A stretch of 64,000 nt of DNA from Clostridia bacterium (GTDB lineage: Bacteria > Bacillota > Clostridia > Oscillospirales > Acutalibacteraceae). Both the position numbers and the translations under genes were made by a program. Shown here piece after piece: positions 1-64,000 of the stretch. Under the pieces are notes generated by a model. That model had not been told where the DNA came from and made no database searches. It was given only the letters and a program-made list of their open reading frames with translations. The first letter of the stretch is position 1, and each line of letters opens with the position of its first letter. The DNA is taken from assembly GCA_017548045.1 (NCBI GenBank), contig JAFYNR010000057.1, forward strand, positions 1 through 64,000. The letters are read 5' to 3'.

Positions 1-948
1 CTTAAAGAATACGGCATTTCTTCAATTGAAGAATGTAAGGAAATTACTCTTGCAAAGGGCGTCGATTGCGACAAGATAGTAAGAGAAACTCAGCCCATCT
101 GCTTTGAAAACGCTGTTTGGGCATATACAGTAGGTTGCGCTATCGCAATCAAGACAGGCTGCACAAAGGCTGCTGACGCTGCTGCCGCTATCGGTATCGG
201 TCTCCAGTCATTCTGCATCCCCGGTTCAGTTGCTGACAACAGAAAGGTTGGTATCGGCCACGGTAATCTCGGCAAGATGCTCCTTTCAGAGGAAACAGAA
301 TGCTTCTGCTTCCTTGCAGGTCACGAATCATTCGCAGCAGCAGAAGGCGCTATCAAAATTGCTCTTAACGCAAACAAGGTAAGAGTTAAGCCCCTTCGCG
401 TTATCCTTAACGGTCTCGGCAAGGATGCTGCTATGATCATTTCAAGAATCAACGGCTTCACATACTGCAAGACAGAGTTTGATCCCTATGCTGAAACAGT
501 TACCGTTGTTGAAGAAAAAGCATATTCAACAGGTGACAGAGCAAAGGTTAAGTGCTACGGTGCAGACAACGTTCCCGAAGGCGTTGCTATCATGAAGCTT
601 GAAAACGTTGGTGTTTCAATCACAGGTAACTCAACCAACCCCACAAGATTCCAGCATCCCGTTGCAGGCACATACAAGAAGTGGTGTGTTGAAAACGGTG
701 TTAACTACTTCTCAGTTGCATCGGGCGGCGGCACAGGCCGTACACTTCATCCCGATAACATGGCAGCAGGTCCTGCTTCCTACGGTATGACTGATACAAT
801 GGGTCGTATGCACTCAGACGCTCAGTTTGCAGGTTCATCATCAGTTCCCGCTCACGTAGAAATGATGGGTCTCATCGGTGCAGGTAACAACCCCATGGTT
901 GGTATGACAGTTGCTTGCGCAGTTGCTGTTGAAGAGGCAATGAAATAA
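1..948 (+). CDS. GGGtGRT family protein (5' end outside window)
   Basis: The reading frame is open from the first base to the TAA at 946-948, so this is the C-terminal ~315 residues of a gene that starts upstream of the window; the first in-frame ATG (277) is internal. The hallmark SGGGTGRTLHPDN motif lies at about residue 240 of the visible part, followed by a glycine/alanine-rich C terminus (LIGAGNNPMVG). The family is conserved in anaerobic Firmicutes and some other anaerobes, and its biochemical role is not established as far as I know. The visible part has several cysteines (CKE, CDK, CFCF, CYG), but I cannot assign a metal site. Codon use is strongly biased (GGT, CTT, AAC), as in a well-expressed gene. 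A good intrinsic terminator follows at 1031-1060. Identity is sure from the motif; function is unknown. Confidence 0.85.
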   Translation, partial: LKEYGISSIEECKEITLAKGVDCDKIVRETQPICFENAVWAYTVGCAIAIKTGCTKAADAAAAIGIGLQSFCIPGSVADNRKVGIGHGNLGKMLLSEETECFCFLAGHESFAAAEGAIKIALNANKVRVKPLRVILNGLGKDAAMIISRINGFTYCKTEFDPYAETVTVVEEKAYSTGDRAKVKCYGADNVPEGVAIMKLENVGVSITGNSTNPTRFQHPVAGTYKKWCVENGVNYFSVASGGGTGRTLHPDNMAAGPASYGMTDTMGRMHSDAQFAGSSSVPAHVEMMGLIGAGNNPMVGMTVACAVAVEEAMK

Positions 949-950
949 GA

Positions 951-1010
951 ATGTTTTTCGTTCTTTTATTTGCATTTTTTGCAGTGCTTGTAATTTTAGG
1001 ACTTAAATAA
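951..1010 (+). CDS. possible 19-aa hydrophobic peptide
   Basis: An ATG three bases after the GGGtGRT stop opens a 20-codon frame ending TAA just before the terminator. The product is almost wholly hydrophobic (MFFVLLFAFFAVLVILGLK), enough for one membrane helix with a C-terminal lysine. No separate Shine-Dalgarno is well placed; the GAAGAGG at 931-937 is too far, so expression would depend on translational coupling to the upstream gene. It could equally be chance AT-rich spacer. Confidence 0.3.
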   Translation: MFFVLLFAFFAVLVILGLK

Positions 1011-1030
1011 TCTGAAAAACGTAAAGAAAG

Positions 1031-1060
1031 CCTTGTTCTCAAATGAGAGCAAGGTTTTTT
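1031..1060 (+). terminator. intrinsic terminator of the GGGtGRT gene
   Basis: CCTTGTTCTC (1031-1040), loop AAAT, GAGAGCAAGG (1045-1054; one G-U pair), then TTTTTT. It separates the first transcript from the next gene. Confidence 0.85.
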
Positions 1061-1070
1061 ATTTCCGTAC

Positions 1071-1098
1071 TTGTAACTTGCCTATAAAGTGCTATAAT
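1071..1098 (+). promoter_or_regulatory. sigma-A type promoter of the serine hydrolase gene
   Basis: TTGTAA (1071-1076), 16-bp spacer, TATAAT (1093-1098), about 50 bp upstream of the GTG start. It lies directly after the preceding terminator. Confidence 0.6.
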
Positions 1099-1102
1099 TA
1101 TA

Positions 1103-1120
1103 TATGTAAAATTTTACATA
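1103..1120 (+). promoter_or_regulatory. perfect 18-bp palindrome, likely operator
   Basis: TATGTAAAATTTTACATA reads the same on both strands. It begins five bases after the -10 hexamer, so it covers the expected transcription start, as repressor operators often do. The cognate regulator cannot be named. Confidence 0.5.
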
Positions 1121-1150
1121 GAATTGGTTGAATGAAAGGATGGGTGTACT

Positions 1151-2674
1151 GTGAACACAAAAACAAAACTTTCATCGGAATGGATTTATAAATTTTATAA
1201 AGAGCAGGAAAAATACGGCATTGAAAATCACGGACTTATTCTTGAAAAGGGCGGAGAGATTCTTTATGAAGAATATTCTTATCCCTACTGCGCCGAAATG
1301 CCTCATACCCTTTTTTCGGTAACGAAATCCGTGGTGTCAACTGCGGCAGGCTTTGCCGTTGACGAGGGGCTTGTTTCGCTTGATTCAAAAATTCTGCCTT
1401 TGTTTCCCGAATACAAAGCCTGTGAAAGCAGTGAATGGGACAGTCTTACCCTTCGCTCCGTTCTTACAATGAGCAGTAACAAGGAGTTCAGCTTTTTGCA
1501 GGATATGACGGGGGATTACGTCGAAATGTTTATGAAAGCGCCTTTCAGAAAAGAAAAGGGCTTTTTATACAGCAATAACGATGCCCATATGGTTGCGGCA
1601 ATTATTCAGAAGCTTTCAGGAATGAATCTTATTGATTACCTTACACCGCGTCTGTTTGAGCCTCTGGGCATAGAGCCCCCTCAGTGGGAAACCGATGAAA
1701 AAGGCGATTGCATAGGCGGTACGGGTGCGTATCTGAAACTGCGCGACCTTGTTAAAATTATGCGCTGTTACGCAGACGGCGGTAAATATAACGGTGTTCA
1801 GGTTATCCCCGAAGGGTGGACAAAAGAAGCAACCAAAAGGCAGGTTGTGCTCAGCGGCAGAGATGACGAGGACGGCTACGGCTTCCTTTTCTGGACTCAT
1901 AACGGCGTTGTCAGTATGAACGGTATGTACGGCCAGCAGATTTCATATTTTCCCGAGTATGATGCAATCGTTGCGGCATTCAACTGCATCGTAAAGGATA
2001 AATCCAACAACTATCTCATAAAGAACGTTCTTCCCAAGGCATTTGACGGTGAAGCGTCACCCGAATGGGATGAAAGGCTGGCGGATTATCTTGAAAGCAG
2101 GGGCGAAAAGCCCGTTGCCTGCACCGAAAAGCTCAGTATTCCCGCGGGTAAAACTTATAAGCTGACCCCGGTTTCCGACGTTCTGGCAAAAATAATGTTC
2201 CCCGCAAGTGTTATACCCCGATCGTTGACGGCGAGTATGGCAAAAAGACCGCGCAGTAACTTAAATAACGTTTCCTTCGGACTTTGTGAAAACGTGCTTA
2301 CAATAAATTGGGAAGAAGAAGGCGACAGGGTTACTGTAAACTGCGGCCTTGACGGAAATCCCCGTATGTCCGAATGCAGTATCAAGGGCTACAAATATAA
2401 GGTTTGGGCATATGCATACACCGAAAACGGCAGAATAAAGGCGGTTGTCAAGCCTTTGAATACTCTTTCAACCCAGCGTATAAGCATTGAGTTTGCAGGC
2501 GATACGGTTAAAATGCAGTTTATTGATACGCCGTCGTTTGCCGAATTTATTGCATATAACGCAGGGCAAAGCTCCTTTGTAAGCAATTCGGGCAAGTTCA
2601 GACCCATTATAGATAAAGGCATAGACTCTGCTTTGAAAACAACGGTAATGCCTATGAAATTCAAGTCAAAGTAA
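1151..2674 (+). CDS. serine hydrolase, class C beta-lactamase/DD-peptidase fold
   Basis: A 507-aa protein of the beta-lactamase-related family (PF00144 type). The first ~300 residues hold the catalytic signature: SVTK at 56-59 (nucleophile Ser56 and Lys59) and YSN at 140-142. The region HNGVVSMNGMYGQQ (about 252-265) falls where the third KTG/HxG box is expected, but it is not canonical. Residues ~310-507 form a separate C-terminal domain of probable beta structure that I do not recognise. There is no signal peptide, so it is predicted to act in the cytoplasm, for example as an esterase or peptidase, rather than as a secreted beta-lactamase. The GTG start at 1151 is chosen for AAAGGA about 10 bases upstream. 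It stands alone, behind its own promoter and an 18-bp palindrome. Substrate unknown. Confidence 0.8.
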   Translation: MNTKTKLSSEWIYKFYKEQEKYGIENHGLILEKGGEILYEEYSYPYCAEMPHTLFSVTKSVVSTAAGFAVDEGLVSLDSKILPLFPEYKACESSEWDSLTLRSVLTMSSNKEFSFLQDMTGDYVEMFMKAPFRKEKGFLYSNNDAHMVAAIIQKLSGMNLIDYLTPRLFEPLGIEPPQWETDEKGDCIGGTGAYLKLRDLVKIMRCYADGGKYNGVQVIPEGWTKEATKRQVVLSGRDDEDGYGFLFWTHNGVVSMNGMYGQQISYFPEYDAIVAAFNCIVKDKSNNYLIKNVLPKAFDGEASPEWDERLADYLESRGEKPVACTEKLSIPAGKTYKLTPVSDVLAKIMFPASVIPRSLTASMAKRPRSNLNNVSFGLCENVLTINWEEEGDRVTVNCGLDGNPRMSECSIKGYKYKVWAYAYTENGRIKAVVKPLNTLSTQRISIEFAGDTVKMQFIDTPSFAEFIAYNAGQSSFVSNSGKFRPIIDKGIDSALKTTVMPMKFKSK

Positions 2675-2700
2675 AACAAAAACTTTGTTTGTTGTTTTAC
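2671..2700 (+). terminator. AT-rich inverted repeat over the stop codon, weak terminator
   Basis: GTAAAACAA (2671-2679) pairs with TTGTTTTAC (2692-2700); an alternative inner stem ACAAA/TTTGT is also possible. It includes the TAA stop. There is no long T tract, so termination efficiency is doubtful. Confidence 0.35.
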
Positions 2701-2706
2701 TTTCGG

Positions 2707-2735
2707 TTGACTTTTTAAGCGGAATAGTATAGAAT
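2707..2735 (+). promoter_or_regulatory. sigma-A type promoter of lipoprotein gene 1
   Basis: TTGACT (2707-2712), 17-bp spacer, TAGAAT (2730-2735). The ribosome binding site AAAGGAG lies at about 2776-2782. Confidence 0.7.
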
Positions 2736-2789
2736 ATCACTGCGAAAAATCGCAGAACGGGTAGGACAAAATCAAAAAGGAGTATATTT

Positions 2790-3659
2790 ATGAAGAAACT
2801 TACAGCGATTTTATTGGTGTTTCTGATGCTGTTTTCGTTTGCCGCCTGCAAGGATAACGGCACAAGCGAGGAAACGACAAATCTCTACGTAACAGACGCA
2901 AACGGCGAAGCGGTTACCGATGAGCAGGGCGAAAACATAACCGTTACCGGCAATGAATCAACCACCGAGGCTGCATCCGATGCAGAGGATACTACTGACG
3001 CAACCGAAGTTACAATGCCCTCCGATGACCCTTCAACCTGGACGAAGGAGCAGATTGTTGAGTATTACAAAAATGCGGCAATAAACTCAAAAACCAAGGT
3101 GAAATCCGTTGAATATAAAAACCTTTCGGAAATGGTTGTTAACGATGGTGACGGATTTTTGGGAAAGCTTGTTGAAATGATAACACCTTTCCTTATTTCT
3201 GCGCTTGAGGACAGTCAGACAGAGTTTGACGGAATAACGGGCGGCTACGAAAACCTTGTGCCCGATGACGTTCAGTCTGCAAAGGCATACAAAAGCGGTG
3301 AATACGTTGTTGTTGAAATGACAATGAAGGAGCAGATTGACGGTGCACACGGCGACAGATACAGCGGTACCGTAGGCCATGCGATTTCTGTTGTCGGCGA
3401 TCTTGCCGTTGTAACGGAAGCGCTTCCTCAGTTTAACATTGATTTTGAAAACGCCAATGTAAAGCTCCATTACAAAAATCCCAAGCTGAAGGTCAGAATC
3501 AACAAGGACGGTGTTATAGAAAAAGGCACCTGGTCATACGTAACCTACGTTACTATTGAAAATCTTTACGTAGGTGCAAAAAGAATTCCTCTTTCAGCAA
3601 CCGTAAAAAGCGGTTACGGCACCGTTGATTACGAAATTACCGTCGGCGGCGGATTTTAA
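2790..3659 (+). CDS. lipoprotein, member 1 of a three-member paralogous family
   Basis: A 289-aa protein with a lipoprotein signal: Lys-Lys, a hydrophobic stretch, and lipobox SFAAC (Cys20). A Thr/Glu/Asp-rich linker (about 23-72, many TTE/AT repeats) should extend it from the membrane. The folded domain begins with WTKEQIVEYYKNAA and VVNDGDGFLGK and contains DGITGGY, KAYKSGEYVVVEMTM, GTVGHAISV, INKDGVIEKGTW; it ends in EITVGGGF. The same blocks occur in the protein at 60012-60842, and a more divergent version is at 31086-31931. No known enzymatic motif is visible. It is monocistronic, with its own promoter and terminator. Function unknown; an extracytoplasmic binding or sensing role is only a guess. 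Confidence 0.8.
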   Translation: MKKLTAILLVFLMLFSFAACKDNGTSEETTNLYVTDANGEAVTDEQGENITVTGNESTTEAASDAEDTTDATEVTMPSDDPSTWTKEQIVEYYKNAAINSKTKVKSVEYKNLSEMVVNDGDGFLGKLVEMITPFLISALEDSQTEFDGITGGYENLVPDDVQSAKAYKSGEYVVVEMTMKEQIDGAHGDRYSGTVGHAISVVGDLAVVTEALPQFNIDFENANVKLHYKNPKLKVRINKDGVIEKGTWSYVTYVTIENLYVGAKRIPLSATVKSGYGTVDYEITVGGGF

Positions 3660-3673
3660 TTGAGGTATAAAAA

Positions 3674-3701
3674 GTCTGTGCAGTTTTTGCACAGGCTTTT
3701 T
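3674..3701 (+). terminator. intrinsic terminator of lipoprotein gene 1
   Basis: GTCTGTGC (3674-3681), short loop, GCACAGGC (3689-3696; one G-U), then TTTTTCTTT. Confidence 0.8.
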
Positions 3702-3709
3702 CTTTAAAG

Positions 3710-3738
3710 TTGCTTGATTTATTGTAGTGTGTTATGAT
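3710..3738 (+). promoter_or_regulatory. promoter upstream of metF
   Basis: TTGCTT (3710-3715), 17-bp spacer, TATGAT (3733-3738). A shifted reading, TTGATT (3714) with TATACT (3738-3743), is also possible. Either places the start inside the left arm of the 90-bp inverted repeat that follows. Confidence 0.5.
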
Positions 3739-3825
3739 ATACTTTTTGAAACGGTAATTTAAACGCAGACCGGGCGGAAATGTTCCGTTCAAAACCTTAT
3801 TGATTACTGTTTTAAAGAGTATATC
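3736..3825 (+). repeat. 90-bp element with 23-bp inverted arms in the metF leader
   Basis: The arm 3736-3758 (GATATACTTTTTGAAACGG...) pairs over its full 23 positions with 3803-3825; the only three non-Watson-Crick positions are G-U wobbles in the plus-strand RNA. A smaller hairpin CGGAA-atg-TTCCG (about 3775-3787) lies in the 44-base centre. The -10 element overlaps the left arm. It resembles no riboswitch consensus I know for metF (no S-box or THF features). Confidence 0.6.
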
Positions 3826-3854
3826 TATAAAAAAGACTTAAAGAGATGATTTTA

Positions 3855-4733
3855 TTGAAAATATCGGAGCTTTTGAAGAAGGAAACCCTTTCCGTTTCTT
3901 TTGAGGTTTTTCCGCCTAAAACAGAGGCAGGCTTTGAGAGCGTTAAAACCGCAACGGAAGAAATTGCAAAGCTTTGCCCTGCGTTCATGAGCGTTACCTA
4001 CGGCGCAGGCGGAGGCACAAGTAAATATACCCTCGATATTGCCAAAAACATAAAAGAGCTTTACGGAGTGCCTACCCTTGCTCACCTTACCTGTGTTTCA
4101 TCAACAAAAGAAACCGTGAAAGAAAAAATTGAGCAGATCAAAGCGGCAGGTATAAGCAACGTAATGGCACTCAGGGGAGATATTCCCAAGGAGCTTGAAA
4201 ATGCCGACAGAAGCGGCTGGGATTACAAGCACGCAGTTGAGCTTGTGAGAGAGCTTAAAGAGAGTAACGGGGATTTTTGCATAGGCGGTGCCTGCTACCC
4301 CGAAATTCATCCCGAAAGCACAGACAGCCGTGAGGATATCAGATATCTTAAGGAAAAGGTTGACGCAGGCTGTGATTTTCTCACAACCCAGATGTTTTTT
4401 GACAATAATCTGCTTTACAGCTTCCTTTATAAAATCCGCGAGGCAGGCATTACCGTGCCTGTGATACCGGGCATTATGCCCATTACAAACGCCAATCAGA
4501 TTGACAGGGCAATAAAGCTTTCCGGCTCGTTTATGCCTCAGCGCTTCAAAAGCCTTGTTGATAAATTCGGTTCGGATCCCGATGCAATGAAGCAGGCAGG
4601 CATAGCCTATGCTACCGACCAGATTATCGACCTTTATGCCAACGGCATTACCAACGTTCACGTTTATTCGATGAACAAGCCCGAGGTTGCAATGAAAATA
4701 AAGGATAACCTTTCCTGCATTCTTGGTAAATAA
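3855..4733 (+). CDS. metF: 5,10-methylenetetrahydrofolate reductase
   Basis: FAD-dependent TIM-barrel enzyme that reduces 5,10-methylene-THF to 5-methyl-THF for methionine synthesis (or runs in reverse in acetogenic metabolism). N-terminal LSVSFEVFPPKTE is the classical MetF motif with the catalytic Glu. VTYGAGGG, AHLTCVS, NVMALRGDIP and TTQMFFDN follow in family order, and PVIPGIMPI lies near residue 215. Length (292 aa) is normal. Start: the ATG at 3846 directly abuts AAAGAG and cannot use it. The in-frame TTG at 3855 is nine bases downstream of it and gives the usual short N terminus, so TTG is preferred. The leader contains a 23-bp inverted repeat that may control expression. The next gene starts 14 bases after the stop and is probably cotranscribed. 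Confidence 0.93.
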   Translation: MKISELLKKETLSVSFEVFPPKTEAGFESVKTATEEIAKLCPAFMSVTYGAGGGTSKYTLDIAKNIKELYGVPTLAHLTCVSSTKETVKEKIEQIKAAGISNVMALRGDIPKELENADRSGWDYKHAVELVRELKESNGDFCIGGACYPEIHPESTDSREDIRYLKEKVDAGCDFLTTQMFFDNNLLYSFLYKIREAGITVPVIPGIMPITNANQIDRAIKLSGSFMPQRFKSLVDKFGSDPDAMKQAGIAYATDQIIDLYANGITNVHVYSMNKPEVAMKIKDNLSCILGK

Positions 4734-4747
4734 AAGGAGGAAACAAA

Positions 4748-6316
4748 ATGAAAAAAGCGGTAAAAAAGTTTGCGGCGGTTATGATTTGCTTTGCTATGCT
4801 GTTTTCGGTGTGCAGTGCAGGCGTATACGCAGCAGAAGATGAAACGATTATAACCGTTTCGGGTGAGGAAGAATTAAAAAATCTTGACTTTGATGTGCCT
4901 GTTGTGTTCATATTGGGTCTTGAGGGCGAGTTTTACAAGGGTCTTTCAACCGAAACCGAGGAAGACGACGTTCGTATATGGGGCCCTGATGCAGGGGTAA
5001 TCATAAAAACCGTGCTCAAATATATTGCACCCCTTACCTTCCGTATTCTTATCAAGGATTATGAGGGAATAAACAAAATTTCCGAAGAGGTTGCAAATGC
5101 TATTTTCGGTGACTTTGCTCTTGATGAAAACGGCAATCCCAACCCCGACACGGGCAAAAAGACAAAGCCCGATTATGACTATAATAACGGCTTCGGTTAC
5201 AGCAAATCATATAATTTTGATTATGACTGGCGCCTTGATATGGTAACAATCGCAGGTCAGCTTGATGAATACATTGAGTACGTAATGGAGCTTACAAGCA
5301 CGGATAAGGTTGCACTGGTTGCAATGAGTATGGGCACTGCAGTGCTTTCAACCTATCTCTATGAATATTACTATACCGACGAAAACTACGCAGAAAGAAA
5401 TCATATTGATTCCGTGGTGTTTGTTGCAGGCGCTCTCAACGGCGTTGCAACCTGCGAGGATTCATTCTCGGGTAATATGAGCTTTGATTCGGTGTCGCTT
5501 ATGCGAATGATGTCGGAACTTATGAGGGGCAAAAAGGGTACCGATGCCATATACAAAATAATTGAAATTATGTATACCTTCGGTGCGATTGACCCTGTGG
5601 TTAACTATGTGAACGACCTTACAAAGGATATTTTTGCAAACGGCTTCAACGATGCCGCTTGTGAAAACATAGGTACGGTGGTTGGTCTTTATGCTTTGAT
5701 GAGCCCCGAACGCTATACGGAAACAAGAGATTATATTTTTGATACGCCCGAAAAGAAGGCTCGCTATGCAAAAATAATTGAGGCCAGCGACTACTATCAC
5801 TTCAACGTTCAGGAAAACAGCGAAAAGGTTATTCAGTCACTTCTTGACGACGGTATCAGCACCGCCATCATTGCAGAATACGGCCTTACCATTGTTCCAA
5901 TCACGTCGGATAACGACAGAATGAGTGACGGCACAATAGCCACAGATCGTGAAAGCTTCGGCGCAACCTGTGCGGATGTTGACGGCACTCTCGGTGAGGG
6001 CTATACTCAGGCAAAAGCCTGTGCCTGCGGCAAAAACCACGTGTCTGCGGATAATCAGATTGATGCTTCAACCTGTGCATTCCCCGATATAACCTGGTTT
6101 GCAAAATACGTTCGCCACAGCTGTGACGAAAGATTTGTAGGCGACCTCATTGACCTTATTATTTACAGTGATGAGCAGGTAACGGTATGGACCTATGAGG
6201 ATTATCCTCAGTATCTTGTGAACCTTGACGATGAGAAGCTTGTTCCGCTTACGGCTGAAAATGCAGGAACGGTTCTTCCCTACGAAGAAACAACAATGAT
6301 AAAGAAAATATTCTAA
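4748..6316 (+). CDS. secreted alpha/beta hydrolase, LCAT/lipase-like
   Basis: A 522-aa protein with a signal peptide (KKAVKKFAAVMICFAMLFS..., cleavage near YAA-ED). The mature part starts a lipase-like fold: VVFILGLEGEF (about 44-54, equivalent of the oxyanion strand), a nucleophile elbow ALVAMSMGTAV with Ser at about residue 197, and VVFVAGALNG after it. This resembles the lecithin-cholesterol acyltransferase/PGAP1 group. A late conserved block CACGKNHVSADNQIDASTCAFPD...VRHSC (about 421-458) may carry the catalytic His and has several cysteines. It is extracytoplasmic. The substrate is unknown; an ester or lipid is likely. An AAAAGGAGG ribosome site is 7 bases before ATG. It follows metF at 14 bases, without an obvious functional link. 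Confidence 0.75.
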   Translation: MKKAVKKFAAVMICFAMLFSVCSAGVYAAEDETIITVSGEEELKNLDFDVPVVFILGLEGEFYKGLSTETEEDDVRIWGPDAGVIIKTVLKYIAPLTFRILIKDYEGINKISEEVANAIFGDFALDENGNPNPDTGKKTKPDYDYNNGFGYSKSYNFDYDWRLDMVTIAGQLDEYIEYVMELTSTDKVALVAMSMGTAVLSTYLYEYYYTDENYAERNHIDSVVFVAGALNGVATCEDSFSGNMSFDSVSLMRMMSELMRGKKGTDAIYKIIEIMYTFGAIDPVVNYVNDLTKDIFANGFNDAACENIGTVVGLYALMSPERYTETRDYIFDTPEKKARYAKIIEASDYYHFNVQENSEKVIQSLLDDGISTAIIAEYGLTIVPITSDNDRMSDGTIATDRESFGATCADVDGTLGEGYTQAKACACGKNHVSADNQIDASTCAFPDITWFAKYVRHSCDERFVGDLIDLIIYSDEQVTVWTYEDYPQYLVNLDDEKLVPLTAENAGTVLPYEETTMIKKIF

Positions 6317-6321
6317 AGAGT

Positions 6322-6358
6322 AAACGGTATCGGAGAAAGCTTCCGATACCGTTTTTTT
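6322..6358. terminator. bidirectional terminator between convergent genes
   Basis: AAACGGTATCGGA (6322-6334) pairs perfectly with TCCGATACCGTTT (6342-6354), followed by T7 on the plus strand. It serves the hydrolase gene (+) and possibly tspO (-), whose stop is at 6357. Confidence 0.88.
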
Positions 6359-6827
6359 AATTCAGAATTGAAATGGCAAGCGTAAGATAGCCTGCAAACG
6401 TAACCCACAGAAGATAAGGGATTTGCAGATAGCCTGCAAGCGGCTTGATTTTTATGAATTTGATAATCATTGCAAGTATGGTTGCCCACAGCGCGATGAG
6501 CCATATAAAGGCAAAAAGATAAGCCCTCATATTGAAGAATATAATGCTCCAGAAGAAGTTGAGAAAGAGATTGATTCCGTAAACCGTAAGGGCACTGCTG
6601 ATATCTTTTTTCGGAGCATCCGACGTAAAAATCATTGCGGAGCTTATTCCCATAAGAATGAAAAGTATTGTCCACACAACAGGGAAAAGCCATGGGGGAG
6701 GTGCAAGAGGAGGCTGAACGATTTCGGAGTATAAATCCATATTGCCTGCCGTCAGCAATGCCGACAGACCGCCCACACCCAAAGCGAACGCAACCGAGAT
6801 AACGTAAGGTTTTATTTTTTTCCACAT
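6357..6827 (-). CDS. tspO: TspO/MBR family membrane protein
   Basis: A 156-aa tryptophan-rich sensory protein/peripheral benzodiazepine receptor homologue with five predicted membrane helices. Family features seen: PPLAPPPWLFPVVW near the end of the first loop (the PPxxxPPxWxFxxVW signature), NLFLNFFWSIIFF, and the C-terminal PLAGYLQIPYLLWVTFAGYL (aromatic ligand-binding helix). Members bind porphyrins and cholesterol-like ligands; the role in anaerobic Firmicutes is unclear. The ATG at 6827 is preferred to the GTG at 6836, because GAGGTGA lies five bases before the ATG and overlaps the GTG. No good -35 is visible upstream, so it may rely on an extended -10 (TATAAT near 6850) or on readthrough. 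Confidence 0.9.
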   Translation of the reverse strand: MWKKIKPYVISVAFALGVGGLSALLTAGNMDLYSEIVQPPLAPPPWLFPVVWTILFILMGISSAMIFTSDAPKKDISSALTVYGINLFLNFFWSIIFFNMRAYLFAFIWLIALWATILAMIIKFIKIKPLAGYLQIPYLLWVTFAGYLTLAISILN

Positions 6828-6861
6828 ATAACTCACCTCAGAAAATTATATGCTGTATAAC

Positions 6862-6900
6862 AAAAAATATACGGAGCCCTACATATCCGGGGCTCCGTAT
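6862..6900 (-). terminator. intrinsic terminator of the GH30/GPH operon
   Basis: Arms ATACGGAGCCC (6869-6879) and GGGCTCCGTAT (6890-6900) are perfectly complementary. On the minus strand the stem is followed by an A-to-T tract (AAAAAA at 6862-6867 on plus). Confidence 0.88.
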
Positions 6901-6903
6901 GTT

Positions 6904-9129
6904 TTATTGATTCAAATTTTCAATTTTTTCAAGATTTCCGTAATTTTCTGCCTGCTTAATAATTTTTACCGCATCAAGATAAGGCTTTGCGGCTCTGCGG
7001 TAATCGGAGTTCAGCTTCACAGATGCCTTGATTTTTTTCTTTATATCCGCCTTTTGTGTGCGAAGCGACTGCATTTCTTCTCTTATGCTAGCAATCTTGT
7101 GAGTATCGCCGTTTTCTTTTGCGGTTTTCATCTGCTTCGAAAGTTCAAGCAGACGGGTTTCGGTTTCTTTCTCATCTTCAAACAGAGAGTCGAGAATTTC
7201 CGTGTCAAATTCCTTGATACCGTCAGGGAAGCACTTCAAAGCGGTTTTTCTTGCCTCTTCAATATCCCTTATACGGCTGATAACCGTTTTGCGAAGTTCC
7301 TTTTCTTCTTTTGTGCCGCAGGGCATATCCTTGATATCTGCCATTACGGGAAGGTTGCCGCTTAATGCACCGTTTATACCCTCAGCCGCAACCCTGTGTG
7401 CAAATTCAAGCTCAGCCTTGCCCGACGGTGTGTTGAATCTGCTAAGTTCATCATTGACAAACCTTGCAATTTCAATTTTTTCATTTCTTTCTTTTGCAAG
7501 CCTGAATGCTTCCTTGCCGTTTTTCTTCTCCGCTTTAAGGTTTTGGGGTATCATACCGCAATATTCTTTTGCTTCGTTTATGATTGAAATTCCTTCGGAA
7601 AGCACTTTATCCGAAAGAGTGCCGTTTCCGAAATCCTCAAACATTGCTCTGATTTTCAGCACGCTGACAACGGCCTTCTGCTTCGTTTCGGTGAAATCGT
7701 AGAAGAAATAGGGGATGACGTTCATAAGCGCACCGAAAACAGAAGCAACAATAAGCACGGAGCTTATGTTTATAAAATATCCGCTGTCAAAAAGCACGTC
7801 ATATACGTTTGAGCCGTCGTAGCCCAGACTGATTGCAACCTGCTGATTAAGACCCGACCTTTCATAAATGGCAGGCAACACAAATCCCGTTGCCATGGTG
7901 ATAACGTTGCCGATAAGCCCCACTGCGGCAAACATACCGTCGATTCTCTCGCCCGTTACGTATTGCTGGTAATCTCTTATATCGGCATTTACGCTGGGAG
8001 TCATAAGGTGACCCATTGAGGTTATGAACTGATTTACAAAGGTTATTGCAAGCAGAAGCCAGATAATGTGAGGCGTGCCCGTAAGTCTTACGACGGGAAG
8101 CATTGCAAGTATAAATACAACGCTGAGAAGGTTTGTGAAAATCAATATTTTTTTCTTGCCGTATCGTCGGATAAAGTATGGGGCGATAAGATTTGGCCAG
8201 AATGATGCATTGCCTGCTATGGCTACAATAACCGAATACTGACCGGCAGAGCAAGCCGCCTGATAGTTATACATCCACTGCAGAATATTGTTGAAGGAGC
8301 CTTCAAGGAAGCCTATCCATCCTGCAAGTGAAATAATCCAGAAATATTTGTTTTTCGCCACGGATTTAAGGGCATCACGGAAGCGTATGCTTATGTAGTG
8401 GGATTTTGCCTGAACGATTTTTTCTTCGGTGTTGACGTAAACGATAAGAGAAATGAAGAAACCGACAAGCAGCATGGGCGGATAGAGAATTCTGAAAATT
8501 CTCATATCGAACAGCGTGTTTTCGCCCGTGATAAGCTTTGCAAGCAGAGGAAAAATAATGTTGACTATTGAGGGTGAAAGATTTTCTACAACACATCTTA
8601 CCGAAAGCACGTCTGAACGTTCAATGCTGTTGGGCGAAAGCACGTTGATAAGGCTGTCGTAGGAATCAAGATAGAAGTTATAGAAAAACTGAAAGCCTAC
8701 GTTATAGGCAAGCACAACCGCACATTTTGTGAAAAGGGACATATTCTCATACGGCATCCATATGAAAAGACAGCCCAGAATAACGGTTGGAATACCCATT
8801 GAAATAATATAGGGTCTGTATTTACCCTTCATACTGCGTGTGTTGTCAATCATTCTTGCACGCAGTGCGGTAAGGGGGAAGCCCGAAAGCAGGCTGATTA
8901 TATAGATGATATAAAGTGCGGTAGGGTCAATGCCGATGGTGTTGCCGATAAGGGTGTTGCCCGTTGAAAGCATAAGCTGACCGTAGCAATAGGTGATGAA
9001 TCTTACGCCGATTCCGCCTACCGCAAGTGACGTTATTTCTTTGAAGGACATATATCTGCCTTTGGGCGGTGTTTTCCAGTGGCTTTTGAAATTGCCGACG
9101 GCAGATTTTACTGTTGATGCAATGTTCAT
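6904..9129 (-). CDS. GPH-family sugar:cation symporter with long cytoplasmic C-terminal domain
   Basis: A 741-aa protein. Residues ~25-475 form a 12-helix major-facilitator domain of the glycoside-pentoside-hexuronide (GPH) type; the cytoplasmic loop RARMIDNTRSMKGKYRPYI after helix 2 or 3 is characteristic, and VNADIRDYQQYVTGERIDG matches the second conserved GPH loop. Residues ~478-741 are an extra ~260-aa hydrophilic, charged and mostly helical region (runs such as ETETRLLELSKQMKTAKENG predict a coiled coil) that normal GPH carriers (~450-500 aa) lack; some GPH carriers have EIIA-like tails, but this one shows no such His motif. It starts 11 bases after the GH30 gene and is cotranscribed with it, so it probably imports the GH30 substrate. 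Two shorter paralogues are at 40196 and 50369. Confidence 0.85.
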   Translation of the reverse strand: MNIASTVKSAVGNFKSHWKTPPKGRYMSFKEITSLAVGGIGVRFITYCYGQLMLSTGNTLIGNTIGIDPTALYIIYIISLLSGFPLTALRARMIDNTRSMKGKYRPYIISMGIPTVILGCLFIWMPYENMSLFTKCAVVLAYNVGFQFFYNFYLDSYDSLINVLSPNSIERSDVLSVRCVVENLSPSIVNIIFPLLAKLITGENTLFDMRIFRILYPPMLLVGFFISLIVYVNTEEKIVQAKSHYISIRFRDALKSVAKNKYFWIISLAGWIGFLEGSFNNILQWMYNYQAACSAGQYSVIVAIAGNASFWPNLIAPYFIRRYGKKKILIFTNLLSVVFILAMLPVVRLTGTPHIIWLLLAITFVNQFITSMGHLMTPSVNADIRDYQQYVTGERIDGMFAAVGLIGNVITMATGFVLPAIYERSGLNQQVAISLGYDGSNVYDVLFDSGYFINISSVLIVASVFGALMNVIPYFFYDFTETKQKAVVSVLKIRAMFEDFGNGTLSDKVLSEGISIINEAKEYCGMIPQNLKAEKKNGKEAFRLAKERNEKIEIARFVNDELSRFNTPSGKAELEFAHRVAAEGINGALSGNLPVMADIKDMPCGTKEEKELRKTVISRIRDIEEARKTALKCFPDGIKEFDTEILDSLFEDEKETETRLLELSKQMKTAKENGDTHKIASIREEMQSLRTQKADIKKKIKASVKLNSDYRRAAKPYLDAVKIIKQAENYGNLEKIENLNQ

Positions 9130-9140
9130 TTCATTTCACC

Positions 9141-10490
9141 TCAAAAAACTACTGTTGTAACGGATTGGGGTGTTATTTCAATTTCATTTTCTGCCGTGTA
9201 TTCACGCAGGCTGCTGTCTTTATCCGTGACGGCAACAAGGGCTTTCTTCGGCAGAGTGAAAGATTTTTTGCAGTCTGCGGGGTTGATTATGATAAGAACG
9301 GTTTTACCGTCCTTTTCAAAGCCCAGTGACATAACGTCGCCGTCGTCACTTTCAACTTCAAAGCGCATGGCACCGTAAGGAATGTATTTTGAAAAGTTTC
9401 CCGTAACGTAATAACGCTTGGTTGTTTCAAAACTCTGCTTTTCAAGGTCTATGTAAATCAGACCGTCGCAGTAATCGTAGCGTGAGCAGGCAATCCAGTG
9501 TTGCCACGAGGTGACGTTGAGAATTGAAATATCTTCGTAAATCACCTTTGCGGTTTCAAGTGCGGATACCATACCTGCATCCCTGCCGCCCTTCATATGG
9601 CACCATTCGCTCATTTTAACGGGCACGTCGGGATAGTGTCTGTCCATCCATTTTCTGTATCGGCGAAGAAAAGCGGTTCTGTTGTTGGTAAAGGGCAGGG
9701 GAGAATGAAGAAAATATGAGTGAACGTCAACACTGTCAACACATTCTCTCACATCCCTGTGTCTGAGCATTTCACGGGTGTAGGATTTGTTGAACCAGCG
9801 TATATCTCCGTTTTCAACGCCCGACAGCATAACGCCGTCAAGGCTTTTGCGCTTTCTCATTTCACGGGCAACGCACCGCATAACCTTTCCTGCCTGATAC
9901 GGACTGTAATGGCAGCCCTCCTGACCGCCGTTCCATATCCACAAAGGCTCGTTGACGGGTGAAAGGTATCTGACGGGTAAGCCTTCTTTTACGAAATGCT
10001 CGGTAACGTCAAGAATATATTTTGCAAAAGCACCGTAATTCTTTCTTGAAAGATTTGTTCTGAAAACCTTGCTTTTGTCAAGATGAGCCTTGCCGTTTTT
10101 GGTCAGACGTTCAATGGGAGAATTGACGAAAAGTATGATTTCATCCGCACCGTCTTTTGCCGCCTGCCTCATCATATAAACGGCATTGGCATCCTTCTTA
10201 AAATCATATTCGCCCTTACCGTTTTCAAAGCATTCAGCTCTGCGGTCAGGATCGGAAAAATCGCCTTTGCCTGATTCAACCGAGCCGCCGCCGATATTGT
10301 ATCTGTATGTACGAAGACCTATTCCCTCGGTTTTGCTGTGAAGAAGCTGTGATATTCTGTCACGCACGGGCATACCGCTTTCGGGGTCAGCGTTATCCCA
10401 ACCACCCACAAGCTGTGCCCACCAGGCGCCGCTTGCACCAAAGCCTTCAAAGGTCTGATATCTTTTATTTTTATTTAATATTATTTTCAT
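9141..10490 (-). CDS. glycoside hydrolase family 30, intracellular
   Basis: A 449-aa enzyme. TFEGFGASGAWWAQ at residues 13-26 is the GH30 N-terminal signature; LSPVNEP carries the acid/base Glu181 and VKMSEW the nucleophile Glu295, as in clan A retaining enzymes. A C-terminal beta-sandwich (~370-449) completes the GH30 layout. There is no signal peptide, so cleavage is cytoplasmic. GH30 members hydrolyse beta-1,6-glucan or galactan, glucosylceramide, xylan or fucosides; the subfamily cannot be fixed by eye, although the FGASGAWWAQ form is common in Firmicute beta-1,6-galactanase-like proteins. It is first gene of a two-gene operon with the GPH symporter. AAAGAGG lies eight bases before ATG. 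No promoter is visible in the short gap behind the ferredoxin terminator, so some readthrough is likely. Confidence 0.88.
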   Translation of the reverse strand: MKIILNKNKRYQTFEGFGASGAWWAQLVGGWDNADPESGMPVRDRISQLLHSKTEGIGLRTYRYNIGGGSVESGKGDFSDPDRRAECFENGKGEYDFKKDANAVYMMRQAAKDGADEIILFVNSPIERLTKNGKAHLDKSKVFRTNLSRKNYGAFAKYILDVTEHFVKEGLPVRYLSPVNEPLWIWNGGQEGCHYSPYQAGKVMRCVAREMRKRKSLDGVMLSGVENGDIRWFNKSYTREMLRHRDVRECVDSVDVHSYFLHSPLPFTNNRTAFLRRYRKWMDRHYPDVPVKMSEWCHMKGGRDAGMVSALETAKVIYEDISILNVTSWQHWIACSRYDYCDGLIYIDLEKQSFETTKRYYVTGNFSKYIPYGAMRFEVESDDGDVMSLGFEKDGKTVLIIINPADCKKSFTLPKKALVAVTDKDSSLREYTAENEIEITPQSVTTVVF

Positions 10491-10506
10491 TTTTATTTCC
10501 TCTTTA

Positions 10507-10546
10507 AGAAAAAACCGCTCCCCAACGAGAATCGCGGGGAGCGGTT
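10507..10546 (-). terminator. intrinsic terminator of the ferredoxin gene
   Basis: AACCGCTCCCC (10513-10523) and GGGGAGCGGTT (10536-10546) form an 11-bp GC-rich stem; the A tract at 10508-10514 gives the U tract on the minus strand. Confidence 0.88.
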
Positions 10547-10562
10547 ATGTTCCAAGTTTTGA

Positions 10563-10733
10563 TTATTCAGCCTTGGGTGCTTCAACGGGGCAAGCGTCAG
10601 CGCAAGCGCCGCACTCGATGCAAGCGTCAGCATCGATAACATACTTGCCATCGCCTTCGGAGATAGCTTCAACGGGGCATTCTGCTGCACATGCGCCGCA
10701 GGAGATGCAATCGTCATTGATGATGTATGCCAT
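10563..10733 (-). CDS. 2[4Fe-4S] clostridial-type ferredoxin
   Basis: A 56-aa acidic protein with two CxxCxxCxxxCP clusters: CISCGACAAECP (Cys9 to Cys19) and CIECGACADACP (Cys38 to Cys48), in the pseudo-symmetric arrangement of clostridial ferredoxins. It is a low-potential cytoplasmic electron carrier, likely for pyruvate:ferredoxin oxidoreductase, hydrogenase or Rnf-type reactions (family knowledge). The start MAYIINDD at 10733 is supported by AAGGAGGAAGA upstream; a longer frame to 10778 begins before that site and is rejected. Single-gene transcript with its own promoter and terminator. Codon use is strongly biased, as in highly expressed genes. Confidence 0.95.
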   Translation of the reverse strand: MAYIINDDCISCGACAAECPVEAISEGDGKYVIDADACIECGACADACPVEAPKAE

Positions 10734-10766
10734 AGTGATCTTCCTCCTTAACTTTTTTTCAAGAAC

Positions 10767-10794
10767 ATTGTAACACATTATACGAAAAATGCAA
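10767..10794 (-). promoter_or_regulatory. promoter of the ferredoxin gene
   Basis: Minus strand: TTGCAT (10794-10789), 16-bp spacer, TACAAT (10772-10767), 34 bases before the start codon. A TATAAT is also present in the spacer. Confidence 0.6.
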
Positions 10795-10811
10795 GAGGTT
10801 TTTGATGTAAA

Positions 10812-11678
10812 TTATCCTTCTATATCCTTCAAAGCCTCAATTTCTTCCTTAGCGACCTTGATTCTTGCATCTTTTACGAGTTTTACTTCTTTTCTGTCGA
10901 AAACCTTGGGCTGAGCATCGGGATTATTGTGAAGCTGAACCTTGAGCTTGCCCGTAAGAAGGCTGAAATCCGTAACCGTACCTGCACCTTCATTTGTTTC
11001 AACAATGGCACCGGGCTTGGGTGTGATTTTAAGCAGATGCTCATAAGCGTTCTGCTCGTATTTGAGGCAGCACATAAGTCTGCCGCAGGCACCGCTGATT
11101 TTGGTGGGATTAAGGGAAAGACCCTGTTCCTTAGCCATTTTGATTGAAACGGGCTGAAATTCGCCAAGGAAGCTGCTGCAGCAGAAGGGTCTGCCGCAAA
11201 TGCCCAGACCGCCCAGCATTTTTGATTCATCTCTTACCCCGATCTGACGAAGCTCGATTCTTGTTTTGAAAACGCCTGCAAGATCCTTTACAAGCTCTCT
11301 GAAGTCAACTCTGCCGTCTGCGGTGAAGTAGAAAAGAACCTTTCCGCCGTCGAAGGTGTATTCAACGTCCACAAGCTTCATATCAAGGCCGTGATTTGCA
11401 ATTTTCTGCTGACAGATTGCGAAGGCATCCTTCTCCTTGGCTTTGTTGGCAAGGAACTGCTCGATATCCTTTTCGTCGGCAATTCTGATAAGCTTTTTGA
11501 GGGGCTTTACAATCTGCTCGTCGTCTATTTCTCTGTTATCCATTGCAACCTCGCCGCATTCAACGCCGCGCACGGTTTCAACGATAACTCTGTTTCCTTT
11601 CTTCAGAACGTGTCCGTCGGGGTCAAAGTAGTAAACCTTGCCTACTTCCTTAAAACGGACACCGATAACCTCTGCCAT
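10812..11678 (-). CDS. ricT: PSP1-domain protein RicT (YaaT)
   Basis: A 288-aa protein. The PSP1 domain ends in the cysteine-rich block GLGICGRPFCCSSFLGEF...GACGRLMCCLKYE (about 158-212), which in Bacillus binds [4Fe-4S] clusters as part of the RicAFT (Y) complex that stimulates RNase Y and phosphorelay functions. N-terminal EVIGVRFKEVGKVYYFDP and TVRGVECGEV are typical. It is the last gene of a seven-gene operon, directly after holB (22-base gap), the same neighbour as in Bacillus. RBS GGAGG lies nine bases upstream of ATG. No clear intrinsic terminator follows before the ferredoxin promoter. Confidence 0.93.
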   Translation of the reverse strand: MAEVIGVRFKEVGKVYYFDPDGHVLKKGNRVIVETVRGVECGEVAMDNREIDDEQIVKPLKKLIRIADEKDIEQFLANKAKEKDAFAICQQKIANHGLDMKLVDVEYTFDGGKVLFYFTADGRVDFRELVKDLAGVFKTRIELRQIGVRDESKMLGGLGICGRPFCCSSFLGEFQPVSIKMAKEQGLSLNPTKISGACGRLMCCLKYEQNAYEHLLKITPKPGAIVETNEGAGTVTDFSLLTGKLKVQLHNNPDAQPKVFDRKEVKLVKDARIKVAKEEIEALKDIEG

Positions 11679-11700
11679 ATATTTAAACCTCCATATAATT

Positions 11701-12579
11701 TTATGTTGTTGCGGCTTTGCGGAGCTTTGTGCAAAGCGCGGTTACCATAAGATTATGGTTAGCATTAAGCTGAATTGATTTCATAAGCTCTTCCGTGCAG
11801 TCGATGAGAGAAAGCAGTGCACGGCGGCTGAGCCTCGGAGCAAGCTCATCGGGGATTGTGCCGAATTCGTTTTCTTCGCCGGCGGAGTATTTTATTCTCA
11901 GCGCGCAGGCAAATATCTCCTGAATAACGGGAAGCGCCGCCTTGAGCAGCTTCTGGTCTTTTTCGAAAACCGATGCCGCCTTTACGATTTCCAGATGATT
12001 AAGGGCGATAACCGCCTTTGCCACAGCCGAAGCGGCTTCGATTACCCTTTCCCGAGGCAGAGCGTCGCTTTCGGAAGCATATGCCTGACCCAGATTATAC
12101 ACGGCAGAACGTGAAAGCACGGTGGGGAGAAAGCCGGATTTTGAAGAACAAAGCAGAATGAAATTCACGTATGCGGGAGGTTCTTCAAGAATTTTGAGAA
12201 TTGCGTTCTGGCCTTCAACACCCATAGTGTGAGAATTTTCAAGGATAAACACTTTTCTGTCGGCTTCGTTGGGGACTATGTATGCCTTGCTTCTGATATC
12301 GCGGACATATTCAACCTTGAATGCCTTGGGCTTATCCTCAACTGTGTATAAAAGAATATCCGCATGGGAGTCGGCATCAGCCTTTTTACAGTCTGAGCAA
12401 ACGCCGCAGGGCACCGTACCGCCGGATGAGCAGACAAGGGCGGCAGCAATTTTTTTTGCAAGCGTCATTCTGTCGTCAACACTGCCGCCTTCAAGAATTG
12501 CGGCGTGAGGAAATCTTTTTGAATGAAGGGCTGCGGATATGGATTTTTCGAGGGGATTGTTTAAATCAAAAGTATTCAT
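11701..12579 (-). CDS. holB: DNA polymerase III subunit delta'
   Basis: A 292-aa clamp-loader subunit. It has PCGVCSDCKKADADSHADI (zinc-binding cysteines typical of gamma/delta' subunits), KVFILENSHTMGVEGQNAILKILEEPP (Walker B/SRC-like region of clamp loaders) and LLCSSKSGFLPTVLSRS. The N-terminal Walker A is degenerate, as expected for delta'. Start: the ATG at 12579 begins two bases after the darA stop (tgaTATG), implying translational coupling; the longer frame to a TTG at 12609 lies within darA and is less likely. The darA-holB-ricT order matches the Bacillus yaaQ-(yaaR)-holB-yaaT block, with yaaR missing here. Confidence 0.93.
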   Translation of the reverse strand: MNTFDLNNPLEKSISAALHSKRFPHAAILEGGSVDDRMTLAKKIAAALVCSSGGTVPCGVCSDCKKADADSHADILLYTVEDKPKAFKVEYVRDIRSKAYIVPNEADRKVFILENSHTMGVEGQNAILKILEEPPAYVNFILLCSSKSGFLPTVLSRSAVYNLGQAYASESDALPRERVIEAASAVAKAVIALNHLEIVKAASVFEKDQKLLKAALPVIQEIFACALRIKYSAGEENEFGTIPDELAPRLSRRALLSLIDCTEELMKSIQLNANHNLMVTALCTKLRKAATT

Positions 12580-12580
12580 A

Positions 12581-12904
12581 TCAAAGCTTAATAAAACGGT
12601 CAACGTCAATCACAAAAACGGTTGCACCGCCGACGGTAACTTCAACGGCTCTTGAAATGAAGCCCTCTGCTATAAATGAGGGTGAGGGAGTAACCATCTG
12701 TGTACGCTTGCGTGAAAATTCGCTGATAATGCTTATAACGTCGTCAACCTTTTCATCCTCTGTACCGATGAGCAGAGTTGAATTGCCTGCCTTGAGGAAG
12801 CCGCCCGAGGTTGCCAGCTTTGTAACACCGTAGCCGTTGTGGGTAAGCTCGCTGAGTACGCTTGCTGAATCGTCGTTGTTGATAATCGCAACTATAAGCT
12901 TCAT
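12581..12904 (-). CDS. darA: cyclic di-AMP receptor, PII-like (DarA/PstA/YaaQ)
   Basis: A 107-aa protein that matches the family length and motifs: MKLIVAIINNDD, the T-loop entry VTKLATSGGFLKAGNSTLLIG, and EDEKVDDVISII. It forms a PII-like trimer that binds c-di-AMP in Firmicutes; its downstream target is not settled. It shows that this organism uses c-di-AMP signalling (inference from family). GGAGAAA RBS precedes ATG. It lies between the QueG-like reductase and holB, with a 1-base gap to the holB start. Confidence 0.95.
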   Translation of the reverse strand: MKLIVAIINNDDSASVLSELTHNGYGVTKLATSGGFLKAGNSTLLIGTEDEKVDDVISIISEFSRKRTQMVTPSPSFIAEGFISRAVEVTVGGATVFVIDVDRFIKL

Positions 12905-12917
12905 AGTTTTTCTCCTT

Positions 12918-13709
12918 TCACCTTTTGTGCAGTGATATATTTCTTTCTATCGTTTTTCTTCCCCGCCACTCGTAGGCTCTGTTTTCGAGGGTACAGCCCT
13001 CATCAACAAAGGGTATGGGGGAAGAAATGAATTCCTCAACGGATGTGACTGCGGCGTTTTTATTCATAGGGCAGATATCCTGGCAGATATCACAGCCCCA
13101 TACACAGCCGCAATCCTTCATAAGCCTTAGTTCTTCTTCGGTGAGATCACCCTTTTTCTGAGTGATTTCCGAAAGGCACAAGGCTCTGTCAAAGCCTGCG
13201 TAGGTCAATGCTCCCGACGGGCATTTTTCAATGCATTTTTTACAGCCGATGCAGTATTTTTCGGTAACGTCCTCAACCTTAATTTCAAGGGAGGTTACGA
13301 TTTCGCCTATAAATACGTATGAACCGTATTCCTCTGTTATGAGCAGAGTGTTGAGCCCTCTCGCACCCAGACCTGCCTTGCAGGCGGCGCTGACCTCGGG
13401 GACAGGTGAATTATCCGCAAAGGCAACGAATTCTTCGTCGGGATAAAGATTTTTAAGCTTTTCTGCGGCACGGTTCAGTCTGCCGAGCACCACGGTGTGA
13501 TAATCCGTCACAACCGCATATTTTGAAATATTGATATTTTTGTAGTTTTCTTTTTCGAGGAGATAAGGAAAGCAAACGGCAATAACCGACTTCGGATTTT
13601 CGGGCAGACGGCTTTTTGCTCTGCAATCAATAAGCCCCTCTTTTATTTTATCAAACGGACAAACTCCCCACAAGGGTGAAATTTCATCCATTATTTTTTT
13701 TATATTCAA
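12918..13709 (-). CDS. QueG-like epoxyqueuosine reductase family protein, short form
   Basis: A 263-aa iron-sulfur protein. It has CIGCKKCIEKCPSGAL (about 157-172) and CGCVWGCDICQDICPMNK (about 201-218), the double [4Fe-4S] arrangement of QueG. KSVIAVCFPYL, VTDYHTVVLGRL and DNSPVPEVSAACKAGLG, which resembles the QueG cobalamin-domain signature (DTGPVLE..), also fit. It is ~100 residues shorter than canonical QueG and lacks the C-terminal HEAT repeats, so it may be a clostridial QueG or an unassigned paralogue. Start: the TTG at 13709 has GGGGTGA (the previous gene's end) a few bases upstream; a longer frame to 13739 lies inside the upstream gene. Four-base gap to the AEC gene. Confidence 0.75.
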   Translation of the reverse strand: MNIKKIMDEISPLWGVCPFDKIKEGLIDCRAKSRLPENPKSVIAVCFPYLLEKENYKNINISKYAVVTDYHTVVLGRLNRAAEKLKNLYPDEEFVAFADNSPVPEVSAACKAGLGARGLNTLLITEEYGSYVFIGEIVTSLEIKVEDVTEKYCIGCKKCIEKCPSGALTYAGFDRALCLSEITQKKGDLTEEELRLMKDCGCVWGCDICQDICPMNKNAAVTSVEEFISSPIPFVDEGCTLENRAYEWRGRKTIERNISLHKR

Positions 13710-13713
13710 TCTG

Positions 13714-14652
13714 TCACCCCACGGCCTGCGCCAATGCAATCATAACGGGCAGGGTAATTATTGAAATAAAGCTGACCACCGCAACAGTCTGTGAAGCAAG
13801 ACCTGTATTGCGGTCATATTTTGCGGCAAACATAACGGTGTTGTTTGCAGTGGGAGCACCTGCCGAAATTGAAAGCGCCACAAGAAGGGAGCCAGTAATG
13901 CCTGCAAATTTGAACGCGGTTATGAGAAGAAGAGGCAGAATGATAAGCTTCACGAGTGCAACGGCAAAAATACGCCAGTTTCTGAATATACTCTTAAAAT
14001 CTGTGTTGGCAATATACGTGCCGAAAATAAGCATTGCAACGGGGGTGTTAAGGCTTGCAATATATCCCAGAGGTTTTGAAACTATTTCGGGAAGCTTTAC
14101 GGAAAGCAGGAAAAGGGGAAGCCCGATTATAACCGAGATAACTCCGGGGTTAAGAATAAGCTTTTTGAAGTCAAACTTAACTTTTTCGCCGCCCTTTGTG
14201 ATGGTGTAAATTCCGTGGGTAAAGCTGAAAACCTGGAAGGATATAATTACGGCGGAGCAGTAAAATACACCTTCACTGCCGAGTACCGCACCTGCAAGGG
14301 GCAATGCCATATAACCGCAGTTGCCGTATGCACACGAATACTTGTAAATACAGCTTTTGTCTATGGGGCTGCGATTAAACACAACGGCGGATATTCCTGC
14401 TGAAACAATGTGCAGAATAAAGCCGCAGCCCATTGCAATAAAGAGGCTTTTAGCTGTTTCGGGGTTGTATTCAAGCGAAAGGAAGCTTTCAACAATAACC
14501 GCAGGTGTAATTATATAGAAAAGCAGATCCGTGCAGCTTTTTGCAACCTTTTCGGTGTATATTCCCGCTTTATCCGCTATTGCGCCGACGGCAACGAGAA
14601 TATACAGAATTGCAACCTGTTCACTTGCAATAAGAACGTTCTGAAAAAACAT
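13714..14652 (-). CDS. AEC family (auxin efflux carrier-type) transporter
   Basis: A 312-aa polytopic membrane protein with about ten helices in two halves, as in the AEC/BART superfamily. Typical features are DLLFYIITPAVIVESFL in the first half, ANTDF in the centre, and SAGAPTANNTVMFA near the C terminus, corresponding to the substrate-binding crossover. Bacterial AEC members export or import organic anions such as malate or malonate, or amino-acid-like compounds. Its place in the operon of citrate synthase suggests a carboxylate substrate (inference). GAAGGA RBS before ATG. It precedes the QueG-like gene by four bases. Confidence 0.85.
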   Translation of the reverse strand: MFFQNVLIASEQVAILYILVAVGAIADKAGIYTEKVAKSCTDLLFYIITPAVIVESFLSLEYNPETAKSLFIAMGCGFILHIVSAGISAVVFNRSPIDKSCIYKYSCAYGNCGYMALPLAGAVLGSEGVFYCSAVIISFQVFSFTHGIYTITKGGEKVKFDFKKLILNPGVISVIIGLPLFLLSVKLPEIVSKPLGYIASLNTPVAMLIFGTYIANTDFKSIFRNWRIFAVALVKLIILPLLLITAFKFAGITGSLLVALSISAGAPTANNTVMFAAKYDRNTGLASQTVAVVSFISIITLPVMIALAQAVG

Positions 14653-14657
14653 AAATA

Positions 14658-15563
14658 TTATCCTTCAACAGTTGATTCAACGGGAGTTTTGTTTTTCTCT
14701 GCTCTGTCCGTAAGTCTTGTGAACACAACTGAGCAGATGAAAAGGGCTGTACCCAAATCGCAGAATTCGGCAGATGAGTGCTCGTAAAGGAGAAAATCAT
14801 TGCCTGTTACCGTTACGATAAGTCTGGGCACAAAGCAGATAAGTGCAAGCAGTGCGGCGGGAAGACCGTAGCCTGCCAGCTTCCACTCGCAGTTTTTATC
14901 GCTTATCTGTGAATTGACCTGAGCGAAGGCCATAAAGAACATAATCAGAAATGCAAGCATAAGAAGCTCGAAGGTAAGGTCTGAAACACGCTGATAACTT
15001 ATTGTGCGTGTGAAACGGTATGCCATTCTGACTATGCACCAGATTACGGGTGAGAGGCAGATTACTCTGTGCTCAGAGCCGTTGGTTTTGCCCGTAAGGT
15101 AAACAAGACCCAGAGAGAGAAAGAAAATAGCGGAAATAACCGCAAGCAGTGCCTCTGCACCGAAAAGAAGTTTTTCGGTGTTGAACGAAACGGCGCCTGT
15201 GTAGTTGTATTCAACAATGGATGAGCCGTCGTTCATTACGGCACCTGCCTTTGCAAGACCGTCGCTGAAAACTGTGGCTGCCGTCAGCAGAGAAATTATG
15301 CCCTGCACGGGACGCTTTACCGTGTCGCGGTTAAAATCAAGCTTTTTTCTTTTTGAAATACCCAGTGCGATGAACACAATAACCGAAGCGGCAATCAAGC
15401 CGTAAAGCAAATAAACGCTCAGGTCGTTTGAAGAGTAAAATCCGGTTCCGCCTTCAAGAACGGTGAAAAACTGAATCGTTCTGAGAGGGAGAGTGATTAC
15501 AGCGGCGACTGCAAAAATAATTGCACCCAATCCGAAGCCGCTTTTAACGGAAAAGTTTTTCAT
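14658..15563 (-). CDS. integral membrane protein of unknown function
   Basis: A 301-aa protein with about eight predicted membrane helices separated by short loops (for example LGAIIFAVAAVITLPL, VYLLYGLIAASVIVFIAL, LLMLAFLIMFFMAFA, LPAALLALICFVPRLIV). I recognise no catalytic or transport motif and cannot assign a family. It is second in the gltA operon, 14 bases after gltA and five before the AEC carrier, so it may be an accessory membrane component, but that is only positional evidence. Confidence 0.7.
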   Translation of the reverse strand: MKNFSVKSGFGLGAIIFAVAAVITLPLRTIQFFTVLEGGTGFYSSNDLSVYLLYGLIAASVIVFIALGISKRKKLDFNRDTVKRPVQGIISLLTAATVFSDGLAKAGAVMNDGSSIVEYNYTGAVSFNTEKLLFGAEALLAVISAIFFLSLGLVYLTGKTNGSEHRVICLSPVIWCIVRMAYRFTRTISYQRVSDLTFELLMLAFLIMFFMAFAQVNSQISDKNCEWKLAGYGLPAALLALICFVPRLIVTVTGNDFLLYEHSSAEFCDLGTALFICSVVFTRLTDRAEKNKTPVESTVEG

Positions 15564-15577
15564 TGTCCTGTTACCTC

Positions 15578-16945
15578 TTATCTGATGTCAATGGAGATAT
15601 ATTCATTCTTGACGTTGTTATTTTTGTATGCAGGTCTGATTATCTTGCCGCCTGTGAGAAGCTCTTCAATTCTGTGTGCAGACCAGCCTGCGATTCTTGC
15701 GATTGTGAAAATAGGCGTGAAAAGGTCTGAGGGGATATTCAGCATTTTGTAAACAAGACCCGAATAAAGGTCAACGTTTGCACACATTGCCTTTTTGGGT
15801 GTGGATTTATAGCTGTTAAAGATTTCGGGAGTAAGCTTTTCAATATGGTTAAGAAGAATAAACTCATCCTCAAACTCGGTGTTCATAGCAAACTCCTCAG
15901 CCTTTGCTCTGAGAATTTTTGCTCTGGGGTCTGAAAGGGTGTAGATAGCGTGACCCATACCGTAGATAAGACCCGAGCCGTCGCCTGCTTCTTTCTTCAT
16001 AATCTTTCTGATGAAATCCGCAACCTGACCCTCGTCGGTAATGTCGCTTACGCCTTCCTTGAAATGGTTCACCATTTCGGAAACCTTGATGTTTGCACCG
16101 CCGTGCTTGGGTCCTTTAAGGGAGCTTATACCGCTTGCGAGAGCCGCGTATGTATCCGTACCGCTGGAGGTAAGAACTCTTGTTGTGAAGGTTGAGTTGT
16201 TACCGCCGCCGTGCTCAGCGTGAAGCATAAGGCATACGTCAAGCAGCTTTGCTTCGCGGTCAGTGAAGGTTTTGTCGGCTCTGATTGAACGCAGAACGCT
16301 CTGAGCAGTTCTGTATTCGGGCTTCATAGGATGAATATACATACTCTTTTTGTAGTAGTGTCTGCGCTTTACCTGGTATGCGTAAACCATAATTGCGGGA
16401 ATCTGTGCAATAAGGTGAATGCACTGGCGCAGAACGTTTTCAAGAGATGTGTCATCGGGGTTTTCGTCATAAGAGTAAAGAGCAAGAACTGCTCGTGAAA
16501 GCTTGTTCATTATATCGGGCGAAGGAGCCTTCATAATCATATCTTCGATAAAGTCCTCGGGAAGCTCGCGGCATTCTGAAAGGGTGTTGCAGAAGCTGTC
16601 AAGCTGTTCCTTGTCGGGAAGGCGTCCGAAAAGCAGAAGATAGATAACCTCTTCAAAGCCGAAGCGATCCTCTTCAATGCAAGCATTGACGATATCCTCC
16701 ATATTATAGCCTCTGAAATAAAGATGACCTTCTCTGGGAACCTTTTCACCGTCGTCAATATAATAACCCTCAACGGTACATACATTCGTTATGCCTGCCA
16801 TAACGCCTGTTCCGTCAGCGTTTCTCAGACCTCTTTTGATGTTGAAATGATCATAGTCTGCGGGGGCTATATAGTTATTTTTCTTTATCTGTTCGCATAA
16901 ATTCTTAATATCACGTTCCGCAACGTGTGATTCAATGGTGGACAT
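15578..16945 (-). CDS. gltA: citrate synthase
   Basis: A 455-aa enzyme that condenses oxaloacetate and acetyl-CoA to citrate. Family motifs are present in order: EGHLYFRGYNMEDIV, the His of LHAEHGGGNNSTF (about 253-265), GPKHGGAN, the catalytic His of IYGMGHAIYTLSDPRA, and the later acidic/arginine region FTPIFTIARIAGWSAHRIEEL. Start at 16945 (MSTIESH) is fixed by GGAGGG ten bases upstream; the longer frame to 16987 reads through this site. In anaerobes the enzyme mainly feeds glutamate synthesis through an oxidative half-cycle. It heads a seven-gene operon behind a strong promoter. Confidence 0.94.
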   Translation of the reverse strand: MSTIESHVAERDIKNLCEQIKKNNYIAPADYDHFNIKRGLRNADGTGVMAGITNVCTVEGYYIDDGEKVPREGHLYFRGYNMEDIVNACIEEDRFGFEEVIYLLLFGRLPDKEQLDSFCNTLSECRELPEDFIEDMIMKAPSPDIMNKLSRAVLALYSYDENPDDTSLENVLRQCIHLIAQIPAIMVYAYQVKRRHYYKKSMYIHPMKPEYRTAQSVLRSIRADKTFTDREAKLLDVCLMLHAEHGGGNNSTFTTRVLTSSGTDTYAALASGISSLKGPKHGGANIKVSEMVNHFKEGVSDITDEGQVADFIRKIMKKEAGDGSGLIYGMGHAIYTLSDPRAKILRAKAEEFAMNTEFEDEFILLNHIEKLTPEIFNSYKSTPKKAMCANVDLYSGLVYKMLNIPSDLFTPIFTIARIAGWSAHRIEELLTGGKIIRPAYKNNNVKNEYISIDIR

Positions 16946-17006
16946 ATTATTGTTTCCCTCCGTTCTCTGTAAGTAATACATCTCCATTATATTATATAAT
17001 TAGTTT

Positions 17007-17035
17007 ATTATAACCTTTTATTATACAAAAGTCAA
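17007..17035 (-). promoter_or_regulatory. promoter of the gltA-darA-holB-ricT operon
   Basis: Minus strand: TTGACT (17035-17030), 17-bp spacer, TATAAT (17012-17007). This near-consensus promoter lies in the divergent gap with the spoIID-like gene. Confidence 0.8.
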
Positions 17036-17050
17036 GAAAGGATGACGAAA

Positions 17051-18004
17051 ATGCGTACTTATCTTGCCGTGTGCATTATTACGGCACTGTCAATGATTCT
17101 GTGTCCTCTTGCCGCAACCGGCAAAGGCGGAGATAACGAAGCCGTAACAGTAACCGAAAGCGTTGCGGATGAGAAAGATGACGTTATATCCGTTATGCTG
17201 TCACAAAGCGGCAAAAGCAGTGAAATTGAAATGAGAGAGTATATCATCGGTTGCGTTGCCGCCGAAATGCCTGCCGATTACCACAGCGAAGCGCTGAAAG
17301 CGCAGGCGGTTGCAAGCTATACGTATGCAAAAAGAATCCGCGAAAGCAATACGGACGAAGCTGCCGATATTACGGATAACCCTGCCGTTCATCAGGGCTA
17401 TATTGACAAGGCTGAGAGAAAAGAAAAATGGGACGAAAAATTTGATGAGTATGAAGAAAAAATCGGTGCGGCGGTTGACAGCGTTCTGGGTGAATATATG
17501 AGCTTTGACGGCGAAACAGTGCTTGCGGTTTACCACTCAAACAGTGCAGGCAGAACTCGGAATGCGGAAAATCTGTGGGGCAGTGAGATTCCCTATCTTG
17601 TAAGCGTGGAAAGCGGCGGTGACAGGCTGTCACCGGATTATATCCGTGCCGTTACCTTCAGCGAGGATGAGCTTTGCGGATATCTTGAGGAATGCAGTGT
17701 AACGCCCAAGGGCAGTGCAGATGAATGGATTGAAGAAATAAAGAGGGATGACGAGGGCTACGTTACTTCGCTTACCGTGTGCGGTGAAGAGGTTTCCGCA
17801 ACGGATTTCAGGTCGGCGGCGAAGCTTGAAAGCGCTTGCTTTGAAATTGAATATGACGGAGAATTCACCGTCACCTGCAAGGGATACGGACACGGTGTGG
17901 GTCTGAGTCAGTACGGTGCGGATTATATGGCACGGCAGGGCTTTTCTTACAGAGAGATTCTTTCTCACTACTATACGGGAGTAAGCCTGGAATCTGAGGA
18001 ATAA
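17051..18004 (+). CDS. spoIID: SpoIID/LytB-domain protein
   Basis: A 317-aa protein with an N-terminal membrane anchor or signal (RTYLAVCIITALSMILCPLAA) and a SpoIID domain: EYIIGCVAAEMPADYHSEALKAQAV, AVASYTYAKR, VYHSNSAGRTRNAENLWG, and the C-terminal GYGHGVGLSQYGADYMA. SpoIID is a lytic transglycosylase that thins septal peptidoglycan during engulfment; LytB-type relatives act in vegetative cells, so the symbol is tentative. The catalytic Glu is likely in VAAEMP. Start: the ATG at 17051 is eight bases after AAAGGA; the ATG at 17042 overlaps that site. It is divergent from gltA and followed 47 bases later by degV. Confidence 0.85.
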   Translation: MRTYLAVCIITALSMILCPLAATGKGGDNEAVTVTESVADEKDDVISVMLSQSGKSSEIEMREYIIGCVAAEMPADYHSEALKAQAVASYTYAKRIRESNTDEAADITDNPAVHQGYIDKAERKEKWDEKFDEYEEKIGAAVDSVLGEYMSFDGETVLAVYHSNSAGRTRNAENLWGSEIPYLVSVESGGDRLSPDYIRAVTFSEDELCGYLEECSVTPKGSADEWIEEIKRDDEGYVTSLTVCGEEVSATDFRSAAKLESACFEIEYDGEFTVTCKGYGHGVGLSQYGADYMARQGFSYREILSHYYTGVSLESEE

Positions 18005-18051
18005 TATCCCTTCCCGTCGGAAAAACTAACAAAAATCTGCGGGGTGAAAAT

Positions 18052-18894
18052 ATGAATAAGGTTGTTATAACCGTTGACAGTGCGGCGGATATATCCTCTG
18101 AATTTGCAGAGAAACACGGCATAAAGGTTGTGCCCATGTGCGTCGTATTCAAGGGCAAGCCTATGCAGGACGGCGTAAACATCACCGCATCGGAAATATT
18201 TGATTACGTTGAAAAAACCGATGAAATTCCCAAAACAACAGCGGTTCCTCCGGGAGAATATTTTGATTTCTTTTCAAATTACGTCAAAGAGGGCTTTGAC
18301 GTTGTTCACCTGTCGTTCTGCTCCGAATTATCCTCTACGTTCAGGAATGCCCGGATTGCTTCATCGAGAATGAGAGGCGTTTATACTCTTGACACCCGAA
18401 GCCTCGGTGGAGGACTTTCTTTGCTTGCTTTGAAGGGCTGTGAAATGCGTGACAGCGGTAACAGTGCGGAGGAAATATATTCGGCGCTTTCTGCACTTGT
18501 GCCGAAAACCCGTGTCAGTTATGTTCTTGACAGTATAGATTTTCTCCGCCGTTCGGGCAGATGCTCGTCTGCGGCGGCATTCGGTGCGAATATCTTTTCC
18601 GTGAAGCCCTGTGCCGCAATGGTTGACGGCAAAATTGAGGTTATAAAAAAATACCGCGGAAAATCAAAAGCCGTCCGCCTGCAATATGCAAGCGAACAGC
18701 TCGGAAATTATGAAAATATTGATTTTTCAGCCGCTTTTATCTACCATTCGGGAGTGCCCGAAAACGAGCTGAAGACCATAGAAGAAATGTTAAAGGTTTC
18801 GGGCTTCAGGCAGGTTATCACAGCATTCACGGGCTGTATGATAAGCCTTCACAGCGGCAGAAGCGCGTTGGGAATACACTTTATTGCAGAGTGA
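18052..18894 (+). CDS. DegV family fatty-acid-binding protein
   Basis: A 280-aa two-domain protein: VVITVDSAADISSEFAEKHGIKVVPMCVVF at the N terminus, a TTAVPPGEYFDFF segment, the HLSFCSELSSTFRNA ligand loop, and VSYVLDSIDFLRRSGRCSSAAAF. DegV (FakB-like) proteins bind a fatty acid and present it to the kinase FakA for phospholipid synthesis (family knowledge); no fakA is in the window. RBS GGGGTG before ATG. Its stop codon directly abuts the stop of the convergent hydrolase gene, with no terminator between. Confidence 0.92.
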   Translation: MNKVVITVDSAADISSEFAEKHGIKVVPMCVVFKGKPMQDGVNITASEIFDYVEKTDEIPKTTAVPPGEYFDFFSNYVKEGFDVVHLSFCSELSSTFRNARIASSRMRGVYTLDTRSLGGGLSLLALKGCEMRDSGNSAEEIYSALSALVPKTRVSYVLDSIDFLRRSGRCSSAAAFGANIFSVKPCAAMVDGKIEVIKKYRGKSKAVRLQYASEQLGNYENIDFSAAFIYHSGVPENELKTIEEMLKVSGFRQVITAFTGCMISLHSGRSALGIHFIAE

Positions 18895-19815
18895 TTATTT
18901 CTCAAGAAAATCAACGGTTACCTTGCAAAGCTCCTCGGCTCTGTTTTCGATGCACTGATGTCCGCCGCCCTCAACGAGATACGTTTCCGCCTCGGGGAAT
19001 GCGTTGTTCATCTGCTCTTTCATTGTTGAATTTATGATGATATCCTTGCTTGCCTGGCAAAGAAGAACGGGGCAATCAACCTTATCCGCATTTTCAAGGT
19101 CCGTTGCCTTTACGTTGAACATCATTTCGCAAAGACCGCCGCCGAAGCCGTCATACTGAGTTGCATCGGTAAGACCTTCAAGCTCGTAGTTCATTGAGAA
19201 TTCCCAGTCCATTGTAGCGGCAAAAACGATAAGCTTTACAAGAATATCTATTCTTGTGCCGTAGTTGAAAAATGCATTCATAATGCCCTTCATTATATCG
19301 GAGGTCATTATTCCTTCCATAGCCTCGGGGAATTCGCTCTGGGGTGCAGGGCAATAAAGAAGAAGTGCCTCAACGGGATTTTCGATTGCAATGTTTACCG
19401 CAACACCGCCGCCCATTGAGTGCCCCGCAATAATCCATTCATTCATGGGAGCGATTGATTTCATAAGCTCGGTAATGAGAATCTCACGGTCAACAACGGT
19501 GATTTCGTCGGATTCTCTTGTGCTGAATCCGAAGTTGGGCAGGTCGGCAAGCACACACTCATAGCCTTCTTCGGAAAGGGTTGCCGCCATATTGCGCCAG
19601 GCAAAGGTTGAACAAAGGAAGCCGTGAAGCATCATTATTCTGCCCTTCTGCTCGCCCTTTGCGGGAATGACTCTGTAATGAATATCATAGTCGCCGTATT
19701 CAAAGAATCTGCTGTCCTCGTAGGGCATAAAGGCAACGTCATCCGCATATGCGAATATGCCGAAGCAGGAGAGTGCAATCGAAACGGCACAGATAATGCT
19801 GATTATTTTTTTCAT
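18895..19815 (-). CDS. secreted alpha/beta hydrolase
   Basis: A 306-aa protein with a signal peptide (MKKIISIICAVSIALSCFGIFAYA). The hydrolase core shows the oxyanion segment MMLHGFLCSTFAW, the nucleophile elbow GHSMGGG (Ser at about residue 136), and the terminal GGGHQCIENRAEEL with the catalytic His; an Asp in the QASKDII segment fits the acid. Substrate is unknown; esterase or lipase-like activity is expected outside the membrane. It is the last gene of the femAB-thuA-dut operon, 15 bases after the small membrane protein gene. Confidence 0.82.
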   Translation of the reverse strand: MKKIISIICAVSIALSCFGIFAYADDVAFMPYEDSRFFEYGDYDIHYRVIPAKGEQKGRIMMLHGFLCSTFAWRNMAATLSEEGYECVLADLPNFGFSTRESDEITVVDREILITELMKSIAPMNEWIIAGHSMGGGVAVNIAIENPVEALLLYCPAPQSEFPEAMEGIMTSDIMKGIMNAFFNYGTRIDILVKLIVFAATMDWEFSMNYELEGLTDATQYDGFGGGLCEMMFNVKATDLENADKVDCPVLLCQASKDIIINSTMKEQMNNAFPEAETYLVEGGGHQCIENRAEELCKVTVDFLEK

Positions 19816-19830
19816 ATGTCAATATTCTCC

Positions 19831-20127
19831 TCAGAAAAGATTGTTTGCGTAGTCAATAAGCGCAACGAGAATTGCCGCCCAGGCCGTCAGCACGGTGCAG
19901 GTGATGATAAACAGCGGCTTTGAAAACCCGCCGTGTTTTTTCGTTGCAAATACGATTATGCTTCCGATAACAAAAGCAAGGGCGGTAAAGACGGTGATTA
20001 TGTAAAAGATGAGGAATACCGCCGATACAACGTCGTAGGGTATAAGCTGTGAAGCCAGAAGCGAAATTATCCAGCCTGCCGCAGAGGCGAGAAAAATCGT
20101 TGAAAGAATGTTAATACGGTTTTTCAT
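19831..20127 (-). CDS. small three-helix membrane protein
   Basis: A 98-aa hydrophobic protein with three predicted membrane helices (about 8-28, 33-58 and 72-92) and a short KKHGG loop. No family recognised. It sits three bases after dut and 15 before the hydrolase, so it is cotranscribed with both. Confidence 0.65.
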   Translation of the reverse strand: MKNRINILSTIFLASAAGWIISLLASQLIPYDVVSAVFLIFYIITVFTALAFVIGSIIVFATKKHGGFSKPLFIITCTVLTAWAAILVALIDYANNLF

Positions 20128-20130
20128 ATC

Positions 20131-20574
20131 TTACGCCTTTCCGGTTGAACCGAATCCGCCTGCGCCTCTGCTTGTTTCGTCAAGCTCCTGAGCTTCAACG
20201 GGAGTGATGAGTGAAACAGGCATAATAACAAGCTGTGCAATGCGCTCGTCGGGCTGAATTGTATATGCTTCCTTAAGCTGATTTATAACGCCCACGCAGA
20301 TTTCGCCGCGGTAGTCGCTGTCAATAACGCCTACGGAGTTGAGCAGACCGATTCCGTGCTTGATTGCAAGACCGCTTCTGGCAAAAACAAATGCGCCAAG
20401 CTCTGCCGAGGGAAGCTCAATGGCAATACCCGTAGGAATAACAGCCTTTTCACCGCCGCCGAGAGTAACAGGCTCGTCAATGCAGGCATAAAGATCCATA
20501 CCTGCACTGCCGGGTGTTGCTCTGAAGGGAATTTTTGCATTTTCTCTGAGTTTTTTAATCTTGAAAGTTTCCAT
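20131..20574 (-). CDS. dut: deoxyuridine 5'-triphosphate nucleotidohydrolase (dUTPase)
   Basis: A 147-aa homotrimeric dUTPase hydrolysing dUTP to dUMP and PPi. All five family motifs are present: GSAGMDLYA (1), FARSGLA (2), GVIDSDYRGEI (3, with the catalytic Asp), DERIAQLVI (4) and GAGGFGSTG (5, the flexible P-loop-like arm). Length is normal. Its first base overlaps the last base of the upstream thuA-like stop, indicating translational coupling. Confidence 0.96.
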   Translation of the reverse strand: METFKIKKLRENAKIPFRATPGSAGMDLYACIDEPVTLGGGEKAVIPTGIAIELPSAELGAFVFARSGLAIKHGIGLLNSVGVIDSDYRGEICVGVINQLKEAYTIQPDERIAQLVIMPVSLITPVEAQELDETSRGAGGFGSTGKA

Positions 20575-21317
20575 TATTTCGTTTTGCTCTCCTTGTATCT
20601 TTCTTCGGGAGAAATCTTTTTTTCAGGGCAGGGAATGGGCTCCTTTACCGTGTTTGCGGGAACAGCCCATCTTACCGCATTGATGATAATTCTCTGAACG
20701 TATTCATTGTGGAAGGTGGGGTTGCTTTCGTGACCGGGCTGGAAGTAGAAAATCTTGCCAAGACCTCTCTGCCAGCAGCAGCCCGAACGGAAAACCTCTC
20801 CGCCTGCAAACCAGCCGAGGAAAACGATTTCATCGGGCTTGGGAATGTCAAACTGTTCGCCGTACATTTCTTCCTTGGCTATGCTGAAATGTGCGGGGAT
20901 TCCCTTTGCAATGGGGTGAGAGGGGTTGATGTTCCAGATTCTTTCTCTGTCGCCGTCTCTCCAGCGCAGATTGCAGGTTGTGCCCATAAGAGATCTGAAA
21001 ATCTTCGAATGGTGGCCCGAATGAAGAACAACAAGACCCATACCTGCGAGAACACGCTTATGTATTTTTTCAACAAGCTTGTCTGGTACTTTGTCGTGTG
21101 CCATATGACCCCACCAGATAAGAACATCGGTGTTTTCAAGAACCTCATCTGAAAGTCCGCAGCGACGCTGTGCAAGAGTTGCGGTGCGTACTGCAATATC
21201 ATCCTGAGATGAAAGAAAATTCTTTATACAGCCGTGAATGCCTGCGGGATAAACGCCTGCAACCTCGTTGCTGAGCTTTTCGTGAACGCCTTCGTTCCAA
21301 ACGGTAACATTAATCAT
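20574..21317 (-). CDS. ThuA-like (trehalose utilisation) protein
   Basis: A 247-aa protein of the ThuA family (glutamine-amidotransferase-like fold). Features: VTVWNEGVHEK at the N terminus, DVLIWWGHMAHDKV, GLVVLHSGHHSKIFRSLMGT, NPSHPIAKGIP, and FYFQPGHESNPTFHNEYVQRII. ThuA proteins are implicated in disaccharide oxidation pathways, but the reaction is not established for this clade. It is cytoplasmic. RBS AAGGAGA before ATG. It lies between femAB (14-base gap) and dut (1-base overlap); the grouping with dut is unusual. Confidence 0.88.
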   Translation of the reverse strand: MINVTVWNEGVHEKLSNEVAGVYPAGIHGCIKNFLSSQDDIAVRTATLAQRRCGLSDEVLENTDVLIWWGHMAHDKVPDKLVEKIHKRVLAGMGLVVLHSGHHSKIFRSLMGTTCNLRWRDGDRERIWNINPSHPIAKGIPAHFSIAKEEMYGEQFDIPKPDEIVFLGWFAGGEVFRSGCCWQRGLGKIFYFQPGHESNPTFHNEYVQRIIINAVRWAVPANTVKEPIPCPEKKISPEERYKESKTK

Positions 21318-21331
21318 TGTTTTGCTCTCCT

Positions 21332-22363
21332 TTATCTTAATTTCTTTAAAATTTCCTGTGATGCGGCAACGATTTTTGCGGCAGCAGGCTTTGTAATCAA
21401 ATCCATTTCGCCCATAAATTCAATATATGTGCCGTCAAAGCGGTGCTTGAAGCGGTAAAGACCGAAAAGGGGATTGCTTTCGTCAATAACGCCTGCAACA
21501 CCTCTGAAATCATATATTGAACAGCCGCTTTCTATCGCCCATTTTATCATTTCCCACTGCATAAGATAGTTGGGCATAACCTTTCTGTCGGAGTTTGAGG
21601 ATGCGCCGTAGAAATACCACACCTTGTCGCCCCAGAGAACGGAAATTGCGCCTGCAATGGGTCTGCCTTCGTAATATGCCATATAAAGCCTTGCCTTGTC
21701 ACCGAAGCAGTCAAGGATTTTGGCAAAATATGCGGCGGAACGAAGCTCGAAGCCGTCTCTTTCGCAGGTTTCCTTCATAATTTCGTAGAAGGCCTGAGCC
21801 ATTTCGCTGCCGTGAATTTTAATTTCAACGTTATTCTTAAGAGCGATGCGGATTTTTCTTCTGTGGTCTGAATGGAATGCGGCAAAAACCTCGTCCTCAT
21901 TCCTGCCGTTGAGAAGAATACGGATAACGTACCTGCACTGAAAATCCTCAAAATTGATTGTGCGTTCCTTGAATCTGAAGCCTTCGGAAAGAGCAATGGC
22001 TTTGTAATCTTCGTTGTCAACGGGAACGTCTTTGTCAATTTTAAGCTCGTAAGCATTGTATTTTTTGCCTTCCTGCTTTGCCGCTTCAATCAGTGCGGAG
22101 AAGGTTTCTTTGTCGTCAAAATCGCATACGGGACCTCGGGGTGCGTACATCATATGGAAGGGGAGCTTCGAAATTTTTCGCAGCAGTACGCCCATGGTAC
22201 CCGTTATTTCGCCGCTGTCGTTTCTGCATATTACGCCGAACCACTTCCAGTCATCCTTTACTCTTGCCCAGAGTGACGTCTGCAGAAAATGACCATTGGG
22301 GTGCTTTTCGGTAAACGCGTCAAATTCGGCGGCCTTGTTTATATCAATAATCTGTGTTTTCAC
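21332..22363 (-). CDS. FemAB-family peptidoglycan interpeptide-bridge ligase
   Basis: A 343-aa aminoacyl-tRNA-dependent ligase of the FemX/MurM type, adding amino acids to the lysine of lipid II. Family features: GHFLQTSLWARVK, MYAPRGPVCDF, FHSDHRRKIRIALKNNVEI, the GAISVLWGDKVWYFYGASS block, and YLMQWEMIKWAIESGCSIYDFRGV (double GNAT fold). Start: a GTG at 22363 is seven bases after CGAGGG; the longer frame begins with TTG at 22384, upstream of this site. It is the first gene of a five-gene operon behind a strong promoter. The bridge residue cannot be inferred. Confidence 0.88.
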   Translation of the reverse strand: MKTQIIDINKAAEFDAFTEKHPNGHFLQTSLWARVKDDWKWFGVICRNDSGEITGTMGVLLRKISKLPFHMMYAPRGPVCDFDDKETFSALIEAAKQEGKKYNAYELKIDKDVPVDNEDYKAIALSEGFRFKERTINFEDFQCRYVIRILLNGRNEDEVFAAFHSDHRRKIRIALKNNVEIKIHGSEMAQAFYEIMKETCERDGFELRSAAYFAKILDCFGDKARLYMAYYEGRPIAGAISVLWGDKVWYFYGASSNSDRKVMPNYLMQWEMIKWAIESGCSIYDFRGVAGVIDESNPLFGLYRFKHRFDGTYIEFMGEMDLITKPAAAKIVAASQEILKKLR

Positions 22364-22395
22364 TTCTTGCCCTCGCTTAAACAATAATTAATGTC

Positions 22396-22424
22396 ATTAT
22401 ACTCTAAATAATGTGGGAATGCAA
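22396..22424 (-). promoter_or_regulatory. promoter of the femAB operon
   Basis: Minus strand: TTGCAT (22424-22419), 17-bp spacer, TATAAT (22401-22396), 33 bases before the GTG start. Confidence 0.75.
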
Positions 22425-22506
22425 TATTTTCATAAAGTCCGATACGGTTTATTTTGCGCTTTTGAAGGCAAAATTACGCAAAAAATAAAAAACTTTCAAA
22501 TTTCTC

Positions 22507-22535
22507 TTGCAATTTAACGGAAAACAAGTGATAAT
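22507..22535 (+). promoter_or_regulatory. promoter of the PAP2 gene
   Basis: TTGCAA (22507-22512), 17-bp spacer, GATAAT (22530-22535). Confidence 0.6.
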
Positions 22536-22567
22536 ATAAAACATAAAAAACAGAAAGGATGACTTTT

Positions 22568-23299
22568 TTGGAAGCGATACTTAATTTTGACCTGTCTGTT
22601 TTTGAGTTTGTTTTCACAAATCTCAGCAACAGCGTAATGGATGTCATTATGAAGGTTATCACAACCCTCGGTGACGACGGTATTTTCTTTATCATTCTCG
22701 GTCTTGTAATGCTTTTCTTCAAAAAGACAAGAAAAGCAGGTCTTGTGTGCCTGGGTGCACTTCTTGTTATGACTCTTCTCAACAATGAGCTTATCAAGCC
22801 CATCATGGAGCGTCCCAGACCTTACAATCTTACAAGACTTCCCGAAGCAACAGCGGAGGTTATTGCTTACACAAACGGCGCAAAGGACTATGACTGGGTT
22901 GGTCTTTTCGGTAAGATTGACTGGTCAATCGACAGATTCCCCGGATTGGCAGAAAAGTGGAATGCAGGTTATGCTTTCCCCGAAGTTGTTGAAAGAATGA
23001 GCCCCAAATCACTTTCGTTCCCCTCGGGCCACACATCATCGGCGTTCACGTTTGCAATGGCAGTCACACTTGTGCTTAAAAAGAAGGGTGTTGCAATCCC
23101 TGCATTCATTTTTGCATTCCTTATGGGTCTTTCAAGAATCTATGTAGGCGTTCATTATCCCACAGACGTTATCGTAGGTGCATTCGTAGGTATTGTTTAT
23201 GCACTTATCGGTTACGCAATCTTTGCAAAGCTTTATGATGTTGTTTACCCCAAAATCGAAAAAGCAATTGCAGATAAAAAGGCTAAGAAAGCCGCATAA
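22568..23299 (+). CDS. PAP2-superfamily membrane phosphatase
   Basis: A 243-aa polytopic membrane protein with the three-part acid phosphatase signature: KPIMERPRP (KxxxxxxRP), FPSGHTSS (PSGH) and SRIYVGVHYPTD (SRxxxxxHxxxD). It is expected to dephosphorylate undecaprenyl diphosphate or phosphatidylglycerol phosphate at the outer face of the membrane. The ~45-residue insert between motifs 1 and 2 (TNGAKDYDW...) is longer than usual. Start: TTG at 22568 (MEAILNFD) has AAAGGA eight bases upstream, whereas the ATG at 22559 overlaps it. Single gene with its own promoter and terminator. Confidence 0.9.
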   Translation: MEAILNFDLSVFEFVFTNLSNSVMDVIMKVITTLGDDGIFFIILGLVMLFFKKTRKAGLVCLGALLVMTLLNNELIKPIMERPRPYNLTRLPEATAEVIAYTNGAKDYDWVGLFGKIDWSIDRFPGLAEKWNAGYAFPEVVERMSPKSLSFPSGHTSSAFTFAMAVTLVLKKKGVAIPAFIFAFLMGLSRIYVGVHYPTDVIVGAFVGIVYALIGYAIFAKLYDVVYPKIEKAIADKKAKKAA

Positions 23300-23308
23300 G
23301 CAAAAATA

Positions 23309-23340
23309 AGGGTCGGAAATCCGCAAGGACTTCCGACCTT
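23309..23340. terminator. bidirectional terminator between PAP2 and XRE genes
   Basis: GGTCGGAA (23311-23318) pairs with TTCCGACC (23331-23338), with an inner TCC/GGA extension; T-rich on the plus side and A-rich upstream for the minus transcript. Confidence 0.75.
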
Positions 23341-23346
23341 TAATAT

Positions 23347-24438
23347 TTATTCCAGCAGTTCAAGTATTCCTTTGAATTCGGCGGATGCCTTGAATTCTTC
23401 CGAAAGAGGATAATTCACAGTGAAATGATGCTTCATCCGTTCACGCATTGTTTTGCCTCTTACGGTCTTTTTGAACAAAACGCCGTCAAGAAGATGTGAT
23501 TTGAGTGTTGTTTCATCGGGTAACAAATCGTATTCACTGGCAAGCTCTGCCGCTTTTTTAAAATTATCATAAGCTTTTTCTGTGTTTCCTGCCTGAAAAT
23601 ACCAAAGACCCATATGACCGTAGTTGTAAACAATGTAGTGCCAATTCTGACCGTAATTACCGTCATCATAGATTGCATCCATTACCGTTATTATGATTTC
23701 CGCCGCTTTGATTTTGAATTCGGGTGAGAATCCGTCATCATAAAAGCAATAATTGCAGGTTGCACCGTCAAGCAGAAAAACAAGTTCTTCAATAGCTGTA
23801 CGGCAGGCGGTATTATGCTTTTCTCCGGGAGGGTACATATGTGTGGCAGTGTAATCACGGCTGTCACGCATAACGGGTAAATCTGCGTTGATTTCCTCCA
23901 TTTTTGTAATATATGACTCATCTTTTTCGGTGTAACTCAGGCTTTTGTAATATGTGCCCATGAGCCTTTTGGCTCTTATTCTGATGCTGTCTGATGTGCA
24001 ATGCTGCTGAATGTTCTCGTTGAGCGTGGTCATCTCGTCGTATATATCAATTATTTTATCGTGTATGCCGCCTTTGGTGGAAAGCAAAGCCGTCATATAC
24101 CGTATGATAAGACGGAAATCGCCGGGGAATTCTTTAAGGGCACGGTTTATTGTTTCAAAGGCTTTGGGGGTATCTTTAAAATAAAGAACCTCATATTCGT
24201 CAATATAGCTTTGGATTTTTTCTTCTTTTTTTGATTGGTCAATTCCCAGAAGGTCATCAACAGACACATCAAAAAACGAAGCGATTGAGGGCAGTAGAGT
24301 GATGTCGGGGTAACTGTCTCCACGCTCCCATTTGCTGACGGATTGATATGAAACGCCAAGAAAGTTTGCCAGGGTTTCCTGAGTAAGCTCCCTTTTCTTG
24401 CGTAATTTACGGATGTTTTTGCCAATATAAACTGACAT
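23347..24438 (-). CDS. XRE-family transcriptional regulator with helical C-terminal domain
   Basis: A 363-aa protein. Residues ~6-60 are a Cro/C1 helix-turn-helix (IGKNIRKLRKKRELTQETLANFLGVS, with recognition helix VSYQSVSKWERG). The rest (~75-363) is helical and TPR-like (for example MGLWYFQAGNTEKAYDNFKKAAELA). Such proteins often sense peptides or small molecules, but no ligand is evident. AT-rich codons (TTT, AAA, ATA) differ somewhat from its neighbours, hinting at separate acquisition. RBS AGAGGTGA before ATG. A weak promoter TTGTTT/17/TAATAT lies upstream on the minus strand, next to the 20-bp tandem repeats. Confidence 0.85.
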   Translation of the reverse strand: MSVYIGKNIRKLRKKRELTQETLANFLGVSYQSVSKWERGDSYPDITLLPSIASFFDVSVDDLLGIDQSKKEEKIQSYIDEYEVLYFKDTPKAFETINRALKEFPGDFRLIIRYMTALLSTKGGIHDKIIDIYDEMTTLNENIQQHCTSDSIRIRAKRLMGTYYKSLSYTEKDESYITKMEEINADLPVMRDSRDYTATHMYPPGEKHNTACRTAIEELVFLLDGATCNYCFYDDGFSPEFKIKAAEIIITVMDAIYDDGNYGQNWHYIVYNYGHMGLWYFQAGNTEKAYDNFKKAAELASEYDLLPDETTLKSHLLDGVLFKKTVRGKTMRERMKHHFTVNYPLSEEFKASAEFKGILELLE

Positions 24439-24534
24439 TTTATCACCTCTTGTTGTAATTGCTGATCAGCTTGGTTTTATGGTACACCGAAACCTGCAAT
24501 ATTACAATAACGCAGTTTTAGAAACAACTTCTAC

Positions 24535-24590
24535 CAAACGGAGAATTTTTCAACAAAACGGTTAATTTTTATAAAAACCGAAAATTTTTA
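24535..24590. repeat. three tandem 20-bp repeats with phased A/T tracts
   Basis: The core AC(G/C)G-NN-AATTTTT recurs at 24537, 24557 and 24577, exactly 20 bp (two helical turns) apart. It lies between the XRE gene promoter and the tRNA-Arg promoter. Phased A tracts suggest curved DNA or an UP-like element; an operator array for the adjacent XRE regulator is the alternative. Confidence 0.55.
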
Positions 24591-24609
24591 AAAAATTTCA
24601 AAATAGGTA

Positions 24610-24638
24610 TTGATTTTTCTGTCGGGATGTGATAATAT
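24610..24638 (+). promoter_or_regulatory. promoter of tRNA-Arg
   Basis: TTGATT (24610-24615), 17-bp spacer, TAATAT (24633-24638), 40 bases before the mature 5' end. Confidence 0.55.
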
Positions 24639-24677
24639 ACTTTGGCAATCGGAACTCACCGTTTGCAAATTGAATAT

Positions 24678-24754
24678 GCGCTGCTAGCTCAGCTGGATAG
24701 AGTGTTTGGCTACGAACCAAAAGGTCAGGGGTTCGAATCCCTTGCAGCGCGCCA
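24678..24754 (+). tRNA. tRNA-Arg (anticodon ACG)
   Basis: A 77-nt cloverleaf: acceptor GCGCTGC/GCAGCGC, D arm GCTC...GAGT, anticodon stem TTTGG/CCAAA with loop CTACGAA (anticodon ACG, read as ICG), T arm AGGGG-TTCGAAT-CCCTT, discriminator G and encoded CCA. It is followed directly by an intrinsic terminator. Confidence 0.97.
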
Positions 24755-24755
24755 A

Positions 24756-24792
24756 TCAAAGGATACGGATTTTTCCGTATCCTTTGAATTTT
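24756..24792 (+). terminator. terminator of tRNA-Arg
   Basis: TCAAAGGATACGGA (24756-24769) and TCCGTATCCTTTGA (24774-24787) form a perfect 14-bp stem, then ATTTTT. Confidence 0.9.
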
Positions 24793-24798
24793 TAAAAA

Positions 24799-24814
24799 CT
24801 GCAAGGGATTCGAA
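24799..24814 (-). repeat. inverted copy of the tRNA-Arg T arm/acceptor strand
   Basis: CTGCAAGGGATTCGAA is the exact reverse complement of 16 nt of the tRNA-Arg gene (24732-24747). The match is too long to be chance at this distance and implies a tRNA-derived rearrangement. Confidence 0.7.
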
Positions 24815-24825
24815 AGGGCGTAAAG

Positions 24826-24849
24826 AAAACGCTTCGGGGAAGCGTTTTT
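24826..24849 (+). terminator. hairpin with T tract downstream of tRNA-Arg
   Basis: AAAACGCTTC (24826-24835), loop GGG, GAAGCGTTTT (24839-24848), T. A second terminator-like hairpin inside the tRNA-derived region. Confidence 0.6.
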
Positions 24850-24927
24850 AGCCCGTCGAGTTGATTATAGCTTACGCAGACCGCAAGCAACCGAAAGTCG
24901 AGCACTATGGAAATTTAATCAACATTC

Positions 24928-24943
24928 CCCTTGCAGCGCGCCA
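24928..24943 (+). repeat. direct duplicate of the tRNA-Arg 3' end
   Basis: CCCTTGCAGCGCGCCA repeats the last 16 nt of the tRNA gene (24739-24754), 189 bp downstream, and is followed within two bases by another strong terminator. This is the pattern expected of an attachment-site scar at a tRNA 3' end. The 189-bp interval between the copies holds no gene; it has the hairpins listed and an inverted pair GTTGATTA (24860-24867)/TAATCAAC (24916-24923). Confidence 0.7.
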
Positions 24944-24945
24944 TC

Positions 24946-24989
24946 TCGAGTGTTCATAACGGATTCAAGTTTTGAACACTCGATTTTTT
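24946..24989 (+). terminator. terminator after the duplicated tRNA 3' end
   Basis: TCGAGTGTTC (24946-24955) and GAACACTCGA (24974-24983) are perfectly complementary, followed by TTTTTT. Confidence 0.85.
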
Positions 24990-25007
24990 ATTTTAATTAT
25001 ATTTTTG

Positions 25008-25031
25008 AGCAGGCTGTATGCCTGCTTTTTT
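25008..25031 (+). terminator. second consecutive intrinsic terminator
   Basis: AGCAGGC (25008-25014), loop TGTAT, GCCTGCT (25020-25026), T6. No gene lies between this and the previous terminator. Confidence 0.75.
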
Positions 25032-25119
25032 GTTTGCTGCGGACAGTTTTTATGCCGGGATATTCTTTGAGATATATTCAACCGCAACTCCCTGTCTTGT
25101 GTCAGCTCGGTAAAGGTGC

Positions 25120-25146
25120 AAAAAAATAAAGGGGTCTTACGACCCC
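25120..25146 (-). terminator. minus-strand terminator-like hairpin
   Basis: GGGGTC (25131-25136), loop TTAC, GACCCC (25141-25146), with A-rich DNA at 25120-25130 that reads as a U tract on the minus strand. No minus-strand gene is visible directly upstream of it; the region 25032-25271 otherwise shows only two short palindromes (CGCATATGCG at 25188 and GTGCAC at 25205) and no coding frame. Confidence 0.5.
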
Positions 25147-25271
25147 CAACACTTCAATGATAACTTATTATCTTTCAAAAGTCAATACGCATATGCGAAA
25201 TTATGTGCACAATAACCAAAAATCTCTGTTTTACATAATTGCAGAGGGTTAACTTTGTACAAAATTCCGTC

Positions 25272-25300
25272 TTGAAAACCCTGAAAATCTGTGCTATATT
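25272..25300 (+). promoter_or_regulatory. promoter of the candidate structured RNA
   Basis: TTGAAA (25272-25277), 17-bp spacer, TATATT (25295-25300). Predicted start at about 25307. Confidence 0.65.
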
Positions 25301-25476
25301 ATAGTCAAGGAAAGGGTGATACCAATGAGAAGGTAAAAACCTCAGAACTCTGAAGATAATCGGAAAATCAAAAACCGAAAATCAAAAAGTTCTGACCGAC
25401 AATCTTGAATGAAACGAAAATATTAATCGTAAACTTTAGGATTGGACAATACCGCAGAAAGAGAGGTTAACCAAAG

Positions 25477-25506
25477 ATGTTAGATAACAAGAATTCACAG
25501 AAGTAA
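25477..25506 (+). CDS. nine-residue leader-type peptide inside the structured RNA
   Basis: ATG at 25477, ten bases after AAAGAGAGG, encodes MLDNKNSQK and stops at TAA 25504-25506. The last three codons and the stop overlap the 5' arm of the terminator stem (25499-25513), so a ribosome there would block terminator folding. This geometry resembles an attenuator leader peptide, but no downstream gene is in position to be controlled. Confidence 0.4.
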   Translation: MLDNKNSQK

Positions 25507-25556
25507 CCCTTGATTGATTGTGTAAAGAAACATCAGTCAAGGGTTACTTCTTTTTT
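25499..25556 (+). terminator. terminator of the structured RNA
   Basis: AGAAGTAACCCTTGA (25499-25513) pairs perfectly with TCAAGGGTTACTTCT (25537-25551), followed by TTTTTT. The 23-base loop contains a second TTGAT/ATCAG pairing option. Confidence 0.88.
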
Positions 25557-25572
25557 ATATTGAAACTGTTAT

Positions 25573-25602
25573 CGTTGAAGCCGCGAGGCTTCGGCGTTTT
25601 TT
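25573..25602 (+). terminator. extra plus-strand terminator
   Basis: CGTTGAAGCC (25573-25582), loop GCGA, GGCTTCGGCG (25587-25596; two G-U pairs), T6. It immediately follows the previous terminator. Confidence 0.8.
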
Positions 25603-25640
25603 GTTGTATTTTGAATTCTCCGACACATCCGGTGGTTTTC

Positions 25641-25683
25641 AAAATAAAAAAGGCTGTAGAAAAATGCAAGTTTTTCTACAGCC
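25641..25683 (-). terminator. terminator of the flavin oxidoreductase gene
   Basis: GGCTGTAGAAAAA (25652-25664) and TTTTTCTACAGCC (25671-25683); A tract at 25646-25651 gives U on the minus strand. Confidence 0.85.
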
Positions 25684-25702
25684 ACTCTTAATTTTTACTG
25701 AA

Positions 25703-27766
25703 TTACAGTTTCATTGCGATATCCCATGCACCCCAGATAACGGTACGGAGATTGCCGACCTTAGCAGCATCGCCGATAACGTGAACGTGCTTTGCTTTGG
25801 GAGCAACGGGTGTGGGAACATAACCGACTGACATAACAACGGAATCCGCAGGGATTTCAAAAGTCTTGCCTTCCTTATCCTTAACGGTTACGCTGCCGTC
25901 ATTGATTGCGCAAAGTGATGTTTCAAGATGAACGGGAACTTTGTTTGTCTTGAAGAAGTCACGAAGGAAGCTTGTGTTTGCAAGTGCAACACCGGGTGTT
26001 GTAACAAGGTCATCCTGCATTTCAACGATTGTGGGCTTCTTACCCTGAAGGTAAAGGTCGTAAGCGATTTCACAGCCTGTAAGACCGCCGCCGATAACAG
26101 TTACGTTTTCGCCGACTTCCTTGTTGCCGAGAAGGTAATCAACCGCTTCAACGGTCTTTTCAACACCGGGAACGGGGATTGTTCTTGCCTTTGAACCGGT
26201 AGCAACGATAACCTCGTCTGCACCCAGTGCGGCAATATCCTTAACCTCTGTGTTCATATGAATTGTGATTGCGCTGTATTTTTTAACCTCGCGGTTGTAC
26301 CATGCGATAAGGTCACGGTCCTTCTCCTTGAATGAGGGAGCAGCAGCTGCAATGAATACGCCGCCAAGCTTGTCGCTCTTTTCGTAAAGGTCAACCTTGT
26401 GGCCTCTCTTTGCGCAAACGATAGCTGCTTCCATACCGCCGATACCGCCGCCGATGATTGCAACATTCTTTGATTTCTTTGCGGGCTTGATGCTGTATTT
26501 CTTTGACTGCATTGTCTGGGGGTTAAGAGCACAGCGTGAAAGACCCATTGTATCCATAAGGTCCTGAGTGTTTGCGTGACCCTTTGATGATGAGAAGTTG
26601 AAGCAAGCACTGTGACAGCAGATACAGGGCTTGATATCTTCGATTCTGTCCTCGATAAGCTTTGTAACCCATTCGGGGTCGGTAAGGAACTGACGTGCAA
26701 CACCTACGCCGTCAATCTTGCCCTCTGCAACAGCCTTTGCACCTTCGTCGGGTTCCATACGGCCTGCGCATACAACGGGAATATCAACAAACTTCTTGAT
26801 GTGTGCAACGTCCTCAAGGTTACAGTTCTGAGGCATATACATGGGGGGATGTGCCCAGTACCATGAGTCGTATGTACCGTTATCGGCATTGAGCATATCA
26901 TAGCCCATATCCTGAAGGTACTTTGCAGCCTTTTCGGATTCTTCCATTGCACGGCCTACTTCCGTGTAATCTTCGCCGGGCATTGCACCTTCGCAGAAGC
27001 CCTTCATCTTTGACTCAACAGAGTAACGGAGTGAAACGGGGTAATCGTCACCGCAGGATTCTTTGATAGCCTTAACAACCTCAGCGGCAAAACGGTATCT
27101 GTTTTCAAAGCTTCCGCCGTATTCGTCGGTACGCTTGTTGAAAAATTCGATTGCAAACTGGTCAAGAAGGTAGCCTTCGTGAACAGCGTGAACCTCAACA
27201 CCGTCAACACCTGCGTCACGGCAGAGCTTTGCGGTTTTTGCAAATGCTTCAATGATTTCGTGAATCTGCTCAACCGTCATTTCGGGGCAGATGATATCGT
27301 GTGCCCAACGTGAGGGCTGGGGGCTGGGAGATGCAAGCTCGTGTGAAGTGTCGAGAATGGGCTTCACGAGTGCACGGGTGAATTTATTTCTGTGAAGGGG
27401 AGCAACAAGCTCGGTGATAGCCCATGAACGGCCCATACCTGCTGTAAGCTGAACAAAAAGCTTTGCTCCTGTCTTATGGATTTCATCCATAAATACTTTA
27501 AGCTCTTCGAACATCTTGGGGTTCTGCCAGAGCCACTTGCCCCAGAAAGTATCACGGAGGGGTGCGATACCGGGGATGATAAGACCAACGTTGTTGTTGG
27601 CTCTTTCAAGGAAAAGCTTTGCCGCTTCCTTGTCAAAATGGCAGCCGCCGAGCTCAAACCAACCGAAAAGCGATGTGCCGCCCATAGGGCACATAACGAT
27701 TCTGTTTTTGATTTCAACGTTGCCGATTTTCCAGGGAGTAAACAATGCTTCATACTGCTGATTCAT
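25703..27766 (-). CDS. Old-yellow-enzyme family NADH:flavin oxidoreductase (BaiCD/FadH type)
   Basis: A 687-aa, three-domain flavoprotein. Residues ~1-375 are the FMN TIM barrel (LFTPWKIGNVEIKNRIVMCPM, GVDGVEVHAVHEGYLLDQF with the catalytic His/Tyr region, VPVVCAGRM). CICCHSACF...LSRCALNP (about 384-415) carries [4Fe-4S] cysteines. An FAD domain (VAIIGGGIGGMEAA, about 428-441) and an NAD(P)H domain (VTVIGGGLTGCEIAYDL) follow. Relatives are 2,4-dienoyl-CoA reductase, enoate reductases and the bile-acid Delta4-reductase BaiCD; the substrate here is unknown and no other bai gene is present. Start at 27766 (MNQQYEAL) is supported by GGAAGTGG; the longer frame to 27889 has no ribosome site. Monocistronic. 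Confidence 0.9.
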   Translation of the reverse strand: MNQQYEALFTPWKIGNVEIKNRIVMCPMGGTSLFGWFELGGCHFDKEAAKLFLERANNNVGLIIPGIAPLRDTFWGKWLWQNPKMFEELKVFMDEIHKTGAKLFVQLTAGMGRSWAITELVAPLHRNKFTRALVKPILDTSHELASPSPQPSRWAHDIICPEMTVEQIHEIIEAFAKTAKLCRDAGVDGVEVHAVHEGYLLDQFAIEFFNKRTDEYGGSFENRYRFAAEVVKAIKESCGDDYPVSLRYSVESKMKGFCEGAMPGEDYTEVGRAMEESEKAAKYLQDMGYDMLNADNGTYDSWYWAHPPMYMPQNCNLEDVAHIKKFVDIPVVCAGRMEPDEGAKAVAEGKIDGVGVARQFLTDPEWVTKLIEDRIEDIKPCICCHSACFNFSSSKGHANTQDLMDTMGLSRCALNPQTMQSKKYSIKPAKKSKNVAIIGGGIGGMEAAIVCAKRGHKVDLYEKSDKLGGVFIAAAAPSFKEKDRDLIAWYNREVKKYSAITIHMNTEVKDIAALGADEVIVATGSKARTIPVPGVEKTVEAVDYLLGNKEVGENVTVIGGGLTGCEIAYDLYLQGKKPTIVEMQDDLVTTPGVALANTSFLRDFFKTNKVPVHLETSLCAINDGSVTVKDKEGKTFEIPADSVVMSVGYVPTPVAPKAKHVHVIGDAAKVGNLRTVIWGAWDIAMKL

Positions 27767-27802
27767 TGAAAACCACTTCCTTAATAAAATGTTAACAGAT
27801 AT

Positions 27803-27831
27803 ATAATAGAGTATTTGATTGTCGATGTCAA
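27803..27831 (-). promoter_or_regulatory. promoter of the flavin oxidoreductase gene
   Basis: Minus strand: consensus TTGACA (27831-27826), 17-bp spacer, TATTAT (27808-27803). Confidence 0.8.
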
Positions 27832-27843
27832 GGAGTAAAAAAC

Positions 27844-27882
27844 AAAAAGAGGACTGTTTTGCCTGAAAAACAAAACAGTCCT
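27844..27882 (-). terminator. terminator of the GH2/GDPD operon
   Basis: AGGACTGTTTTG (27850-27861) and CAAAACAGTCCT (27871-27882) form a 12-bp stem; A tract on its plus-strand left side. Confidence 0.85.
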
Positions 27883-27888
27883 TCGTCA

Positions 27889-28896
27889 TTATTTACATTC
27901 TCCGACAGCGGCATACACTCTTTCGGGGTTATCGGTGATTATGCAGTCGGCACCGTTGAGGGTAAGGGTTCTCACTTCTTCCTCATCGTTGATTGTCCAG
28001 TACTGAACCGCAATATCGTTGCCGTGGGCATAATTCAGCATTTCTCTTGTGCCGAGGTTGATAAGGTTGTCAAAGGCACTTGAGCCGTAGGGTATCTGCA
28101 GCGCAACGTAAGAGGGGCTTACGTCCTGCAAATTCCAGTTCATTCTGAAATAGAAATAGAACTGAACCGCTTCGATTGCGTCTGCCGTTCTTGCAATTTC
28201 GGGGTATTCTGATTTCATATATGCAGAAACATCGGGTGCAAAGGTTGACCAGATAACTCTGTCCTGCAGGTTACGTTCTTTAATGATTGAATAAAGCTTA
28301 TCAACCGCTTTTCTGCCGTTTATGCCGATGCTTTTTACTTCAATTAAGTATCTGTATTCCTTGTCTGCGGTTGCTTCAACGTAATCAATAACACCGTCGC
28401 AGGTTGCAACGTGCAGGTTATAAGGAATATCGTCACCTCTTAATCCTCGGTAAGGGTAATCGCCGCTGCCCTTGAAGTTTTCACCCATATTGAGCTGCAT
28501 TGCCTCTTCGAGAGTAAGCGACGAAACAAAAATATAATTTCTGCCGTAAAGCTCCGTTGCGTTTGAAGTGCCGTCGTAGGTAAGGTCGTGGTGAAGCACA
28601 AGCTCACCGTCCTTTGTTACCTGAACGTCAAATTCAAGGGTATCAACGCAATCCGAATTCTCAACTATATTTTCAAATGCCATAAGGGTGTTCTGAGGAG
28701 CAAGACCTGCGCCCGAGCGGTGAGCCGCAATGTCGGGGTCAAGGTATTCGTTGATGTAGGAATTTGTGCAGTCGGGATATACAACGGGTGTTTCGGGGTC
28801 GCCTGCATCGCCCATAGTCAGAAGAACGGGAATGAGCATTGCGGCGGCGACGAAGCCGTTGAGAATGTTTTTGATTGTTAAAAATATTCCTGCCAT
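27889..28896 (-). CDS. membrane-anchored glycerophosphodiester phosphodiesterase
   Basis: A 335-aa GDPD-family protein, hydrolysing glycerophosphodiesters to glycerol-3-phosphate and an alcohol. Catalytic features: AHRSGAGLAPQNTLMAF (the HR motif, about 60-76), TLEFDVQVTKDGELVLHHDLTYDGTS with metal ligands Glu/Asp and the second His, and LIEVKS. The N terminus (FLTIKNILNGFVAAAMLIPVLLTM) is a single hydrophobic anchor, so the enzyme probably faces outside. ATG at 28896 overlaps the upstream stop (tgATATG) with GGTG seven bases before; a GTG at 28905 is less likely. It closes the GH2-lipoprotein-propeller operon, suggesting a glycerophosphoryl-substituted glycan or lipid substrate. Confidence 0.88.
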   Translation of the reverse strand: MAGIFLTIKNILNGFVAAAMLIPVLLTMGDAGDPETPVVYPDCTNSYINEYLDPDIAAHRSGAGLAPQNTLMAFENIVENSDCVDTLEFDVQVTKDGELVLHHDLTYDGTSNATELYGRNYIFVSSLTLEEAMQLNMGENFKGSGDYPYRGLRGDDIPYNLHVATCDGVIDYVEATADKEYRYLIEVKSIGINGRKAVDKLYSIIKERNLQDRVIWSTFAPDVSAYMKSEYPEIARTADAIEAVQFYFYFRMNWNLQDVSPSYVALQIPYGSSAFDNLINLGTREMLNYAHGNDIAVQYWTINDEEEVRTLTLNGADCIITDNPERVYAAVGECK

Positions 28897-28897
28897 A

Positions 28898-31075
28898 TCA
28901 GTCACCTAAAAGTCCGTAATATCTGCCCATCCAGTAGGGGAGAAGGTAGATATAGGGCATCATTCCTCTCATACCGTTTGCGCCTGCCGTGCCGGGGAGA
29001 GTTGATGTTTTGTTAACGATTTTGCTGTTGATATCAACAAATCTTTCTGCACCCGAATCACATACAAAGGGGTTGCCGTCATAGTGAACAAGCACTCTTG
29101 CGGAATATTCAACGGGATATTTCAGCTGGGGAGGAATACCCATTGCTTCCTGCTCCGTATCCCATACGATATCCTTTCTGTAACTGTTGTATGCAGGCCA
29201 TCTGATAAGGTCAAGATTCATTTCTGAAAGTGATTTTGCGGCATTCTCAATGTCGCAGTAATTTTCGGTCAGTGCACCGTAAACAATGTTGAAGAAGGGT
29301 GAACGCTCAACTCTTTCATATTCCCAGTGGTGGGTAAGACCCATCTTGAAGATTTCTTTGTGAGCGTTGTTATCGGTGTAAACGATGAGGGGATAAATGT
29401 TGACAAAGTCAAGCTGGTCGTCGATATGAGCAACGTGGCCGTCCTCACACTTATACTGCATACAGTTCATTCCGTAATGATGCTTTTTGAGAAGCATTTC
29501 GTACACTTCATCATATTTCTTGTCGCCTGTAACGTGATAGGTTGTTTTGAGGAATGAAAGAATTTCAAGTGAATTTGTGCCGCGCTCGTAATACCATCTG
29601 TCGTCGTTGTTGAGAAGGTCGGGTTCCCAGTTTGCCCAGGTGGTGGGCACGCCGTCAACGTCGGTCAGATGGAAGTTGTTGTCGATAATATGGTCGGTGA
29701 TTGTTTTTACAACCTGAGCAATTTTTTTCTTCTCTTTTTTATCTGCAACAAGGTCATAGTAAATGCCGTATGCGAAGTAGTGACCTGTCATTTCGTCACT
29801 TGATGTTTCGCCAAGCCATTCGCAGTCGGGATTTTCGGGGCAGATATGCCATTCTTCACGGTTGCCCGTTCCGAAATTCTCCTCGTGAGAATATCTTGTT
29901 GCTCTTGCCGTAAAGCCGGGCTTGCCCGTAATCTCCGTAAGCTTTATCATAGCCTCAACCGCACGCTTTGCGTTTTCTTTTGCCTTGGGGTCGCCGGTTA
30001 CCTTGTAACGGAAGCACTGGCTTGCACAGTAAAGACCGGTGAAAAGACCGTCGTTATCCGAATTGAGAAGTCTGCCTGAATCAAGATCGCCGTATTTACG
30101 AAGCTCTCTTGTTACGTGATAGCCCTCGTTGCGGTTGTAGTATTTGTCGGTAAGCGCATCATAATGAGCCGCCTTTTCTTCAAGGGTCATATCCTTTGAA
30201 GTGATAAGGCTAATGCCTTCGGGTGTTACGGCAGCCATTGTGCCGCTGTCTGAAACGGCAATCTGTGTTACCGTGGGATGCATAAGCCATGCACCGTATG
30301 AATAGTAAGTGATTTTGCCTTCAATGAGGGTGATGATGCCTGTGTTTGTTGCAAAATATTTTTTGCCGTCCGGTGCAAAGAACATATCGTTGAACGCACC
30401 GTCGGGTACGGAATAGAAATCGTTGCCGTTGAACCAGAAGTTTCTGCCGTCATAAATGTTGAGGCCTTCGCTTGTGCCAACCCAGAGATGACCCATAGCA
30501 TCAATGGCGGCGCATCTGATATCCTTGCTGAGAACGCCTGACATATCGGGAGTGATTTCAGCCCAGTGACGGCGCTTGCCCTTCATTGAAAGAAGACCCT
30601 CGGAGGTTGCACCGATGTAAACGGTTTCGCCGTATTTTGATTTGTTGTCGAGTGCGGCAAGGCATACGGTATCTTCGGGTACATCAACGATTTTTGTGAA
30701 ACTGCCTTTTTCTTCAAGGTAAAGAGCCTTTTCTGTAACAAGCCACAGTGAGCCGTCAAGAGCAACCGACATATCGATAACGGGAGCGTCAAATTCAGCG
30801 ATAACACTGAGCTTGCCCTTTTTGATCTGAGCAAGAGCGTTTCCGTTTGAGGCATAGAGCTTACCGCCCTTTGAGAAAAGCTTTGATGCCTTTATGCCCA
30901 GCTTCTTTGTTTTGCCGTCTGCAAATTCAATGATGCCCTCGGGCTGTGCAATATAAAGGCTCTCGCCTTCAAAAGCAACAGAGGTTACGTTTTCAAGGTC
31001 AATGCCCTGCTCGGCGGTAATGAAAATTTTGTCATATTGTCTGAATGAGCCGAAATTAAGAGTAGGTTTTTTCAT
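28898..31075 (-). CDS. beta-propeller plus alpha/alpha-toroid protein, unknown enzyme
   Basis: A 725-aa protein with two parts. Residues ~25-295 have repeated short beta blades, including GHLWVGTSEGLNIYDG (about 195-210), the blade signature of two-component-regulator propellers, plus GSLWLVTEKALYL and KKYFATNTGIITL. Residues ~300-725 are helical with glycosidase/lyase-like features of an (alpha/alpha) toroid: DSDNDGLFTGLYCASQCF, SSDEMTGHYFAYGIYYD, WANWEPD, YYERGTNSLEILSFLK and YPVEYSARVLVHYDGNPF. No signal peptide is present, which is odd for a sensor-type propeller. I cannot name a CAZy family. It is third in the GH2 operon: 10 bases after the lipoprotein gene and overlapping GDPD. Confidence 0.75.
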   Translation of the reverse strand: MKKPTLNFGSFRQYDKIFITAEQGIDLENVTSVAFEGESLYIAQPEGIIEFADGKTKKLGIKASKLFSKGGKLYASNGNALAQIKKGKLSVIAEFDAPVIDMSVALDGSLWLVTEKALYLEEKGSFTKIVDVPEDTVCLAALDNKSKYGETVYIGATSEGLLSMKGKRRHWAEITPDMSGVLSKDIRCAAIDAMGHLWVGTSEGLNIYDGRNFWFNGNDFYSVPDGAFNDMFFAPDGKKYFATNTGIITLIEGKITYYSYGAWLMHPTVTQIAVSDSGTMAAVTPEGISLITSKDMTLEEKAAHYDALTDKYYNRNEGYHVTRELRKYGDLDSGRLLNSDNDGLFTGLYCASQCFRYKVTGDPKAKENAKRAVEAMIKLTEITGKPGFTARATRYSHEENFGTGNREEWHICPENPDCEWLGETSSDEMTGHYFAYGIYYDLVADKKEKKKIAQVVKTITDHIIDNNFHLTDVDGVPTTWANWEPDLLNNDDRWYYERGTNSLEILSFLKTTYHVTGDKKYDEVYEMLLKKHHYGMNCMQYKCEDGHVAHIDDQLDFVNIYPLIVYTDNNAHKEIFKMGLTHHWEYERVERSPFFNIVYGALTENYCDIENAAKSLSEMNLDLIRWPAYNSYRKDIVWDTEQEAMGIPPQLKYPVEYSARVLVHYDGNPFVCDSGAERFVDINSKIVNKTSTLPGTAGANGMRGMMPYIYLLPYWMGRYYGLLGD

Positions 31076-31085
31076 ATGTATCTCC

Positions 31086-31931
31086 TCAATATGTGATAGA
31101 ATAATCCTTTTCGAATGTAAGACCTACGGAAGCCTTGTGAGTGCCGAAAAGGTTAACGGTTACGTTAAGAATAAGGGGAGTTCTGTAAACAGCATGAGTA
31201 ACTCTGCCGCTTGCTTTGTCAACGGTTACACGTACCGTGCAGTTTTTGTAATCAGTTGAGAAATCTTCAATGAATGAAACTTTTTCCGACACTTCGTGGG
31301 CTTCGATAACGTCGCAAACAGCGCCCACACCCTTGCCCGCGGTGGGGTTCTTTTCGTTTTTGAGCCTGATATAAATTTCATATGTATCGCCCTTGTCGGT
31401 GCAGGTTGCCTCTGCAACCGCATCGGCGGTAAGCTTGCTTACATAGCTCTGGTTGGGAACGATATACTCGTTGGTTATTTCTTCTCTTGTTGCATAGACA
31501 ATAGGGTCGGTGTCATCCTTCATAAAGGTATCCATTAGACCTTCTGCTGTTGATTCAAGGGCCTTGGGAACAACAAGATTTTCTTTATCAACAATTCGTC
31601 TTTCATAATTCTTGACAACCTTCGAAGCCTCGGGCTTTATCCTGTTTGCGGATTTGTTGAAAAGCTCAACAATTTCGGGGATTGTCTGCGGTGCGGCGGA
31701 TTCCGTTGCCGTTTCCGATTCCGAAACAGTAGCTTCCTGATTGGGAAGGTGAATGAGAGAGGGTGAAGCTTCTTCGGTGATATCAACCATGACATCTGTA
31801 TTTTCCGTAATTGCCGTATCGGTAGTTGTTTCGTTTTCAATAACGGATTTTTCAGTGCCGCAGCCTGCGGTGAAAAGCATTGCGAGGATAAGTCCTGCCG
31901 CAACAAGTGCGGATAAAACTGATTTCTTCAT
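31086..31931 (-). CDS. lipoprotein, divergent member 2 of the paralogous family
   Basis: A 281-aa protein with a lipoprotein signal and lipobox LFTAGC (Cys at about 24), then a Thr/Glu/Ser-rich linker (to about 80). The folded part starts TIPEIVELFNKSANRI, parallel to WTKEQIVEYYKNAA in the paralogues, and contains EIYIRLKNEKNP, GVGAVCDVIEAH, a hydrophobic VTVDKASGRVTHAVYRT and the strand-like end KASVGLTFEKDYSITY. Unlike the other two members it is inside a glycan operon (GH2 before, propeller protein after), so it may present or bind that substrate at the membrane. Function unknown. Confidence 0.75.
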   Translation of the reverse strand: MKKSVLSALVAAGLILAMLFTAGCGTEKSVIENETTTDTAITENTDVMVDITEEASPSLIHLPNQEATVSESETATESAAPQTIPEIVELFNKSANRIKPEASKVVKNYERRIVDKENLVVPKALESTAEGLMDTFMKDDTDPIVYATREEITNEYIVPNQSYVSKLTADAVAEATCTDKGDTYEIYIRLKNEKNPTAGKGVGAVCDVIEAHEVSEKVSFIEDFSTDYKNCTVRVTVDKASGRVTHAVYRTPLILNVTVNLFGTHKASVGLTFEKDYSITY

Positions 31932-31952
31932 AAGTTACGTTCCTTTCGGATT

Positions 31953-34226
31953 TTACTTTGAGGGCTTTCTGACTTTGTTGAGCATTGCGTTGATTTCAAG
32001 AATTTGTTCTTTAGTGAATTTGCCGCCAAGCATTGAGAAAACACGTTTTACGGTGAAGCCCTTAGCCATGCCGTAAACGTTCTTTATCATTCCCATATTC
32101 ATGCTGAAACCTGCTACTTCAAGACCGCCGCCCTTCTTGCCGTCTTTTTCTTTGCCTGCGGTCATTGCGTTCTTGATTTTAAGCAGGATTTTCACCATTG
32201 CGATTTTACCGCCGAAGGTGGACATAATATCGCCAATTGTATCGTTGATTGAGAATCTGCCGTCGGGCATTGTGATATCAAACCAGTTGATAACCGCGCC
32301 TTCTTCTTTCATAATGTAAGCTTCGTTGGGAGTATCAACCTTGCGGATTGTTGCTGTGTCTTCAAGACCGTCAGCCTTTGCGGTAAGAGTTGTTTCGCCT
32401 TCGTTCTTGACTTCAAAGTAGAAGAAGGGGTACTTACCCTTTGTCTGCTTGCCGACGCTTACACCGTTTGCAAAAAGCTCAACCTCATTGCAGTTTGAGT
32501 AAACGGTAACCTTTGTTACGTCCTCAACGCGGTCGATATAACGCTTTGAGCAGATATGCACCATGGGTTCGGGGTTAAGCCATGCCTTGTATGCGTAGAA
32601 TGAATCCTTCTTGTATTTTCTGTCAAATGTAACAAGACCCTTGTGGTTCATACCGTTTTCGCCGCCCTCTGCTCTTGCATCTGCGGCAAAGTCAAACATA
32701 TTCCATACGTGGGTTGCCCAGAGATAGGGTCTTTCTGCAATCTGCTTTATAAGTTCTTCGTGGTAGAACGACTGATATTCTTCCGTATAGTCACCCTGAA
32801 TGGGGGTTGAGGTGTGCCAGTCAAGTGCTTCACAGCCGTATTCGCTTATGCCGATGGGCTTCTTGGGGTATTTCTTACGGAAATCGTCAAACCAGGGGCC
32901 GTTCATATCTGTCGTGCCGCCGTACCAGCCGAAATAGTGGTTGTATGAAAGCACGTCGCTGATGTGAACATACTCAGAATCGATTGAGCACATTGTAACC
33001 GAAGCTACGGTTGTGAGCCTGGTCTTATCCATTTTATGACAAAGGTCGTTAAGTTTCTTGTGGTTTCTGATAAGGTCGGGGTCTGATGCGCCTGCAATGG
33101 TGATTTCGTTTGAAAGACCCCATACAACGATTGAAGGATGGTTGTAATTCTGAACGATAAGCTCCTTCATCTGAGTGATTGTGTTGTCATAGCCGCCGGG
33201 CATATGCTTTGAAATATAAGGAATTTCAGCCCAGAGAACAAGACCTGCCTCGTCACAGAGGTAGTAGAAGCACTGTGAATGCTGATAGTGTGCAAGTCTG
33301 ATTGTTGTTGCGCCAACCTCAAGGATAAGGTCAAGATCCTCCTTATGATGCTCGGGGAGAAGTGCATTGCCGATGCCGGGTCTGTCCTGATGTCTTGACA
33401 CACCTCTGAGGGGGTATTCTTCACCGTTGAGAATGAAGCCCTTGTCGGGGTCGATTCTGAATGTGCGGCAACCGAAGCGGGTGCTGATTTCATCAACTTC
33501 TTCACCGTTACAGATAAGAGTTGCCTTTGCTGTGTAAAGATAAGGATCTTTTCTGCCGTGCCAGAGGCGGACGTTTTCGATTGTCAGCTTAACTTCGTCG
33601 TCTTCATCGCCGACAGTGCTTGCGATAATCTCACCGTCTGCAAGAATTTCATATTTTACCTTGCAGTCATCATCGTTTTCAATGAAGGTTTTTATTGTAA
33701 CCTCTGCGTTGCTTCCTTTGATTTCGGGTGTAACCATAATTGAAGGTGAGCCGTAATAATCAAGGTCGAAATGGTTTTCGGGAACACCGATGAGTGTTAC
33801 ATCACGGTAAATACCGCCGTAGAATGTGAAGTCCGCATTCTGGGGATAAACCTTGTCGTTGGGTGAATTGTCAACTGCAAGGGCAAGAATATTTTCAGCC
33901 TTGACATCTTCAAGCTCTGCTCTGAATGTTGAATATCCGCCGTGATGCTCGCAGATTTCCTTGCCGTTCCAATAAACCTTGCAGGATGAGTTTACGCCGT
34001 CAAACTGAGCATAAACCTTCTTGCCTTCGGGCATATCCTCTGCTTTGATTTCCTTTACAAAGAAGCAGGTACCTCTGTAATAATCGTTGCCGCCGTCCTG
34101 ACCGTCGGTGCCGTTCCAGGTGTAGGGCAGATCGATTTCGTTCCAGCCCGAGGGCAGGTATGAGGGTGCGGCTTTTGCTTCCTTTGAGAAAAGCCAGCCT
34201 GCATTGATGTTTTTTATGTTTCTCAT
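31953..34226 (-). CDS. glycoside hydrolase family 2 (beta-galactosidase-like), intracellular
   Basis: A 757-aa retaining enzyme. An N-terminal jelly-roll (~1-145; LPYTWNGTDG, YYRGTCFF), an Ig-like domain, and a TIM barrel are followed by further beta domains. Catalytic residues: acid/base Glu374 in GLSNEI and nucleophile Glu462 in GISEYG; RGVSRHQDRPGIG matches the GH2 metal/substrate loop. Substrate could be beta-galactoside, -glucuronide or -mannoside; the GxSRHQD loop favours galactosidase. Residues ~650-757 are an unusual extra tail (FSINDTIGDIMSTFGGK..., GKFTKEQILEINAMLNK) that I do not recognise. No signal peptide. First gene of a four-gene operon; GGAGG before ATG. Confidence 0.9.
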   Translation of the reverse strand: MRNIKNINAGWLFSKEAKAAPSYLPSGWNEIDLPYTWNGTDGQDGGNDYYRGTCFFVKEIKAEDMPEGKKVYAQFDGVNSSCKVYWNGKEICEHHGGYSTFRAELEDVKAENILALAVDNSPNDKVYPQNADFTFYGGIYRDVTLIGVPENHFDLDYYGSPSIMVTPEIKGSNAEVTIKTFIENDDDCKVKYEILADGEIIASTVGDEDDEVKLTIENVRLWHGRKDPYLYTAKATLICNGEEVDEISTRFGCRTFRIDPDKGFILNGEEYPLRGVSRHQDRPGIGNALLPEHHKEDLDLILEVGATTIRLAHYQHSQCFYYLCDEAGLVLWAEIPYISKHMPGGYDNTITQMKELIVQNYNHPSIVVWGLSNEITIAGASDPDLIRNHKKLNDLCHKMDKTRLTTVASVTMCSIDSEYVHISDVLSYNHYFGWYGGTTDMNGPWFDDFRKKYPKKPIGISEYGCEALDWHTSTPIQGDYTEEYQSFYHEELIKQIAERPYLWATHVWNMFDFAADARAEGGENGMNHKGLVTFDRKYKKDSFYAYKAWLNPEPMVHICSKRYIDRVEDVTKVTVYSNCNEVELFANGVSVGKQTKGKYPFFYFEVKNEGETTLTAKADGLEDTATIRKVDTPNEAYIMKEEGAVINWFDITMPDGRFSINDTIGDIMSTFGGKIAMVKILLKIKNAMTAGKEKDGKKGGGLEVAGFSMNMGMIKNVYGMAKGFTVKRVFSMLGGKFTKEQILEINAMLNKVRKPSK

Positions 34227-34265
34227 AGTAACCTCCGTAGTCTGAGTTAAAAAAATTCCATTATG

Positions 34266-34294
34266 ATTATACTACAAAAAAACGGAATTTTCAA
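34266..34294 (-). promoter_or_regulatory. promoter of the GH2 operon
   Basis: Minus strand: TTGAAA (34294-34289), 17-bp spacer, TATAAT (34271-34266). Confidence 0.78.
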
Positions 34295-34328
34295 TGAATA
34301 TATTTTAGTATAATAAGTATTCTGTTTA

Positions 34329-34357
34329 TTGACTTTTGCGTTTATACATAGTAAAAT
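34329..34357 (+). promoter_or_regulatory. promoter of the ABC exporter operon
   Basis: TTGACT (34329-34334), 17-bp spacer, TAAAAT (34352-34357). It is divergent from the GH2 promoter. Confidence 0.72.
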
Positions 34358-34389
34358 TAAATTCGTATACGGAATTTTCGGAGGATAAA

Positions 34390-36204
34390 ATGAAAAAGGA
34401 AGTCAAACAGAAAGCGCACATATTCAGAAATACCGCATTTATGCTTAAATGTGCGTGGAAAAGTGCGCCTCTTTCGCTCGTTACAATTTACCTTGCATAC
34501 ATACTCGAAAACGTGTATTACTCGGTTGTTATCGGCGTTATGTTCCTGCAGACCGCGCTTTCGATTATCGAAGGCAACGGCACATTCAAAGAGTTTGCGA
34601 TAAGAATGTGCATTATTGTTTTCGGTAAGATTTTTGTTGACCTGTTTGCGTATATCAATATGTATACGGTGCGAACGAAATTTGAAATAAAGTGCGAAAG
34701 CTACATAAACAGCCTGATTTTCAAAAAAGCGCAGGAGGTTGAGCTGGGATGCTATGAAAATCCCGATTTCTTCGATAACTATAACAGGGCAACATGGGTT
34801 GTTGAAAAAGGCGGCTTCAAGCGTATTATCGAAGGCTCTGCGTGGACCATCGGCTCGGTTGTGAGCATAATTTTTCTTATCGTTTATCTTATATCCATTG
34901 ACCCGTTTCTGTTGTTCTTTATTCTGTGCCCCGTTGTTGTTATGGGCATACAAACAAAAAGGAACAACGTTGAGCTTGAAAAAGAAAAGGCAATGACGCC
35001 TTTCGAAAGGCAGAAGGATTATACCAAAAGAACAATTCTCCTTAAAGATTTTGCAAAGGAAATCAAAACAACGGGTATTTTTGAAGTCGTAAAAAAACGC
35101 TTCAATTATGCGGTTGAAAGGAATATTGAGGTTATCAAAAAGTACGGCTGGCGTATTGCGGTTTTGGAAACTTTTGCGGATTTCTTCGGCGAAATCATTC
35201 CCGTCTGCGGCGGCTTCGGTTACGGCTGTTACAGACTTATTGTGCTCCAAAATCTTGAAATAGCGGATTTCTCCGTTCTTATTTCGGCAATAACCACAAC
35301 ACGAGACAAGCTCAATCAGCTTGCAAGATATTTTACTATGCAACAGAAGCACTGCCTCTGGGTCCAGAATCTCCGTGAGTTCCTCGATTATGAGCCGAAG
35401 CTTACGGACAGCGGAGTTGAGCCGGGTGAATTTGAAAGCCTCGAATTCAGAAATGTTTCTTTCCGCTATGACGGTAACGATAAGAACACGCTGAACAATG
35501 TTTCATTCACAATCAACAAAGGAGAAACCTTTGCGGTTGTGGGTCATAACGGCGCAGGTAAAACAACCCTTTCAAAGCTGATTATGCGTCTTTATGACGT
35601 AACGGAGGGCGAAATTCTTTATAACGGCATAAATATAAAAGAATATGACCTGCTGAAATACAGGGATAAGTTTGCCAGCGTTTTCCAGGATTACAGAATT
35701 TTTGCCATGACCGTTGCGGAAAACGTGCTTATCCGTGAGGCTGATGACGAAAATATACAGATTGCCCGTGATGCGCTTAAACAGAGCGGAGTTTACGATA
35801 AAATTCAGACCTTACCTGAAAAAGAAAACACCTTGCTTACAAGAGAATTCGATGAACAGGGAGCTCTTCTTTCGGGCGGAGAATCCCAGAAGGTGACTAT
35901 TGCAAGAATGTTTGCAAAGGATTTTGATATTGCCATTCTTGACGAGCCTTCTTCTGCCCTTGACCCTGTTGCGGAAAGCAAGATGTATGACGCACTTATG
36001 GAAGGCACGAAGGATAAAACGGTTTTCTATATTTCACACCGTCTTTCAAGCGCAACGCACTCGGATAAAATTCTTGTTTTCTCAAAGGGCAGACTTATTG
36101 AGGCAGGCAGCCACGATGAACTTATGGTGCTTGAAGGCGAGTATTGCGAAATGTTTACCCTTCAGGCTTCGGGTTACAGAGAGGAGGCTGACAATAATGA
36201 GTAA
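34390..36204 (+). CDS. ABC exporter, fused permease-ATPase, subunit A
   Basis: A 604-aa type IV ABC half-transporter. Residues ~25-330 are six membrane helices; the ATPase has Walker A GHNGAGKTT (about 384), signature LSGGESQ (about 495), Walker B IAILDEPSSALDP with catalytic Glu, and switch His in YISHRLSSA. Both key residues are intact, so it can hydrolyse ATP. Start at 34390 is fixed by CGGAGGA; the longer frame to 34336 would start before the predicted transcript. The next gene overlaps by 8 bases and encodes a protein of equal length, so the pair probably forms a heterodimer. Substrate unknown; efflux or peptide/glycan export are possible. Confidence 0.9.
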   Translation: MKKEVKQKAHIFRNTAFMLKCAWKSAPLSLVTIYLAYILENVYYSVVIGVMFLQTALSIIEGNGTFKEFAIRMCIIVFGKIFVDLFAYINMYTVRTKFEIKCESYINSLIFKKAQEVELGCYENPDFFDNYNRATWVVEKGGFKRIIEGSAWTIGSVVSIIFLIVYLISIDPFLLFFILCPVVVMGIQTKRNNVELEKEKAMTPFERQKDYTKRTILLKDFAKEIKTTGIFEVVKKRFNYAVERNIEVIKKYGWRIAVLETFADFFGEIIPVCGGFGYGCYRLIVLQNLEIADFSVLISAITTTRDKLNQLARYFTMQQKHCLWVQNLREFLDYEPKLTDSGVEPGEFESLEFRNVSFRYDGNDKNTLNNVSFTINKGETFAVVGHNGAGKTTLSKLIMRLYDVTEGEILYNGINIKEYDLLKYRDKFASVFQDYRIFAMTVAENVLIREADDENIQIARDALKQSGVYDKIQTLPEKENTLLTREFDEQGALLSGGESQKVTIARMFAKDFDIAILDEPSSALDPVAESKMYDALMEGTKDKTVFYISHRLSSATHSDKILVFSKGRLIEAGSHDELMVLEGEYCEMFTLQASGYREEADNNE

Positions 36205-38011
36205 AGCGTCCAAAAAGAACACGGAAGAAAAGACTCACGGCGTAATAAACAACAATCTTTTTATGCTGCGCTTTGTTGCAAAAAACGCACCGGGAATGTT
36301 GTTTTTTTATCTGTTTTTTGATTTGCTGACCAATGTACCGTGGATACTTTCCAGTGTTGTGCTTCTCAAATATATAATTGACGTTGTTACTTCCGGCGTT
36401 GATTATTACAGAATTGCCGTTGCCTGCGGAATATTTGCGGCACTTGTCATAATCGGTACAATCGGCAGTACGGTTTTTTATGAGATATATAAACCGAAGC
36501 AGAAGGAAAGGCTTCACTTCAAGCTTTATTCAACCATATATGAAAAAGCGGCAAGAATGGATTTTGAAGCCTATGACAATCCTGAATATTACAACGACCT
36601 TGTGCTTGCAATGACGTCAATGAACGAGAGGGTTGACAGCGTTATTTCCGATGCTCAGGATATAATCCGCTTGCTGACCTCCATAATTTCCATTACTGCG
36701 GTTATTGCGTCAATCGACCCCATATGCCTTGTGTTTATTTTTGTTTGCGTTGCCGTAATGATTCCCATAGGAAGACTCATTGCAAAGGTTAACGTTGACC
36801 GCACCGAGGCAATGACTCCTCTTGACAGAAAGAACCTTTACTTCAGCCGTGTTTTCTATCTGCAGGATTATGCAAAGGAGCTGAGGCTCAACCCTGCAGG
36901 CGAAATGATTGAAAGAAGATATAACCTGAACGTAAAAGACAGGCTTTTCACAATAGCACCTTTTCTGCGTAAGCAGTGGCAGCTTTATTTCTGCCAGGAA
37001 GCTCTGCCCATGACGTTGCTTGTTTATCTCGGAATAGCACTTCTTATGGGCTACAAAGCGATAGTTACCAAAGAAATTTCTCTGGGCGATTTTGCGGCGG
37101 CATTCAACGGCGCAAACGCTGTCAGCCGCTGTGTTTTTGACCTGACAAGCTGGTTTTCAATAAATCTGAGAGAAAATGCTCTCTACGTTGAAAAATACAG
37201 AAAGTTTATGGCGGCGAAAGAAAAAATCATCGGCGGCGAGGATAAAACCGTCTTTGAGAAACCTGTAACTATAAAGCTTGAGAACGTTTCGTTCACGTAT
37301 CCCGGCAATGAAAAGCCGACTCTTAAAAATATAAATCTTGAAATCAAGCCTTATCAGAAAATAGCTCTTGTCGGCTATAACGGTGCAGGCAAAACCACAC
37401 TTACCAATCTGCTTCTCAGGCTTTACGACGTAACGGAAGGCAGAATAACCGTCGGTGGCAAAGATATCCGTGAATGGGATATTCCGTCATATCACGCAAA
37501 TTATGCGGCGGTATTTCAGGATTTTTCACTTTTCGGTGCAACCGTAGGTGAAAACGTTTCAATGAGCGGCACTCATGATAAAATGCGTGTGCTCAATGCA
37601 CTTAAAGAAAGTAATTTCGGTAAAGAACTTCATAACGGTACGGATACGATGCTGCTGCGCGAATTTGACGATACGGGCCTTTCGCTTTCGGGCGGCGAGT
37701 CGCAGAAGATTGCCGTTGCCAGAGCATTTTATAAGCAGTGCCCCTTCGCCATTCTCGATGAACCCAGCGCAAATCTTGACCCCGTTTCCGAATATGCGCT
37801 TAACGAGGCTATGGCAAGAGCCGCGGCGGATAAAACCGTTATCTTCATTTCACACCGACTTTCCACAACCGTTATGGCGGATGTGATTTATATGCTGGAA
37901 AACGGCGAAATTGTTGAAAGCGGTTCTCACGAGGAACTTATGGCGCTTGGCGGAAAATACGCATATATGTTCAACCTTCAGGCGGAGAAATACCGCGACA
38001 ACGAAGAATAA
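36197..38011 (+). CDS. ABC exporter, fused permease-ATPase, subunit B
   Basis: Also 604 aa. N-terminal basic segment, six membrane helices (~30-340), Walker A GYNGAGKTT (about 393), signature LSGGESQ (about 496), Walker B FAILDEPSANLDP and H-loop FISHRLSTT, all intact; so unlike many heterodimeric exporters neither site looks degenerate. The real start is ATGAGTAA at 36197-36204, overlapping the stop of subunit A, with GGAGG ten bases upstream; a much longer frame (from 35900) is an artefact of reading through the first gene. It continues with 17 bases to a GH95-like gene. Confidence 0.9.
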   Translation: MSKASKKNTEEKTHGVINNNLFMLRFVAKNAPGMLFFYLFFDLLTNVPWILSSVVLLKYIIDVVTSGVDYYRIAVACGIFAALVIIGTIGSTVFYEIYKPKQKERLHFKLYSTIYEKAARMDFEAYDNPEYYNDLVLAMTSMNERVDSVISDAQDIIRLLTSIISITAVIASIDPICLVFIFVCVAVMIPIGRLIAKVNVDRTEAMTPLDRKNLYFSRVFYLQDYAKELRLNPAGEMIERRYNLNVKDRLFTIAPFLRKQWQLYFCQEALPMTLLVYLGIALLMGYKAIVTKEISLGDFAAAFNGANAVSRCVFDLTSWFSINLRENALYVEKYRKFMAAKEKIIGGEDKTVFEKPVTIKLENVSFTYPGNEKPTLKNINLEIKPYQKIALVGYNGAGKTTLTNLLLRLYDVTEGRITVGGKDIREWDIPSYHANYAAVFQDFSLFGATVGENVSMSGTHDKMRVLNALKESNFGKELHNGTDTMLLREFDDTGLSLSGGESQKIAVARAFYKQCPFAILDEPSANLDPVSEYALNEAMARAAADKTVIFISHRLSTTVMADVIYMLENGEIVESGSHEELMALGGKYAYMFNLQAEKYRDNEE

Positions 38012-38028
38012 TAAGGATATGATACACA

Positions 38029-40122
38029 GTGAATACTTTTTTTAACGAAATTACTTCAAAGCCCGTCAATACGGTTGACGGAAAAGTTGTATATAAAATA
38101 CCGGCAGGTGCCTTCTGCAGCAACGGTGATCTGGGCACAGTTTTTGATAACGATGAAAACGGACTTGTTATTCATATTTCAAAATGTGATTTCTGGAAAT
38201 TCACAAAAGGTGCTCACAAAAGCGGCGGCATAAAAACAGTCGGAAGTCTGAGAATAAGCAATGTTGATTTGTCGGAATACAACATAAAGCAGTATTTCGA
38301 CAAGGGGCTTCTTGAATGCACCTTCGGAAATGCGGAAATCGAATTTTTTATTGCACCGGGAAATATTATTTATCTTCAGATAAAATCTTCTGATGCGGCT
38401 GAAATTCCCGGGGTTTCCGTTCTGCTTCCCGATACCTGCGATTCGGATAATTCCGAAGATTCCCATAGGGGAGTGAAGCGTTATATCCGCAGGTTTGAGG
38501 GTGCTGATGTTGTGCGTAAAACGGGGGTTGCCCTTGGTTTGCGTGAGATTGAATCCGCAGTATCTGACGGCATCGGAACTGCCCGTTACTGCATTTCCGT
38601 TGTCACGAACTTTGATGATGCGGATTATGCGGAAAAAGCGGTTGAAACGGCACTTGACTGCGATTATGACGGCGATAAGGAAAGAAGCCGTGAGAAATGG
38701 GAAAATTTCTTTTCCGCATCAAGGGTTATGCTTGAGGATAAGGAAATTGAAAGCTGGTACAATTCAAGCCTTTACCACCTTGCAGGCTGTATGGGCAACA
38801 AGGAATTTCCTCCCGGACTTTTCGGAAATTACGTAACCGATGATTTCTTCCCCTGGGCTGGGGATTATCACATGAATTACAATTACGAAGCGCCATATTA
38901 CAGCATATTCTCTTCTAACCATCCCGAGCTTTTTGACGGATATATGGCTCCCGTTAACGATATGGCGGAGGATGCAAAGCGCTTTGCAAAGCTTTTCGGT
39001 TGCGGAGGCTATGCCCTTCCCGTAAGCTTCGGTCCCAAGGCAATGGATGTTTATACTCAGGAGGACTGCAAGGAGCACGGCATACTTTTTCTCGGTCAGA
39101 AAAGCCACGCCGCCTATGCCTGCGTAATCCCTGCAATGCATTGGTTTTCGACCTATGACAAGGAATACGCACGTGAAAACTACTACGATTTTGTGCTGAA
39201 TACTGCTGCCTTCTGGGAGGATTATCTCGTCAGGGAAAAGGGTAGATACGTCATAAAGAATGATGCGGCACACGAAATACCCTATTACCGCGGTGAAAAA
39301 TTCAGATATATTACCCATAAGGGTCAGATTGAAGCGGTAAACGCCATAAACTCACTGGGCTTGGTAAAGTTTCTGTTTGCCGCCGTTTACGATATGGCAA
39401 AGGAACTGGGTCTGAATTCCGAAAAATATGACTTATGGCAGGATATCATTGAAAATCTGAGCGATTTTCCCACCTTCATAAAGAAGGGCAAAAAATGCTT
39501 CCGATACTCAAAAAGAGGTATCCGCTGGAGAGATGATAACACGGTGGGACTCCAGCATATTTATCCTGCATCGCAGATAGGCTTTTCGTCGGGCGAAAAG
39601 CTGCTGAAAATTGCAAGAAATACATATTTTATGAATGACAGGCGCCTTGACGACAACGGCTCCAATTCGTATCTCCCCGCAGGTGCAAGAATCGGTGCCG
39701 ACCCTGAATTCGTGCTGGAAGGCGTTCGTATGAATATAAGGGAGTTCGGGCTTCCCAACAGGCTTTTTCGCCATCACGGCGGCGGTGTTGAGCACCTTAC
39801 AACAGTGCCTGCAACCGTTAACGAAATGCTTATGCAGAGCTATGAAGGGGTTATAAGACTCTTCCCTTGCTGGGATAAAAAAATGAACGCATCATTTGAA
39901 AATCTGCGTGCAGACGGAGCTTTCCTTGTTTCTGCCGAGCTGAAAAATGAGAAGATTGAATCGCTGAAAATCAAAAGTCTCAGAGGCAGAGAATGCAGAG
40001 TAGAGTGTGCAGGCATCGGTGATATTGTAAGGGAATCCGATAATGCAAAAATACCCTGCAAAAAACACGGCGGCACCGTTATCTTCGAAACGCAACCCGA
40101 TGAAACTTATATCCTTATATAA
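38029..40122 (+). CDS. GH95-like glycoside hydrolase (alpha-L-fucosidase/galactosidase clan)
   Basis: A 697-aa protein with an N-terminal beta-sandwich and an (alpha/alpha)6 barrel. PPGLFGNYVTDDFFPWAGDYHMNYNYEAPYYS (about 260-290) matches the GH95/GH65-type barrel core. The C-terminal VNEMLMQSYEGVIRLFPCW followed by LRADGAFLVSAELKN and SLRGRECRV is the typical GH95 ending. GH95 enzymes act by inversion on alpha-1,2-fucosides or alpha-L-galactosides; sequence divergence makes the substrate uncertain. No signal peptide. GTG start at 38029 is the first codon of the domain; AAGGA lies ~12 bases upstream. It is last in the ABC exporter operon, an odd pairing. Confidence 0.72.
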   Translation: MNTFFNEITSKPVNTVDGKVVYKIPAGAFCSNGDLGTVFDNDENGLVIHISKCDFWKFTKGAHKSGGIKTVGSLRISNVDLSEYNIKQYFDKGLLECTFGNAEIEFFIAPGNIIYLQIKSSDAAEIPGVSVLLPDTCDSDNSEDSHRGVKRYIRRFEGADVVRKTGVALGLREIESAVSDGIGTARYCISVVTNFDDADYAEKAVETALDCDYDGDKERSREKWENFFSASRVMLEDKEIESWYNSSLYHLAGCMGNKEFPPGLFGNYVTDDFFPWAGDYHMNYNYEAPYYSIFSSNHPELFDGYMAPVNDMAEDAKRFAKLFGCGGYALPVSFGPKAMDVYTQEDCKEHGILFLGQKSHAAYACVIPAMHWFSTYDKEYARENYYDFVLNTAAFWEDYLVREKGRYVIKNDAAHEIPYYRGEKFRYITHKGQIEAVNAINSLGLVKFLFAAVYDMAKELGLNSEKYDLWQDIIENLSDFPTFIKKGKKCFRYSKRGIRWRDDNTVGLQHIYPASQIGFSSGEKLLKIARNTYFMNDRRLDDNGSNSYLPAGARIGADPEFVLEGVRMNIREFGLPNRLFRHHGGGVEHLTTVPATVNEMLMQSYEGVIRLFPCWDKKMNASFENLRADGAFLVSAELKNEKIESLKIKSLRGRECRVECAGIGDIVRESDNAKIPCKKHGGTVIFETQPDETYILI

Positions 40123-40150
40123 AAAGTTTTGACGCAATCAAAAATAACAC

Positions 40151-40188
40151 AAAAGGCTGTAAAAAACCTGCGTTTTTTACAGCCTTTT
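40151..40188. terminator. bidirectional terminator
   Basis: AAAAGGCTGTAAAAAA (40151-40166) and TTTTTTACAGCCTTTT (40173-40188) form a 16-bp perfect stem between convergent genes. Confidence 0.88.
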
Positions 40189-40195
40189 ATCGTAA

Positions 40196-41668
40196 TTACT
40201 TTATATCTGCGGACTCGAGTTCTTCGCGTTTAGCCTTTGTTTCGGCTCTTATTTCTTCAAGCTCTGCCATAATCCTTTCCTTGCGTTTGCCCGTAAAGTT
40301 ATCAAATGACATCACAAGGGCGGGGAGAAGATTGCCTATGATACCGGGGACGGCAACGAGAAGGAAAATGCCGTGTAAGGTTTCGGGCGTCTGAATTGCC
40401 TCAACCATTTCGCCGTTAATCATCTGTGCACTCTGATAGCCGATGAGTGCAAGACCGCCGTTTACGAGAAGCTCCTTCCAGAGGGCGGAAATTCTTGAAA
40501 CCATAGTGCTGAAAGCAAAAACCATTCCCTCGTTGCGCTGGGAAATGCCGTACTTCTTGTAGCTTTTCCATTCCATATAATCCGTAGAGTCTGCAAGAAG
40601 AATTCTTCTTGCCGCACTCATAGCCGCATTGGGCAGACCGCCCAGGGCAATGAGTATGCCGACAAGCCAGAGGTATTTGTAGCCGAAAATCAGAAGCAGC
40701 AGGTAGCATATACCCGTGTGAAGATAACCCCATACAACAATATCTCTTGACGAGCGTTTTTTGCCTACGAAAGGAACGGAAAGAAGTCCGCCGTAGGAAA
40801 GTGATGAGCTTGCTATTTCAACGTATGTTTTCATGCTGTATTTATTGAGCGTTTGTTTGTAGAAGAAGGGAAGGGAGTTATAGCAAACCTGTCTGATTGA
40901 ATCGATAACCTGACTCAGACAAAGGAGGAGTAACGGTCTGTTGAGAAGAATGAGTTTATAGTCAATCTTGATTTTTTTCTTTGTTTCCTTGGGAGGAAGC
41001 ACCATATTGCGTTCCTTGAGCGTAATGCACGGAACAAGCATTGTGAACATACCGAGTATGCCGAAAATCAATGCAACTGTGAAAAAGGCCCATTTTTCTT
41101 TTGCGTAATCATTGCCCTGAAGCTCAATGATAATGGGTACCATACCGCCGGGAAGCATTGAGCCGAGAGTTGAAGCAAGCTGTGCTATGGTGTAAAAATT
41201 CTTTCTGGATTTTGCGTTTGGCGTCATTCTGACGGAAAGCGTGGACAGTGCAACGTCAAAAAACGTATCCGCAATGTTAAAGAGAAGAAACAGTAAAAAG
41301 CTCCAGATTACGTTGAACGTGATTGAGGCTGAGGGAACGACGAAAAGAAGAATTGACGACAGGGTGAAGGGAATGGCGGATGCCATCATAAATCTTCTTG
41401 CGTTACCCTTGGTTGAACGGTTGTTGTCGAGCAATGCGCCTACAATGGGTGCAATAAGAATATTAGCCCCCGTTGTGACGGATTTCATTGTAATTATGTG
41501 CGAGGATTTAAGACCCATATAGTCATACATAAACTGGTCGGTGTACGTGCTGACGGAGTCCTGACCCATACAGTTGCCGAAAACGCCCGAAACGTAACCG
41601 ACCTGCTCCTTCAGGGCAACGTCGGGATTGCTTTTGAGTTCATTAAACTTTTCTTTCAATTTCCCCAT
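40196..41668 (-). CDS. GPH-family sugar:cation symporter
   Basis: A 490-aa major facilitator with twelve predicted helices. GALLDNNRSTKGNARRFMM (about 75-93) is the GPH loop; ADSTDYMEWKSYKKYGISQRNEGMVF is the second conserved loop. Likely imports a glycoside or oligosaccharide. Start at 41668 (MGKLKEK) with AAGGAGAAA upstream; the longer frame to 41710 has no ribosome site and covers an operator-like palindrome. Single gene facing away from the isomerase operon with which it shares a divergent control region, and convergent with the GH95-like gene, so it may serve either. Confidence 0.88.
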   Translation of the reverse strand: MGKLKEKFNELKSNPDVALKEQVGYVSGVFGNCMGQDSVSTYTDQFMYDYMGLKSSHIITMKSVTTGANILIAPIVGALLDNNRSTKGNARRFMMASAIPFTLSSILLFVVPSASITFNVIWSFLLFLLFNIADTFFDVALSTLSVRMTPNAKSRKNFYTIAQLASTLGSMLPGGMVPIIIELQGNDYAKEKWAFFTVALIFGILGMFTMLVPCITLKERNMVLPPKETKKKIKIDYKLILLNRPLLLLCLSQVIDSIRQVCYNSLPFFYKQTLNKYSMKTYVEIASSSLSYGGLLSVPFVGKKRSSRDIVVWGYLHTGICYLLLLIFGYKYLWLVGILIALGGLPNAAMSAARRILLADSTDYMEWKSYKKYGISQRNEGMVFAFSTMVSRISALWKELLVNGGLALIGYQSAQMINGEMVEAIQTPETLHGIFLLVAVPGIIGNLLPALVMSFDNFTGKRKERIMAELEEIRAETKAKREELESADIK

Positions 41669-41694
41669 TTTGGTTTCTCCTTGTTTTCTGAATG

Positions 41695-41709
41695 TGATGC
41701 GTCGCATCA
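41695..41709. promoter_or_regulatory. 15-bp palindrome, likely operator of the GPH gene
   Basis: TGATGCGTCGCATCA: two 7-bp arms around a central T. It lies just downstream of the predicted transcription start, 26 bases before the start codon. The symmetry fits a dimeric repressor such as LacI or GntR family. Confidence 0.5.
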
Positions 41710-41724
41710 TTCCTCTTTATTGCT

Positions 41725-41753
41725 ATTTTAGCATATTTGACGGAACAAAACAA
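41725..41753 (-). promoter_or_regulatory. promoter of the GPH symporter gene
   Basis: Minus strand: TTGTTT (41753-41748), 17-bp spacer, extended -10 TGCTAAAAT (TAAAAT at 41730-41725). Confidence 0.6.
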
Positions 41754-41762
41754 TCTTTTTTA

Positions 41763-41792
41763 TTGATATTCGGAAACAATGTGTGCTATAAT
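41763..41792 (+). promoter_or_regulatory. promoter of the isomerase-dehydrogenase-GH130 operon
   Basis: TTGATA (41763-41768), 18-bp spacer, TATAAT (41787-41792) with an extended TGC before it. Confidence 0.7.
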
Positions 41793-41835
41793 TTTGTTTA
41801 TTACAGGTGATAAACCGCTGAAACGGAGATTGCAT

Positions 41836-42597
41836 ATGAGGATTGGTTTCACGTCAACGTCGTTCAGACAAATCAAAAGTATTGAAAAGATTGTAAAAAT
41901 CGCATCTGAATCCGGTGCGGATTGCATCGAATGGGGCGGCGACGTCCATATCAAAGACGTAAAAACAGCAGAATTTGCAAAAAAGCTTTGCGATGATGCA
42001 GGCATAACCGTTTCTTCTTACGGCAGCTATTATCGGGTGGGAAGCAAAAACGCCGACGAATGGAAAAACGTTTGTGAAATTGCTTATGCGTTGGGTGCGG
42101 AATCAATCCGTGTATGGCTGGGCATCAAAGACAGTGAAATAACGGACGGTGAAACGTACAGGAATCTGGTTGAGGACGGGAAGGCAATCTGCTCAGTTGC
42201 AAAGCAATACAACCTGACCGTCTGCCCCGAATGTCACGACAATACTTTCAACAATAACACCGATGCCTTTCTGAAGATTCGCCGTGATATAGACTGCGAT
42301 AATTTCAAAACGTATTTTCAGTCACGGTATAAACGCCTTGAATATGACCTTGACCGTATCGAACGCACGATGCCCTATACTGAAAGCGTGCATATTTCAT
42401 ATTCCGAACAGTCAAGAGAGCAGTTCCCTAAATTCAGGCCGGGCTATATAGATGCGTTACTTGATAAAATTCTTTCATCCGGCTTTGACGGCAACGTTCT
42501 TGTTGAGTATACCTATCTTTTCTGTTGGGCAGGTATTCCGTCATCGATGAAAAACGATATTTCAAAAATCAAAGCGAAAGCAGGAAAAATAAAATGA
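41836..42597 (+). CDS. sugar phosphate isomerase/epimerase family TIM barrel
   Basis: A 253-aa protein of the xylose-isomerase-like/AP-endonuclease-2 family (PF01261 type). RIGFTSTSFRQI, ADCIEWGGDVHI (metal-ligand Glu on an early strand), SIRVWLG, LTVCPECHDNTF (Glu and His as in metal sites) and NVLVEYTY (last-strand Glu) fit. These enzymes isomerise ketoses, inosose or hydroxypyruvate; the exact sugar is unknown. Start at 41836 is set by CGGAGA; a longer frame to 41779 would start inside the promoter. Its TGA overlaps the ATG of the next gene (ATGA). Confidence 0.85.
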   Translation: MRIGFTSTSFRQIKSIEKIVKIASESGADCIEWGGDVHIKDVKTAEFAKKLCDDAGITVSSYGSYYRVGSKNADEWKNVCEIAYALGAESIRVWLGIKDSEITDGETYRNLVEDGKAICSVAKQYNLTVCPECHDNTFNNNTDAFLKIRRDIDCDNFKTYFQSRYKRLEYDLDRIERTMPYTESVHISYSEQSREQFPKFRPGYIDALLDKILSSGFDGNVLVEYTYLFCWAGIPSSMKNDISKIKAKAGKIK

Positions 42598-43589
42598 AAA
42601 TAGCACTTTTCGGCACAAATCAGCTTCAGTTTTCAAAGGTTTATACACCCGAGGTTCTGAAAAAACTCGGTGAATACGGCGAGCTTTCCCGGAAAATCAA
42701 CCAAAGCAACGTTGCGGAAAACGCAGAGTTCCTTGCAGACTGTGAAATAGCATTCTCAACCTGGGGAATGCCTCAGTTCACCAAAGAAGAAATCGCAAAA
42801 TATATGCCCAAGCTGAAAGCGGTTTTCTATGCCGCAGGCACTGTGCAGTATTTTGCCCGTCCGTTTCTTGAAAGCGGAGTGAAGGTTTTCAGCGCATTTG
42901 CGGCGAATGCCGTTCCCGTTGCCGAATACACCTTTGCGCAGATAACCCTTGCGGCAAAGGGATATTTTCAGGCTGAAAAATATTATCACGTTCTTCCCGT
43001 GCGCTCACTTGCTTTTGCCAATTCGTCAACAGGCAACTTCGGCTGCAAAGTGGGTCTTGCAGGCCTCGGTGCAATCGGAAAAATGGTTGCAGAAAAGCTT
43101 AAGGCGCTGGATGTTGAGGTTTATGCCTGCGACCCGTTTATTGCAGAGGAAACGGCAAGGGAGCTCGGGGTTACGCTTGTTGATATGGAAACTCTTTTCA
43201 GCGAGTGCGATATTATCAGCAACCATCTGGCAAACAAGCCCGAGCTTGAAAACATATTCAACGGCAAGCTTTTCAAAAAAATGAAAAAGCGTTCAACCTT
43301 CATCAATACGGGCAGGGGAGCGCAGGTTGCCGAATATCAGCTTGCACTTTCACTGCTTCTCCATCCTTCAAGAACGTTTGTCGGTGACGTTATCAAACAC
43401 GAATTCTTCCCGTATATCAATCCGCTTTTCTGGTGCCCCAATGCGATTCTGACTCCCCACATTGCAGGCAGTACGGGTAAAGAGCCTCAAAGAATGGCTT
43501 ACTATATGATGGAAGAAATGGAAAAATTCGTTGCAAATGAACCCACGCAATACGAAGTAACCCTTGAATCTCTTGAGAGGATGGCATAA
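42594..43589 (+). CDS. D-2-hydroxyacid dehydrogenase family protein
   Basis: A 331-aa NAD-dependent dehydrogenase. GLAGLGAIGKMVAEKL (about 146-161) is the Rossmann dinucleotide motif; INTGRGAQV supplies the catalytic Arg, and LTPHIAGST the catalytic His (about 289). The expected acidic residue between them is in the FVGDVIKHEFFP stretch. The NHLANKPELENIF segment replaces the usual LHxPxTxET, so the substrate site differs from lactate or glycerate dehydrogenases. Start overlaps the upstream stop (ATGA). Together with the isomerase it suggests a sugar-acid or keto-sugar step before or after GH130. Confidence 0.85.
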   Translation: MKIALFGTNQLQFSKVYTPEVLKKLGEYGELSRKINQSNVAENAEFLADCEIAFSTWGMPQFTKEEIAKYMPKLKAVFYAAGTVQYFARPFLESGVKVFSAFAANAVPVAEYTFAQITLAAKGYFQAEKYYHVLPVRSLAFANSSTGNFGCKVGLAGLGAIGKMVAEKLKALDVEVYACDPFIAEETARELGVTLVDMETLFSECDIISNHLANKPELENIFNGKLFKKMKKRSTFINTGRGAQVAEYQLALSLLLHPSRTFVGDVIKHEFFPYINPLFWCPNAILTPHIAGSTGKEPQRMAYYMMEEMEKFVANEPTQYEVTLESLERMA

Positions 43590-43593
43590 GCCT

Positions 43594-45639
43594 ATGACGG
43601 TTTTATACGTGCTTCTTGCCGTTGCGGCATTTTTTGTGCTGCTGACGGTATTTGAGCTTATCCGCCTGATTCGGATGAAGCCGTTGCCCGATCTTCCCGA
43701 CAAATCGTATGCCGATAAATATTCACTCAATGTCAACGGAAAAAGTCTTGAGGATTTATATTTGTACCTTTCGGGCAAACAGTCGGAGCCTTCGTTCAGC
43801 GAGGATGAGATTTATTCACTGCTTTCGAAGCAGACGGAATATATGAACAACCGCTTTGACTGTGCGGATTTCAGAGCGCAGATGCTTTTCAAAATCTTCA
43901 AAGATTGCACACTCAGCGAAAGATGCTCCGGATTAATAAAAAATGCGTTCATCGGCTTCAAATATTTTATTGATGAGCCGGGTGACGACAGTATGTGCTA
44001 CTGGTCGGAAAATCATCAGATTCTTTTTGCCGTCAGCGAATACCTTGCAGGCCGCGAATGGCCCGACGAGATATTCACAAACAACGGTATGACAGGCAGA
44101 GAGCATATGGAGACAGCAAAAAAACGTATCGATGCCTGGATGAAGCAACGCTTTGATTACGGCTTTTCCGAGTATCTGAGCAACAATTATCTTGCCGAGG
44201 ATATTGCGCCTATGGCAAATTTCATTGCGTATGCCAACGATAGCAACAGGGTTGAGCAGATGAAAATAATTATGGATATTCTTTGGCTGGACGTTGCACT
44301 CAACAGCGTCGGCAACCGCTTTGTTGCGGTCAGCTCAAGAATGTACGGTAACAATAAAGCGGCAAACTGTATCGGCAACAGTATTCAGAGTGCTATGGAC
44401 GTTCTTTGGGGCAGGGCTTCGGAAAACAAAAAGCCCAATTATATTGTGCTTTGTTTTACCGATGCGGTTAAAAAGGGTCTTTATGACTTGCCCGAAGCAA
44501 TAAAGGATATTGCACTTTCGGACGAAACCTTTGTTTCAAAAATGAGCTGCGGTCTTTCAGCCGATGATATGGTGAACGAAAATCTTATAGACCAGAGCGA
44601 TGCCTGTATCATGGCACAGACGGGTGCCGAAACCTTCACAAACCATCAGGTTATAAACAACACTCTTGCGTATCTCAGAAAAAATAAAATTTACAAAAAT
44701 AAATTTCTCGCTTATTTCAGATTTCTCAACCTGACCGTTTTCAAATGGGTTGATTGGCAGAAATTTGCCCGTAAGCATAATATTATGCCCCACGGAATCG
44801 CACTCGGCAGAGGCAACGTTTACACGTTCCGCAATGCTTATTATTCAATGTCAACGGATATTTGCAAGGATACGGGAATGTGCGGTGCACAGGAGCATAT
44901 ATGGTCTGCAAACATTGCTGACGACCTGACCATTTTCACAACCCATCCTGCAGGTGACGGCAACGGTAAATACGGCGCATCGCCCGGATACTGGATAGGC
45001 AACGGCAGACGCCCCATGAGCGTGCAGAATGAAAGTGTAAACATCACGATTTATAAAATTCCCGTAAAAAAACGCCTCGGTGAATCGGCAGTTGCGTCAA
45101 TGACCCACGCCTATATGCCCAAGGGTTTCTATGATGAATTTGAGCACAACGGAAATGTTGTTTTTGCAAGAAAAAACGGAGTTTTTGTTGCTTTGATTTC
45201 AAACGGAAATCTCGAGTTCAATCCGTTTAACAGCGAATCAGCAAACGGAATTCTCAAGGGCAGAAAATTTCCTTGCAGAAGCGGATTCGGCGGCGAATTT
45301 GATTTGTGCAGATACGGCGGCGGATATCATATTTATATCACCGAGCTTTCAGATGCGGATAAAGAAACGTTTGAGGAGTTCAAGGGAAGAATAAGAGGGA
45401 ACACGGTTCGTTTCGGCAGCGGCGGAAAAGTTGAATATATAACCGATTCGGGCGCGTTGTCCGTTTCGTATGACGGGGAGTTCAACGTCAGCGGTAAACC
45501 TGCCCAAAAGGAGTTTATCCGTTATGACAGCAAATTCTGCAAAGCAGAAAGAAAGGCGGATACCATAACCGTTGACAGCGGCAAAAACAGTCTTGTTCTT
45601 GATTTCGGAAACGCAAAAAGGAGTATGAAAAATGTATAA
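43594..45639 (+). CDS. membrane-anchored heparinase/polysaccharide-lyase-like protein
   Basis: A 681-aa protein. Residues ~3-24 (LYVLLAVAAFFVLLTVFELI) are one N-terminal membrane helix without a cleavage site. Helical region ~90-370 is toroid-like (NNYLAEDIAPMANFIAYAND; NSIQSAMDVLWGRAS). Then a beta-rich part with RGNVYTFRNAYYSMSTD, GMCGAQEHIWSANIADD, FTTHPAGDG, GYWIGNGRRPMS and NITIYKIPVK. This order (AQxHxW, TTHP, YWxGNG) recalls large uncharacterised heparinase II/III-like proteins. I cannot point to a proven catalytic residue. The start at 43594 follows AGAGGA; the frame to 43564 overlaps the dehydrogenase gene. Its last 8 bases overlap the GH130 gene. Confidence 0.65.
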   Translation: MTVLYVLLAVAAFFVLLTVFELIRLIRMKPLPDLPDKSYADKYSLNVNGKSLEDLYLYLSGKQSEPSFSEDEIYSLLSKQTEYMNNRFDCADFRAQMLFKIFKDCTLSERCSGLIKNAFIGFKYFIDEPGDDSMCYWSENHQILFAVSEYLAGREWPDEIFTNNGMTGREHMETAKKRIDAWMKQRFDYGFSEYLSNNYLAEDIAPMANFIAYANDSNRVEQMKIIMDILWLDVALNSVGNRFVAVSSRMYGNNKAANCIGNSIQSAMDVLWGRASENKKPNYIVLCFTDAVKKGLYDLPEAIKDIALSDETFVSKMSCGLSADDMVNENLIDQSDACIMAQTGAETFTNHQVINNTLAYLRKNKIYKNKFLAYFRFLNLTVFKWVDWQKFARKHNIMPHGIALGRGNVYTFRNAYYSMSTDICKDTGMCGAQEHIWSANIADDLTIFTTHPAGDGNGKYGASPGYWIGNGRRPMSVQNESVNITIYKIPVKKRLGESAVASMTHAYMPKGFYDEFEHNGNVVFARKNGVFVALISNGNLEFNPFNSESANGILKGRKFPCRSGFGGEFDLCRYGGGYHIYITELSDADKETFEEFKGRIRGNTVRFGSGGKVEYITDSGALSVSYDGEFNVSGKPAQKEFIRYDSKFCKAERKADTITVDSGKNSLVLDFGNAKRSMKNV

Positions 45640-46597
45640 AACAAGCCACGTGATAAAGAAGCTTGACAAACCGGTTCTTACTCATAAAGATACGCCGTAT
45701 AACTCCGCACTTATATTCAATGCGGCTGTTGAGAAATATAACGGAAAATACGTTATGCTTTTCAGAAACGACTACGGTGATTTTGAAAATCATAAGTTAG
45801 AGGGAACAAGCATAGGTTTTGCAACAAGTGAAAACGGAATTGACTGGACTGTATCCGATAAGCCCTGTTTTCGGATTTGCGACGGAGAAATCAATAGGGT
45901 TTATGACCCTCGCATAACGGTAATTGACGGCATCTGTTACGTCTGCTTTGCCGTGGATACAAAGCACGGAGTCTGCGGCGGTATAGCCAAAACCGACGAT
46001 TTCGAAAAATTCGATATTATTTCGCTTTCTCCGCCGGATAACAGGAATATGGTGCTTTTTCCTGAAAAGATAAACGGTAATTTTGTTCGCCTTGAAAGAC
46101 CTATGCCGGTTTACAGCAGGGGAGAAAAGGACAGATTCGATATATGGCTGTCTGAATCGCCCGACCTTGTGTATTGGGGTAAATCAAGGCTTGTTATGGG
46201 AGTTGAGGATGTTCCGTTTGCCAATGATAAAATCGGGCCTGCCGCACAGCCTATCAAAACCGAAAAAGGCTGGCTTACAACCTTCCACGCCGTTGAGCTT
46301 GACCCTGCAAGAGGAAAAAACGGCTGGGAAGACAGATGGCAGAAGCAGTATTATGCAGGCATAATGCTGCTTGACCTGAACGACCCCTCAAAGGTTATCG
46401 GAAAGTATGATAAACCGCTTATCGTGTGCGACAGGGATTATGAGGTTGAAAACGGTTTCCGTAAAGACGTAATCTTCCCTTGCGGTAACGTTCTTGAAGA
46501 TAACGGTGAGGTTAAAATTTATTACGGAGCATCCGACACGGTTGAATGTATGGCAACTGCGGATGTGAATGATTTGATCGGGCTTTGTCTGAAATAA
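45632..46597 (+). CDS. GH130-family beta-mannoside phosphorylase/hydrolase-like
   Basis: A 321-aa five-bladed propeller of the GH130/GH43-68 type. KYVMLFRND, RVYDPRITVIDGICYVCF (Asp near the active site), IGPAAQPIKTEKGWLTTFHAVE and FPCGNVLEDNGEVKIYYGASDTVECMATADVNDLI are characteristic blocks in order. Canonical members phosphorolyse beta-1,4- or beta-1,2-mannosides, or mannosyl-GlcNAc; the exact bond is unknown. GGAGT before ATG within the 8-base overlap with the preceding gene. It ends the operon, at a strong terminator. Confidence 0.88.
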   Translation: MYKTSHVIKKLDKPVLTHKDTPYNSALIFNAAVEKYNGKYVMLFRNDYGDFENHKLEGTSIGFATSENGIDWTVSDKPCFRICDGEINRVYDPRITVIDGICYVCFAVDTKHGVCGGIAKTDDFEKFDIISLSPPDNRNMVLFPEKINGNFVRLERPMPVYSRGEKDRFDIWLSESPDLVYWGKSRLVMGVEDVPFANDKIGPAAQPIKTEKGWLTTFHAVELDPARGKNGWEDRWQKQYYAGIMLLDLNDPSKVIGKYDKPLIVCDRDYEVENGFRKDVIFPCGNVLEDNGEVKIYYGASDTVECMATADVNDLIGLCLK

Positions 46598-46623
46598 CTT
46601 TTACAGCACTTTTGACACATATG

Positions 46624-46653
46624 AAAAAGGCGGTTCAAACGAACCGCCTTTTT
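46624..46653. terminator. bidirectional terminator
   Basis: AAAAAGGCGGTTC (46624-46636), loop AAAC, GAACCGCCTTTTT (46641-46653): perfect 13-bp stem between convergent genes. Confidence 0.9.
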
Positions 46654-46659
46654 GTAATA

Positions 46660-47721
46660 TTAAAGGATAACTTCCTTGCCTTTTTCTGCAGATTCATATA
46701 TCGCACAGAGAATTTTAATCATATCAACACCCTGTGAGGGCTTGAAAACAGGCTCTGCACCTTCCGTAAGAACGTCAACGAAGTTTTTGATATTCTTCTT
46801 GTGTCCGTCTCCGTCCATATTGCCTGCGGGAGCAATGTCAAGAAGCTGACCGTCTTCCTCAGTGAAAAATTCAACCTCATTTTCCTTCCATTTGAGGCCC
46901 GCCTTTGTTCCGCGAAGCTCAACGAAACGGTTTTCGGATTTGATGTTTGATGCCCAGCTGAATTCTATCTGAAGAACGGCACCGTTATCGAAACGAATCA
47001 TACCCATTGCAAGGTCCTCAACGTCAAAGGTTCCTTCGGATTTTGCATCACCGAACTTTGAGTTAACCGAATCGCTGGTGTCGTTATCTGCAAATTTGGT
47101 ATATGTGTTTGCGCTTACGGCAACGGGTGTGGGGTTGCCCATAAGCCATACTGCAAGGTCAATCATATGAACGCCCAGGTCGATAAGAGGACCGCCGCCC
47201 GACTGAGCCTTCGTTGTGAACCAACCGCCCTTGCCGGGTATGCCTCTGCGTCTTTGCCAGCCGCAGCGTCCGCAATATATTTCACCCATTCTGCCTGCTT
47301 CAACAAATTTCTTTGCGTACTGTGATGCTGTGGCAAAACGGTTGTTTCTGATAACCATAAGCACCTTGCCTGCCTCATCGGCGGCATTTTTCATTTTGAG
47401 AACTTCCGTAACGTCAATGGCATCGGGCTTTTCGCATAATACGTGCTTGCCTGCCTTGAATGCATCAACCGCAATTATGGAGTGGAGATAGTTGGGCGTG
47501 CAGATATCAACGGCATCGATGCTCTCGTCCTTGAGAAGCTCCTTATAATCGGTGTAAACATCTGCATCGGGATAATATTTATCCCTGAGTGCGACTGCTC
47601 TTTCTTCAATAATATCGCAGAAAGCAACAACCTCAACTCTGTCGTCCTCGTAATAGTTGTTAATGTGGCAGCCGCGGCAGATACCGCCGTTACCGATAAG
47701 CGCAACTCTTAATTTTGCCAT
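46660..47721 (-). CDS. Gfo/Idh/MocA family NAD(P)-dependent oxidoreductase
   Basis: A 353-aa two-domain enzyme. RVALIGNGGICRGCHINNY is the N-terminal Rossmann motif (unusual Cys and Arg inside), HVLCEKPDAID the conserved EKP, and GGPLIDLGVHMIDLAVWLMGNP carries the DxxxH catalytic pair. Oxidises or epimerises sugars or inositols; close substrate unknown. Start at 47721 (MAKLRVAL) with AAAGGAGAAA; the longer frame to 47763 lies over the -10 region. Single gene, convergent with GH130 and perhaps working on the same sugar pool. Confidence 0.9.
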   Translation of the reverse strand: MAKLRVALIGNGGICRGCHINNYYEDDRVEVVAFCDIIEERAVALRDKYYPDADVYTDYKELLKDESIDAVDICTPNYLHSIIAVDAFKAGKHVLCEKPDAIDVTEVLKMKNAADEAGKVLMVIRNNRFATASQYAKKFVEAGRMGEIYCGRCGWQRRRGIPGKGGWFTTKAQSGGGPLIDLGVHMIDLAVWLMGNPTPVAVSANTYTKFADNDTSDSVNSKFGDAKSEGTFDVEDLAMGMIRFDNGAVLQIEFSWASNIKSENRFVELRGTKAGLKWKENEVEFFTEEDGQLLDIAPAGNMDGDGHKKNIKNFVDVLTEGAEPVFKPSQGVDMIKILCAIYESAEKGKEVIL

Positions 47722-47771
47722 TTGATTTTCTCCTTTGCCATAAAAATCAAGTGAAATAATCACCCGATTTC

Positions 47772-47780
47772 ATTATATCA
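47772..47780 (-). promoter_or_regulatory. extended -10 promoter of the Gfo/Idh/MocA gene
   Basis: Minus strand TGATATAAT (47780-47772) has both TG and a consensus -10; no good -35 is seen. Confidence 0.5.
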
Positions 47781-47861
47781 GAACATCAGAGAAAGTAAAT
47801 ACAAAACCTGAAATTAATTAAAACAGATACAGCAGAATTCCGTTGCCGACTTCAAAAAAGA

Positions 47862-47896
47862 AAAATCACAGACTATCGAATGGTGTCTGTGATTTT
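47862..47896 (-). terminator. displaced tRNA-fMet terminator
   Basis: AAAATCACAGAC (47862-47873) and GTCTGTGATTTT (47885-47896) form a 12-bp stem with A-rich DNA on the left, so a U tract on minus. It directly follows the tRNA-fMet 3'-end fragment, in the place a tRNA terminator should occupy. Confidence 0.7.
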
Positions 47897-47897
47897 G

Positions 47898-47911
47898 GGT
47901 TGCGGAGACAG
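47898..47911 (-). pseudogene. 3'-end fragment of initiator tRNA (attachment-site-like)
   Basis: Minus strand CTGTCTCCGCAACC is identical to 14 nt at the 3' end of the intact tRNA-fMet at 50023-50098. Only this fragment is present; the rest of a tRNA is absent. It has the same orientation, giving a direct repeat 2126 bp apart. Confidence 0.7.
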
Positions 47912-47975
47912 TTTTGATATACTCAAAACATTTTACCGTTTTAATTTATCAAACAAGGTGCGGTTTTGAGAATTA

Positions 47976-48512
47976 TTAAGCTGCAACTGTTTTGTTTGTT
48001 TTGGTAGGTTGTCTGTAACGGATGATTCCGATTATAACTGAAACAAGTGATATGGATTCGCTTAAAATTCCGCTATATGAGGAGGCAAAAATGTTGTAAA
48101 TAAGAATCAGTGACGATGAAATGAGTATTGTTTTGCGGAAATTTTTTGCATCAAATATACCCATACAGATAGTGTTGACAACAAGTCCAAGGCTTATCAG
48201 AAGAGAGTGAATTCCTTCCCACGAAAAAAAACTTACGGCACCCATGCACAATGCAAAAATAATGGGTGATGTCAGGTCGGTGCTCTGATTTTTATCACGG
48301 CGATAGAATGCAAAATTGCGGATAATACATACAACATTCAATGCAAACCCCGAAAAAGCACCTATAAACAGATATTGTATACAACTTAAAGCTGTTGCAA
48401 CAGTCTGAATAACCATTATTTTTCTTTTCTGAGTGCGCTGATAAGAATAAAAAAACAAACCTACGGAAACAAAACCTAATGCGTGGCCGATTAATGTGAC
48501 AAAATTCTGCAT
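47976..48512 (-). CDS. YgjV-family inner-membrane protein
   Basis: A 178-aa protein with about six predicted helices. GHALGFVSVGLFFYSYQRTQKRKIMVIQ at the N terminus, ALSCIQYLFIGAFSGFALNVVCIIRNFAFYR, and FFSWEGIHSLLISLGLVVNTICMGIFD are typical of this uncharacterised family. Function unknown. Start at 48512 (MQNFV) with CAGAGG upstream; the ATG at 48551 would lie only a few bases from the predicted transcription start. It is within the tRNA-fMet island, transcribed toward the distal repeat. Confidence 0.8.
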   Translation of the reverse strand: MQNFVTLIGHALGFVSVGLFFYSYQRTQKRKIMVIQTVATALSCIQYLFIGAFSGFALNVVCIIRNFAFYRRDKNQSTDLTSPIIFALCMGAVSFFSWEGIHSLLISLGLVVNTICMGIFDAKNFRKTILISSSLILIYNIFASSYSGILSESISLVSVIIGIIRYRQPTKTNKTVAA

Positions 48513-48563
48513 ATATACCTCTGAAATATTCGTGGATAGAAATGTTTTCATTACCGACAGACA

Positions 48564-48591
48564 ATTATACTTATTTTCAAGTCAAAGTCAA
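48564..48591 (-). promoter_or_regulatory. promoter of the YgjV-like gene
   Basis: Minus strand: TTGACT (48591-48586), 16-bp spacer, TATAAT (48569-48564). Confidence 0.65.
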
Positions 48592-48713
48592 GATATGGTT
48601 TTGCAGATGTTGCACAAAAGAACGAGCAGATTTTTGTTGAAATCGCCGAATTATATTGAATTATCCGCCGTACTGTTGCTCTGCGCCGCTCGTCCTTCAA
48701 GTCCTTGTTTTGA

Positions 48714-48745
48714 TAAAAAAATAACAGCCGACCAAAGTCGACTGT
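48714..48745 (-). terminator. minus-strand hairpin with U tract in the island intergenic region
   Basis: ACAGCCGAC (48724-48732), loop CAAA, GTCGACTGT (48737-48745; one mismatch), with A-rich DNA at 48714-48724. No minus-strand gene precedes it. Between it and the YgjV promoter (48592-48713) lies a noticeably GC-richer stretch (CGCCGTACTG, GCGCCGCTCG) with no convincing coding frame. Confidence 0.45.
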
Positions 48746-48802
48746 CATTTATTGGCAAAGATGGACGGTTTTGATACAATTATTTTTAAGTATTATAAGG
48801 GG

Positions 48803-48831
48803 TTGCTTTTTAGAAACAATGATGGTAAAAT
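48803..48831 (+). promoter_or_regulatory. promoter of the LRR surface protein gene
   Basis: TTGCTT (48803-48808), 17-bp spacer, TAAAAT (48826-48831) with an extended TGG before it. Confidence 0.6.
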
Positions 48832-48869
48832 CAAATCGCAATTAAGCCAATGTCAAAGGAGAACAAGAA

Positions 48870-49925
48870 ATGAAAAAAATAAAAAGGTTTTTGTCATTTA
48901 TTATATCTGTAATTCTTTTTTGCATAAACATTACCACTACGGCTAATGCTAGTGGTGAAAGAATTGCTTTGTTTGAAAATGAAAAATGTGGTACAAATGC
49001 ATATGCAACTTTGTATAAAGATGGTGAACTTGTAATTGTCGGGAGCGGAATACTAGGCAATAACGAATTGGATAATACGGATGGTTGTGATGACCCATGG
49101 AATTATTCACCACCGTGGAATTATTATTATTCATCAAACAAATATGTAAAAGATATAAAGAAAATAGTAATCAGTGAAAATGTAACTGAGATAGGTGCGT
49201 TTGATAATATAATAGGTGTATTTTGTGATTGCATTAACCTTGAAGAAGTTGTGTTACCACAAAATTTAGAAAAGATTGGCGAATATGCCTTTTATAACTG
49301 TTATCGTTTAAAGAATATAGACATTCCCGAAACAGTTACATCAATAGGTGAATATGCTTTCTTTGGTTGCGGTTATTTAGAAGAAATTACGATTCCTACA
49401 GAGGTAGATGCGATAGGCAAAGATGCTTTTGGTGATTGCATTAGATTATCAAAAATAGTAATAGAAAACCCTGATTGCGAAATTGAATGGTCGAAAACAA
49501 CTTTCCCTGAAAAAACCATTCTTTATGGTTATGCTGGCTCATCTTTAGAAGAATATGCCAATTATTGGATGAGAGATTTTGTTGAGATAGGTTCAGAAGA
49601 TGAAGGAATAAACAACGAAAAACCTCACACCCATACATTCCCCGATGATTGGTTGGTTGTTTATAATACAACCTGTAGTCGAGATGGTTTATCAATAAAA
49701 ATTTGTAATGATTGTAATGCTTTTGAAATACAGACAACACCATATTATGGTCACATAGATAATAATAATGATAACAAATGTGACGAATGTTTGGTTGTTG
49801 TTAATATAGCTACAGACTCTAATATTTCGGAGAATATTGAAAATCAGAAAAATCCATTATATTTTATCTCAAGCTTCTTTGACAAAATTTTTAATTTCTT
49901 CAGAAATTTATTTGTGTTTAAATGA
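48870..49925 (+). CDS. secreted BspA-type leucine-rich-repeat protein
   Basis: A 351-aa protein: signal peptide (KKIKRFLSFIISVILFCINITTTANAS), then LRR_5 repeats of the BspA type (NLEEVVLPQNLEKIGEYAFYNC, RLKNIDIPETVTSIGEYAFFGC, YLEEITIPTEVDAIGKDAFGDC, about 122-190). A His/Cys-containing segment follows (HTHTFPDDW..., GHIDNNNDNKCDEC, a motif common at the ends of such surface proteins) and a hydrophobic C-terminal stretch (FFDKIFNFFRNLFVFK) that may anchor it. BspA-like proteins act in adhesion. Very AT-rich codons contrast with the neighbours, supporting horizontal origin with the island. AAAGGAG precedes ATG. Confidence 0.88.
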   Translation: MKKIKRFLSFIISVILFCINITTTANASGERIALFENEKCGTNAYATLYKDGELVIVGSGILGNNELDNTDGCDDPWNYSPPWNYYYSSNKYVKDIKKIVISENVTEIGAFDNIIGVFCDCINLEEVVLPQNLEKIGEYAFYNCYRLKNIDIPETVTSIGEYAFFGCGYLEEITIPTEVDAIGKDAFGDCIRLSKIVIENPDCEIEWSKTTFPEKTILYGYAGSSLEEYANYWMRDFVEIGSEDEGINNEKPHTHTFPDDWLVVYNTTCSRDGLSIKICNDCNAFEIQTTPYYGHIDNNNDNKCDECLVVVNIATDSNISENIENQKNPLYFISSFFDKIFNFFRNLFVFK

Positions 49926-49927
49926 TG

Positions 49928-49962
49928 TAAAAGGGAACGGCTCAAAACCGTTCCCTTTTTTA
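49928..49962 (+). terminator. terminator of the LRR gene
   Basis: AAAAGGGAACGG (49929-49940) and CCGTTCCCTTTT (49948-49959) with a T tract. Confidence 0.88.
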
Positions 49963-49982
49963 TTTATCTCTTCAGCCAAGAC

Positions 49983-50019
49983 AAAAGATGGACACCTTTG
50001 TATCAAAAGTGTCCATCTC
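49983..50019 (-). terminator. terminator of tRNA-fMet
   Basis: AGATGGACAC (49986-49995) and GTGTCCATCT (50010-50019), extended by TTT/AAA; A tract at 49983-49986. Lies four bases after the tRNA CCA end on the minus strand. Confidence 0.8.
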
Positions 50020-50022
50020 TTC

Positions 50023-50098
<76 letters not shown>

Positions 50099-50123
50099 AT
50101 ATCTGTTTTTCAAGTGCTTATTA

Positions 50124-50151
50124 ATTATACACGCTTTTGCGGATTTGTCAA
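50124..50151 (-). promoter_or_regulatory. promoter of tRNA-fMet
   Basis: Minus strand: consensus TTGACA (50151-50146), 16-bp spacer, TATAAT (50129-50124). Confidence 0.82.
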
Positions 50152-50217
50152 TACCTTTTTTGAAAAAACTTGAGTTTGTTTTATAAAACTTTTCGGCTTT
50201 ACCGTCAAGGAGGCTGT

Positions 50218-50271
50218 ATGTTCAGATTATATGCTTTTGTTTTGACATTATGCACATATTTTTCCTTATAG
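50218..50271 (+). CDS. possible 17-aa hydrophobic peptide
   Basis: A perfect Shine-Dalgarno AAGGAGG (50207-50213) lies four bases before ATG; the frame encodes MFRLYAFVLTLCTYFSL and ends TAG. TTGAAA (50160-50165), 16 bp, TATAAA (50182-50187) could be its promoter. The peptide would be membrane-inserted. It lies between tRNA-fMet and the promoter of the GPH-EEP operon; a leader-peptide or toxin-like role is possible, as is chance. Confidence 0.35.
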   Translation: MFRLYAFVLTLCTYFSL

Positions 50272-50289
50272 GTTATGCTTTTCTGCCGA

Positions 50290-50328
50290 TTGACATTGAT
50301 TTGTATAAAATGATATTATTACTATAAT
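50290..50328 (+). promoter_or_regulatory. promoter region of the GPH-glycosidase-EEP operon
   Basis: TTGACA (50290-50295), 18-bp spacer, TATTAT (50314-50319); alternatively TTGTAT (50301-50306), 16-bp spacer, TATAAT (50323-50328). Confidence 0.65.
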
Positions 50329-50368
50329 ATAAGCAACGATGTTTGCTGTAAGGAAAAGAGATGATAAA

Positions 50369-51874
50369 ATGTCTGAAAGCACAGCTGTAAAGGAAAGAGA
50401 AGTCCCTGTTGAGCAGAAGGGGAAACGTTATGTGCGGCCCCGAGAGATTGCGGCATATGCACTGACATCCTACGGGCTTAACAACCTTACCTCATTTATC
50501 GGCTCAACAAAGCAGTATTTTATGATGAGCTTTATGGGGCTTACAGGCAAGCAATACGGTCTGATGGGAACAATTTCAACCGTCTGGGATGCACTTGATG
50601 ACCCGATTTCGGGCATTGTTATTGACAGATTCAGAACAAGATGGGGCAGACTCCGTCCGTTCCTTATTCTCTCAATGCCTTTGTGGGCAATAACTTCGAT
50701 TCTGTTTTATACCGTGCCCGGCGGACTGACATCAAATCAGCTTTTCATTTATGCGCTGGCATCAACGATTTTTTACGGAATAGGTTTTTCATACCTCAGC
50801 GGATGGGAGCTTCTTCTTTACAATATGACCCCAAACACGGGAGAGAGAGGTACGCTTATTGCGACGCAGAAATTTGTGAACCTTTTCACCTGGATTCCCT
50901 CCCTCGTGCCGGTTTTTGTTGACTTTGTGCCGGGAGTTACCAAAAATGCGGTGACTCAGCCCGACGTATACCGCGGATTTTCGTTTATATTCGTGCTTGC
51001 GGCGGCAGCGGCGGCGGTTTACGGCTTCTTTGTTATGAAAGAGCGTGTGTCCATTGCTTCAAAGGATGAGATAAAGCAGGTGGGATTTTTCAGGTCGGCA
51101 AAATCTATCCTGACCTGCAGACCCTTATGGGCGTTGCTTGTATCCGGCTTTTTCGGCGGAATAAAGGGAGTTGGCGGTGCATCGGAGGATTTCTTCTGGC
51201 TTAACTGCACCGGAAGGCTTTCAAACCGTCTTCTCTGCAGCCTTTTTACGGGAATTCCCAATTATGTGATCACTCCCGTTGCGCCATCGATTATCCGTAA
51301 ATTCGGGCTGAGAACAACGGCTATTTCCGCAGGCGTTTTCAGCGGTGTTGCTTACACCGTGCTCTATTTCATAGGCTACAAGCCTACGGGTAATTATTGG
51401 TTGGATTTTGTTATTGTTACAATCGGCCTTACTGTTTGCGGACTTCCCAATCATATTATGGGTGTATGCGACCCTCTGCTTAAGGGTGATATGTACGATT
51501 ACCTTGAATGGCAGAACGGTATCCGCAACGAAGGCATTGTAAATGCGGTTATGAGCTATGTAAACAAGCTTTCCTCCAGTGTTCACGCACTTCTTTCGGG
51601 TGTGGTTTTTGACTGGATTAAATTCACACCTCAGCAGGATGCCTTCGGCAACATCGTTCCTCATACAAATCCGAAGGTTCTCAAAGGCATATGGGGAATA
51701 TTCTGCCTTGCACCTGCTGTTGCAAGATACGGCTACGGTCTGGCGCTGTTCCTTTTTAACGTTCACGGTAAAAACAAGGAGCGTATGCTTATGGAACTCA
51801 CCGAAAGCAGAAATGCAAGAGCAGAGGCTAAAAAACAGACTCTTGAAGAAGAAACGGAGAATAATAATGATTGA
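50369..51874 (+). CDS. GPH-family sugar:cation symporter
   Basis: A 501-aa carrier. DDPISGIVIDRFRTRWGRLRPFLIL (about 75-99) is the strongest GPH motif, with DMYDYLEWQNGIRNEGIVNAV (second loop). Its own paralogues here are at 6904 and 40196. It imports the substrate of the genes that follow, presumably a glycoside. Start at 50369 (MSESTAV) is preferred; the ATG at 50339 is too close to the predicted transcription start. The stop overlaps the ATG of the next gene by 8 bases (ATGATTGA), implying coupled translation. First gene of a six-gene operon ending at the terminator at 58220. Confidence 0.88.
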   Translation: MSESTAVKEREVPVEQKGKRYVRPREIAAYALTSYGLNNLTSFIGSTKQYFMMSFMGLTGKQYGLMGTISTVWDALDDPISGIVIDRFRTRWGRLRPFLILSMPLWAITSILFYTVPGGLTSNQLFIYALASTIFYGIGFSYLSGWELLLYNMTPNTGERGTLIATQKFVNLFTWIPSLVPVFVDFVPGVTKNAVTQPDVYRGFSFIFVLAAAAAAVYGFFVMKERVSIASKDEIKQVGFFRSAKSILTCRPLWALLVSGFFGGIKGVGGASEDFFWLNCTGRLSNRLLCSLFTGIPNYVITPVAPSIIRKFGLRTTAISAGVFSGVAYTVLYFIGYKPTGNYWLDFVIVTIGLTVCGLPNHIMGVCDPLLKGDMYDYLEWQNGIRNEGIVNAVMSYVNKLSSSVHALLSGVVFDWIKFTPQQDAFGNIVPHTNPKVLKGIWGIFCLAPAVARYGYGLALFLFNVHGKNKERMLMELTESRNARAEAKKQTLEEETENNND

Positions 51875-54083
51875 TTTTAACAAATTTATCCTGTTTGCGG
51901 ATTCGTTTGACGGAGTAAAGGCGGCAGAGCTTTTGGCAGAAGAAATAAAGCACCGCACAGGTAATATGCCCGAAATTACGGATAACCGTGACAGTGCAAA
52001 TTTTGTGTTCATTCAGAATGATGAAATCTGCCGTGACGGCTACGGAATCTCCTGCGGCAATAATGCCGTTACCGTTACCGCAAAAGGTATAAGAGGCTTT
52101 ATATACGGCTTCGGTATGTTTCTGCGTAAGATTGTGCCTCTTTGCGGTGTGCCCGTGCTTACGGAGGATATTTCGGGCACGTACAGCCCTGATAAATCCA
52201 TAAGAGGTCATCAGATAGGCTACCGCACAACCCCCAATACCTACGATGCCTGGTCATATGATGATTACCGCAGATATTACCTTGATATGATGTTTTTCGG
52301 TACGAATATCGTTGAGCATATTCCCTATGAAAAGGGAGCTTCAAGGCGTAACCGCCTTATGAAATACGATGAGGAGGAATTCCTCGTAAAAGCATCTGAA
52401 ATGGCAGATGAATTTGACCTTGACGTTTCTCTGTGGCATCCCAACAACGACGGCGAAACCGTTGAGGAAGCCGCCGAAAGACGCGGCAAGATTTACGAAA
52501 CCGTGCCAAGACTTGACGTTGTATTCCCTCCGGGAGGCGACCCCGGTGAGTTCAATGCGGATGAATTTGTTCTCAGATGCAAGGAGATATCCAAGGCGCT
52601 GAAAAAGGTGCATCCCAAGGCTCAGATGTGGCCTTCCGCACAGAAGCCCCACTCCATTGACGATTGGGGAGAGGTTTTTATTTCCGAAATGGAAAAGCTC
52701 CCCGAAGAAATTGACGGTGTTATCACGGGTCCCAACCACGCCTTTGACCTTGAAACCCTGCGCCGCAGATTACCTTCGAAATATCCCATAAGACTTTATC
52801 CCGATATTACTCATAATGTGCGCTGTGAATATCCCGTGCACTTTGACCGTGACGATTGGCATTTTGCTCTGACTACGGGTCTCAGCCGTGAGTGTACCAA
52901 CCCCAGACCCCGTGAATACCGCCTTATACATCGTCTGACCCGCCGCTATATCGTCGGATCCGTCAGCTATTCCGAGGGCATTACCGATGACGTCAACAAG
53001 ATGGTCTGGGCGGATATGGATTATTTCCCCGATTGCGATTTGAGAACCTCTCTTCTGGACTATGCAAGGCTGTTTTTCTACGGCGCAGATCCCGAGGAAA
53101 TAGCCGACGGTATACTTGCACTTGAGCTTAACTGGCAGTGCGACCCCGCTGAAAATCCCACAATCGAAACAACCCTTGCTACATTTGAAAAAATGCAGTT
53201 TGAATATCCTTTCCTTTCAGAGAATTGGCGTTATTTGCAGCTTCTTCTCCGTGCTAAATGCGATTGGGTAATCCGCCGCAGAAGACTTTTCGAGCTTGAC
53301 CTCATAAGGCTTGCGGAAAAGGAAATCAGAAACGGCAATATTGCAAGTGCAAGAAAAATTCTTGAAACGGATTTTGAAGATAGCTATAAAAAGCAGCGTA
53401 ATGATATAACCGATCTTTGCCAAAAGCTTTTCGAACTTATAGGCTTGCAGACGGATATCGAAAATTACTGTGCCGATAACTGGGAGAGAGGTGCAATCCT
53501 CGAAACAATCGACCTGCCTGTTACGGACAGAAAATGGCTTCTCGGCAGGCTTGATGCGGCGGAGAATACGGCTGCCCCCGAGGGCTTTATGAACAGAGTC
53601 ATAAACCGTAACAAGGTCAGAAGCGACGAATATTACTTCTCCGTTGCGCTTAACGGACTTGAAGAGTGCTCAGCTCAGCAGACGGGCGAAATCTATATGA
53701 ATTTCCAGGGCGACAGACCCAACGTGAATACGGGTGCACTGCCTGTATGCGTATTTAAGATTTACGATAATTACACCTTTAAGTGCAAGGTGGGCGGTCT
53801 TGATTATGACGGCGACTACCGCCTGAAAATCACCTTTGCGAGCAAGAAGAATGCAAATTCAACCTCCCATAAAATTACCGCCAACGGCACCGTGATTTAT
53901 AAGGGTGCCCAGTTTGGCGGTGAAAGGGATGAAGCCTTTGACAGCGAAATGCTTTGCGAAGGCTTTGAAACCGCAACCTACGTGATACCCAAGGAGGTTA
54001 TTCACAACGGCTGTGTTGACCTTGAATTCAGCGAGGATGAAATGGGTATAATGTTCAGTGAATTCAGAATTATCCACGACTGA
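51867..54083 (+). CDS. uncharacterised glycoside-hydrolase-like protein (GH20/GH67/GH115-type fold)
   Basis: A 738-aa protein. The N terminus (AELLAEEIKHRTGN, FVFIQNDEICRDGYGISC) is the alpha/beta domain seen before GH20, GH67 and GH115 barrels. SIRGHQIGYRTTPNTYDAWSYDDYRRYYLDMMFFGTNIVEHIP (about 105-148) begins the TIM barrel; DLDVSLWHPNND and VITGPNHAF follow. A helical region (~430-590) and a C-terminal carbohydrate-binding-like beta domain (GLDYDGDYRLKITF, ...MLCEGFETATYVIP) complete it. Glu/Asp candidates for catalysis exist, but I cannot choose. No signal peptide. Start at 51867 (MIDFN) overlaps the symporter stop with GGAGA upstream; a frame from 51579 reads inside that gene. Confidence 0.68.
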   Translation: MIDFNKFILFADSFDGVKAAELLAEEIKHRTGNMPEITDNRDSANFVFIQNDEICRDGYGISCGNNAVTVTAKGIRGFIYGFGMFLRKIVPLCGVPVLTEDISGTYSPDKSIRGHQIGYRTTPNTYDAWSYDDYRRYYLDMMFFGTNIVEHIPYEKGASRRNRLMKYDEEEFLVKASEMADEFDLDVSLWHPNNDGETVEEAAERRGKIYETVPRLDVVFPPGGDPGEFNADEFVLRCKEISKALKKVHPKAQMWPSAQKPHSIDDWGEVFISEMEKLPEEIDGVITGPNHAFDLETLRRRLPSKYPIRLYPDITHNVRCEYPVHFDRDDWHFALTTGLSRECTNPRPREYRLIHRLTRRYIVGSVSYSEGITDDVNKMVWADMDYFPDCDLRTSLLDYARLFFYGADPEEIADGILALELNWQCDPAENPTIETTLATFEKMQFEYPFLSENWRYLQLLLRAKCDWVIRRRRLFELDLIRLAEKEIRNGNIASARKILETDFEDSYKKQRNDITDLCQKLFELIGLQTDIENYCADNWERGAILETIDLPVTDRKWLLGRLDAAENTAAPEGFMNRVINRNKVRSDEYYFSVALNGLEECSAQQTGEIYMNFQGDRPNVNTGALPVCVFKIYDNYTFKCKVGGLDYDGDYRLKITFASKKNANSTSHKITANGTVIYKGAQFGGERDEAFDSEMLCEGFETATYVIPKEVIHNGCVDLEFSEDEMGIMFSEFRIIHD

Positions 54084-54101
54084 GAGTCAAAGGGGGAGAA
54101 T

Positions 54102-55616
54102 ATGGATTATTCAAAATTCAAAAGCGGCAGTGATGTCAGAGGATATGCTCTCGGTGACCAATCAAATCCGCTTTATATGAACGATGAAATGATAATGCGT
54201 TCGGCTTTTGCTTTTTTGCAATGGCTAAAAAGCCGTACGGGCAAAAACGAAATTTATATTTCCGTTGGTCACGACAGCCGCCTTTCAGCCGAAAGAATAA
54301 AAAAGGCGGTTATAAAGGCCTTGACCTCAAACGGGGTCAGGGTTGCGGATTGCGGACTGAGCTCAACTCCTGCAATGTTTATGACAACCGTTGATATGAA
54401 ATGTGACGGTGCAATTCAGATAACCGCAAGCCACCATCCCAAGGACAGAAACGGCCTTAAATTTTTCACCCGTGACGGCGGTCTTGACGGATCGGATATT
54501 TCGGATATCCTCAAAGCCGCAGGCGAAGCCGATGAATATATCGGCAAAGAAAACGGCATATGTGAAAAAACCGATTTCATGAGCAGGTATGCCGAGATTC
54601 TCCGCAATATGATAATTGAGGGAGTCGATGACAAAAACCTTCGCCAAAAGCCTCTCAGCGGAATGAAAATTGTTGTTGATGCAGGTAACGGTGCAGGCGG
54701 ATTTTATGCAACCCGAGTGCTTGAGCCTTTGGGTGCGGATATATCGGGCAGTGTTTTTCTTGAGCCCGACGGCAACTTCCCCAACCATACGCCGAACCCC
54801 GAGAATGCACAGGCAATGGAATGTGTTTCAAAGGCAACCGCAGATGCCGGTGCGGATTTCGGTGTTATATTTGATACCGACGTTGACCGTGCCGCTTGTG
54901 TGGGCAGAGGCGGATTTGAAATAAACCGCAACCGTCTAGTTGCACTCGCTTCAAAAATTGCGCTTGCAGACCGAGGCGGCACAATAGTAACCGACAGCGT
55001 TACCTCCGACGGCCTTGCGGAGTTTATTGCAGAAAACGGCGGTGTTCATCTGCGTTATAAGCGCGGATACAGAAACGTAATCAACAAGCAGATTGAACTG
55101 TGCTCAGACGGTATTGATTGCCCTCTTGCAATGGAAACGTCGGGTCATGCCGCGTTTGCGGAAAATTATTTTCTTGATGACGGTGCATATCTGATTACAA
55201 AGCTTATCATCGAGGCGGCGGCACTTGCAAAGGAGGGCAAAAGCCTTGAGGATTTAATCGCCGATCTGAAGGAAGCGGAGGAAGAAAAAGAACTTCGTTT
55301 CAGAATCCTTTGTGATGATTTCAGAGCCGAAGGCGAAAAAATCATCAGACTTTTCGAAAAAGAAGCAAAAACGCACAAGGGCTGGTCGGTCTGCGGTGAC
55401 AATTACGAGGGTATCCGTATAAATGCTGATTCATCCTGCGGAAACGGATGGTTTCTTATCCGCCTGAGTGTTCACGATCCGATCATTGTTCTCAATACCG
55501 AAAGCAATGAAAAGGGCGGCACATTGAAAATGTGCAGTGACATTGCAGATATCATTTCAGGTGCGGAAAATATTGATTTGCTTGATGTTTCGGCGCTGAC
55601 CGATTATGTAAAATAA
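54102..55616 (+). CDS. phosphomannomutase/phosphoglucomutase
   Basis: A 504-aa alpha-D-phosphohexomutase. Four domains: the phosphoserine loop TASHHPKDRNGLKF (about 107-120), Mg loop DTDVDRAAC (about 258-266), sugar-binding loop METSGHAAFAE (about 344-354), and the C-terminal phosphate-binding region GIRINADSSCGNGWFLIR. It interconverts hexose 1- and 6-phosphates, giving entry to glycolysis or nucleotide-sugar synthesis. The N-terminal FKSGSDVRGYA replaces the usual FGTDGxRG. GGGGGAGAA precedes ATG. Its position suggests that the operon yields a sugar-1-phosphate. Confidence 0.9.
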   Translation: MDYSKFKSGSDVRGYALGDQSNPLYMNDEMIMRSAFAFLQWLKSRTGKNEIYISVGHDSRLSAERIKKAVIKALTSNGVRVADCGLSSTPAMFMTTVDMKCDGAIQITASHHPKDRNGLKFFTRDGGLDGSDISDILKAAGEADEYIGKENGICEKTDFMSRYAEILRNMIIEGVDDKNLRQKPLSGMKIVVDAGNGAGGFYATRVLEPLGADISGSVFLEPDGNFPNHTPNPENAQAMECVSKATADAGADFGVIFDTDVDRAACVGRGGFEINRNRLVALASKIALADRGGTIVTDSVTSDGLAEFIAENGGVHLRYKRGYRNVINKQIELCSDGIDCPLAMETSGHAAFAENYFLDDGAYLITKLIIEAAALAKEGKSLEDLIADLKEAEEEKELRFRILCDDFRAEGEKIIRLFEKEAKTHKGWSVCGDNYEGIRINADSSCGNGWFLIRLSVHDPIIVLNTESNEKGGTLKMCSDIADIISGAENIDLLDVSALTDYVK

Positions 55617-55631
55617 AAGGAGACAACAAAA

Positions 55632-56504
55632 ATGATTGACAAAATAGTATCGGCGTTCTTCGCGTTCATAACTGCAATTCTTACTCTTTTCTACACTCCC
55701 ACACCTGTAACAAGTGTAAATCCTTCAGAAATTCCCGAGGTAACTTCAACTCAGGACGTTACCGTTATGAGCTACAACGTTTATTATCAGTATGACGAAG
55801 CGAGAAAGGATAACGTGGTGGCAAATATCCGCACCCATAACCCCGATTCCTTTGGATTGCAGGAGGCAACTCCCGAATGGATTGAGGCTGTTGCGGCGGC
55901 TATGCCCGAATATGCCTACGTAGGTGTGGGCAGAAACCTCAGCGGCGACGGCGAGGCTAGCCCCGTATTCTACAAAAAAGATAAATACGAGCTTGTTGAT
56001 TCGGGTACGTTCTGGCTTTCAAAAACACCCGACAGACCTTCAAGAGGCTGGGATGCAATGTTCAACAGAGTCTGCACGTACGTTGTTCTCAGAAATAAAG
56101 AAACAAGATTTGTCTATGCTCATTTCAATGCTCACTTTGACCATATGGGTGTTCTTGCAAGGCTCGAATCCGTTGCGGTTGTAACCGAAAAGGTTTCAAA
56201 AATCTGCAACACCTTCCCTGCGGTATTCACAGGCGACCTTAACGACCACGAAGGCGGCGATATGTATAACCGTGTGCTCGAAGCAGGCTTCCGTGATACC
56301 AAAAAGATTGCGGAAACGGCTGACGATGAAACAACCTATCACGGCTATTCAGACCTTCTTACAAAAGAAAAACCCATTGATTTTATCTTCGTTAACGCAA
56401 TGGCAACCAAGGTCAGTACATATAAGGTAGATACAACCAAGTATGACGGCGAATATGCCTCCGACCATCATCCCGTTATTTCGGAAATGACACTTTACAA
56501 TTAA
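55632..56504 (+). CDS. secreted EEP-fold hydrolase, copy 1
   Basis: A 290-aa endonuclease/exonuclease/phosphatase-family protein with an N-terminal signal or anchor (KIVSAFFAFITAILTLFYTP). Active-site blocks: VMSYNVYY (Asn), GLQEATPEW (Glu78), FNAHFDHMG (His), FTGDLNDHEGG (Asp/Asn), IDFIFVN, and the terminal ASDHHPV (Asp-His). The family cleaves phosphodiesters or phosphomonoesters, including DNA, sphingomyelin and phosphoinositides; the lack of DNA-binding features and secretion favour a small substrate. FNAHFD differs from FNTHLD in copies 2 and 3. Tandem with two more EEP genes, 15 bases apart. Confidence 0.85.
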   Translation: MIDKIVSAFFAFITAILTLFYTPTPVTSVNPSEIPEVTSTQDVTVMSYNVYYQYDEARKDNVVANIRTHNPDSFGLQEATPEWIEAVAAAMPEYAYVGVGRNLSGDGEASPVFYKKDKYELVDSGTFWLSKTPDRPSRGWDAMFNRVCTYVVLRNKETRFVYAHFNAHFDHMGVLARLESVAVVTEKVSKICNTFPAVFTGDLNDHEGGDMYNRVLEAGFRDTKKIAETADDETTYHGYSDLLTKEKPIDFIFVNAMATKVSTYKVDTTKYDGEYASDHHPVISEMTLYN

Positions 56505-56519
56505 AGGAGGTTATGAATA

Positions 56520-57449
56520 ATGCTTTTCAAATTCGGACAGATTATTGTTTCGCTTCTGCTTGCTTTGTCATCAATGTTTACCGCGCAGATACCTCAGACA
56601 CCCGTTGAAACTGAGCTTCCTCTTGTTGATATTAACCCTAATCCCATTGCAGAAGCTGCAGCAACTCAGGACGTTACCGTTATGACCTTCAATGTTAAAA
56701 TCAGCGGCGACGGTTATCAGTCAACAGAAAACAGACTTCCCAAGCTGACAAAAATCATTAAGGAATATGCTCCCGATTCCTTCGGCCTGCAGGAGGCTGA
56801 CAAATGGTGGGTTGACAATATTGCGGCTGAAATGACAGACTATACACACGTTGAAAAATACAGGGATGACGGTATCAGCGAAGGTGAATCCTGTGCAATC
56901 TTTTATCTGAAGGATAAATACGATCTTGTTGATTCGGGCCATTTCTGGCTTTCGCAGACTCCCGATGAACCCACACTCGGCTGGGATGCAGCCTGCAAAA
57001 GAATAACAACCTGGGCAATTCTTAAAAATAAAGCCACGGGCTTTACATATGCTCATTTCAACACACATCTTGACCATGTGGGCGATAAGGCACAGGCTGA
57101 ATCCGTTGCACTTATCAGTGCAAAAATTGCAGAAATTGCACCCGACATTCCCGTTGTTCTTACGGGCGATTTCAATCTTCGCGAGGGCACGGGTAACTAT
57201 GTTAATCTGCTTGCCTGCGGACTCAGGGATACAAAATATCTTGCAGAGGAATACGACGACTGTGCAACGTATCACGACTTCAATCCCTTTGTTTTCAACA
57301 CAAAGCCCATTGACTATATCTTTGTGAACGATTATGTTTCTTCAGTAAAATCAAGCAAGGTGGATTCAAGAACGGTGGGTCTTGTTTATCCCTCAGACCA
57401 CTTCCCCATAATAGTTGAAATGACAATTTTTAACGGAGGTTCAAAATAA
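56520..57449 (+). CDS. secreted EEP-fold hydrolase, copy 2
   Basis: A 309-aa protein with signal sequence (LFKFGQIIVSLLLALSSMFTAQ), followed by a proline-rich spacer. Active-site blocks: VMTFNVKI, GLQEADKWW, FNTHLDHVGD, LTGDFNLREGTG, IDYIFVN and PSDHFPI. Clearly homologous to copies 1 and 3, sharing the CTF/CKRITTWAIL and SGHFWLSQTPDEPTLGWD blocks. RBS AAAGGAGG before ATG. Its TAA overlaps the ATG of copy 3 (TAATG). Likely faces outside, with copy 1. Confidence 0.85.
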   Translation: MLFKFGQIIVSLLLALSSMFTAQIPQTPVETELPLVDINPNPIAEAAATQDVTVMTFNVKISGDGYQSTENRLPKLTKIIKEYAPDSFGLQEADKWWVDNIAAEMTDYTHVEKYRDDGISEGESCAIFYLKDKYDLVDSGHFWLSQTPDEPTLGWDAACKRITTWAILKNKATGFTYAHFNTHLDHVGDKAQAESVALISAKIAEIAPDIPVVLTGDFNLREGTGNYVNLLACGLRDTKYLAEEYDDCATYHDFNPFVFNTKPIDYIFVNDYVSSVKSSKVDSRTVGLVYPSDHFPIIVEMTIFNGGSK

Positions 57450-58207
57450 TGTACAGAGTATTGACATTCAACCTGCTTTGCGGAGGCAAAGGTGAAAGAG
57501 TATGGAAAAACAGAGTTTCCAGAGTTGTGAAAATCATCAAAGAAGCAAATCCTGACTCGTTCGGTGTGCAGGAGGCGCACTGGGAATGGATGCAGTCACT
57601 TACCGAAAATCTGCCCGAATACGATTACGTAGGCGTTGGCAGAGAAGACGGCGACAAGGACGGCGAGTTTGCGGCTGTATTCTATAAGAAGGACAAATTC
57701 ACGGCAAGCGAAAGCGGTAATTTCTGGATTTCTGAAACTCCCGAAAAACCCTCTAAGGGCTGGGATTCCGCCTGCACAAGAGTTGCAACCTTTGTCAAAT
57801 TGACCGACAAAGAAACAGGCAAGGCTTACGTTCACTTCAATACCCATCTTGACCACGTAGGCAGAATTGCCCAGATTAACGGTGCAAAAATGATTCAGGA
57901 AAAGGCGGCATCGTTCGGCGGTGTGCCCGTTGTATGTACGGGTGACTTCAACGTGTTCCAGGATTCAGACTGCTACAACACCATGGTAAGCGGCAATATG
58001 AAGGATGCACGCAAGCTTGCTCCCGACAGTGACGAATGTTATACGTACCACGGCTTCAGACCCGAAGAAATTCAGTCAAGAATTGACTTCGTTTTCGTTG
58101 ACGAAGCAACCGTAAAGCCTGTAAGGTTCAAGGTTATCAACAAATTTGTTGACGGCGATTTCTATTCGGACCACAACGCCGCATATGCGGATATCGAACT
58201 GATATAA
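57449..58207 (+). CDS. cytoplasmic EEP-fold hydrolase, copy 3
   Basis: A 252-aa protein that starts directly at the catalytic domain (MYRVLTFNLLCGG), without a signal peptide, so it acts inside. Active-site blocks: GVQEAHWEW, FNTHLDHVG, CTGDFNVFQD, IDFVFVD and YSDHNAAYADIEL. The final SDHNA lacks the Pro of SDHxP. Its N-terminal Asn/Glu, His and Asp/Asn residues are intact. Same operon; coupled to copy 2 by a TAATG overlap with GGAGG upstream. The compartment difference suggests it finishes breakdown of imported material. Confidence 0.87.
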   Translation: MYRVLTFNLLCGGKGERVWKNRVSRVVKIIKEANPDSFGVQEAHWEWMQSLTENLPEYDYVGVGREDGDKDGEFAAVFYKKDKFTASESGNFWISETPEKPSKGWDSACTRVATFVKLTDKETGKAYVHFNTHLDHVGRIAQINGAKMIQEKAASFGGVPVVCTGDFNVFQDSDCYNTMVSGNMKDARKLAPDSDECYTYHGFRPEEIQSRIDFVFVDEATVKPVRFKVINKFVDGDFYSDHNAAYADIELI

Positions 58208-58219
58208 GCAAATAAAAAG

Positions 58220-58252
58220 AGGGACTTTCTCAAAACGAGAAAGTCCCTTTTC
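58220..58252. terminator. bidirectional terminator between EEP and GH36-like genes
   Basis: AGGGACTTTCTC (58220-58231) and GAGAAAGTCCCT (58237-58248) with flanking A and T tracts. Confidence 0.88.
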
Positions 58253-58261
58253 TGTTATGCT

Positions 58262-59917
58262 TTATTCACCAATCATTACGTTGCCAAGCTTAATGTTGAA
58301 CACAAAATCCTTTTTGGTTCCGTTATCGTCAATAACAATCTTGATAACGTCGGGGTTAAGACGCTCTGCCGAAACAATCTTTTCGTCGGTTTTCTTGAGA
58401 TACTTCTTGAGCATAGCCATCTGCTCTGCGTCGTATGCCCCTGCATTGTCGGAAACGAAAAGAACGTTACCGCAAAGGTTGTTGATTCTTGCAAGAAGCT
58501 TTTTCTGCTCAAGTGTGAACTTGAGGTTGTCGTTTCTCAGGAAGAATACGTCAGGGTCGTTCATAAATACTCTGCCGTTAAGGTGGCGGCGGAATATTGA
58601 GTTATTGATTGCACTCTGTGCACTGAGCATTTCATTTGAAACGTGGATGTGGTTATAGATCTTGCCCTTGTAGGTAAGGTCAACGTCACAGCTGATTCTG
58701 CAGGCATCGCAAACGCCGATTGCCGCACTCATAGGAATGCCGCAGCCGAGAAGGAGCTTGTCGCCTACGCACTCTCTGAGGAACTGCATTGCTTCATACA
58801 TAATTTCGCCGCGGCACTTGCCGTTTCTGGGAATTACACATTCGCTGTAAAGGAAGTCGAGCTTGACCATATCGTAGCCCCACTCGTTGAGGACAACGTC
58901 AAACACCTTTTTGATGTAAGCTCTTGCTTCTTCATTGTAGATGTCAAGGGTGTATGCACCGCCCCAGGCAATACAGCCGAGCTGAGGCTTGCCGTTTTCT
59001 TTGATGAGCCAATCGGGGTGCTCCTTTGCAACTCTTGAAACCTTCTGACAGCTGAAGGGAGCAATCCAGATACCGGCCTTGTAGCCCTTTGCGTGAACCT
59101 TATCGGCAATGTATTTCATACCGTGAGGGAATTTTTCGGGGCAGGGGTCAAGCCAATCGCCTACGAAAGGCTCGTAGCCGTCGTCAATCTGGAATATTGA
59201 AACCTCATCCTTTGCAGGGTCAAGACCGTTGAGGTCGCGCAGGATAATGCTTTCGTCAATCTTCTGGAAGTAGTTGTACCAGGATGTGTAACCGCTCATT
59301 GCGCCCTTTCTTGTTGCGGGCATATCAAAGAGCTCGAAGTATTTGTCGAATACTTCTTCATATGTGCCTTCAAAGTAAACAATGTCGAATACCTGCCAGG
59401 GCTCGTTTACGTACTTGCCCAGTGCATCCTTATGAATCGAGAAATAATTCTCGTTCATTTTCACCTTAAAATATGTGTAACCCGTTTTCTCGCTGAGCGA
59501 ACCCCAGAGCTTCATTTTTTCACCGTTGCGGATATATGTGTAGCCGTGGCTGTGAAGCTCGCCGGGCTTCTCCGAATATTCAACGATTCTGTCGTCACTT
59601 GTGATGCTTGCGTAGTGTCTGAGATAGGGGTGAATATGAGAAAGCTTGATTGTGCCCTTCATCACGTCGTTTCTGTTATATTCCTTGGTGTATGTCCAGG
59701 ACTGATAGCCTGCACCGAAGAAAAGGTCGTCTGCTTTGAATTCATAGGGGAATTCAACATAGAAATCAACCATTTCAATGTCACATTTGGGATTGAGTTT
59801 AACAGCAAATTTTTCGGCTGTATCTACAATCTCCAGTGAATAATGGTCGTTTTCAACGTCGTTTGAAACAATGCTTACGCCGTTGCACTTATAGCTGATT
59901 ACGTATTTTTTGCTCAT
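58262..59917 (-). CDS. alpha-galactosidase-like GH36/clan D hydrolase, intracellular
   Basis: A 551-aa enzyme. N-terminal beta-sandwich (~1-190; FGAGYQSWTYTKEYN) and a TIM barrel with QIDDGYEPFVGDWL, KAGIWIAPFSCQ, MVKLDFLYSE (nucleophile Asp at about 352) and CRISCDVDL (acid/base Asp). Length is shorter than classical ~730-aa GH36 proteins and lacks their large C-terminal domain. Probable alpha-galactosidase. Start at 59917 (MSKKYVI), GAGGAG about nine bases upstream. Convergent with the EEP operon, separated by a shared terminator; promoter is its own, so a functional link with EEP is only positional. Confidence 0.85.
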   Translation of the reverse strand: MSKKYVISYKCNGVSIVSNDVENDHYSLEIVDTAEKFAVKLNPKCDIEMVDFYVEFPYEFKADDLFFGAGYQSWTYTKEYNRNDVMKGTIKLSHIHPYLRHYASITSDDRIVEYSEKPGELHSHGYTYIRNGEKMKLWGSLSEKTGYTYFKVKMNENYFSIHKDALGKYVNEPWQVFDIVYFEGTYEEVFDKYFELFDMPATRKGAMSGYTSWYNYFQKIDESIILRDLNGLDPAKDEVSIFQIDDGYEPFVGDWLDPCPEKFPHGMKYIADKVHAKGYKAGIWIAPFSCQKVSRVAKEHPDWLIKENGKPQLGCIAWGGAYTLDIYNEEARAYIKKVFDVVLNEWGYDMVKLDFLYSECVIPRNGKCRGEIMYEAMQFLRECVGDKLLLGCGIPMSAAIGVCDACRISCDVDLTYKGKIYNHIHVSNEMLSAQSAINNSIFRRHLNGRVFMNDPDVFFLRNDNLKFTLEQKKLLARINNLCGNVLFVSDNAGAYDAEQMAMLKKYLKKTDEKIVSAERLNPDVIKIVIDDNGTKKDFVFNIKLGNVMIGE

Positions 59918-59949
59918 GCCGCACACTCCTCATTTTATTTTACTGTGAT

Positions 59950-59978
59950 ATTATAACAAAAAAAGCTGACTAATTCAA
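59950..59978 (-). promoter_or_regulatory. promoter of the GH36-like gene
   Basis: Minus strand: TTGAAT (59978-59973), 17-bp spacer, TATAAT (59955-59950). Confidence 0.75.
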
Positions 59979-60011
59979 GTATGCTTTTTTAATAAGAGCA
60001 AGGTCTTTGCC

Positions 60012-60842
60012 TTAAAATCCGCCGCCTACGGTTATTATGTAGTCAATTTCCGCCTCGGCTTTATCAATCATAATTCCGCTGATTTCGAGGTGGCTTATGT
60101 CAGGGTCGCAGGTGTATTTCCAGGTTCCCTTTTCAATTGTGCCGTCTTTGTTTATTTTCACCTTCAGCGATGCATTCACATAATTAACGGCAATGTTTGC
60201 ATTCTCAACGTCGACGTTGAACTGAGGGAACTGTTCCAGAACCCTTGAAATATCACCGAGCACGGTTATTGCGTGCCCTACCGTGCCTTCGTATTCCTTG
60301 CCGTGAATTCCGTCAGTCTGATTTTTCATTGTCATTTCAACAACGGTATATTCGCCGCTTTTGTATGCCTTGACTGATTTGGCATCCGAGGCGGTAAGGC
60401 TTGAAAATCCGCCTGTTATTCCGTCAAAATCAAGGGCGTTTTTCTCAATAACCGAAGCGATGGCAGGCTCAAGTATTTTTATAAAAAATCCCAAAGCGCC
60501 GTCGCCGTCGTTGATAATCAGCTTGTTGAGCACCATTATCTGAGTGGATTTTGCTGTGGGGTTGGATTTTGAAGCAGCGTTTTTATAGAACTCAACGATT
60601 TCATCGGGAGTCCATTCCGAAGGGTCGGCAAGAATTTCCGATACTTCGGACGTATCGCTCGTTACGGTTGAGCTGTCGGATTGAACGGATTCGGTTGCTT
60701 CGGTGTTGACCGCAGCTTCCGTGATTTCTTCGGCGAGCTGTTCAGCCGAGGTTGTTTCCGTATCGGGGGTCTGTTCTTTTGAACATGCGGTAAAGGAAAA
60801 GATTAAAGCAAAAACGGTTAATACAACGAGCAGTTTTTTCAT
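60012..60842 (-). CDS. lipoprotein, member 3 of the paralogous family
   Basis: A 276-aa protein with lipobox FTAC (Cys at about 20 after KKLLVVLTVFALIFSFTA), a Thr/Ser/Glu/Val-rich linker (to about 75), then the family domain: WTPDEIVEFYKNAA, LIINDGDGALGFF, DFDGITGGFSSL, KAYKSGEYTVVEMTM, GTVGHAITVLGD, INKDGTIEKGTW and the ending DYIITVGGGF. It is close to the lipoprotein at 2790 through the entire domain. No catalytic motif. Start at 60842 is fixed by GGAGGAAG; a longer frame to 60920 has no ribosome site. Monocistronic; no clear terminator before 59978. Confidence 0.8.
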   Translation of the reverse strand: MKKLLVVLTVFALIFSFTACSKEQTPDTETTSAEQLAEEITEAAVNTEATESVQSDSSTVTSDTSEVSEILADPSEWTPDEIVEFYKNAASKSNPTAKSTQIMVLNKLIINDGDGALGFFIKILEPAIASVIEKNALDFDGITGGFSSLTASDAKSVKAYKSGEYTVVEMTMKNQTDGIHGKEYEGTVGHAITVLGDISRVLEQFPQFNVDVENANIAVNYVNASLKVKINKDGTIEKGTWKYTCDPDISHLEISGIMIDKAEAEIDYIITVGGGF

Positions 60843-60939
60843 ATTTCTTCCTCCGTTATTTTGAAAAATATTCACTGAAACGGTAATCCCATAAGTCTGA
60901 AATATAACAACATCACGCAATCTGTTGCATTACAAAGCT

Positions 60940-61632
60940 TTATCGATTATCGTTTCGGGAAGTATAGTATTCATCTGATACGCCGAGCAGGAATTTATAC
61001 ATAGGTGAGTATGACTTGAACGTACCTCTGATTATTTCGATAATCTTTTCGCTTTCAAGGTCTTCAAGGTCTGCCGAAAAAGCAATGAAGCCTACATCCT
61101 TTGCGTTGTAGTATTCTTCAAGACCCTCGGGACAGCCGGGGAAGGGTCTTTTATATTGCCTTTTCATAAACACTGAGCCCGTCATCTTACACAGATCCGC
61201 CGCTTTTGCAAATTCTTCCGGCTTTTCACGAAGGCTTTTACGGAAGATTTCAAGCAGGCCGGGCTCGTCGCCGTAGAAGCCTACGCCCATTGTGTATTCT
61301 CGGGGAGTGACCTCAAACCACATACAAGGGTAACCTCTCCATTCGTGCTTGGGACGCATAAACATTATCCACATATTCTCACGGTAAAGGCTTTTATCCT
61401 TTGTGTAGCGGGTATCCCTGCGTACTCTTGAAACCATTCTGGTGGGAATTGTGTTCATCATCGGGTCAAGGGAAAGCAGCTCTTCGCCGATAATTCCTGC
61501 AATCTGCCGCATAGGCACGGTAACTCTGCTTTTGATTTCTTCTTTGTGCTCCTCGTAGTATGCTCTGGAATCTCTGAAACGGTTATCTGCGAGCATAAAA
61601 AGGGCATCACGGGTTATTCCGTTGTATTCCAC
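60940..61632 (-). CDS. DUF2461 family protein
   Basis: A 230-aa cytoplasmic protein of the DUF2461/TIGR02453 family. Typical features: FMLADNRFRDSRAYYEEHKEEI (start), RVRRDTRYTKDKSLYRENMWI, MWFEVTPREYTMGVGFY (GGG-like loop replaced by MGVG), and FKRPFPGCPEGLEEYYNAKDVGF. Function not established. Start is GTG, directly abutting the preceding stop TAA, with AAAGGT nine bases upstream. Last gene of the malQ operon. Confidence 0.85.
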   Translation of the reverse strand: MEYNGITRDALFMLADNRFRDSRAYYEEHKEEIKSRVTVPMRQIAGIIGEELLSLDPMMNTIPTRMVSRVRRDTRYTKDKSLYRENMWIMFMRPKHEWRGYPCMWFEVTPREYTMGVGFYGDEPGLLEIFRKSLREKPEEFAKAADLCKMTGSVFMKRQYKRPFPGCPEGLEEYYNAKDVGFIAFSADLEDLESEKIIEIIRGTFKSYSPMYKFLLGVSDEYYTSRNDNR

Positions 61633-62892
61633 TTATATCAGACCTTTCTGTGCCAGACCTTCTGCCGCAAGCATAATTGCGGTTTTGGCTGAATGGAAAT
61701 TGATGCCGCCCTGCATCCATACCGCAAACGGTTCTCTCAGAGGAGCATCGGCTGAAAGCTCGATTGATGAACCGAGAATGAATGCGCCGGCAGCCATAAT
61801 AACCTTACTGTCATAGCCGGGCATATCCCAGGGCTCGGGTGTTACGTATGAGTCAACGGGTGCACCGCTCTGAATTCCGCGGCAGAATTCAACCAGTCTG
61901 TCGGGATTTTCAAGGCAAAGTGCCTGAATAATGTCGTGACGGCTTTCATCGCTTGAGGGTGTGACCTTAAAGCCGAAATTCTCAAAAAGCGCCGCCGCGA
62001 AAACAGCCGCCTTAAGGCTTTCACCAACAACGTGAGGTGCGTGGAAAATGCCCATAAACATATTTCTGTTTTCACCCAGAGTGCAGCCTACTTCCTTGCC
62101 CAGACCGGGCGTTGTTGCTCTGTATGCACAAAGCTCAACAAGGTCTGCTCTGCCTGCTATGTAGCCGCCGGTTCTCGCTATTGAACCGCCTGCGTTTTTG
62201 ATAAGTGAGCCTGCCATAAGGTCTGCACCAGCCTGAGTCGGCTCGGTTTTTTCAACAAGCTCGCCGTAGCAGTTGTCAACCATAACAACCGCATCGCATT
62301 TTGAATGAACAAGCCGGGCAATTTCGCCGATTTCCGCAACGGAGAGTGTGGGTCTGAGGCTGTAACCTCTTGAACGCTGAATATAAACCATTTTAGGCTT
62401 CATTTCAAGGGCTTTTTCGATGGCTTCCATATCGGGTCTGCCGTTTGCATCAAGGTCAACCTGCTCATATTTTACGCCGAATTCCTTCAGCGAGCCCATA
62501 CCTTCTCCGCTGATGCCGATAACGCTGTGAATGGTATCGTAGGGTGTTCCCGTAACGCAGAGCATTGTATCGCCGGGGCGGAGCACACCGAAAAGGGCAA
62601 CCGCAAGGGTGTGGGTGCCGCAGGTGAAGGTGTGACGCACAATGGCATCCTCCGCGCCGAAAATATCCGCATAGATTCTGTCCAGCTTATCCCTGCCTGC
62701 ATCGCCGTAGCCGTAGCCCGTGGAGCCTGCAAAATCCGTTTCGCTGACTCTGTTGTTTATGAACGCAGAAAGCACCTTCTGCTGATTATATTCGGCGATT
62801 TCGTCTATCTCGTCAAATTTTGTTTTTGCTTTTTTGAGTGCGGCATCGCTTGCCGTTTTTATTCTTTCACTGAAATTAAAAAAATCCTTCAT
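61633..62892 (-). CDS. methionine gamma-lyase-like PLP enzyme (aluminium-resistance family)
   Basis: A 419-aa fold-type I PLP protein of the Met_gamma_lyase family (PF06838 type), common in Firmicutes. STGYGYGDAGRDKLD, FTCGTHTLAVALFGVLRPGD (PLP phosphate loop), MVDNCYGELVEKTEP (Asp holding the pyridine N) and MAGSLIKNAGGSIA with Lys (about 225) forming the aldimine. Substrate uncertain; cysteine/methionine metabolism is suggested by family naming. It follows malQ by three bases and precedes the DUF2461 gene with no gap; the association with malQ has no obvious metabolic reason. Confidence 0.9.
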   Translation of the reverse strand: MKDFFNFSERIKTASDAALKKAKTKFDEIDEIAEYNQQKVLSAFINNRVSETDFAGSTGYGYGDAGRDKLDRIYADIFGAEDAIVRHTFTCGTHTLAVALFGVLRPGDTMLCVTGTPYDTIHSVIGISGEGMGSLKEFGVKYEQVDLDANGRPDMEAIEKALEMKPKMVYIQRSRGYSLRPTLSVAEIGEIARLVHSKCDAVVMVDNCYGELVEKTEPTQAGADLMAGSLIKNAGGSIARTGGYIAGRADLVELCAYRATTPGLGKEVGCTLGENRNMFMGIFHAPHVVGESLKAAVFAAALFENFGFKVTPSSDESRHDIIQALCLENPDRLVEFCRGIQSGAPVDSYVTPEPWDMPGYDSKVIMAAGAFILGSSIELSADAPLREPFAVWMQGGINFHSAKTAIMLAAEGLAQKGLI

Positions 62893-62895
62893 ATC

Positions 62896-64000
62896 TTACC
62901 TTCTGTATATTCTGTTAAGAGACTTAAAAAATCCGATATCAGCATTGCGGAGCTGCTCTTTTGTTACTCTGTAACTCCAGTTGCCGCTTGCCACACCGGG
63001 AGTGTTTATTCTTGTATCCGAGCCGTACATAAGAAAATCCTGAACGGGAATTACGGCAAGGTCGCTGACACTTGAGAATACTGCACGGAGCAGCAGGGGA
63101 GTTGCGCCGCCCCAGTCGCCGCCCGAAAATCCGCAGTAATCAAGAACACGCTTACGCACGTTATCGTCGCTTTCCCAAAGAAAGCCGAAAAGGGTATTGT
63201 TATCGTGTGTACCGGAGTATGCAACGGAGTTTCTGATATAATTGTGAGGCGTATGGATACTGTCGCCGTCGTCAAGAAAACCGAACTGAAAAACTCTCAT
63301 CCCGGGGAAACCGCTTTCTTCAACAAGTGCACGTACTTCGTCGGTTATATCGCCAAGGTCTTCGGCGATGATAAGTTTATCCTCGTGACCTTCCTTTATT
63401 GCATTGACAAGCTCAATGCCGGGACCCTTTACCCATTTGCCGTTTCTTGCGGTTTTTTCTTTTGCATCAACAGACCAATATGCTTCAATGGCTCTGAAAT
63501 GGTCGATTCTTACACCGTCAAACATTTTCAGTGCGTGGTCAATTCTTTCCTTCCACCAGCCGTAGCCGTCTTTTTTCAGCTCATCCCAATCATAAAGCGG
63601 GTTGCCCCAAAGCTGACCGTCCTCGGCAAAGTAATCGGGAGGTACGCCTGCAACCTGTGACGGATAGCCTTTTTCATTGACCTGAAACAGTCTGCGGTTT
63701 TCCCATACGTCGCAACTGTCATCCGAAACGTAAATGGGGATATCTCCGATTATGCTTACTCCCTTTGAGTTTGCATAATCCTTGACCGCATACCACTGCC
63801 TGAAAAATTCATATTGAATGAATTTCCACAGTTCCAATGTTTCTGTATCGGTGATTTCGTTGTTTTTCCACTCCTGCCAGGGCTTTCCACCGTTTTGTTC
63901 ACGCAGCGTCATAAATCTGCAAAAGGCTTCAAGACGGGGGTTAGCTTCAATAAATCCGTCAATCTTCTTTGAATCCTTCAAATTGAGGTAAGCCTTTCTC
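62896..64000 (-). CDS. malQ: 4-alpha-glucanotransferase (5' part cut by window end)
   Basis: GH77 amylomaltase, C-terminal ~368 residues. The frame is open to base 64000, so no start is given; the internal TTG near 63981 is not the true start. GVSIIGDIPIYVSDDSCDVW, VAGVPPDYFAEDGQLWGNPLYDW, GVRIDHFRAIEAYW (nucleophile Asp), IAEDLGDIT (acid/base Glu) and YSGTHDNNTLFGFLWE (third carboxylate Asp) are all present in order. The enzyme transfers alpha-1,4-glucan segments during maltodextrin or glycogen metabolism. Cytoplasmic. First visible gene of an operon with the Met-gamma-lyase-like and DUF2461 genes. Confidence 0.95.
   Translation of the reverse strand, partial: RKAYLNLKDSKKIDGFIEANPRLEAFCRFMTLREQNGGKPWQEWKNNEITDTETLELWKFIQYEFFRQWYAVKDYANSKGVSIIGDIPIYVSDDSCDVWENRRLFQVNEKGYPSQVAGVPPDYFAEDGQLWGNPLYDWDELKKDGYGWWKERIDHALKMFDGVRIDHFRAIEAYWSVDAKEKTARNGKWVKGPGIELVNAIKEGHEDKLIIAEDLGDITDEVRALVEESGFPGMRVFQFGFLDDGDSIHTPHNYIRNSVAYSGTHDNNTLFGFLWESDDNVRKRVLDYCGFSGGDWGGATPLLLRAVFSSVSDLAVIPVQDFLMYGSDTRINTPGVASGNWSYRVTKEQLRNADIGFFKSLNRIYRR

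Follow-up and report, generated by a model that had tools for sequence, protein, structure and literature searches.

The question raised by this locus is what an RNA built like an attenuator leader is doing at a site where no gene downstream appears to be left for it to regulate. In the window (the whole 64,000-nucleotide stretch of DNA that was analysed), the sequence-only reading had described a promoter, a hairpin-rich RNA with a terminator, a frame encoding MLDNKNSQK whose stop lies inside the 5' arm of that terminator and, further downstream, a second terminator followed by a convergent gene. All of these parts were found in place (Table 1), the hairpins being seen in the predicted fold of positions 25316-25556; the terminator stem, however, which had been put at 15 bp, is about 20 bp in the predicted fold. 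Other parts had been overlooked, i.e., the mini-frame ORF1 with its Shine-Dalgarno region SD1, a divergent promoter with its own terminator, and a second copy in the window's own genome (G000:C8:11261-11444), which lies at a contig end. The A/T palindrome next to the promoter is one that we take to resemble an UP element, and the convergent gene is presumably oxidoreductase-like, judging from its sequence read by eye without a family search. A hairpin like that of the second terminator, T2, is present in six aligned copies from the genus.

Table 1. Features of the locus, with positions in the window; asterisks mark stop codons.
Feature	Positions	Strand	Basis or remark
Predicted tiny divergent transcript, TGTTGGGGG + hairpin (25130-25147) + T-run	25120-25151	-	little beyond a terminator
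Divergent promoter, TTGACT-17-TATCAT	25157-25185	-	also alignment of 24 loci
A/T palindrome, TTTGTACAAAATT, immediately 5' of the -35 element	25254-25266	+	alignment and consensus of loci
Promoter of the long RNA, TTGAAA-17-TATATT	25272-25300	+	predicted start ~25307
Predicted RNA 5' end and extended Shine-Dalgarno region SD1 (AAGGAAAGGGTGATACC)	25307-25323	+	16S-tail duplex -16.0 kcal/mol
ORF1, three codons, ATG AGA AGG TAA (MRR*)	25325-25336	+	frame behind the very strong SD1
Helix H1, arms TCAGAACT/AGTTCTGA	25342-25349/25388-25395	+	predicted fold and covariation in relatives
Helix H2, arms CAATCTTGAA/TTTAGGATTG	25400-25409/25434-25443	+	predicted fold and covariation in relatives
Shine-Dalgarno region SD2 (AGAAAGAGAGG)	25456-25466	+	16S-tail duplex -15.9 kcal/mol, window copy
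ORF2, nine codons, MLDNKNSQK* (ATG...TAA)	25477-25506	+	codon conservation in the family
Terminator T1 and T-run	25499-25556 (hairpin 25499-25551)	+	ORF2 stop in 5' arm; loop with GTGTAAAGAAACA
Second terminator T2	25573-25602 (hairpin 25573-25596 + T-run)	+	read in the sequence
Convergent gene	25703-27889	-	next gene 3' of T2

It is well supported that positions 25307-25556 belong to an RNA family that Rfam does not contain. R1, a covariance model built from 21 sequences of the 3' module (SD2, ORF2 and T1), matched 14 of the 45 genomes of the genus (4 of the 15 of good quality), 70/394 of the order, 21/391 of the class and 1/398 of the phylum, the last being the window's own genome; that genome is included in each of the counts for genus, order, class and phylum, and the samples overlap in nearer kin. 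The homologues in Clostridia that would be expected of a new structured RNA were thus recovered in genus, order and class, and the window locus and 15 relatives had no Rfam 15 family at gathering score. Lax Rfam searches with the window locus and with locus L097 gave weak matches far below the cut-offs, mostly to eukaryotic microRNA models. Genomes carry up to 4 copies, and tandem copies occur. The window sequence itself matched 23 of 148 genomes, its own included, two of them (G002 and G022) through the promoter region alone. When named genomes were scanned with the ORF2 pattern, the matches listed were metagenome-assembled genomes, mostly from gut and rumen, and those among the matches listed were titled Oscillospiraceae, Ruminococcaceae or Clostridia. 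In the literature, the string 'LDIKSEQK' had no match; papers on structured RNAs of Clostridia, on their short ORFs and on uORFs in attenuation listed no recognisable member, the family was not recognised in work on Shine-Dalgarno-based stability and trans-acting attenuators, and passages of PMC8040213 and PMC2965389 held no match to it, although the locus may be listed without a name in supplementary tables.

Established RNAs were rejected as identities for the locus. The sole match of the 6S RNA model RF00013 in the genome is elsewhere (C18:23187-23389); the sole above-cut-off match of the tmRNA model RF00023 is at C58:61203-61551, and 0 of its 9 matches fall on C54; and SD1 resembles a T-box core by eye, yet has no Rfam match.

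The ORF1 counts below start from 160 matches, which were reduced to 151 rows after removal of duplicates and short upstream stretches, and then to 137 members after 9 with a promoter score <11.5 and 5 near-duplicates were dropped; 2 of 91 locus matches, cut off by the locus end, were left out. Because loci L133-L212 (80 used of at least 118 stretches) were chosen by a pattern in which several codons of ORF2 are set in advance, the ORF2 codon counts were taken from the members derived from the covariance model, a set that was found with a model of 21 members and contains them. The distinct members number 87 in the codon tally and 88 in the terminator tally, since the two tallies compared sequences of different lengths when duplicates were removed.

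The fold of the RNA (25316-25556) is 8.2 standard deviations below that of dinucleotide shuffles, and 0/200 shuffles were as good; with the terminator removed (25316-25495), z falls to -2.5 and 2/200 shuffles were as good, so most of the fold signal is the terminator. The two further helices that the sequence-only reading had named were borne out by compensatory changes in the genus, both arms changing together: the arms diverge widely while pairing is kept (AGAACT/AGTTCT, GAGAC/GTCTC, GAAGGA/TCCTTC and GAAAAC/GTTTTC). At least six contiguous pairs were found for H1 in 16 of 18 genus copies and for H2 in 18 of 18, in an arm-by-arm test; for H1, the arms of L007 were placed wrongly and L014 gave only 5 pairs. 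When partners were shuffled among the 18 copies, the mean number reaching six pairs was 8.4 for H1 and 14.6 for H2; the H2 count by itself is therefore uninformative, and the summed pairing scores of H1 and H2 were matched by 0/200 partner shuffles. RNAalifold, run on an alignment of members, recovered H2 without H1, and H1 was then tested arm by arm. Outside the genus the middle of the RNA is variable in length and sequence, and a common fold sought among 18 members sharing CACGGCGGTG was almost absent. The longest helix of T1 runs to 19 contiguous pairs at the median among the distinct members derived from the model; GTAAAGAA is carried by 40/88 members, GTGAAAGA by 9/88 and neither by 39/88, and a second terminator lies within 75 nt beyond T1 in 25/88. 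It should be noted that any terminator would show some of the covariation seen in T1. Judged by eye, neither SD1 nor SD2 seemingly keeps a pairing to a terminator arm across members.

The coding of ORF2 is well supported as conserved at the codon level, its translation being a prediction. The general form is MLDxK(S/N)xxK*, and the D.K core is kept in frame by 86 of 87 distinct members, the exception being MIEPNNEER*. Leu is encoded by TTA (75), CTA (4), CTG (3) or TTG (3), with ACA, which is not a Leu codon, once; Asp by GAT (83) or GAC (3); and Lys by AAG (76) or AAA (10), such that the codon changes are synonymous at these positions, one Leu position excepted. Length varies by whole extra codons (MM in 19, MT in 5, MK in 4, plus 3 with TTG or GTG starts); L051, one copy of a tandem pair, has ORF2 frameshifted near its end. 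The stop codon lies inside the 5' arm of the terminator in all 87 recognisable frames (TGA 42, TAA 36, TAG 9), and the last codon may thus be shaped by the terminator stem, the LDxK part being outside it. Taken together, these data make a codon-level case for a nine-codon gene, of a size that the cut-offs of gene finders would skip. They also speak for a rival reading, in which the ORF2 peptide, MLDIKSEQK or nearly so in other orders, is itself the product and the RNA its messenger: loci elsewhere in the class encode MLDIKSEQK or a close variant, the frame is conserved by codon and varies by whole codons, and a leader peptide is able to act in trans in another bacterium (PMC7298713). We nevertheless regard a nine-residue micropeptide gene as unlikely: ORF1 would be superfluous in the mRNA of a single peptide, as would a middle that has covarying helices and can reach several hundred bases, and codons 4 and 6 to 8 are loosely constrained in a tally that mixes model-derived and pattern-derived sets.

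The 5' end of the RNA carries a second minimal frame. ORF1, sought by a regular expression as an ATG frame of at most 14 codons, was detected in 119 of 137 members; it has three codons or fewer in 111 of these and exactly three in 96, with MYR* the commonest form. Of the remaining ATG frames in these RNAs, limited in the same manner to 14 codons, 77/231 are that short, or 77/376 when every other ATG is counted. The expression accepts an ATG only if a C precedes it and a stop follows within 14 codons, and so leans to short frames; wrong promoter calls may also have led to the misassignment of a few frames. No frame was detected by it in 18/137 members, several of which (such as L050, L194, L183 and L199) have no ATG at all at the predicted 5' end; ORF1 is therefore usual, not universal. 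Four copies of tandem pairs (L113, L122) have an ORF1 of 13 codons, such as MYTKRQSPKVTGR*, and 18 loci from other parts of the class have 5' ends such as GGTACAGTCCAATG AGA AAT TAA. The 5' end of L105 bears two Shine-Dalgarno and mini-frame sites in tandem, and that of L093 three Shine-Dalgarno-like repeats, two of them with an ATG.

Both frames lie behind strong predicted ribosome sites. For the 25 bases before each start, the duplex with the 16S tail has a median of -16.0 kcal/mol at ORF1 (n=119) and -13.9 kcal/mol at ORF2 (n=131), compared to -9.3 kcal/mol at the best ATG of 45 open frames of more than 250 codons, a control from one window in which frames run stop to stop, the best ATG in the first quarter is taken, which favours the control, and frames without an ATG count as 0. 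The 16S tail, GGAUCACCUCCUUUCU, was taken from the carrier genome G415; a 16S gene was sought in the window's own incomplete genome, where it was not found, and in three relatives, where it was found in one. Very short frames may commonly have strong Shine-Dalgarno regions. With two such strong sites, each ahead of a minimal frame, the RNA could also serve as a sink that holds initiating ribosomes or 30S subunits, for example during slow growth. The predicted strengths and the near start-stop ORF1 are consistent with such a sink, as is the promoter with its conserved A/T palindrome, which might mean high expression; but the codon conservation of ORF2 and the covarying helices would be left unexplained, and we consider this quite unlikely.

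The promoter on the other strand was set against its counterparts in the family. In the window it runs into a hairpin and T-run some 30 bases on. Of the 131 members whose promoter has a 17-base spacer and scores ≥12.2, 128 were used; TGTT[AG]G follows the divergent promoter in 73 of these, 45 of which also show a hairpin and T-run further on, and the hexamer alone occurs in 78/128 loci vs 16/128 reversed strings. The divergent unit, in the window (25120-25185) and in relatives, is a promoter going straight into a terminator with TGTTGG conserved. Terminators facing both ways, a patchy presence in the genus, and several copies per genome, some in tandem, might describe an accessory or mobile-like element, an insulated cassette that is copied to several places in a genome and serves no function in the cell. 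The constraint on coding and on helices argues against it. Furthermore, viral contigs gave no exact match to the ORF2 pattern (one exact, restrictive pattern) and phage and plasmid records no blastn match, on which grounds a phage or plasmid origin was rejected; we hold an element of this kind to be improbable.

The neighbourhood of the RNA was tallied with tandem copies and related species counted apart, and with genes taken as the longest open frames instead of annotations. The next gene is convergent in 75 and co-directional in 54 of the 129 loci with a usable one, and no downstream family was found in more than a few loci; the RNA is therefore generally not controlling the gene that follows. 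The orientation of usable upstream genes is split 64 to 63. The short frame and ribosome site just 5' of a terminator, the stop in its 5' arm and the 54/129 co-directional genes would suit a leader-peptide attenuator of the classical kind, acting in cis on the gene behind it, but this is very improbable given the 75/129 that are convergent, the lack of a downstream family beyond a few loci and, in the window copy, T2 and a convergent gene where a co-directional structural gene would stand.

The most recurrent neighbour is an XRE-TPR regulator, found under 8 locus identifiers (L045 and L161 being one contig, judging by length) of 151 member rows. In genus loci L045-L048 and L062 its gene is divergent and adjoins copies of the MNR*/MYR* type; in the window it is 1 kb away, beyond a tRNA gene. 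A peptide-receptor pair of the XRE-TPR (RRNPP-like) kind was considered and rejected, as the regulator is not beside the peptide gene throughout and occurs under those 8 identifiers only. In the region of the tRNA gene (24678-24943), a second copy of the tRNA 3' end (CCTTGCAGCGCGCCA) lies about 190 bases further on, and as sequence this duplicate has the pattern that integration of an element would leave.

A second unnamed RNA of the genus, here called RNA-B, has a promoter and 5' end nearly identical to those of the window RNA. In 13 of the 14 loci viewed it carries a Shine-Dalgarno region and a frame of 15-16 codons opening with ATGTAC, such as MYSAEHQLAAAESDR*; the loci are L056-L061, L281-L284, L286 and L287 (L061 and L286 being divergent variants), together with G000:C18:22462-22627, minus strand (L280), in the window's own genome, about 0.6 kb from 6S RNA. 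No Rfam match above cut-off was found for L058, and no tmRNA by ARAGORN for L058 or L061. Beyond the shared promoter, RNA-B is present in 12/14 genus genomes with the window RNA vs 6/31 without it, a comparison in which some matches are weak and which shared ancestry may explain.

Among known systems, the dual-function small RNAs SgrS/SgrT and SR1 are, like this RNA, free-standing units that combine a regulatory RNA with a small ORF; their peptides are several times longer than that of ORF2. They act by base pairing with targets; the likeness of the present RNA to them is one of layout. 6S RNA and tmRNA are likewise free-standing RNAs tied to transcription or translation, but both are at separate loci of their own in the window's genome. 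The peptide peTrpL reportedly comes from the trp operon leader and is said to be longer than that of ORF2, and we know of no start-stop frame for it. It is an attenuator-derived leader peptide of Sinorhizobium meliloti that works in trans, and offers a precedent for trans action by a leader peptide (PMC7298713). In layout, the RNA is also like the vmlR leader of Bacillus subtilis, in which a three-codon uORF, MIN (variants MDN, MDK and MRK), gates termination (PMC9226507). Both have a three-codon frame with a strong Shine-Dalgarno region at a 5' hairpin, followed by hairpins and an intrinsic terminator, and three members of the present family (L253, L260 and L264) share the vmlR variant MRK*. 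However, vmlR regulates an ABCF gene downstream (PMC9226507), where no consistent downstream gene is present here, and a second conserved frame of nine codons overlaps the terminator here.

The best explanation, to which we give a probability of roughly 0.4, is that the locus is a free-standing RNA gene of a new Clostridia family, probably loaded with ribosomes at both ends, and most likely a trans-acting, translation-gated RNA. The family and the anatomy of the RNA are well supported; we infer the regulatory output. With its own promoter and terminator the RNA stands free, as the sequence of a dual-function small RNA would, and the earlier suggestion, that a regulatory RNA stands here by itself and perhaps also encodes a micropeptide, agrees with the family, the helices and the context, regulation and translation being putative. 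In the proposed mechanism, ribosomes would load at both ends of the RNA. As the three-codon uORF of vmlR does so in cis (PMC9226507), ORF1 may sense or hold initiating ribosomes, and a ribosome held there would remodel or shield the 5' end; a ribosome on ORF2 would open the terminator hairpin at its base. The state of translation would thereby be read out in the form, length or lifetime of the RNA, and the variable middle, or the ribosome held, would act on other molecules, the RNA or its peptide working in trans. So conceived, the RNA would be a leader-peptide attenuator that has become independent of any gene. The patchy distribution in the genus (14/45 genomes) counts against this explanation, as do the members that lack ORF1 and the differences in the middle between lineages.

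More tentatively still, the family may represent a new class of free-standing RNA machine, i.e., an insulated cassette with a ribosome at each end, on the near start-stop frame at the 5' end and on the nine-codon frame in the terminator, and an exchangeable structured payload between, in which the state of translation switches a trans-acting RNA. The consistent downstream gene that defines attenuators is absent and no Rfam family matches; the RNA may yet prove to be an extreme dual-function small RNA. Attenuator-like parts, a three-codon frame like that of vmlR and a peptide frame that stops inside a terminator, are conserved across part of a bacterial class with no consistent downstream gene, which the logic of leader peptides does not predict. 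The coordinates given here, in many gut bacteria, can be used for ribosome profiling or RNA-seq, and if the reading as an RNA machine is true, few conserved genes known in bacteria would be as small as ORF2.
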